Origin: a virus
DNA length: 23,510 nt
IMG/VR virus record: IMGVR_UViG_3300033145_001668
Span: 1 to 23,510 of that record
Strand: one strand, 5' to 3'
The position numbers and the translations under genes were made by a program. Shown here piece after piece: positions 1 to 23,510 of the stretch; the first letter of the stretch is position 1, and each line of letters starts with the position of its first letter. Under the pieces are notes generated by a model, which saw nothing but the letters and a program-made list of their open reading frames with translations, was not told where the DNA came from and did no database searches.

Positions 1-114
1 ATCAATTCCTGAAGATAATCGTGATGCTGAAGGTTATGTTTTAGATGTAGCAAAAACTAGATATTTAAGATTTATCTTTATGGGCTTTGCTTGGATAATA
101 TTTACTGCAATTGT
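1..114. repeat. Terminal direct repeat, left copy (circular overlap)
   Basis: These 114 bases are identical to 23397-23510. The reading frame crossing them continues unbroken from the right end into the left end, as expected when a circular molecule is assembled past its starting point. The circle would be 23,396 bp. A real terminal repeat of a linear genome is the alternative, but a repeat falling inside one continuous gene makes that unlikely. Confidence 0.95.
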
Positions 115-307
115 ATTTATTGCTGCAAATATTTCTGTAGCATATTTAGATACTGGATTACTTGGTGCTACTTTATTTTTAATCTATAAATTAATGTTCA
201 TATCAAATTTTATTATTATACCTATTTGTGTTATTAAGATGATACAAAGAATTGCATTGAGTAATGAAATGATGGGATTAATTGAAAGAGGGGTGGAGTT
301 TAAATGA
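1..307 (+). CDS. Membrane protein, C-terminal part of the gene that crosses the circle junction
   Basis: This is the 3' part of a gene beginning at 22981; joined over the junction it encodes 240 residues. The part seen here holds a short polar stretch and at least two hydrophobic segments (FIFMGFAWIIFTAIVF and a later LFLIYKLMF/FIIIPICVI stretch), then a charged tail ending GVEFK. The apparent ATG at 80 is internal. The stop TGA overlaps the next start codon (ATGA at 304-307), indicating translational coupling. It is part of the structural membrane-protein block; function unknown, probably a virion or envelope component (inference). Confidence 0.85.
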   Translation, partial: SIPEDNRDAEGYVLDVAKTRYLRFIFMGFAWIIFTAIVFIAANISVAYLDTGLLGATLFLIYKLMFISNFIIIPICVIKMIQRIALSNEMMGLIERGVEFK

Positions 308-513
308 AATCAAAAAGTAGGCTAGCTAGGGTAGATGATAGACTATTTACTGATTTGATTAAAATTGGTGCAATTAGGATAGAGAAAAAATTAAGTAGAT
401 GTAATCCTAGAGATATGACTATGCCTAAAATATCTAATCTTGCAACAAGATGTCCTAGTTACAACAAGTTATTAGAAGAATTAAAAACAATGCCGGAGAA
501 AAAACATGAATAA
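304..513 (+). CDS. Small basic protein of unknown function
   Basis: A 69-aa soluble, Lys/Arg-rich protein with two cysteines (RCNPRD and RCPSYN) and no membrane segment. It overlaps the preceding gene by ATGA and the following gene by 8 bases, so it is translated as part of the late membrane-protein operon. No family recognised. Its position between membrane proteins suggests it faces the interior of the particle or cell, but that is inference. Confidence 0.75.
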   Translation: MKSKSRLARVDDRLFTDLIKIGAIRIEKKLSRCNPRDMTMPKISNLATRCPSYNKLLEELKTMPEKKHE

Positions 514-1048
514 ACTAGGACAAATAACTCCAATAGTATATATAATTGGTGGATTAATATTAACGATTCTCTTATCTGTTGGATTGATGATTGGATGGGG
601 GACTCTTAAAACAGTTACTGATGAGATTATACCAGAGATAAATCAGATTGGAGAAGTTGCTCCAGGAAATAATCTTAGTGAATATAGTACAACAGTATTA
701 GCACCAGTAGATTCTGTAATCTCTAACTTCGGATTGATGATTGGATTACTTTATTTAATGGGTATTGTAGGTATTCTTTCATTGGCATTTATATATAGGA
801 ATAATCAAAGTGGTTGGTTAATTGCATTATTTGTTATGAGTATGTTATTTTTAGTTATGATTTCAATATTTGTAAGTCAATCTTATGAAGAATTCTATTT
901 AGATCAAGGAGAATTAGGGATACAATTGAGGTCAGCTAGTTTAGCTTCATTTTTTATTATTAATTCACCATTAATTTTAACAGTAGTAGGATTCATTGCA
1001 GGAATAATAATGTTCGCGGGTAGTCGGGAGGACGCATTTGGAATTTAA
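506..1048 (+). CDS. Polytopic membrane protein
   Basis: A 180-aa protein with about four hydrophobic segments near residues 9-31, 76-97, 103-124 and 147-171, separated by an acidic loop (about 35-70). The N-terminus MNKLGQI followed by a long hydrophobic run looks like the archaeal KxGQ-type (class III-like) signal or membrane anchor. It overlaps its upstream and downstream neighbours. Probably a virion membrane or assembly protein; no specific family recognised. Confidence 0.8.
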   Translation: MNKLGQITPIVYIIGGLILTILLSVGLMIGWGTLKTVTDEIIPEINQIGEVAPGNNLSEYSTTVLAPVDSVISNFGLMIGLLYLMGIVGILSLAFIYRNNQSGWLIALFVMSMLFLVMISIFVSQSYEEFYLDQGELGIQLRSASLASFFIINSPLILTVVGFIAGIIMFAGSREDAFGI

Positions 1049-3575
1049 AAACAGTCGTTCTAAGCGATTCTCAGCAACTTTAATGATGCTAGTGGTATGT
1101 TTGTTCATGGTTAATTTTGCTTCCGCAATTACTTGGGATAATGTAGCTTATTATAAATTAGATGAGACTAGTGGTTCTGTTTTAGATGCTACTGGAGTAA
1201 ATGATGGAAGTAATATAAATAGTACAACTACAGATGTAAGTGGGATAATAAACACTGCTTATGATTTTACAACTACTGACCAAACAAGAATAGAAGTTCC
1301 AGATGATACTTCTCTAAATTTTACAGATACATTTACAATAAATTTTTGGGCTGATTTTGATTCTATAACTAGTGGGGGGATAATCCATAAAGGTTCTTTG
1401 TCTGGTACTCAAGGAAGCTATGCAATTATTATTGAAAGTGGGATAATAAAAGTTAGATTAAATAATATAGATATAACTGCAAATGCTAATGATACTATTG
1501 GTGCTAATGGTTGGAATATGATTACTGCAACTTATGATAAAAATGCAGGAAATATAATAATTTATCTAAATGGTACACAAAGTGGGACAACAGCATATTC
1601 TACAGTTATAACTCCTGAAGCGGGAACATTAAATATTGGAACCTATTATTCAAATCAACAAACTATGGATGGAACTTTAGATGAAATAGGATTATGGGAT
1701 AGAACTCTAACTCCCGGAGAAATTACAGAATTATATAATAGTGGTAATGGATTAGCTTATGGGGGGAGTGGTACAGATCCAACAGTTACATTAGAAGTTC
1801 TTGGAAATGCCACAACCATCTCAGACATCGGAACTGATTTTATAGTATCTGGTAATGATATTTCTAGAAATAATTGGGAATGGACTAATATAACTTATGT
1901 TGTTTGGAATACTTCTAATGTTCATAACACCACCTTTGTAGAACTGGTAGATAATAGTACTTTTAATAACACCTTAGAGATAGATTATTTCTCACTAGCA
2001 ACTTATCAATGGAATGCTTATGCTTGTTGGAAGAACTCAACCTTTAGTAATTGTTCTTGGGGTGCGAGTAACAATACATTTAATGTAGTACCAACAAGCA
2101 CCGTAGCTGAATCATATATCAATACAACAATTGAAGGATCTACGGATTTATTCAGTATAAATCTCAGTGTTATAAGTGGACTTCGTATGTCCACAATAAC
2201 ATTTACTTATAACAATACTAAATATGAATCTAGTTTTACAGAGTATGCAACTAACATTTATTATGCAAGTATCTCTCAAGATATTCCACAAGTTTCTGCA
2301 AATACAAATATAACATTTTATTGGACTGCAACTTTGGAAAGTGGATTTGCACATAACTCCACACCACATAATCAAACAGTTCAGAATCTAACTCTTGATG
2401 ATTGTTCTACTGGAACTTATGTTTTATTTAATTTTACATTACTTGACGAAGCTACTCAAGGATTACTAGTTGGTGCTACAGACAATACTTCTATTAAGAT
2501 TGATATGTTTTTTACAAATATTAAAACAATGATTAGAACTATAAATTTTAATAAGCATTATAATCAAGTAAATGACCATAGGATTTGTTCTAATATTGAT
2601 TTGGGTAATTCTAAATTTAGAGTTGATGGTGTTGTTGAATATGATTCAGACCCTAGATTTTTAGAATTTTATAATATACAAAACTATACATTAACTAATT
2701 CTACTGATTACCAAAATATTTCACTATATAATTTAAAAACCTCTGAGGGCCAAGAATTTAAGATTACATATAAGGGTAAGGATTTTGTTCCAGTTACTGA
2801 TTTAATAGTTCAAATCCAAAGGAAATATATCGACGAGGGAGTTTTCAAAACTATTGAGATTCCAATGAGTGGAACTAATGGTTATACAATAGCACATCTT
2901 GTTCCAAATGATGTAGTTTATAATTTAATATTCTTAAAAGAGGGAAAAGTATTAGATTCTTTTACAGATGTTATTGCTAATTGTCAAAATCCTTCTATTA
3001 CTGAATGTGAAATTAATTTAAATTCTTTAATCACTGGTGAGAATCTACAATATTTAGTTACAGATTCTGAATTCTCTTCTAGCTTATCATTTAATCCTAC
3101 AACAAGAGTTATAACTTCTACATTCATAATAACTAGTGGTATTCCAGGGGTAGTTACATTAAATGCTACATTGATAGATAATTTTGGAAACCAATCTATT
3201 TGTTCGGATAGTTTAAATTCTGCAGGAGGAACTTTAACTTGTACAGTTCCAGCCTCTTTTGGTAATTCAACAATATATGCAACACTATCTTATAATGGAG
3301 AAATTAAGAATTTTGGGTATATTCAAGAAAAAGATGATCCTAAAAATAGGTATGGTGGAGTTTTAATTATGGGTGCAATAATATTACTTCTATTTATGTT
3401 TGGAATTGGTGTTAGTGATAATCCTATGATTACTGGAGTGTTCTTAATAATTGGAGCAGTATTATTAGTTGCATTAAACTTGGTTTATTCAACCTCATGG
3501 TTTGGTGCAGGGGCAACAATTTTGTGGTTTGTTATAGCAGTTGTAATTGTTATTGTAAAGGGTGGTAAACGATAA
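1038..3575 (+). CDS. Large secreted, membrane-anchored LamG-domain adhesin
   Basis: An 845-aa protein. The start is a TTG at 1038 with GGGAGG at 1026-1031; no ATG fits. Residues 1-30 are a signal peptide ending FASA. Residues about 31-243 form a LamG/concanavalin-like jelly roll (YYKLDETSG at the start, then FTINFWADF, WNMITATYD and LDEIGLWDRTLT signatures). The middle contains Asn/Thr-rich Ig-like modules with many N-x-S/T sites (NITYVVWNTS, YQWNAYAC). The last 75 residues hold about three transmembrane segments and a basic end, giving a type I-like anchor. LamG proteins of this kind occur in the spindle-shaped virus PAV1 (from memory), so a role as surface or host-attachment protein is reasonable. 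The ectodomain would face outwards. Confidence 0.88.
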   Translation: MEFKNSRSKRFSATLMMLVVCLFMVNFASAITWDNVAYYKLDETSGSVLDATGVNDGSNINSTTTDVSGIINTAYDFTTTDQTRIEVPDDTSLNFTDTFTINFWADFDSITSGGIIHKGSLSGTQGSYAIIIESGIIKVRLNNIDITANANDTIGANGWNMITATYDKNAGNIIIYLNGTQSGTTAYSTVITPEAGTLNIGTYYSNQQTMDGTLDEIGLWDRTLTPGEITELYNSGNGLAYGGSGTDPTVTLEVLGNATTISDIGTDFIVSGNDISRNNWEWTNITYVVWNTSNVHNTTFVELVDNSTFNNTLEIDYFSLATYQWNAYACWKNSTFSNCSWGASNNTFNVVPTSTVAESYINTTIEGSTDLFSINLSVISGLRMSTITFTYNNTKYESSFTEYATNIYYASISQDIPQVSANTNITFYWTATLESGFAHNSTPHNQTVQNLTLDDCSTGTYVLFNFTLLDEATQGLLVGATDNTSIKIDMFFTNIKTMIRTINFNKHYNQVNDHRICSNIDLGNSKFRVDGVVEYDSDPRFLEFYNIQNYTLTNSTDYQNISLYNLKTSEGQEFKITYKGKDFVPVTDLIVQIQRKYIDEGVFKTIEIPMSGTNGYTIAHLVPNDVVYNLIFLKEGKVLDSFTDVIANCQNPSITECEINLNSLITGENLQYLVTDSEFSSSLSFNPTTRVITSTFIITSGIPGVVTLNATLIDNFGNQSICSDSLNSAGGTLTCTVPASFGNSTIYATLSYNGEIKNFGYIQEKDDPKNRYGGVLIMGAIILLLFMFGIGVSDNPMITGVFLIIGAVLLVALNLVYSTSWFGAGATILWFVIAVVIVIVKGGKR

Positions 3576-4003
3576 TGGGGTATATTAAAATGATTACTGG
3601 TGGAGTAATGGCTGCAATCTTTATTATTTCATTAACACTTTTTGCGGCTAACTTTGCAATTGATAATAATTCAAATATAAATATTATCGACGACGAATCA
3701 TATTCTTCTTTAAATTCTACAATTAGAAATAGTATGAGTTCATTTGATACTGAATCTGAAACTTCTCAAGAAATCTTTTTCAAAACAACATTGGAAAGTG
3801 GAGATGAACATGCTTCTTCTGGTGCGCAGTTTAAAGTTGGACCATTAAGTGCTATCGGTATGGCTATGTCTTCTTTTAGTGTAGGATTTAATGCAATCTT
3901 TGGACCGGAGTTTTTATTTATCTTAATAACTATAAGTTCATTAATAACACTGATATTCGGATTTTATGCAATTAAAGCATGGTTAGGGAGGTCGCCAGAT
4001 TAA
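3575..4003 (+). CDS. Membrane protein with two hydrophobic segments and an extracellular loop
   Basis: A 142-aa protein: a first membrane segment near residues 6-26, a polar Ser/Glu/Asp-rich loop, then a hydrophobic region from about 90 to 135. It starts at the TAATG overlap with the LamG gene, implying coupled translation. The topology (short N-terminal anchor, exposed loop, C-terminal helices) repeats that of other proteins in this block. No family recognised; probable virion membrane component. Confidence 0.8.
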   Translation: MGYIKMITGGVMAAIFIISLTLFAANFAIDNNSNINIIDDESYSSLNSTIRNSMSSFDTESETSQEIFFKTTLESGDEHASSGAQFKVGPLSAIGMAMSSFSVGFNAIFGPEFLFILITISSLITLIFGFYAIKAWLGRSPD

Positions 4004-4004
4004 G

Positions 4005-4331
4005 ATGTCAACATTTATATTAGGTAACGCGACCACCCCAGACGATTCTTTAGTTGCTATAGCTACTGCTACTGGTGGGCTATTTCCAATAATGCTTTTA
4101 GTTTTTACTTGGATTATGATATTCTTTAGTGGAATACAAAGACAAAATAAGAGATTTGGATATTCTGATGCACCTCAATGGGCAACAATGGCTTCACTTG
4201 CTTGTGTCTTATTAACCTTGATTATGACTATAAAAGAAGGATTAATTGCCATGCCTGTTCTTTTGATAGTTATGGGGGTGGCCACATTATCAGGGGTATG
4301 GTTCTTTATGAGTAGGGGGAGGTTTGAATAA
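4005..4331 (+). CDS. Small polytopic membrane protein
   Basis: A 108-aa protein with three hydrophobic segments (about residues 25-43, 58-78 and 80-102) joined by a basic cytoplasmic-type loop (QRQNKRFGYSDAPQW). It starts one base after the upstream stop and ends in a TAATG overlap with the next gene. Unrecognised; its place in the block suggests a role in virion assembly or envelope. Confidence 0.8.
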   Translation: MSTFILGNATTPDDSLVAIATATGGLFPIMLLVFTWIMIFFSGIQRQNKRFGYSDAPQWATMASLACVLLTLIMTIKEGLIAMPVLLIVMGVATLSGVWFFMSRGRFE

Positions 4332-5626
4332 TGAAATGGACTTTCCTAATGCTATTCTTTATGATTGGTTTTGCGAGTGCAGGTATAGATGGTGTGATTG
4401 GTATAGATCTTGGTTATAAACTTCTAGATTTTAATAACAACACAGCCTATGTAAACAACTCACTCCTTTGGAACGGAAACCTCTGGTCAGATACTCGTTG
4501 GTTAAACATCGACGGTTCTAATGCAAATCAAGATATTGATATAGGTACTTATAACTTTTATGCAAATAGTATTGTTGCTACTAATTCCATAGAAGGACAA
4601 TATGCCTCAATTACAAATTATCTAACTGCTGGAAGTATCCGTTTAGAGGGAACTAAAATTTCTACTCCTTCCAATAATCTTGATATTGATGTTAGTGGAT
4701 ATTGGATTAATCTTTCAGGGGGTAGTGGAACTAAAATTAATACTTTATCAGATACTTTTACTTTTACCGATGGTTCAATAACAGCCAGTTCGGGAGCAAT
4801 AGATTTTGATGATGAAGATTTAATAACAACAGGAAATATCACAGCCGACGATTTAGATTTAACAATGGATGGATTTGACGCAGGTCTGAAAATTCAAGGA
4901 GCTTCATTCAATACTCACGAGGTAGAGTTTGTAAATACTGATCCGGTTATTGCGAGATGGGGTTGGAGAACTGCTACAAATGACGGGACTGATAATAATT
5001 TGCATAGAATATATGGGAGTGATGATTTACAATTAATATATGGTTTTGCGGCGGCTGGTCCTCTTTATGAAATGTTAGCAGTAGGTGCCCCATTACTTTT
5101 CGCAACTGTGGGAAACTCAAACCAATTACAATGTGAAGAAAATGGTGATGTTACAATAGGAGCGGGAGATTTAGTATTTAAAGGAAGTGGAACAGGATTA
5201 TCTCATGGAATAATTGCAGGAGATGATCGAGCAGTTGTGTGCACTAATCAAAATCAATGGTATCAAGTGACTTTTGATGAATGTGGTTCTAGTAATAAAA
5301 TCGTATGCTCGACGGCAGATAATGATATGGAAATTGAGTGGAGTGGGGTGTATGATGTTGGTGCTCATTTCTCTGTCCATAGTTCAACTGCAGGAGCAGA
5401 CTGGGAGATTCAAGTTAAAAAAAATAATGCTGATAATGATTTATTCCATGCACATATGTTTCAAACCTCAACAGTAGCAGGGAGAGTTTATGGGAATTCT
5501 TGTAATACTCTTGATGATTTAGAGAGTGATGATACTCTTGAGTTATGGGTGCGTTGCACATCATCAGCAGGTAAGACAATAGTATTTGACCATGTAAGCT
5601 TAAAAACATTTATGATAGGAGGGTAA
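4331..5626 (+). CDS. Secreted fibre-like protein with C-terminal C1q/TNF-like jelly roll
   Basis: A 431-aa protein with signal peptide 1-17 (ends GFASA) and no later membrane anchor. Residues about 50-200 are low-complexity beta-rich repeats of the tail-fibre kind (GTYNFYANSI, TDGSITASSGAIDFDDED, TTGNITADDLDL). The last 130 residues match the pattern of C1q/TNF-like trimeric heads: 'GVYDVGAHFSV', 'WEIQVKKNN', 'DDTLELWV', and the end 'SLKTFMIGG'. The same two-part layout (repetitive shaft, jelly-roll head) is used by many viral receptor-binding fibres. I infer a host-recognition spike or secreted adhesin partnered with the LamG protein just upstream. Codon use and spacing match its neighbours. 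Confidence 0.82.
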   Translation: MKWTFLMLFFMIGFASAGIDGVIGIDLGYKLLDFNNNTAYVNNSLLWNGNLWSDTRWLNIDGSNANQDIDIGTYNFYANSIVATNSIEGQYASITNYLTAGSIRLEGTKISTPSNNLDIDVSGYWINLSGGSGTKINTLSDTFTFTDGSITASSGAIDFDDEDLITTGNITADDLDLTMDGFDAGLKIQGASFNTHEVEFVNTDPVIARWGWRTATNDGTDNNLHRIYGSDDLQLIYGFAAAGPLYEMLAVGAPLLFATVGNSNQLQCEENGDVTIGAGDLVFKGSGTGLSHGIIAGDDRAVVCTNQNQWYQVTFDECGSSNKIVCSTADNDMEIEWSGVYDVGAHFSVHSSTAGADWEIQVKKNNADNDLFHAHMFQTSTVAGRVYGNSCNTLDDLESDDTLELWVRCTSSAGKTIVFDHVSLKTFMIGG

Positions 5627-5627
5627 A

Positions 5628-5699
5628 ATGAGTGCAAAAATATTATTAAATAAATTAGATGGAGGTAAAATAAATGGTAACAAGAGGAAATACTGGTAG
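5628..5699 (+). CDS. Possible 23-aa coupled peptide
   Basis: An ATG one base after the upstream stop, preceded by GGAGGG, opens a 23-codon frame. Its body contains the GGAGGT ribosome site (5661-5666) and the start of the next gene. It may be a genuine tiny protein, or simply keep ribosomes moving onto the arginine-rich gene. No domain can be seen. Confidence 0.4.
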   Translation: MSAKILLNKLDGGKINGNKRKYW

Positions 5700-5802
5700 A
5701 GGTTCTCGTGGAGCTTGTGGCGGAACTCGTCGTCGAGATGGTAGTGGAGGAGGACGAGGTAATCGAAATACTAAAAATCAGCCGAGAAAAAGAAGTAGAT
5801 AA
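5674..5802 (+). CDS. Arginine/glycine-rich basic mini-protein
   Basis: A 42-aa protein with RG-rich runs (RGSRG, TRRRDGSGGGRGNR) ending PRKRSR. It contains about a dozen arginines and only one acidic residue. GGAGGT lies 7 bases before the ATG. It is the last gene of the late block. The composition indicates nucleic-acid binding. Spindle-shaped virus SSV1 packages DNA with a small basic protein (VP2), so a packaged DNA-condensing protein is a reasonable inference from composition and position, not from homology. Confidence 0.7.
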   Translation: MVTRGNTGRGSRGACGGTRRRDGSGGGRGNRNTKNQPRKRSR

Positions 5803-5900
5803 AAAGCTTAATTAGTTTAAATAATTTTAGGTAATAAGATTTTTTGTGTCTTAATTATTTAGTGATTATAAAACTATTTAAAAGATTAATTATTGATTAT
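5803..5900 (+). promoter_or_regulatory. Late-operon end and promoter of the leader RNA
   Basis: This AT-rich spacer has a T-run (about 5839-5846) that could end the late transcript. A TATA-like box TATTTAAA at 5875-5882 lies about 26 bases before 5901-5904, exactly where the folded leader begins. Confidence 0.6.
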
Positions 5901-5997
5901 ATTGCACCCTTCGGCTTAGGTTGTTGTGTGTCGGCCTTCGGGTCTTCGTGGTAGCCCATAACTGCTACGAAAACTTGTTAGGGGAAAAGAATGCAAT
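5901..5997 (+). ncRNA. Structured 5' leader that can pair with its own ribosome site and start codon
   Basis: Outer stem ATTGCA (5901-5906) pairs perfectly with TGCAAT (5992-5997), which contains the first two bases of the ATG at 5996. Adjacent CCCT (5907-5910) can pair with the AGGG (5980-5983) that serves as Shine-Dalgarno. Inside are a GGCC-TTCG-GGTC hairpin (5933-5944) and a 9-bp stem TCGTGGTAG/CTGCTACGA (5946-5954 with 5962-5970, two G-U pairs). A cis-acting translation control element is the best reading; no known riboswitch class recognised. Confidence 0.6.
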
Positions 5998-6229
5998 GGA
6001 AATAGATTATAAAAAAGCAGTGAAACAAAAAGCAATTTTCTACTGGCAAGAAAAGTTAGTGTGTCATATTAAAAAAGTTCCAACTGGATTTGTTAATGGA
6101 TTAATTCTATCAGAATTGGAAAATGGGACTTTCTATTGGTTTGAAGATTTGAGAACTCCTGGAAAGAAAGAAAGAATATTTCTCGACGAGATTTTTGATA
6201 TTAAAGATTATGAAGAGGTGTTTGAATGA
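5996..6229 (+). CDS. Small protein of unknown function, first gene of the replication block
   Basis: A 77-aa protein starting at ATG 5996 with AGGGG at 5980-5984; an open extension back to 5921 lies inside the folded leader and is not credible. The sequence alternates hydrophobic and polar residues (KAIFYWQEKLVCHIKK, GLILSELENGTFYWFEDL, ERIFLDEIFDI), suggesting a small beta-barrel of SH3/Sm type, but no family is recognised. It ends in an ATGA overlap with the zinc-ribbon gene and lies in the same operon as the helicase. Its expression is probably controlled by the leader RNA. Confidence 0.75.
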   Translation: MEIDYKKAVKQKAIFYWQEKLVCHIKKVPTGFVNGLILSELENGTFYWFEDLRTPGKKERIFLDEIFDIKDYEEVFE

Positions 6230-6345
6230 AAGAGTGGAAGTGTCCTAACTGTAAAAGGGTGAGGGGGTTTGAGGGAGATTTAGTTATTAAGATTTGTTAT
6301 GTTTGCCAAGTTCCTATGAAAATTATATCAATGGAGGAGGGGTAA
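6226..6345 (+). CDS. 39-aa zinc-ribbon protein
   Basis: Two cysteine pairs, CPNC (residues 6-9) and CYVC (24-27), form a minimal zinc ribbon of the type found in phage Com-like proteins. The gene is coupled to both neighbours: ATGA overlap upstream, and its 3' end supplies the GGAGGAGGGG ribosome site for the helicase gene. Likely nucleic-acid binding; target unknown. Confidence 0.7.
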   Translation: MKEWKCPNCKRVRGFEGDLVIKICYVCQVPMKIISMEEG

Positions 6346-6351
6346 GAAAAA

Positions 6352-7920
6352 ATGGAAGAAGAGAAAGAAACAAAACTGAAAGAAGAATTAACAACAGAAG
6401 AAAGAAAACTAGAGGCAGAATGGATAATCGCACAAAGTCTTTTAAAGGAATACTCAACAAATGATTTCTCCAGAGCGTCTTACGATGAAAGGGCAAAAGA
6501 TTATTTAATTGGGCAAGATGGAAATTGTCGAATATCTTGGGAAACTTGGAAGAAATGGTACAAAGAATATGGGACAGACATAGTTTCAAAATTAAAAAAT
6601 TCTACAGAGTATAGAGATGTTGATGGTGTGATCCATCAGATAATTAAGAAAAATCCTATGGCGATTATGACAGATACAAAAGTTCAAGCGGAAATGTTTA
6701 ATGAAGTACAACCATATTTTTATGATAAATCTGGGTTGTGGTGGCTATGGAGTAATAGTGATTTCATGTGGGAACTCGTCGATGAAGTTGATATTCTTAA
6801 TATGATTTCTGAATCGACCGGAACAGATGTAATAAGACCATCTAACCGAAGTATAATCCTTAATACATTAAAACAGGAAGGTAGAAAGAATATCCCAAAA
6901 GATTCTAAACCATCATGGATACAATTTAAAGAATTGATATATGATATTGAAACTGGAGAACAATTTAAAGCATCTCCAAAATACTTTGTGACTAATCCAA
7001 TACCTTGGGAACTTGAAAAGGAAGTGTTCGCAACACCGACGATGGATAAGATATTTGCTGAATGGGTTGGAGAGGAATATGTTAAAACACTTTATGAAAT
7101 TCTTGCATATTCATTATTACCTGATTATCCAATCCATAGAATCTTTTGTTTTATTGGTGAAGGTATGAATGGTAAGAGTTGTTTTTTAAATCTCCTTATG
7201 AAGTTTGTGGGAACTAAAAATTGTTGTTCAACAGAACTAGATACATTATTAGCAAGTAGGTTTGAAGTTACAAGGCTACATAAGAAACTTATCTGTCAAA
7301 TGGGAGAAACTAATTTTAATGAAATTAGCAAGACATCCCTCCTAAAGAAATTAAGTGGAGGAGATTTGATTGGATTTGAGTACAAGAATAAAAATCCCTT
7401 TGAAGAGATTAATTATGCAAAAATAATTATAGCAACAAATAATCTTCCTGCAACCACAGATAAAACTTTGGGTTTTTATAGAAGATGGTCTATTATAGAT
7501 TTTCCAAACAGATTTTCCGAACAGAAGAATATACTTGATGATATTCCTGAAAAAGAATATAACTCCCTAGCATCAAGATGTTGTATAATATTAAAGGATT
7601 TAATAAAGAAAAGAAAATTTACAAAAGAAGGAACAGTTGAAGAACGAATGGAAAAATATGAATCAAAGAGTAATTTTCTTGAACAGTTCATTAAGGAATT
7701 TACAATTGAATCCTCAGATAACCATTTAACAAAAGCTGAATTTTATAAGAAATTTATAGCATGGTCTAAAGAAAATAGACATAGAACCATGTCAGATAGT
7801 AGTGTTGGATTAGCTATGAAGAAAATAGGGTTTGAATCTGGAAAGAAATATTTTAATTGGTTATTTGATGGTAAGGGGGGACAATTGCGTGTGTGGTTGG
7901 GATTAAAATGGAGGGAATAA
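6352..7920 (+). CDS. SF3 replicative helicase (D5/primase-C-terminal type)
   Basis: A 522-aa protein. Walker A is GEGMNGKS at residues 269-276, Walker B-like LICQMGETN at 313-321 and the SF3 motif C/sensor IIIATNNLP at about 358-366, followed by the arginine-finger-like FYRRWSIIDF. Residues about 190-265 look like the D5_N domain that precedes this ATPase, and the last 80 residues look like a winged helix. No archaeo-eukaryotic primase domain is visible in the N-terminal 190 residues, so priming would need a host enzyme or an unrecognised domain. SF3 helicases unwind viral origins as hexamers; this is the only recognisable replication enzyme here. The long hairpin starts on the base after the stop codon. 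Confidence 0.93.
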   Translation: MEEEKETKLKEELTTEERKLEAEWIIAQSLLKEYSTNDFSRASYDERAKDYLIGQDGNCRISWETWKKWYKEYGTDIVSKLKNSTEYRDVDGVIHQIIKKNPMAIMTDTKVQAEMFNEVQPYFYDKSGLWWLWSNSDFMWELVDEVDILNMISESTGTDVIRPSNRSIILNTLKQEGRKNIPKDSKPSWIQFKELIYDIETGEQFKASPKYFVTNPIPWELEKEVFATPTMDKIFAEWVGEEYVKTLYEILAYSLLPDYPIHRIFCFIGEGMNGKSCFLNLLMKFVGTKNCCSTELDTLLASRFEVTRLHKKLICQMGETNFNEISKTSLLKKLSGGDLIGFEYKNKNPFEEINYAKIIIATNNLPATTDKTLGFYRRWSIIDFPNRFSEQKNILDDIPEKEYNSLASRCCIILKDLIKKRKFTKEGTVEERMEKYESKSNFLEQFIKEFTIESSDNHLTKAEFYKKFIAWSKENRHRTMSDSSVGLAMKKIGFESGKKYFNWLFDGKGGQLRVWLGLKWRE

Positions 7921-8015
7921 GACAGAGTAGGCAGGTTAGACACCCAATTCCAGTTAGCTCTATACGCATATTACTAAGTGGGGGTTACCTGTCTAACCTG
8001 CCTACCCTGTCTTTT
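7921..8015. repeat. Long near-perfect inverted repeat (22-bp arms) downstream of the helicase
   Basis: Arms 7921-7942 and 7990-8011 pair at 21 of 22 positions (one A/C mismatch, 7926 with 8006). Inside, CCAGTTAG (7950-7957) pairs with CTAAGTGG (7974-7981) at 7 of 8. The arms are much richer in G+C than their surroundings. TTTT follows at 8012-8015, so a terminator is possible, but 22 bp is long for that; a replication origin or protein-binding cruciform is the alternative. Confidence 0.85.
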
Positions 8016-8056
8016 ATGTGTAAAATGGTATACTCTACAGGAAATGGAGGTGTCAA

Positions 8057-8203
8057 ATGACTAACAAAAAACCCTTCCAAACCAAAATAATTTGTAAAAA
8101 TTGCGGGGCAATTAATGATATATCCCAAATAAAAGAAGCAATTAAAAAAAGAATCCTTGAAAAGTTTGGTGTAGACTTGGATTGGATTTTAGAGGAAATT
8201 TAA
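8057..8203 (+). CDS. 48-aa protein with a single CxxC pair
   Basis: The ATG at 8057 follows GGAGGT (8046-8051). The protein has one CKNC motif (residues 13-16) and a C-terminal helical, basic-then-acidic part (IKKRILEKFGVDLDWILEEI). Its stop overlaps the next start (TAATG). A half zinc ribbon of this kind could dimerise around zinc. Function unknown. Confidence 0.65.
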   Translation: MTNKKPFQTKIICKNCGAINDISQIKEAIKKRILEKFGVDLDWILEEI

Positions 8204-8532
8204 TGCCACTCCCTAAACCATGTAGGAGTTGTCAAAAAATTTTCTTACCACAAGGAAAGTTCTGCTACTACTGTGAAAAATGCCTAATTAAAAGAAAGGA
8301 GGAAAAGTATGGAAAAACAATAAAAGTTGATTCTCAAAGGCTTAAAACCCCAAAAAACCCTATCCCAGTTAAGACCACAACCCCTAAAATTAAAAAAGTA
8401 AAAAGGTGTATTAAGTGTGGAAAAATTATAAGAGAAGAAAACAAATCAGGATTATGTGGTAGATGTTATGGAAATAAATATAGAAGAGAAAAATATTTAG
8501 ATAAAAAAATCCAAACCGAAAGATTTAAATAG
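8203..8532 (+). CDS. Double zinc-ribbon, lysine-rich protein
   Basis: The ATG at 8203 overlaps the previous stop; a TTG at 8182 is less likely. The 109-aa protein has a first cluster CRSC with CYYCEKC (residues about 7-28), a basic Pro/Lys-rich linker (KTPKNPIPVKTTTPKIKK), and a second cluster CIKCG with CGRCYG (about 68-90), ending in a basic tail. The two ribbons and high lysine content suggest binding of DNA, RNA or the transcription machinery. No named family. Confidence 0.75.
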   Translation: MPLPKPCRSCQKIFLPQGKFCYYCEKCLIKRKEEKYGKTIKVDSQRLKTPKNPIPVKTTTPKIKKVKRCIKCGKIIREENKSGLCGRCYGNKYRREKYLDKKIQTERFK

Positions 8533-8552
8533 TAATTATTCGTATAAAAACT
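8523..8552 (+). promoter_or_regulatory. Promoter for a leaderless AbrB-like gene
   Basis: TTTAAATA at 8523-8530 is centred about 26 bases before the ATG at 8553, so the transcript should start at or next to the start codon. There is no Shine-Dalgarno. This is a classic archaeal leaderless arrangement. Confidence 0.6.
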
Positions 8553-8741
8553 ATGAAAACAAAACAAGGATTCAAAAAAAAAGTGAGGATTATTGCTGGA
8601 AATATGATTGGTATAACTTTCACTAAACAAGAGGAAGAATTATATCGAATTAAGATTGGTGATCATTTAGATTTATCTGATATGATTATTATCTCCGATC
8701 AATTAAATAAAATTAAAGAAGAACAAAATGGAAAAAATTGA
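8553..8741 (+). CDS. AbrB/MazE-like DNA-binding protein
   Basis: A 62-aa protein whose middle follows the swapped-hairpin AbrB pattern: KKVRIIAGNMIGITFTKQ, then YRIKIGDHLDLSDMIII (compare the usual 'GNS-GI-IPK ... GD-VDV'). Such proteins are dimeric transcription factors or antitoxins; no toxin gene is seen beside it, favouring a regulator. The transcript is probably leaderless. It overlaps the next small ORF by 14 bases. A second AbrB-like gene is at 14291. Confidence 0.68.
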   Translation: MKTKQGFKKKVRIIAGNMIGITFTKQEEELYRIKIGDHLDLSDMIIISDQLNKIKEEQNGKN

Positions 8742-8838
8742 TTGTGGCTTTGGAGTTTCAATAATTCCAATAATTGAAAATAGAATGGGATTAGATTATT
8801 TTGATTATGAAATTAAAAATTTAGAGAATAAAGAATGA
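8728..8838 (+). CDS. 36-aa acidic peptide of unknown function
   Basis: An ATG frame overlapping the end of the AbrB-like gene. The protein has a hydrophobic start (FGVSIIPIIENRMG) and an acidic/aromatic end (LDYFDYEIKNLENKE). It lies tightly between two confident genes and fills the gap, which supports it, but nothing is recognised. An anti-regulator partner of the AbrB protein is possible but speculative. Confidence 0.45.
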   Translation: MEKIDCGFGVSIIPIIENRMGLDYFDYEIKNLENKE

Positions 8839-8857
8839 AAGGAGGAAAAAATGAAGA

Positions 8858-9403
8858 ATGAAAAAATATAAAGTTGAAATTACAGGCATCACACCTTTGT
8901 TAATGAATAAACCAGAACAATATGGTTTTGATGAACAATGGGTTGAAAAGAAAGCATCGACAGATTATGAAAAAGAAGCTTTAAAAAAACTTTATATAGA
9001 TGCTGATGGAAAGATATATCAACCATCTACACATATTGAAAGGTCTTTAATTGAAGCAGGAAAAAAGATTAGAGTTAAAGGAAATGGAAAAGCAACTTAT
9101 TCAAAATTATTTGGAAGTATGGTTGCTGTTGATGGGTTAGAGATATTACATAAAAATTCTGAATATGAAATCTTTAAAATGTTGGTTGTTATTCCTGCCA
9201 CAAAAGGAAGAGTCATGAGGTATAGACCAATGTTTAAAAAATGGGTTTTAGAATTTGATATTGAAGCTGAAGAAGAAATCCCTAGTGATGTTTTAAAAGA
9301 AGCATTAGAAATTGCTGGAAGATATGTGGGTATTGGAGATTGGAGGCCAGAGAAAAAAGGAAAGTTTGGAAAATTTCAAGTAACTAATTTTAAAGAGTAT
9401 TAA
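8858..9403 (+). CDS. RAMP-like (RRM-fold) phage-type protein
   Basis: A 181-aa protein. It begins with a beta strand and the signature ITPLLMN (residues 11-17), has a conserved-looking charged centre (YQPSTHIERSLIEAGKKI), and ends with the glycine-rich stretch GIGDWRPEKKGKFGKF (158-173), which resembles the G-rich loop of RAMP/Cas5-Cas7-type ferredoxin-like proteins. I recall phage proteins with the same 'TPLLMH ... GDWRP...G-FG' layout in replication and recombination regions, function unsettled. RNA or ssDNA binding is therefore a fair inference. AGGAGG precedes the start. No other CRISPR gene or repeat array is present. Confidence 0.65.
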   Translation: MKKYKVEITGITPLLMNKPEQYGFDEQWVEKKASTDYEKEALKKLYIDADGKIYQPSTHIERSLIEAGKKIRVKGNGKATYSKLFGSMVAVDGLEILHKNSEYEIFKMLVVIPATKGRVMRYRPMFKKWVLEFDIEAEEEIPSDVLKEALEIAGRYVGIGDWRPEKKGKFGKFQVTNFKEY

Positions 9404-9552
9404 TTTTAAACTCTTTTGGATAGAATAGGTAAAAACTATTTTATCTTATTTAGTGGCTGGGCGAGGCGGGGCGTGGCCGGGTAAGGCTGGGCATGGCGAG
9501 GCTAGGCACGGCAAGGAGTTTGGCGGAACTATAAACCGCCATTGAAAATAAA
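9404..9552 (+). promoter_or_regulatory. Intergenic region holding the pentamer array and a short hairpin
   Basis: After the RAMP-like gene comes an AT-rich stretch with a possible T-run terminator, then the GGCNN array (9455-9516). After that a hairpin GGCGG (9522-9526) / CCGCC (9536-9540) lies just before the ATG at 9553. It may be the leader of the next transcript. Confidence 0.45.
9455..9516 (+). repeat. GGCNN pentanucleotide array
   Basis: Twelve consecutive 5-base units begin with GG, eleven of them GGC (GGCTG, GGCGA, GGCGG, GGCGT, GGCCG, GGTAA, GGCTG, GGCAT, GGCGA, GGCTA, GGCAC, GGCAA), then a final GG. The first three bases are fixed while the last two vary, so it is not a simple slippage repeat. 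It is a sharply G-rich island in AT-rich DNA. A period of five rules out coding repeats. Confidence 0.9.
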
Positions 9553-9642
9553 ATGAAAAAACTAATTAAAGGAGAAGATTTCGATAGAAAAGTTGCGGTT
9601 GAATATTTGAATTTAACTAAATTTGATGGAGGTAATAAATAA
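9553..9642 (+). CDS. Possible 29-aa basic peptide
   Basis: An ATG frame (MKKLIKGEDFDRKVAVEYLN...) that starts 12 bases after a GGCGG/CCGCC hairpin. It ends two bases before the next gene and its 3' end carries that gene's GGAGGT site, a spacing typical of coupled genes. Too short for recognition. Confidence 0.45.
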   Translation: MKKLIKGEDFDRKVAVEYLNLTKFDGGNK

Positions 9643-9643
9643 A

Positions 9644-10036
9644 ATGGATACACAAGAATTGATGAAAACTAGTATAGGGACTAAAGAAACACAAGTATTA
9701 AACCCTGCAAAAGTAAAAATTGTTAGTGTAAGATTTCAAGAAGAAACTAAAGAAGGTAAGAAAATGGATACCCCACTTGCACATTTCGAATGTAAGCATC
9801 CAGATAGAGATGATTTAATTTCTATATCTAAAGTAAAATATGAACGAAATGGTAAATTAGATGTTGTAGGATTTTGGGTACAATTAGATGAAGATAAAAA
9901 GTTTAAGAAGAGTTCAGCGATAAGTGCTTTACTTAATTATTTAGGTTGTGAGACTTTAGGAGATTCTTATGGTAAGGAGATTGATACTACAAAACAATCA
10001 GAAGATAATTCATATCTTTGTTTAAAGGCTTACTAA
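9644..10036 (+). CDS. Conserved-looking viral protein, possibly nucleic-acid binding
   Basis: A 130-aa protein starting at ATG 9644 with GGAGGT at 9628-9633; an in-frame TTG at 9623 lies before that site and is rejected. It looks beta-rich with 'KVKIVSVRFQEETKEGKKMDTPLAHFECKHPDRDDLISISKV', then 'VGFWVQLDEDKKFKKSSAISALLNYLG'. The layout (beta domain followed by a helix with a conserved S-A-LL pattern) and its place beside the RAMP-like gene suggest a DNA-replication or ssDNA-binding accessory. No family can be named with confidence. Confidence 0.7.
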   Translation: MDTQELMKTSIGTKETQVLNPAKVKIVSVRFQEETKEGKKMDTPLAHFECKHPDRDDLISISKVKYERNGKLDVVGFWVQLDEDKKFKKSSAISALLNYLGCETLGDSYGKEIDTTKQSEDNSYLCLKAY

Positions 10037-10055
10037 AAACAATTAATTTATATTC

Positions 10056-10229
10056 GATTGGTTATCTGCCAATCATTTCCTACCTAGGCGTTTTATTACT
10101 TTCGTCTATTCACCATTAAAAAATCCTCATTGGTAGGATGAGGTAATCATACTGGCATTAGCGGTTACCTTTCCGCCTCATAAAAAGTCTTATTGGTCAG
10201 GATAAGCAAGGGGGCACTTCGGTGTCCTC
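10056..10229 (+). ncRNA. Structured RNA with mutually exclusive stems
   Basis: Stems seen: GATTGG/CCAATC (10056-10061 with 10069-10074); CTCAT-TGGTAGG-ATGAG (10126-10142); GCGG/CCGC (10161-10164 with 10173-10176); CTTAT-TGGTCAGG-ATAAG (10189-10206); and GGGCAC-TTCG-GTGTCC (10212-10227). ATGAGG (10138-10143) can pair either with CCTCAT upstream (10125-10130) or CCTCAT downstream (10176-10181). A TATA-like AATTTATATT (about 10042-10051) precedes it and TTTT follows. It may be the leader of the gene at 10243 or a free RNA. Confidence 0.6.
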
Positions 10230-10242
10230 TTTTATAATCACA

Positions 10243-10425
10243 ATGAATTGCGAAAATAAAGAATGTAATAAGAAAACAAAGAATCTTTTCCTTTCAAATA
10301 ATCCTAGATATAAAATATGGATTTGTAGGGAATGTAAGTTAAAAGAAGAGAGATTAGAAAAAGAACAAACTAAGACTAATGTAATCTTTCACGATTCGGC
10401 TAATGTCTATGAGGCGCAACAGTAG
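10243..10425 (+). CDS. 60-aa zinc-ribbon-like protein
   Basis: The ATG at 10243 gives a protein with CENKEC (residues 3-8) and CREC (about 32-35), a probable zinc site, followed by a charged helical region (KLKEERLEKEQTK). An extension back to 10222 would lie in the TTCG hairpin. It is flanked on both sides by structured RNA, so it may be regulated by the upstream element. Function unknown. Confidence 0.65.
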   Translation: MNCENKECNKKTKNLFLSNNPRYKIWICRECKLKEERLEKEQTKTNVIFHDSANVYEAQQ

Positions 10426-10429
10426 TCGT

Positions 10430-10710
10430 AAAAAGACTGCCGTGTGCATTGGGAGAAAGGTAGATAAGTTGTATTCTACGCGAAGGCCCAAAACAACTGG
10501 CACCGGGAAAGACTGGAATGTGGGTGAAAAGTGAGGGAGTAGGGCAGGGGAGGATAACGAACCTACCGAAACCAAAAAACCTCGGTAACCCACATTTATA
10601 CTCATTAAGTCAGGGGCAAGAGAGAGGATTCGGCTCTCGAGGGCTCTACCGATAGATGAGAATGTGGGTGCCTTGTACAGGTGATATTTTGGGAAACCAA
10701 GCCCACATTT
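10430..10710 (+). ncRNA. Structured RNA or origin-like region with duplicated stems
   Basis: Stems in order: TTGGG/CCCAA enclosing GTAGA/TCTAC (about 10449-10493); AATGTGGGT (10517-10525) with ACCCACATT (10588-10596), enclosing TACCGA/TCGGTA (10564-10569 with 10582-10587); CTCAT/ATGAG (10601-10605 with 10656-10660), enclosing GAGAG/CTCTC (10622-10638); AATGTGGG plus CTTG (10661-10668, 10672-10675) with CAAG plus CCCACATT (10698-10709). The last stem is followed by TTTATAATC. There is no convincing ORF, and base composition is far more G-rich than in the genes. Resemblance to RNase P conserved segments is slight. Confidence 0.62.
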
Positions 10711-10728
10711 TATAATCATGGAAATAAA

Positions 10729-10950
10729 ATGAAATTGTTAAATCCAAAAACAATAGAAGAAGCAATACAGAATTTGCAACAATTTTTAGAGTGTGATTTA
10801 TACTCAAAATTCAGACCAAAAGAAGAGATTAATGGAAAGATGTTTGTTAGAGTAGACCCATTTAAAGATGAGAATGACTTTCATAAATATATAGAAGGAC
10901 ATTTTGAAATTTTAAGAAAAGAAATAAAAGAGGTTTTGTCTAAGAACTAA
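10729..10950 (+). CDS. 73-aa protein of unknown function
   Basis: Starts at ATG 10729, just after the structured region; an extension to 10681 would run through a stem. Helical and charged (IEEAIQNLQQFLECDL ... FHKYIEGHFEILRKEIKEVL). No family recognised. It is followed one base later by the next gene, so the two are probably co-transcribed. The coding assignment rests on composition and spacing. Confidence 0.65.
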   Translation: MKLLNPKTIEEAIQNLQQFLECDLYSKFRPKEEINGKMFVRVDPFKDENDFHKYIEGHFEILRKEIKEVLSKN

Positions 10951-10951
10951 A

Positions 10952-11164
10952 ATGGGAATAAAAGAAGAATATGATATTGAAGAAATAAGGAAAGTAGTAG
11001 GAGAACTTCAGAAGACTTTAAAATGGTATGAAAGAAGACATTTAGAAATTGTCTATGATTGGGTTAGTTATGGTCATCCAAAAATCATGGCATTACTAGA
11101 TTTATGTAAAGTGAGGACTGATGGAGATTTAAGAAAGAAAGATAAGAGGGGTGCTTGGCGTTAA
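10952..11164 (+). CDS. 70-aa helical protein of unknown function
   Basis: Starts one base after the previous stop. Charged, mostly helical (YDIEEIRKVVGELQKTLKWYERRHLEIVYDWV) with a basic end (RKKDKRGAWR). No motif identifies it. It is a small accessory gene of the kind common in archaeal viruses. Confidence 0.65.
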   Translation: MGIKEEYDIEEIRKVVGELQKTLKWYERRHLEIVYDWVSYGHPKIMALLDLCKVRTDGDLRKKDKRGAWR

Positions 11165-11187
11165 TTCGTCTAAGGCTTGATAAACGA

Positions 11188-11220
11188 AACATTTATATAG
11201 TTAATGATATTGTTAATAAC
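11188..11220 (+). promoter_or_regulatory. Promoter with GTTAAT repeats before the wHTH gene
   Basis: ATTTATATA at 11191-11199 is centred about 26 bases before ATG 11221, so the message is leaderless. Between them are two GTTAAT boxes, the second in the near-palindrome GTTAATAAC. This would suit an autoregulatory operator for the winged-helix protein that follows. Confidence 0.55.
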
Positions 11221-11412
11221 ATGGATAACACAAAGATAATAACCAACGCAATAAAAAAAGAAGAAAACGGATTAAGCATTACTGAATTAGTAAATAAAAC
11301 TCCTTTATCTAGAGGACAAATAAGAACCGCTCTTGCTTTTTTATTAGGTGCAGGATTTATTATTGAAAAACAAGCTGGAATGACTAAATTATATTTTATT
11401 AAAGGAAAATGA
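11221..11412 (+). CDS. Winged helix-turn-helix regulator
   Basis: A 63-aa protein starting at ATG 11221 (leaderless; the frame back to 11155 overlaps the previous gene and is rejected). It has the helix-turn-helix pattern 'GLSITELVNKTPLSRGQIRTALAFLLGAGFI' followed by a wing 'EKQAGMTKLYFIKGK', the layout of small MarR/ArsR-like archaeal DNA-binding domains. It fills the whole protein, so it probably acts as a dimeric repressor. It could be the factor that reads the GTTAAT boxes or the GTAACA palindromes elsewhere; that is a guess. Confidence 0.75.
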   Translation: MDNTKIITNAIKKEENGLSITELVNKTPLSRGQIRTALAFLLGAGFIIEKQAGMTKLYFIKGK

Positions 11413-11427
11413 AAACTAAAAATTAAA

Positions 11428-12066
11428 ATGGTACACATAACAAAAAAAGATTTAGACAAAAATAATTACTATAAGAAAGATGGTATAGACACAGATGAAG
11501 AAATTACTTGTGATGAAAATTTAGGTTATATTAGATTTAAAAAATCAGTAATTACAACAAAATCATTAATCTTAGGTTTAGGTTGTGGGATTGAAGCTGG
11601 TTATGGAATTAAAGCGGGTTATGGAATTGAAGCTGGTTATGGAATTGAAGCTGGTTATGGAATTGAAGCTGGTTATGGAATTAAAGCTGGTTGGGGAATT
11701 AAAGCTGGTTATGGAATTGAAGCTGGTTATGGAATTGAAGCTGGTTATGGAATTGAAGCTGGTGAGGGAATTAAAGCTGGTGAGGGAATTAAAGCTGGTG
11801 AGGGAATTAAAGCTGGTTTATCAATAATTTGTAAAGGAATTTTAAAATTCTCATATCAATTATTTGCAGGGACTTGCATATGGAGAAAAACAACGGAAGA
11901 AGATTTAATTGTTGAATGTGGAAAGTTGGAAGCAAACGGAAAAATAGTTTTAGGTAATCTCAAGGAAACTGGCAATATCCCTGAAGAGATTGAAAAGATT
12001 AAAATTATTGATGGTAAAAAATATAAATTAGTTGAAGATGTGAATGTATCAGGAGATGAACAATGA
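11428..12066 (+). CDS. GIxAG hexapeptide-repeat beta-solenoid protein
   Basis: A 212-aa protein. Residues 54-131 are thirteen tandem six-residue units of the form G-I-E/K-A-G-Y/W/E/L. Such regular six-residue periods predict a left-handed beta-helix or similar solenoid with charged E/K faces. Before the repeats is a region with 'NLGYIRFKKSVITTKSLILG'; after them comes 'SIICKGILKFSYQLFAGTCIWRK', then a polar tail. I recall the same architecture, with the same GIxAG units and the 'FAG...' and 'CGKLE' tail, in proteins of gut bacteria and their phages, function unknown. Here it sits in an accessory operon and couples by ATGA to the next ORF. E and K units are clustered: the last three are all K with E at position six. 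Confidence 0.85.
   Translation: MVHITKKDLDKNNYYKKDGIDTDEEITCDENLGYIRFKKSVITTKSLILGLGCGIEAGYGIKAGYGIEAGYGIEAGYGIEAGYGIKAGWGIKAGYGIEAGYGIEAGYGIEAGEGIKAGEGIKAGEGIKAGLSIICKGILKFSYQLFAGTCIWRKTTEEDLIVECGKLEANGKIVLGNLKETGNIPEEIEKIKIIDGKKYKLVEDVNVSGDEQ
11587..11820 (+). repeat. Thirteen tandem 18-bp coding repeats
   Basis: Each unit is a variant of GGAATTGAAGCTGGTTAT, in frame with the hexapeptide protein. Units differ mainly at gaa/aaa (E/K) and at the last codon. Near identity at DNA level suggests recent expansion or gene conversion, so the copy number may vary or be mis-assembled. Confidence 0.95.
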
Positions 12067-12362
12067 AAACTTTAAGCGATAAAATAGTTATAGGATTTAT
12101 TCCCGAAGATAATCAATTAGAACATAGTAATTTTATTTGGAGAAAAGATGTTAAAAAATTTATCCATCAGTTGGAAAAAAGAGATAAACTTCTGATTGAA
12201 TGAGTATCTGAATTTAATGAGACGGTTAAATTAAGGGAATTACTAAAGATGTATAAAAAAGGCGAATTAAAAACATTCGTAGATGAAAAAAAAGTTCCAA
12301 CAATTAAAGAATTAGCAGGAGATAAATTAATTGATGTAAATGTTGGGAAGGGTGTCGCATGA
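12063..12362 (+). pseudogene. 99-codon ORF interrupted by one in-frame TGA
   Basis: From ATG 12063 the frame encodes 46 residues ending KLLIE, meets TGA at 12201-12203, then stays open for 52 more codons (VSEFNETVKLRELLKMYKKG...) to a TGA at 12360-12362. Both ends show the ATGA coupling typical of this operon, which argues that the whole 300 bases was, or is, one gene. Trp at the stop (TGG to TGA, giving IEWVSEF) would be a one-base change. Alternatives are a nonsense mutation, a sequence error, stop readthrough, or two genes with a restart at ATG 12249. No domain recognised. Confidence 0.6.
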
Positions 12363-12565
12363 AAGTTTGGGATATAATAATTTCAGGACATAATGGAACA
12401 AAATATCATAAAGGTATTCTTTTAGAGGATTTTCAAGATTTTATCACTCAATTAAAAGCTCAAGCATTTTCAGATAAAGGATTAGAGATGGGATTTATAA
12501 AACTTGTAAATAAATTAGGTGGTGACGCCATTCATGCAGTAAGGGAAACAGAGGATAAGAAATGA
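12359..12565 (+). CDS. 68-aa protein of unknown function
   Basis: Starts by ATGA overlap with the split ORF and ends by ATGA overlap with the next gene. The sequence (MKVWDIIISGHNGTKYHKGILLEDFQDFITQLKAQAF...) looks like a small alpha/beta protein with a beta-hairpin start. No family recognised. Confidence 0.68.
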   Translation: MKVWDIIISGHNGTKYHKGILLEDFQDFITQLKAQAFSDKGLEMGFIKLVNKLGGDAIHAVRETEDKK

Positions 12566-12786
12566 AATCAATAATATGTCCATATTTTGAGAAATGTAAT
12601 GTAGCAAAAATATCTGGAAGAGATTGTGTAAGAGATTATCAAACAACTTGTCAAACATATAAATTCTATAAAAGATATCCCGAGCATTTAGGAATTGGTG
12701 CAATGGTTGATGTTAGTAGGTTAGAAAAGATTACACAAAAGAACCATAATAGGTATTTGGGAAAAGTGGTCAGCGAGGGTGAGTAA
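12562..12786 (+). CDS. 74-aa cysteine-rich protein
   Basis: Four cysteines occur early: CPYFEKC (residues 6-12), then single cysteines in RDCVRD and TTCQTY, followed by a basic aromatic KFYKRY. The spacing is compatible with a zinc or Fe-S site. The remainder (GIGAMVDVSRLEKI) is short. Small archaeal proteins with this C-x5-C start exist, but no function is assigned. Confidence 0.68.
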   Translation: MKSIICPYFEKCNVAKISGRDCVRDYQTTCQTYKFYKRYPEHLGIGAMVDVSRLEKITQKNHNRYLGKVVSEGE

Positions 12787-12883
12787 AAAATAATAAGTTT
12801 CACAAAAACTACAAAAACTAGTGTTTTTTAAGGTATTATAAACAAATAGTAAACTATATAAAGGAACTTTTATTATAATAACT
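12787..12883 (+). promoter_or_regulatory. parB promoter and upstream palindrome
   Basis: AAAAAC (12813-12818) and GTTTTT (12823-12828) form an inverted repeat round TAGT, followed by T; this could be a terminator for the upstream operon or an operator. AAACTATATAAAGG (12851-12864) is a strong TATA element centred about 26 bases before ATG 12884, so parB is read leaderless. The same AAACTATATAAA is used at 15338-15348. Confidence 0.6.
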
Positions 12884-13795
12884 ATGGAACTCAAAGAAAT
12901 AGAATTAAAAAATATTAAACCAAATCTTTCCCAGCCACGAGAACACTTTGATAAACAAAAAGTTAAAGAACTTGCAGAAAGTATTCTTTCTAATGGATTA
13001 ATTAATCCAATTTCTGTAAGAGAAGAAAAAGGAAAATATATTATTGTTGCAGGTGAAAGAAGATTTCAAGCACACAAGATGTCAGGTATTAAAAAGATTC
13101 CAGCATTTGTAAGAACTTATAAAAATGAAGCTGATTGGATGGTTGAAAGTTTTGTAGAGAATGTCCATAGAGAAGATATTACTCCGACGGAGAAAGGAAA
13201 GTATTTGAAAAAGATTATGGAGTTGGAAGGAATTGAAACAATAAAGGTCTTAGCAAAAAAAGTTAATTCAGAACCAACTAATGTATCTAATTGGATAGAT
13301 GATTATCAATTTCGTCAAAAGACGCGTCTTTTAGAAAATACAGACCATACCATGATTCGTTCTACTAAGGGACTTAAAGATAAAGAAAGAAAGAAATTAA
13401 TTAATTGGGCAGAGGAACATGATGTTTCTGCTAGAAAGATGGATGAAGTAATTGTTCCAGCATACAAACAAGCAGATGAAGGATCTAAGGAAGCATTACT
13501 TTCTGAATATGAAAGAGTTGAGGAAGACCCAGAACCAATAGTATATGAAAGAACTGCAAACGATGTTGTCGATGATATACTTTCTAATCTACATGACTTT
13601 AAGCATAATGTCGACGAGCTTTTAAAAGATATGAATGTTCAAGATATATCAAAATCAAAAGCCAATAAAGCAATTACAACAGCAGGATTACACTTGAAAG
13701 AACCATTAAGGAATTTTGTTAATACTCTAAGACAGAGAGGTGCGATCCCAGATAAACTTATACTGGCGTTGATAAAGGCTAATGCAAAGAATTAA
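12884..13795 (+). CDS. parB: ParB-family DNA-binding protein
   Basis: A 303-aa protein with the ParB/sulfiredoxin-like N-terminal domain: IKPNLSQPRE (residues 11-20), LAESILSNGLINPISVR, the signature GERRFQAH (57-64) and ENVHREDITPTEKG (92-105). A helix-turn-helix of the KorB/ParB type follows (VLAKKVNSEPTNVSNWIDDYQ). The C-terminal 100 residues are helical and may dimerise. In plasmids and viruses such proteins partition DNA or regulate transcription; recent work on the family shows CTP-dependent clamping. No ParA ATPase is found in the circle, so it may act alone, use a host ATPase, or be a regulator. Leaderless start; overlaps the next gene by 14 bases. Confidence 0.9.
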   Translation: MELKEIELKNIKPNLSQPREHFDKQKVKELAESILSNGLINPISVREEKGKYIIVAGERRFQAHKMSGIKKIPAFVRTYKNEADWMVESFVENVHREDITPTEKGKYLKKIMELEGIETIKVLAKKVNSEPTNVSNWIDDYQFRQKTRLLENTDHTMIRSTKGLKDKERKKLINWAEEHDVSARKMDEVIVPAYKQADEGSKEALLSEYERVEEDPEPIVYERTANDVVDDILSNLHDFKHNVDELLKDMNVQDISKSKANKAITTAGLHLKEPLRNFVNTLRQRGAIPDKLILALIKANAKN

Positions 13796-14294
13796 ATATA
13801 ATTTTTGGGATAGGTTCTATGGGGATAGGCCAAAGAAGTTTAAGAGTGAGTCCAATAAACAAATAAAAAATACTACACTCCTTTATATGCAGAAATATGG
13901 AAGAAAAAATTGGGTCAAGGTTGAAGATATTTTTGAGGGAACATTAGAGAAGTCTGATTTATTTAATTCAGAGAGTGGTAAAATGTTATTTGCAGAACAC
14001 GGAATAAAAACTAAACTTAATTCTGTGACAAATATTCTAAGGCATGAGGGGCATCCAATAATTTCTAGTAAGAAATATGGTAGAGGTTATAGGTATGCCG
14101 ACGAGAATTGTGATGATTTCATAGATGCATGGGATGAAAAGTTTAGTGCTTGGGAAAAACGTAAAAGTAATTTGGGAAAAGAGAAACAAACTGATATAAA
14201 ATTAATCCAAAAGATAATAGAAAGATTAATTGCTAAAAATAAAATAGAACAAGCTAACCAATTAAAACAAGTTTTGGTTCAATATAACAAATGA
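13782..14294 (+). CDS. Protein with a probable winged helix, co-expressed with ParB
   Basis: A 170-aa protein overlapping parB by 14 bases. Residues about 70-108 read 'KLNSVTNILRHEGHPIISSKKYGRGYRYADE', the pattern of a winged helix with 'G-PI-S---G-GY--A'. The C-terminal 50 residues are a helical, charged tail (IQKIIERLIAKNKIEQANQLKQVL). Probably a DNA-binding partner of ParB in copy or partition control (inference from coupling). The start region is basic and aromatic. No named family. Confidence 0.7.
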   Translation: MQRIKYNFWDRFYGDRPKKFKSESNKQIKNTTLLYMQKYGRKNWVKVEDIFEGTLEKSDLFNSESGKMLFAEHGIKTKLNSVTNILRHEGHPIISSKKYGRGYRYADENCDDFIDAWDEKFSAWEKRKSNLGKEKQTDIKLIQKIIERLIAKNKIEQANQLKQVLVQYNK

Positions 14295-14437
14295 GAAAAA
14301 GAAAAATAGCTAAATACGGCAACGCAGATATAATACGACTTAAACCCAAAGACAAAGAAGATTTGGATTGGGAATATGGTGATGAAGTTGATATTGATAA
14401 ATGCGAGAAAGTAAATGGCAACAAAAAAACTAATTAA
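14291..14437 (+). CDS. Second AbrB/MazE-like small protein
   Basis: A 48-aa protein: RKRKIAKYGNADIIRLKPKDKE followed by WEYGDEVDIDKCEKV, matching the AbrB swapped-hairpin order (basic start, G-N at the turn, then GDEVDI). It overlaps the ParB-operon gene by ATGA and the recombinase by 23 bases, so it is co-translated with them. Likely a small regulator of this operon; antitoxin function is possible but no toxin is seen. Confidence 0.65.
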   Translation: MRKRKIAKYGNADIIRLKPKDKEDLDWEYGDEVDIDKCEKVNGNKKTN

Positions 14438-14951
14438 ATTCATAAGCACAGATGAATTTAGAAAAATTCTTAAAGCAGAGAAAGATAATGCAAGAAAGTT
14501 AGCTTATGTTCTTGCCTTCGGATCTGGATTAAGAATCTCCGAAATTGTAGGCCCTGCACCAAATTCTAATCAAGAAATTAAACCACTCGAAGCACACCAA
14601 GTAGATTTAAACACAAAACAAATTAAAGTATTTGGAAAAGGGGGAAAAGAAAGGATCACAGTTATCAATCCAATGTTTCCAATTAGAGAATCAATGTTGA
14701 ACATGTTACCTTTAAAGATAGAACGTAGAACCCTCCAGAATCGGTTTAAGAACCTCTGTAAGAAAGTTTTGGGTAAACCTCTTAACTTTCACACCTTGAG
14801 ACATGGATTTGCAAATCATATGATTAATGAAAGAGAAATGCCTTTGCCAATGGTTCAGGGGTTCGGTGGATGGGCTAGATTAGATACTGTTGGTATTTAT
14901 GCAGTTGCTAATCCTGTTGCTGCAATAAATAAAGTTTGGGAGGGATTTTAA
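14415..14951 (+). CDS. Short tyrosine recombinase, catalytic domain only
   Basis: A 178-aa protein with the tyrosine-recombinase active site: R40 (GSGLRISEI), K78 (GKGGKERI), H126-x-x-R129 (HTLRHGFA), W153 in place of the usual second histidine (GGWARLDT), and nucleophile Y162 (GIYAV). The usual N-terminal core-binding (SAM-like) domain of about 90-100 residues is absent; the protein starts straight into the catalytic domain (ISTDEFRKILKAEKDNARKLAYVLAFGSG). It could integrate the circle into the host, or resolve dimers as XerA does. The start overlaps the AbrB-like gene, and the stop overlaps the next gene, so no N-terminal domain is hidden upstream in frame. Confidence 0.9.
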   Translation: MATKKLIKFISTDEFRKILKAEKDNARKLAYVLAFGSGLRISEIVGPAPNSNQEIKPLEAHQVDLNTKQIKVFGKGGKERITVINPMFPIRESMLNMLPLKIERRTLQNRFKNLCKKVLGKPLNFHTLRHGFANHMINEREMPLPMVQGFGGWARLDTVGIYAVANPVAAINKVWEGF

Positions 14952-15103
14952 TGAAGATATTTGTGTCTTGTACAGAATGGGCAATACTAATAGATTTAGA
15001 AGAAGCTAACTTATGGGAATGGTTAACTTGCTTAGAAGAACAATACCCCTTAAAATGTGATTTTTGTGAAACTAAACAGGAGAAATCAACACGTAAGAAA
15101 TAG
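14951..15103 (+). CDS. 50-aa cysteine-containing protein
   Basis: Starts in a TAATG overlap with the recombinase. Four cysteines (VSCTEW, LTCLEE, and CDFC) could bind zinc, with Trp-rich helices between (LEEANLWEWLTCLEE). It may assist the recombinase; function unknown. Confidence 0.6.
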   Translation: MKIFVSCTEWAILIDLEEANLWEWLTCLEEQYPLKCDFCETKQEKSTRKK

Positions 15104-15206
15104 GATTAATTCCTAAAGTAAGCCTTTTGTGAAACATGGTATCTGAACAATTTACCCTATTCTTTGGAGGTATTTTACTATAACTTAAAAGGGGTCGTTT
15201 TTAACT
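15104..15206 (+). other. Intergenic region with little recognisable content
   Basis: A 15-codon ATG frame (15136-15183) is possible, but too short to support. AAAAGGGG near 15187-15194 could be the ribosome site for the next gene. No clear terminator or TATA box is seen. Confidence 0.35.
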
Positions 15207-15335
15207 ATGTGGACATTAGTAATAATCTTAGGGACTGTATTCGCAGGAGTATTAATATATCTAATCCTTGTAGCTAGAAAAGAATGTCAAGGGATGAAGG
15301 ATAATCACTGTAAGAGATACAAATGGAATGGATAG
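15207..15335 (+). CDS. 42-aa single-span membrane protein
   Basis: Residues 2-23 form one hydrophobic helix (WTLVIILGTVFAGVLIYLILVA), followed by a basic tail with two cysteines (KECQGM, NHCKRYKW). The tail should face the cytoplasm by the positive-inside rule. Function unknown. Confidence 0.62.
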   Translation: MWTLVIILGTVFAGVLIYLILVARKECQGMKDNHCKRYKWNG

Positions 15336-15375
15336 GAAACTATATAAATGATAATAACTAAATAAAAAAGTAAGT
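15336..15375 (+). promoter_or_regulatory. Promoter of the RHH/membrane operon
   Basis: AAACTATATAAATG at about 15338-15350 closely matches the parB promoter box. Transcription should start near 15370, leaving a leader of only a few bases before ATG 15376. Confidence 0.6.
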
Positions 15376-15504
15376 ATGGTAAAGACATTAAATATTCCTC
15401 TTGAAGATTATCAATATGAAAAACTTAAAAAGATAAAAGGATCTCGTTCTTGGAAAGATTTTGTAATGACATTAGTAGTCGAGGTAATTGGGGGAAGTGA
15501 ATAA
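15376..15504 (+). CDS. Ribbon-helix-helix-like small regulator
   Basis: A 42-aa protein: an N-terminal strand (VKTLNIPLEDYQYEKLKKIK) followed by GSRSWKDFVMTLVVEVIGG, the length and pattern of VapB/CopG-type RHH proteins. As first gene of its operon it may autoregulate. It overlaps the membrane-protein gene by TAATG. No toxin partner is evident, so a viral regulator is favoured over an antitoxin. Confidence 0.68.
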   Translation: MVKTLNIPLEDYQYEKLKKIKGSRSWKDFVMTLVVEVIGGSE

Positions 15505-16202
15505 TGCCAAAAATAATGGGGATGGAAACTGGGCTTAATGTTCCAGGATTCGCAGCATCTTCAATTGGTTCTTGGATATTGATGTTTCTTGCGATTGTGG
15601 TTATGATTGCAATAGCCGGAGTTTTTATTTGGTGGTATTTTCAAAAACGTGCTTATAAATTTAAGATAGTTGTATTTGAAAATATTTCTGGTCAAGGTTG
15701 GCAGGCCACTATGAAAGATACTGCTAGACATTTAAGATTGAGTAAAGATGGAACTGAAGTCTTCTATTTAAGAAAGAAGAAGATGCCGTTAACAGCCTAT
15801 GGTAGAAAGATGGGATTGAATACTTATTGGTTTGCGATTGGACAAGATGGTGGTTGGTATAATTTTGTTCTAGGGGATTTAGATGCAAAGATGGGAACAT
15901 TAGATATAGAATTAATTGACAGAGATATTAAATATGTCAGCGTCGCTATGAGGAGGAATGCAGCAGAGAACTATGGACCTAAGATAACTTGGTTGGATAA
16001 ATATGGTTCTTGGATATTCGGTGGAGTTACCTTATTAATATTCATTGGTGGGATGTGGTTCTTACTTGATCAGATGGGAAATACTGCACAAGCAGTCGCA
16101 CAAGCAGCAGACACATTAGCAAAAACTCAAGAACCAATTATTAAAGCATTAGGTTATGTGGATTCAATATGTTCAGGAGGTTCTGGTTTATCACCAGCTT
16201 AA
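15504..16202 (+). CDS. Bitopic membrane protein with a cytoplasmic beta domain
   Basis: A 232-aa protein. Hydrophobic segment one covers residues about 22-46, followed by basic KRAYKFK. A soluble, probably beta-rich domain follows (about 52-165; FKIVVFENISGQGWQATMKDTARHLRL, YWFAIGQDGGWYNFVLG). Segment two is at 169-188, then a small Ala/Gln-rich tail. Both ends would lie outside and the domain inside. It precedes two small membrane/coiled-coil genes and the coat gene on the other strand, so it may be a scaffold or virion protein; this is inference from position. Confidence 0.78.
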   Translation: MPKIMGMETGLNVPGFAASSIGSWILMFLAIVVMIAIAGVFIWWYFQKRAYKFKIVVFENISGQGWQATMKDTARHLRLSKDGTEVFYLRKKKMPLTAYGRKMGLNTYWFAIGQDGGWYNFVLGDLDAKMGTLDIELIDRDIKYVSVAMRRNAAENYGPKITWLDKYGSWIFGGVTLLIFIGGMWFLLDQMGNTAQAVAQAADTLAKTQEPIIKALGYVDSICSGGSGLSPA

Positions 16203-16206
16203 TAAT

Positions 16207-16515
16207 ATGTGGCCAGAAATAATAGTTGTAATTGTTGTCTGTGTTACTATTGCATTCTTTATTGTTAGGTGGTTAGATAATAAAAGTTTGAAAAAGTTGA
16301 AAAGGGGGTATGATAAGAAAGATGACCCCGGAAGAGAAATCGAAACCACAAAAGGAATGGGATACAGAGGAAGTGAAAAAGATAGTTCAAGAAAATCAAA
16401 GTTACAAGATGCTCTTAAGCATGCAAAACGAGAGTTATTATCGAACGGAGATAGTGGAGAACCTGATAGTTCTATCAAATCAATTGGCGAAACTAACCTC
16501 AACCATAGATACTAG
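16207..16515 (+). CDS. Single-span membrane protein with charged tail
   Basis: A 102-aa protein starting at ATG 16207; the frame back to 16156 overlaps the preceding gene. Residues 3-22 are a strong transmembrane helix (EIIVVIVVCVTIAFFIVRWL), followed by a long basic and Ser/Asp-rich cytoplasmic tail. The last two thirds overlap a second ORF (16310) in another frame. The third-base composition in the overlap stays AT-rich in this frame, which supports it. Confidence 0.65.
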   Translation: MWPEIIVVIVVCVTIAFFIVRWLDNKSLKKLKRGYDKKDDPGREIETTKGMGYRGSEKDSSRKSKLQDALKHAKRELLSNGDSGEPDSSIKSIGETNLNHRY

Positions 16516-16555
16516 ATTAGAAGATCTTAATAAGATTCTAATTAGTAAGAAGTAA
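16310..16555 (+). CDS. Coiled-coil protein overlapping the preceding gene out of frame
   Basis: An 81-aa protein with a charged N-terminal half (EEKSKPQKEWDTEEVKKIVQEN) and a C-terminal heptad pattern (IVENLIVLSNQLAKLTSTIDTRLEDLNKILI) typical of a coiled coil. The 206-base overlap with the upstream gene is large. It continues 40 bases beyond it with protein-like sequence, so it is probably real. The GGGGG at 16304-16308 is very close to the first ATG; ATG 16322 is another possible start. Confidence 0.6.
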   Translation: MIRKMTPEEKSKPQKEWDTEEVKKIVQENQSYKMLLSMQNESYYRTEIVENLIVLSNQLAKLTSTIDTRLEDLNKILISKK

Positions 16556-16593
16556 TTATATTAAATACTTTAATTTTTATTTATTATGTTTAA

Positions 16594-16682
16594 GGTCGGG
16601 AGTGTCAATTAAGTTTTCTCCAGACCATATATTAGAATGCTGCTGGATGCTCGCAAGTTTACCCCCGCAGGATTTATCATTC
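16594..16682 (+). ncRNA. Two hairpins in the convergent intergenic region
   Basis: Hairpin one: GGTC and GGAG (from 16594) pair with CTCC and GACC (to 16626). Hairpin two: GAATGCTGC (16635-16643) pairs with GCAG (16667-16670) and CATTC (16678-16682). Two genes converge here, so they may be terminators, but the stems contain more G+C than needed and lack clear T-runs. A small RNA on either strand is possible. Confidence 0.45.
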
Positions 16683-16687
16683 CAATT

Positions 16688-16718
16688 CTATATGAAATCT
16701 ATTTCTAAATTCATATAG
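16688..16718. terminator. 9-bp inverted repeat at the end of the coat-like gene
   Basis: CTATATGAA (16688-16696) and TTCATATAG (16710-16718) are perfectly complementary around a 13-base loop. The minus-strand stop codon lies within it, so it probably ends or stabilises that abundant message. Confidence 0.5.
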
Positions 16719-17019
16719 TTCCACCTTGAGCTTGTTGAGTTTGTCTTGCTCGAAGAACAAGGAACACAATCAATCCTAATAGAAGGACTGCAGCTGCAAT
16801 AGTGAATAAGGTTGGAATCTTACTACTAACATTTCCTACACCTGATGTCAAGTTAGCAATCATTGCATCACTTGCATTATCCATAGCTGATCCAGATGTT
16901 AACAAGTTAGCATCTGTTAATACATTAATACTAACAAATCCAATAACTACAAGAAATACTAATCCAATAATTCCACCAACGAGACCACCAATCTGCCCCG
17001 CCCCTTTCTTATTTACCAT
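16711..17019 (-). CDS. Two-helix hydrophobic protein, probable major coat protein
   Basis: A 102-aa protein. The start is ATG 17019, with GGAGGT 7 bases before it; the ATG at 17040 would place that site inside the gene. Residues about 10-33 (QIGGLVGGIIGLVFLVVIGFVSIN) and 70-90 (TLFTIAAAVLLLGLIVFLVLR) are membrane-type helices joined by a short Ser/Asn/Asp loop, with a Gln-rich tail. Size and hairpin topology match coat proteins of archaeal spindle-shaped viruses (SSV VP1/VP3, His1 VP21). A lone, strongly promoted gene with its own operators fits a protein made in large amounts. A plain small membrane protein is the alternative. Confidence 0.72.
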   Translation of the reverse strand: MVNKKGAGQIGGLVGGIIGLVFLVVIGFVSINVLTDANLLTSGSAMDNASDAMIANLTSGVGNVSSKIPTLFTIAAAVLLLGLIVFLVLRARQTQQAQGGTI

Positions 17020-17100
17020 AACTATTACCTCCTTCTCCATAATATAAGTTTAATATCCATAAGGATAATCATAATACTCCATTAGATATTAAGTTCTAAT

Positions 17101-17140
17101 CCATTTATAAGGCTGTGTTAACAGTGTTAACAGTGTAACA
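17101..17140 (-). promoter_or_regulatory. Coat-gene promoter with overlapping palindromic operators
   Basis: On the minus strand a TATA element TTATAAAT lies at 17104-17111. Immediately upstream of it, TGTTAAC-AGT-GTTAACA (17116-17132) and an overlapping copy ending GTAACA (to 17140) form back-to-back palindromes with a 9-bp period. This position would let a bound protein block or help TFB/TBP. Confidence 0.68.
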
Positions 17141-17258
17141 GGGAAGAAAAATCAAGAATTGTTAAAAGTATTTAATATAATGCGCGCGAAAAGTGAAAAG
17201 TTATAAATTGGATTTCAAAAATTATGGATGATTTAAATTATAACTGCGGGGCTAACAT
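17141..17258. other. Spacer between ATPase and coat gene
   Basis: AT-rich DNA with no ORF. A GCGCGC run near 17183-17188 stands out, but I see no paired stem of note. Confidence 0.4.
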
Positions 17259-18131
17259 TTATGCATCGCTTAGTGCAGCCTTCTTCTTTAATCTGTAGAT
17301 ATGTTGTTGTGTAAGATTTAGGATATCACTTAATTGACTAACTGGAGTGTCTGGATTGTTCCTAATAGTATTTAGGACAAACTTACGCCTTATCTGTGCT
17401 TCAGTAGGTCTCTTCTCTTTAGCTTTTCTAAATGATTCAAATGTATCTCTTAATGTTTTTTTCTTGTATGCTTTATATTCATCAGTCTCTAAGACATAAC
17501 ATTTAGTAAACCTCCCTCTAAAGGATGCGTTAACTAGATTATAATCATGAAACTTTTTACCTTCTCTATATAATCTGTTTTTTCTCTTATCTCCATAATA
17601 TTTAAAGAAACCCCATTCACCTTTAACGAGATATGTTCGTATATGAAATCGTGATCTATCTATAGCAAAGTATGAATTTAATCTAAAGAAACTAGGTGCT
17701 ACTATTAAAACAAATAGGTTCTTTTGTCTAAAGATAGAAAATAACTTGTGGAGTTCACGCTGTTCACGTTTCATAGTTTCTGTAGATAAGAAATAACTAT
17801 TTCCTTCATCAAACATAATAGCACCCTTATTAGGTGTAGCTTCAATTTTATTCATAACAGATGTATCATCTTCTGCACCAATCATATCTGTCTTAGGATC
17901 AAATTTATCATTAGTCATATACCTCATAATGTTTGCAGCAAGGGTAGATTTACCTGAACCTTCATCCCCAGAGATCGTCCCAACAACATCATTATTTCTT
18001 TTGAGTTGTTTCTTTGCGAAGTCAAGTTTATCTTTTAAGTAACCATCAAGATATAAATCACCCTCCTTCTTATTCTCCCTATCAATAATATCCCATTTAT
18101 TTTTTTCCTTATTTAATCTTAGCAATACCAT
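17259..18131 (-). CDS. P-loop ATPase with C-terminal helix-turn-helix, probable virion assembly or packaging motor
   Basis: A 290-aa protein. The ATG at 18131 overlaps the upstream stop (TAATG) and follows GGAGGT; a TTG nine bases earlier is inferior. Walker A is GDEGSGKS (residues 55-62) and Walker B AIMFDE (104-109). Then comes 'ELHKLFSIFRQKNLFVLIVAPSFFRL' (a sensor-like strand), and 'DRSRFHIRTYL'. This order is like Zot/FtsK-HerA-type viral ATPases used to build or fill particles. Residues 243-285 form a helix-turn-helix (VLNTIRNNPDTPVSQLSDILNLTQQHIYRLKKKA), suggesting DNA recognition. Located beside the coat-like gene. A host-type ATPase with another role cannot be excluded. Confidence 0.85.
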   Translation of the reverse strand: MVLLRLNKEKNKWDIIDRENKKEGDLYLDGYLKDKLDFAKKQLKRNNDVVGTISGDEGSGKSTLAANIMRYMTNDKFDPKTDMIGAEDDTSVMNKIEATPNKGAIMFDEGNSYFLSTETMKREQRELHKLFSIFRQKNLFVLIVAPSFFRLNSYFAIDRSRFHIRTYLVKGEWGFFKYYGDKRKNRLYREGKKFHDYNLVNASFRGRFTKCYVLETDEYKAYKKKTLRDTFESFRKAKEKRPTEAQIRRKFVLNTIRNNPDTPVSQLSDILNLTQQHIYRLKKKAALSDA

Positions 18132-18583
18132 TAATCCCAACCTCCTTCTTTTTCCTTTTCAGGATTAGATAAACCATGTGCATCCATATACTTCTCAATA
18201 GTTAATCTATATTCAAATAATAGATCAGAGATTAGATTCCTATTTTCAAGATTTGGTATGGTCTTGTTCTCTTCACCAGAGAATAACATTGTTGAATCTC
18301 TTGTGAATATCTTTTTTATTTCTATGTAACCCCTAATGATTCCTCTAAATTTGTTAAGTAATTTTAATTCATCAGAGGTTAACTTAGGGGAGATAGTACT
18401 CAATACAGAATTGAGATTATTGAAAACTAATTCATAGCACCACTTCTCTGTGATTAAATCTTTAGCAAATAAATCAATAGACATCTTATCTATCTGGGAA
18501 AACAATTCGTTTAATCTTGCCTGTTGAAAGGCTGCTTGGTTGAATTGTCCATCCCCACCAACATCATCTTTTCCAAACACCAT
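18131..18583 (-). CDS. Helical protein co-transcribed with the ATPase
   Basis: A 150-aa protein, mostly helical and acidic at its end (NPEKEKEGGWD), with a Gln/Gly-rich start (GGDGQFNQAAFQQARLNELFSQ). It has no membrane segment or known motif. It precedes the ATPase, overlapping by TAATG, and starts close to a divergent promoter. A virion or ATPase partner is a reasonable guess. Composition loosely recalls the 266-aa protein at 22196, but no alignment could be made. Confidence 0.75.
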   Translation of the reverse strand: MVFGKDDVGGDGQFNQAAFQQARLNELFSQIDKMSIDLFAKDLITEKWCYELVFNNLNSVLSTISPKLTSDELKLLNKFRGIIRGYIEIKKIFTRDSTMLFSGEENKTIPNLENRNLISDLLFEYRLTIEKYMDAHGLSNPEKEKEGGWD

Positions 18584-18707
18584 AATTATAAAACTTAGTA
18601 AGTAAGTAGGGTATTTAAATATATGTTAAATTTTAGAAGGTTTTAAATAGTACAGATTCTTAGTGTCTGTTACATTGTAACACAAACTTGTTACGCTGTA
18701 ACAACCA
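18584..18707. promoter_or_regulatory. Divergent promoter region with two TGTTAC-N3-GTAACA operators
   Basis: Plus strand: TTTTAAATAG (18641-18650) predicts a start near 18672. Two palindromes, TGTTAC-ATT-GTAACA (18668-18682) and TGTTAC-GCT-GTAACA (18689-18703, extended by T/A each side), are centred 21 bp apart, two helical turns. They cover the start site and end just before ATG 18708. Minus strand: ATATTTAAATAC (about 18610-18622) drives the ATPase operon with almost no leader. The operators look able to repress the late operon. Confidence 0.75.
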
Positions 18708-19088
18708 ATGGATAAAGAGGTAAGTGAATTTTTAAATGATCCTAAGATTTTATATTCAATAGTAGTTGTATTAATATTTGCATTTGTTGTTATAAGTATT
18801 GATATTTATAATGGTTTTAATAATCACTATGTGGATTATGATAAAAAACTAAAAGACCCATTTACAATACAAGAAGAATATGGTGGTGGAGTAATAGTTT
18901 CTTGGGATTCTGATACTGATAAGATAACAGGAATTAGGAGACAGGATTATACAGTCATGCCAAAGGAAGGGGCATTATCTGTTACTTCAGATGAGGCAGA
19001 CAAAATAGGACGGGAGAACCTCCCAAAGAATGTAGTTATAATTCCTAGTGATAAAACTTATTATGAAATTCTGAGGGATAGAAAATAG
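18708..19088 (+). CDS. Single-span membrane protein, first gene of the late operon
   Basis: A 126-aa protein with one transmembrane helix at residues about 15-33 (LYSIVVVLIFAFVVISIDIY) and a soluble C-terminal domain (about 45-126) with a DKKLKDPFTIQEEYGGGVIVSWDSDTDKI stretch. The operators end four bases before its ATG. The following large gene's frame is open from just before this stop codon, so the two may be linked by frameshifting. Function unknown; virion membrane protein likely by position. Confidence 0.78.
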   Translation: MDKEVSEFLNDPKILYSIVVVLIFAFVVISIDIYNGFNNHYVDYDKKLKDPFTIQEEYGGGVIVSWDSDTDKITGIRRQDYTVMPKEGALSVTSDEADKIGRENLPKNVVIIPSDKTYYEILRDRK

Positions 19089-19126
19089 TAAAAGATGTCG
19101 GTGTTCCATCATTTTTAGAAAGTGAA

Positions 19127-22030
19127 GTGAAGGGAAGAACTAATCTCAGAGAAGGGACTGTTGTTGTTTCTGAGAAGGCTTCTAGTAGTGATATTGCATC
19201 AGGGAAGGGTGTTAGAATTGTTAGAAGAACAAGTTCTTCAAGAGGTGGTGGTGGAACTTCCAGTGCAAGTGCAGATGCCCAGGCAAGAGCTGCTGAACAA
19301 GCAAGGCAACAAGAAGCAGCGAGGGTTGAGGCTGCAAGAGTTGAGGCTGCAAGAGTTGAATCTATTAGAGTTGCACAAGAAGCTGCTGCAAGACAAGCAC
19401 AAGAACAAAAGAGAAATGAATTATATGCAACTAGAAATGCAAGGATTCAAGAATTAGCAAGAAGTAATGTTGAATCAGGAATATCTTCAGGAGGAACTGC
19501 GGAGGCTAATGCAAGAGTTGTTATCCAAGCAAGGGATAACGCAGCGATTAATCGTGCAGGAGATGCAGCAAGAGCAAGGGCTGGACCTACTGGAACGGTT
19601 ACTAAAGCACCTAAGAAAACTGTTGTCCAGAAAGTAGTAAGTAAGTTCACTAGAACTAAAGTTACAAGAACTGCTCCAACATCTAAATCAGTTGTCGAGG
19701 AAAAACCTGTAGAATTTAGTATAAATAAGGAAAAAACATTTACTATTCCTAAAGATATAAACCTCTATAATAAAGATGTTCCTGGTGGAACAATGCAGAA
19801 TTATGGTTCTGAACAAAATATCTCTGCAGACTCTTTTAATATTTATACATCTCCAACGATTGAATATAGAATTGTGGATAGTTTTAAGGCTCCAGATACA
19901 GGAAAGAATATCCCTATTGGAGCCTATTTTTTAATTGAACCACCAACAGGGACTAAAGGAGGAATAGTCAAAGAAACACAGATATATCCAGAAATAAGTC
20001 CCTCTGGAACAACATTTAAGATTGAAGGTTATAAAAATATTACTATTAGAAAAGATTTAGTTGTACTCCCTGAAAGAACAAGATTCCAGAAAATAACTGA
20101 ACCATTAATTGTTGGTTGGGGGTCTTTCGACCAAAGTTTAAGAACAACATTTACAAAACCTATAGGTGATTTAATAGTAGAATCTACTAAGGGAACTTCC
20201 TTTGGAGGAGAGACTGGATTAACAATAGACAAAGCAAGATCTAATATTAAAGAAAGTACAGAGTATCTTATATCTGGAAAGTATCCTAAAGTATTAGCTC
20301 AGACTGGTTCATTTATTTCTGGTGCGGGAGTTGGGATTGTTGAAGATATAAAATATAATCCTGGAAAGCAGGTTGCTATTCTTGCTGTTAGTGGTGGATT
20401 AGGTTATGGTTTAGGGGCTTTAAATGTTGGTGCAACTGCCGGGGCTAGTGCTATTTTTGGAACAAGGGCTGGAGGAATAATTGGTTCTACATTAAAGGTT
20501 GGACAAGTTGGTGCAGGGTTATATCTTGGGGGAAAGTTTGTTGGTGCAACAGCAACTTCAGTTAGTGCTAAGATTAAGGAAGGAGAATTTGTAGAAGCAG
20601 GTTCTATTCTTGGTGTTGCTTCTAAGGATATTGGTTTAGGTGCTTATGGATTTAGGTCTGGAGAAAAACTATTTACTCAAACAAGAGGTTGGTGGGCAAC
20701 AAGAGGAAGGGAAGAATTAATAACTCAACAAGGAGAATATCCATCAGCTCCATCTTCTAAACAACTTGAAATGTTTAAGAAGAATGTTATACCTGAATTG
20801 GGAGACAAGCCTGGAGCATTTCATACTACTGGAAAAATATTCTGGAAGGATGGCAAGATAGTTCCTCAACCTGGAACATCAGAATTACCAGGTCTTTATG
20901 GTTCAACACAAGTATCAACTCCTTTCGCAAGAATAACTGGTAGCGGAAGTAATGCAAAACTACTTCCTAATTTAAAAACATTATTTGAAGTTCCAGGAAA
21001 GCCAGGTGTTGCATATATAAAACCTACAGGATTTAGATATTCGGCAACAACAAAAATGCCAAACATCATAGGAGATCAAAAGTTTAGTTATAGATTTGTT
21101 AGCCCACCTAAAGCAGGTTATGCTGATGTTCCATTAATTAAGGAAGAAATTGAAACTATTTTTAGACCAGACGCAGGGTCTTATGGGTTTGAATCAGGAA
21201 AATATTTTACAAAGATGAAAGGAGTTAGAGTTCCTATAGATGTATTCGGATATGACCCTAGTGCTGTTACTCTTCCAACACCAACTGAATTAAATTTAGT
21301 TGGGGGAAGAACTGGAGGTATAACTTCTTATTCAAGTGTTCCAAGTTATCCAATAGTTTCTCCAGAAGTTGGTTTTGTATCTTATTCAGGAGGTGGTAGT
21401 ACTATAAGTGTTTCTCCTTTATCAGTAAAATTAACAAGTAGTTCAGTACCTAGTTCAAGTAGTTCAGTACCTAGTTCAAGTAGTTCAGTACCTAGTTCAA
21501 TTATTAAAAGTTATTCCAAACCTTCATATATTGATAGTTCAATAGTAAATAGTTCTGTTTCAAAATCTTCTGTAAGTAATATTCCATCATCAATTAACTA
21601 TGGTTCAAGTTCTTCGAAAGGATATAGTTATGGTAGTTTAGTAAGTCCTATAAGTAATATTCCTAAACCAATAATCAAAGCACAATTAAGATCAACAATA
21701 CCTAAGATTAAAGGATACGGAGTTCAAGTTCGTCGAGGAGGACAGTTCTTTAATGTAGGTACTTTCAGAACTCAGCGTGAAGCACTAGAAAGGGGAGTTA
21801 AATTAACCTCTAGGACACTCGCAGCGACGTTTAAATTAACTGGTAAGGGAAATATACCTAAAGCACCTAAAGGATTTAGAACTAAGAAAGGTAAGAGTGG
21901 AAGTACTTTGTTTATTGAGAAAAGAAGTCTAAGGCTTCAACCTTTAAAATTATCTAGTGGTGGGGAAGTTAGAGAGATACAAAGAGCAAAGGCAAAGAAA
22001 AAAACTAAATCAAGGAGGAAAAAGAAATGA
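19127..22030 (+). CDS. 967-aa large structural-type protein
   Basis: The best usual start is GTG 19127, but with a weak ribosome site; the frame is open back to 19082. Residues about 45-130 are Ala/Arg/Glu-rich coiled coil (repeats of EAARV). Residues 190-345 are beta-rich (IGAYFLIEPPTG, EGYKNITIRKDLVVLPERT). Residues about 395-500 are Gly/Ala-rich hydrophobic (VAILAVSGGLGYGLGALNVG, IGSTLKVGQVGAGLYLGG), able to insert in membranes. From 500 to 750 the protein is soluble, followed by a Ser-rich linker (about 765-845) with three SSSVPSS units. The C-terminal module is YGVQVRRGGQFFNVGTFRT...TLAATFKLTG, then a very basic KKKTKSRRKKK tail. The layout suggests a long virion protein that contacts both membrane and DNA. 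No family name can be given. Confidence 0.82.
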   Translation: MKGRTNLREGTVVVSEKASSSDIASGKGVRIVRRTSSSRGGGGTSSASADAQARAAEQARQQEAARVEAARVEAARVESIRVAQEAAARQAQEQKRNELYATRNARIQELARSNVESGISSGGTAEANARVVIQARDNAAINRAGDAARARAGPTGTVTKAPKKTVVQKVVSKFTRTKVTRTAPTSKSVVEEKPVEFSINKEKTFTIPKDINLYNKDVPGGTMQNYGSEQNISADSFNIYTSPTIEYRIVDSFKAPDTGKNIPIGAYFLIEPPTGTKGGIVKETQIYPEISPSGTTFKIEGYKNITIRKDLVVLPERTRFQKITEPLIVGWGSFDQSLRTTFTKPIGDLIVESTKGTSFGGETGLTIDKARSNIKESTEYLISGKYPKVLAQTGSFISGAGVGIVEDIKYNPGKQVAILAVSGGLGYGLGALNVGATAGASAIFGTRAGGIIGSTLKVGQVGAGLYLGGKFVGATATSVSAKIKEGEFVEAGSILGVASKDIGLGAYGFRSGEKLFTQTRGWWATRGREELITQQGEYPSAPSSKQLEMFKKNVIPELGDKPGAFHTTGKIFWKDGKIVPQPGTSELPGLYGSTQVSTPFARITGSGSNAKLLPNLKTLFEVPGKPGVAYIKPTGFRYSATTKMPNIIGDQKFSYRFVSPPKAGYADVPLIKEEIETIFRPDAGSYGFESGKYFTKMKGVRVPIDVFGYDPSAVTLPTPTELNLVGGRTGGITSYSSVPSYPIVSPEVGFVSYSGGGSTISVSPLSVKLTSSSVPSSSSSVPSSSSSVPSSIIKSYSKPSYIDSSIVNSSVSKSSVSNIPSSINYGSSSSKGYSYGSLVSPISNIPKPIIKAQLRSTIPKIKGYGVQVRRGGQFFNVGTFRTQREALERGVKLTSRTLAATFKLTGKGNIPKAPKGFRTKKGKSGSTLFIEKRSLRLQPLKLSSGGEVREIQRAKAKKKTKSRRKKK
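21437..21499 (+). repeat. Three tandem 21-bp coding repeats
   Basis: Three copies of a 21-base unit beginning AGTAGTTCAGTACC lie end to end, encoding SSSVPSS in the Ser-rich linker. The copies are identical, suggesting recent slippage. Confidence 0.92.
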
Positions 22031-22194
22031 GTAAATTTAGAGATGAATTTAGCAAAATGGGAAATACTGCAATGATTAAAGAGTTCACAAACGGATTAGT
22101 TAGTGATAAGGAATTTAAAGATAAACAAATGATGGCATCACAGAATATCACAAGAATTTGTAGAAATAGATTAAAACGTAACCGTAGAATATAA
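22027..22194 (+). CDS. 55-aa basic protein
   Basis: The ATG overlaps the stop of the large protein (ATGA), and GGAGG lies 13 bases upstream. The protein is helical and strongly basic at its end (ICRNRLKRNRRI). It fits exactly between two structural genes. Probably binds nucleic acid or the interior of the particle; unrecognised. Confidence 0.7.
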   Translation: MSKFRDEFSKMGNTAMIKEFTNGLVSDKEFKDKQMMASQNITRICRNRLKRNRRI

Positions 22195-22195
22195 A

Positions 22196-22996
22196 ATGGT
22201 GGATGAAACAATGATAGAAAAGTATCAGCAAGAATTGAGTAAGGCACAGATAGAGGCAGCTCAACAAGGATTAGTTAGGTCTCAACAAGAAGCATTCATG
22301 CAGAACCAAGATAAATCTATGATAAGAGAACAGCTAGATTTAACTGAAGAGATTACAAGAATTGATTATTTAATAAAAGGATACTCCCTAGAACCTAGTG
22401 CTAATGGACAGCTAGAATGGAAAGCACCAGAAAATAAAGACATGGTTATTTTCTCAGATTATGGAATTCATCTAATTAGAAATACCATTTGTTGGTATCT
22501 AAATAAAAACCTATTACTTTCAAACTTTGATGAAGCAACTATTAGAAAGAAGATGTGGGACTTTACTAATGATTTGATTGATACAATCTATATGGAATAT
22601 GATAAAGTATTTCTTTATCCAACTGTTGAAGATTGTATCTCTGTCTTAAAGGATAGAATCAAAAGACAAGTTGAAATTTCTGCTTATGCTAAAGAAAAGG
22701 CAGGAATTGAATTTAATAAAGATGACTTAACTAAGGAGAAGTTTTCCCTTATAGAGAATAGAATTGAAGATGAACTTGAGAAAGTTAAGGAGCAAATAAT
22801 TAAAGGAAAGCTTAAAAGATATGTTATGTTGGTTAGAGTTATTCAGGACGCAATTCATGCTACATATCTTAGAGCTTGGAAAGGTCAAGAGAGAACTACT
22901 CTTAGACAGCATATCCATGTTTCAGAAAACTTAGGGAATTCATTAGCTATTAATAATTCAAGTAAGGGGGGTAATTGGCCTTGGTCAAAAAAGTAA
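22196..22996 (+). CDS. 266-aa helical protein of the late operon
   Basis: Starts one base after the preceding stop; a second ATG at 22211 is possible. The N-terminal 60 residues are Gln-rich and helical (AQIEAAQQGLVRSQQEAFMQNQDKS). The middle has aromatic helices (HLIRNTICWYLNKNLLLSNFDEATIRKKMWDF). A charged coiled-coil-like stretch follows (about 175-210), and the end is SSKGGNWPWSKK. No membrane segment or catalytic motif is seen. Its place between the large protein and the membrane genes suggests an internal virion or scaffold protein. It overlaps the next gene by 16 bases. Confidence 0.8.
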   Translation: MVDETMIEKYQQELSKAQIEAAQQGLVRSQQEAFMQNQDKSMIREQLDLTEEITRIDYLIKGYSLEPSANGQLEWKAPENKDMVIFSDYGIHLIRNTICWYLNKNLLLSNFDEATIRKKMWDFTNDLIDTIYMEYDKVFLYPTVEDCISVLKDRIKRQVEISAYAKEKAGIEFNKDDLTKEKFSLIENRIEDELEKVKEQIIKGKLKRYVMLVRVIQDAIHATYLRAWKGQERTTLRQHIHVSENLGNSLAINNSSKGGNWPWSKK

Positions 22997-23510
22997 CAAT
23001 CTTTGCTTTAATTGTTTTTTCACTTTCGTTAGTTAGCGCTTTTGAATTAGCCCCTCAAACAATAGGTGAAGATTTAGAGATATATCAAGAATGTAATAAT
23101 TGTACTTATTGTAATTTTACTAGAGTAATATATGGTGGGGAGAATATTTTTACAAATGTTGAAGCAACTAAAGATGGAACATATTATTACTTTCTAATTG
23201 AGGCCGCGAACATTACGACTAAAGATACATTAACTTATTGCTATGATTGTGGGAATGAAGCACAAAGAGAAACTGGTTGTATTGATATTCCTTTAACTTA
23301 TAATGGTCATCACTTAACAATTGAAACTGCTATCCTTTATTTAGGTATGATTTCTTTTTTAATATTTATTTTTATAATTTTACTTATGGCGCTTAAATCA
23401 ATTCCTGAAGATAATCGTGATGCTGAAGGTTATGTTTTAGATGTAGCAAAAACTAGATATTTAAGATTTATCTTTATGGGCTTTGCTTGGATAATATTTA
23501 CTGCAATTGT
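22981..23510 (+). CDS. Secreted/membrane protein, N-terminal part (continues at position 1)
   Basis: Starts at TTG 22981, 10 bases after GGGGGG, inside the end of the previous gene; the frame runs through the junction to 307 (240 aa in all). Residues 1-20 are a signal peptide (KKVTIFALIVFSLSLVSA). The exposed part has a cysteine cluster (ECNNCTYCNF) and further cysteines (CYDCGNE, GCID), likely disulfides, with N-x-T sites. A transmembrane segment follows (LYLGMISFLIFIFIILLMAL), then the parts described at the left end. This resembles a virion surface protein anchored by several helices. Confidence 0.85.
   Translation, partial: MVKKVTIFALIVFSLSLVSAFELAPQTIGEDLEIYQECNNCTYCNFTRVIYGGENIFTNVEATKDGTYYYFLIEAANITTKDTLTYCYDCGNEAQRETGCIDIPLTYNGHHLTIETAILYLGMISFLIFIFIILLMALKSIPEDNRDAEGYVLDVAKTRYLRFIFMGFAWIIFTAI
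23397..23510. repeat. Terminal direct repeat, right copy (circular overlap)
   Basis: Identical to bases 1-114. It marks closure of a 23,396-bp circle and lies inside a gene, so it should be trimmed before analysis. Confidence 0.95.

Follow-up and report, generated by a model that had tools for sequence, protein, structure and literature searches.

A structured RNA element next to start codons in a likely DPANN virus and its relatives

Genes and features around the element

The stretch of DNA analysed here, called the window, is the 23,510-nt IMG/VR virus record IMGVR_UViG_3300033145_001668 (positions 1 to 23,510), which looks complete and circular, with a 114-base direct terminal repeat and a GC content of 32%. 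Its genes include a D5/DUF5906 helicase-primase gene (6352-7920), a ParB-domain protein gene (12884) and an integrase gene (14415). Relatives of the helicase at 50-71% identity were found in IMG/VR contigs and in contigs of Pacearchaeota and Woesearchaeota MAGs, and a few in MAGs assigned to Spirochaetia, Zambryskibacteria or Nanohaloarchaea, of which some were possibly mis-binned. On the strength of these relatives, the host of the window virus is likely a DPANN archaeon. A long inverted repeat, often made up of short tandem repeats, was found immediately 3' of the helicase gene in 10 of 11 viruses including the window, the exception being L002 at the threshold used; the window copy (7919-8013) is the best candidate for the replication origin in this genome. 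A conserved CTCYACAGGAAAYGGAGGTGT-like hairpin (8029-8058) comes after the putative origin, occurs in either orientation, and is also present in L002, L007, L008 and L080.

A VIPR system was identified nearby. The product of 8858-9403 matches PDB 36pp_D, 'SUSP1 Vipr protein' (E 4.7e-10), and the vrRNA of the system (PMC13142463) lies at 9455-9541, comprising 12 GGY-NN units and the tail hairpin TGGCGG-aactataaa-CCGCCA, which at the same place in L079 reads TGGCAG/CTGCCA, a compensatory change. In L079, a Woesearchaeota MAG contig, several GGY-NN vrRNA-like arrays with a hairpin plus TTCATACTCA between them were also observed at 6263-6690, beside a Vipr homologue.

The gene 5' of the structured region (9644..10036, + strand) was termed SSB-like by its position. 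Its product gave a poor structure model (mean pLDDT 52) and a protein search found no relative of it among viral contigs; the protein encoded at the same position in relatives is modelled with an OB-fold topology. The gene 5' of the element belongs to one small protein family in at least 11 relatives, and is SSB-like in L147, L150, L151, L155, L157, L160, L163, L166, L168, L169 and L171. In the model of this upstream gene (pLDDT 78) the topology is beta1-2-3-alpha-beta4-5, and Foldseek gave weak matches, mostly to proteins with an OB-fold (for example cold-shock proteins and RecO), so that the label is a reasonable one for the predicted proteins of the relatives. In L075, a helicase relative, a tRNA array (12119-13071; six tRNAs by ARAGORN, seven by Rfam) was observed 3' of the SSB-like gene, at the site corresponding to the element.

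Downstream of the SSB-like gene the window has a multi-hairpin leader (10037..10239, +), identified by sequence, whose hairpin with TTTATAMTCA recurs in L004, L007, L008, L009 and L079. The last hairpin of this leader, GGGGGCAC-TTCG-GTGTCCTC, is followed by TTTTATAATCA and then by a small Zn-ribbon-like ORF with a paired-cysteine pattern (10240..10425, +), which separates this leader from a second one, the region under study. Another small ORF (10729..10950, +) lies 3' of that region and had no homologue in the loci searched.

Modules and fold of the region

Four repeat segments had been placed at 10517, 10588, 10661 and 10702, and all were confirmed there: AATGTGGGT at 10517-10525 and again at 10661-10669, ACCCACATT at 10588-10596 and CCCACATT at 10702-10709, so that AATGTGGG is found at 10517 and 10661, with the complementary sequence at 10588 and 10702. 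When the whole window was scanned for 8-mers that have two copies, and two copies of their complement, within 250 nt, AATGTGGG alone qualified; among 60 first-order Markov genomes some such quartet arose in 12, and one with at least four G/C in none. The region has a GC content of 46% (genome 32%), 62% purines and 87 G against 54 C, so the G-richness given as its hallmark is real, but purine richness is common to much of the coding strand. No sense ORF in it reaches 60 aa.

For the + strand of 10400-10720 the folding energy is -102 kcal/mol, while shuffled sequences give -83.8 +/- 5.0 (z -3.6; none of 100 shuffles was as low); the minus strand has a z of -2.6. It had been remarked that the four segments could pair as two neighbours or cross over into another global fold, and since both folds came to exactly -102.0 kcal/mol when imposed as constraints, the remark is literally correct. 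Comparison of relatives nevertheless favours local pairing, because a single ATGTGGG...CCCACAT unit is the usual state among them and the tandem duplication is shared by L163.

From its 5' end, the region comprises a degenerate tRNA-like module (10413..10447, +), a second stem TTGGG...CCCAA that folds locally (10449..10491, +), the hairpin CCGG-GAAAGA-CTGG (10503..10516, +), whose stem covaries in 19 sequences, and two related units. The tRNA-like module forms a hairpin in the MFE fold and carries CTGCCGTGTGCATTGGG, common to L146 and L157; its 3' half, CTGCCGTGTGC, matches the T-arm and acceptor of the relatives, and its 5' acceptor strand pairs only in part. As read from the sequence, the module is evidently decayed: CTGCCGTGTGCATTGGG survives, and the full 5' acceptor strand and the T-loop, hence the 7-bp acceptor and TTCRANT T-loop that define the module elsewhere, do not. 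Stems beginning with TTGG(G) were also read by eye 3' of the tRNA-like module in several relatives.

The 3' part of the region was searched with a covariance model, R2, trained on 15 relatives with the window left out. It matched the window twice, with E-values that are rough: unit 1 (10495..10610, +; 50.8 bits, E 1.1e-8) consists of the GAAAGA hairpin and AATGTGGGT ... ACCCACATT followed by TTTATACTCA, and unit 2 (10638..10724, +; 44.6 bits, E 2.8e-7) of a degenerate hairpin and AATGTGGG ... CCCACATT followed by TTTATAATC-ATGG. The window thus carries the 3' module of the family (GAAAGA hairpin, ATGTGGG...CCCACAT and TTTATAATC-ATGG), and since a model built without it finds two copies, its duplicated stems are to be read as one module present twice in tandem, as in L163. 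The last unit ends in a boundary or start motif recognised by sequence, TTTTATAATC plus ATGGAA (10708..10732, +), which adjoins start codons in about 20 further contigs; in the window the ATG after TTTTATAATC begins an ORF of four codons, and the TGA of this ORF overlaps the ATG that follows (10729).

A family of elements in related viruses

Sequence searches with the window region against phages and 371 related archaeal genomes gave nothing useful, the DNA matches in the archaeal genomes being short and mostly AT-rich. The intergenic regions of the helicase relatives repeatedly contain a hairpin with TTTATA(A/C)TCA directly 3' of it; the pattern AATGTGGGTGAAAAG was discarded, as its 62 matching contigs were estimated by us to be about the chance level. 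The pattern CYCACATTTTATAMTCATGG was suggested by window 10695-10723, which matches L007 over 29 nt; it hits 19 viral contigs, where chance alone would by our estimate yield about one or fewer. A second pattern, GGAAAGACNRGRATGTGGG, drawn from the common upstream hairpin of those contigs, matched 22 stretches, 8 of them new. R2 also matches L007 and L076, and had no match in two host MAGs (about 253 kb searched, less any overlap of viral contigs). Two large, similarly placed structured stretches, L007 13262-13425 and L008 8555-8700, were set aside, having no R2 match. Among the 371 genomes of the related archaeal phylum the element was found on a single 5.9-kb contig, where two tandem tRNA-like folds precede it. 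By shared sequence and predicted structure, the window element is a member of an RNA family present in about 20 other virus genomes, a count that overstates independence because L145/L149/L156 and L167/L169/L170 are near-duplicates. A literature search of open PMC papers found no description of such an element, and the family is accordingly taken as previously undescribed.

The domains outside the modelled module were assigned by eye. The 5' part of the element often starts with a hairpin with TTYATAMTCA and continues with the tRNA-like fold, a TTGG-initiated stem and TGACA; the 3' part comprises the GAAAGA-loop hairpin, ATGTGGG, a hypervariable interior of about 20-80 nt, CCCACAT, TTTATAATC and ATGG. 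The element usually lies 3' of the viral OB-fold (SSB-like) gene and, in all cases read, follows the coding strand. Most relatives have one ATGTGGG...CCCACAT unit, and in L166 and L168 the part with the tRNA-like fold and GAAAGA hairpin is itself repeated.

In the GAAAGA stem, 14 double-changed cells were counted over 19 sequences, a number reached by none of 500 shuffles. In nearly all 19 rows the ATGTGGG/CCCACAT stem is preserved notwithstanding its hypervariable interior; because 6 of its 8 pairs never vary, the case for pairing comes from complementarity and conservation and not from covariation, and this invariance suggests that the stem may be recognised by sequence as well as by pairing. 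A MAFFT alignment of the tRNA-like modules including the window was rejected as unreliable, with mis-cut rows, and acceptor pairs were therefore counted by script. In the relatives this module has a conserved T-arm, a TTCRANT T-loop and a covarying 7-bp acceptor (GCGAGAG/CTCTCGC, GCGCCCG/CGGGCGC, GCACACG/CGTGTGC, GCGGTCA/TGACCGC and GACCCCT/AGGGGTC). The covariation of the hairpin and the tRNA-like acceptor in the family, together with the two units found by the leave-out model, supports the proposal of a viral ncRNA as far as a structured RNA element is concerned.

Comparison with known RNAs was then made. No Rfam 15 family matched the window above its gathering cut-off, the best chance matches in 10030-10760 having E 2.7-9.5, and RNase P, for which a check had been advised, gave no match even at E up to 10. 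Like tRNA (RF00005) and viral tRNA-like structures, the family has a 7-bp acceptor and a conserved T-arm TTCGAAT, and in one relative, L075, the site adjoins genuine tRNA genes; unlike tRNA, its anticodon arm is absent or irregular, with loops of 4 to about 15 nt (by eye), and it scores around or below the Rfam tRNA cut-off of 29 (26.5 bits in L157, 30.7 bits in L172), while the degenerate window copy, its T-loop lost, has no Rfam tRNA match. ARAGORN found no tRNA genes in the window and the relatives scanned except the true tRNAs of L075, and no tmRNA (tRNA-like ends plus tag ORF). The family resembles tmRNA in joining a tRNA-like fold to other structured domains, but its element has no tag reading frame and is not permuted. 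GOLLD and ROOL are ornate phage RNAs near tRNA arrays, and the family is likewise a large structured viral RNA near tRNAs; in contrast to them, the window region has no Rfam match. In the dicistrovirus-type intergenic IRES, a tRNA-like fold and stems stand directly 5' of a start codon between two genes, as the tRNA-like element and stems do here, although the viruses are unrelated. The VIPR vrRNA (PMC13142463) is also a virus-encoded structured RNA in the intergenic space of the same genome, and in L079 the hairpin plus TTCATACTCA divides vrRNA-like units; however, 10430-10710 is without GGY/NN tandem repeats, the only such array in the window being 9455-9514.

Proposed role and alternative explanations

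A conserved RNA fold, oriented with the coding strand, lies between the SSB-like gene and the small downstream genes. TTTATAATC runs directly into ATGG, at which a small gene usually starts: 34 of 176 copies lie on an ATG-initiated ORF, compared with 5-11 of 79-141 for control motifs, and in L163 it is found at four successive gene starts. In L079 a variant hairpin plus TTCATACTCA stands between consecutive vrRNA-like units. As the motif both abuts ATGs and divides these units, the simplest common role would be that of an RNA-unit boundary that also sets the next start. With moderate confidence we infer that the region is a structured RNA leader or array on a viral transcript, which is processed, sets translation starts, or both. 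The element would act as RNA in cis, its tRNA-like module and stems marking borders between RNA units at which tRNA-processing enzymes or other nucleases may cut the polycistronic transcript; RNase P and tRNase Z would be expected to act readily on tRNA-like folds ('tRNA punctuation'). The 3' end of the last stem (AUGUGGG/CCCACAU) leads through UUUAUAAUC to the AUGG of the next gene, and stem and UUUAUAAUC together could present the start codon of a gene without a Shine-Dalgarno sequence. The ATGTGGG stem is not always needed, since L145 and L157 carry a further CCCACATTTTATAATCATGG that has no ATGTGGG close by.

Several other readings were weighed against this processed or start-setting leader. 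Tandem intrinsic-type terminators, in which GC hairpins and a short U-run stop operon transcription and the next genes are merely close, would account for the TTT(T)ATA that stands immediately 3' of GC hairpins in several viruses; we consider them unlikely, as conservation runs past the U-run (ATAATC-ATGG) and into the tRNA-like and GAAAGA modules, TTTATAATC-ATGG also occurs at gene starts without a hairpin, and the convergent gene end at 16515-16711 has T-rich stretches but not this motif. The exactly equal energies of the local and crossed folds, and the single ATGTGGG with two CCCACAT-start sites (at a spacing of 217 and 179 nt) in L145 and L157, would suit a riboswitch-like translation switch, in which AUGUGGG pairs with either CCCACAU and the two folds expose different start sites. 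Such a switch is improbable: the interiors vary and reveal no conserved ligand pocket, and it cannot be the general function because most relatives have just one unit. Equally doubtful is an archaeal-virus counterpart of the intergenic IRES or of a start-site switch, in which the tRNA-like fold would dock on the ribosome and AUGUGGG would compete for several CCCACAUUUUAUAAUC-AUGG starts; if true, it would coordinate translation across a string of small viral genes lacking Shine-Dalgarno sequences.

The original prediction had also offered a replication origin with inverted iterons, and four inverted or direct copies of an 8-9-mer are indeed present. This reading is now very improbable: the AATGTGGG element is intergenic, strand-oriented on the coding strand and adjoins start codons, its family has tRNA-like folds and a covarying hairpin, and cumulative GC skew has no turn at the region. 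Conserved repeats beside the replication gene, as in iteron origins, are found instead at 7919-8013, directly 3' of the helicase gene and the better candidate, and in nine relatives. Coding on the opposite strand, by a functional or decayed gene, has scarcely any likelihood in our view; an antisense frame is open over 10357-10719 (121 codons, a length matched in 4 of 300 shuffles), but it has no PHROGs match, the corresponding frame is uninterrupted in only 3 of the 12 relatives read and broken in the rest, and RNA-structure conservation explains the constraint.

The family adds an undescribed structured RNA with tRNA-like folds to DPANN-linked viruses, a group with hardly any molecular biology, and the position of the element at start codons without Shine-Dalgarno sequences makes it testable whether a tRNA-like RNA cuts archaeal-virus transcripts or starts translation. 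Two further ideas about TTTATAMTCA were discarded. An IS200/IS605 or TnpB-RNA origin, suggested by the hairpin with this motif, was dropped as the window has no TnpB; a TnpB-type match was found in one of ten related records (L003), which has no hairpin with TTTATAMTCA in the part read. A TATA box was rejected because the motif touches the ATG, while the promoter-like TTTATATA sits about 28 nt upstream of the ATG at 11221. Short-period tandem repeats were also observed in ORFs and gaps close to the same gene block (window 11585-11800, L007 13850-14045 and L080 12876-12942); in L155 and L157 they lie 5' of the element.
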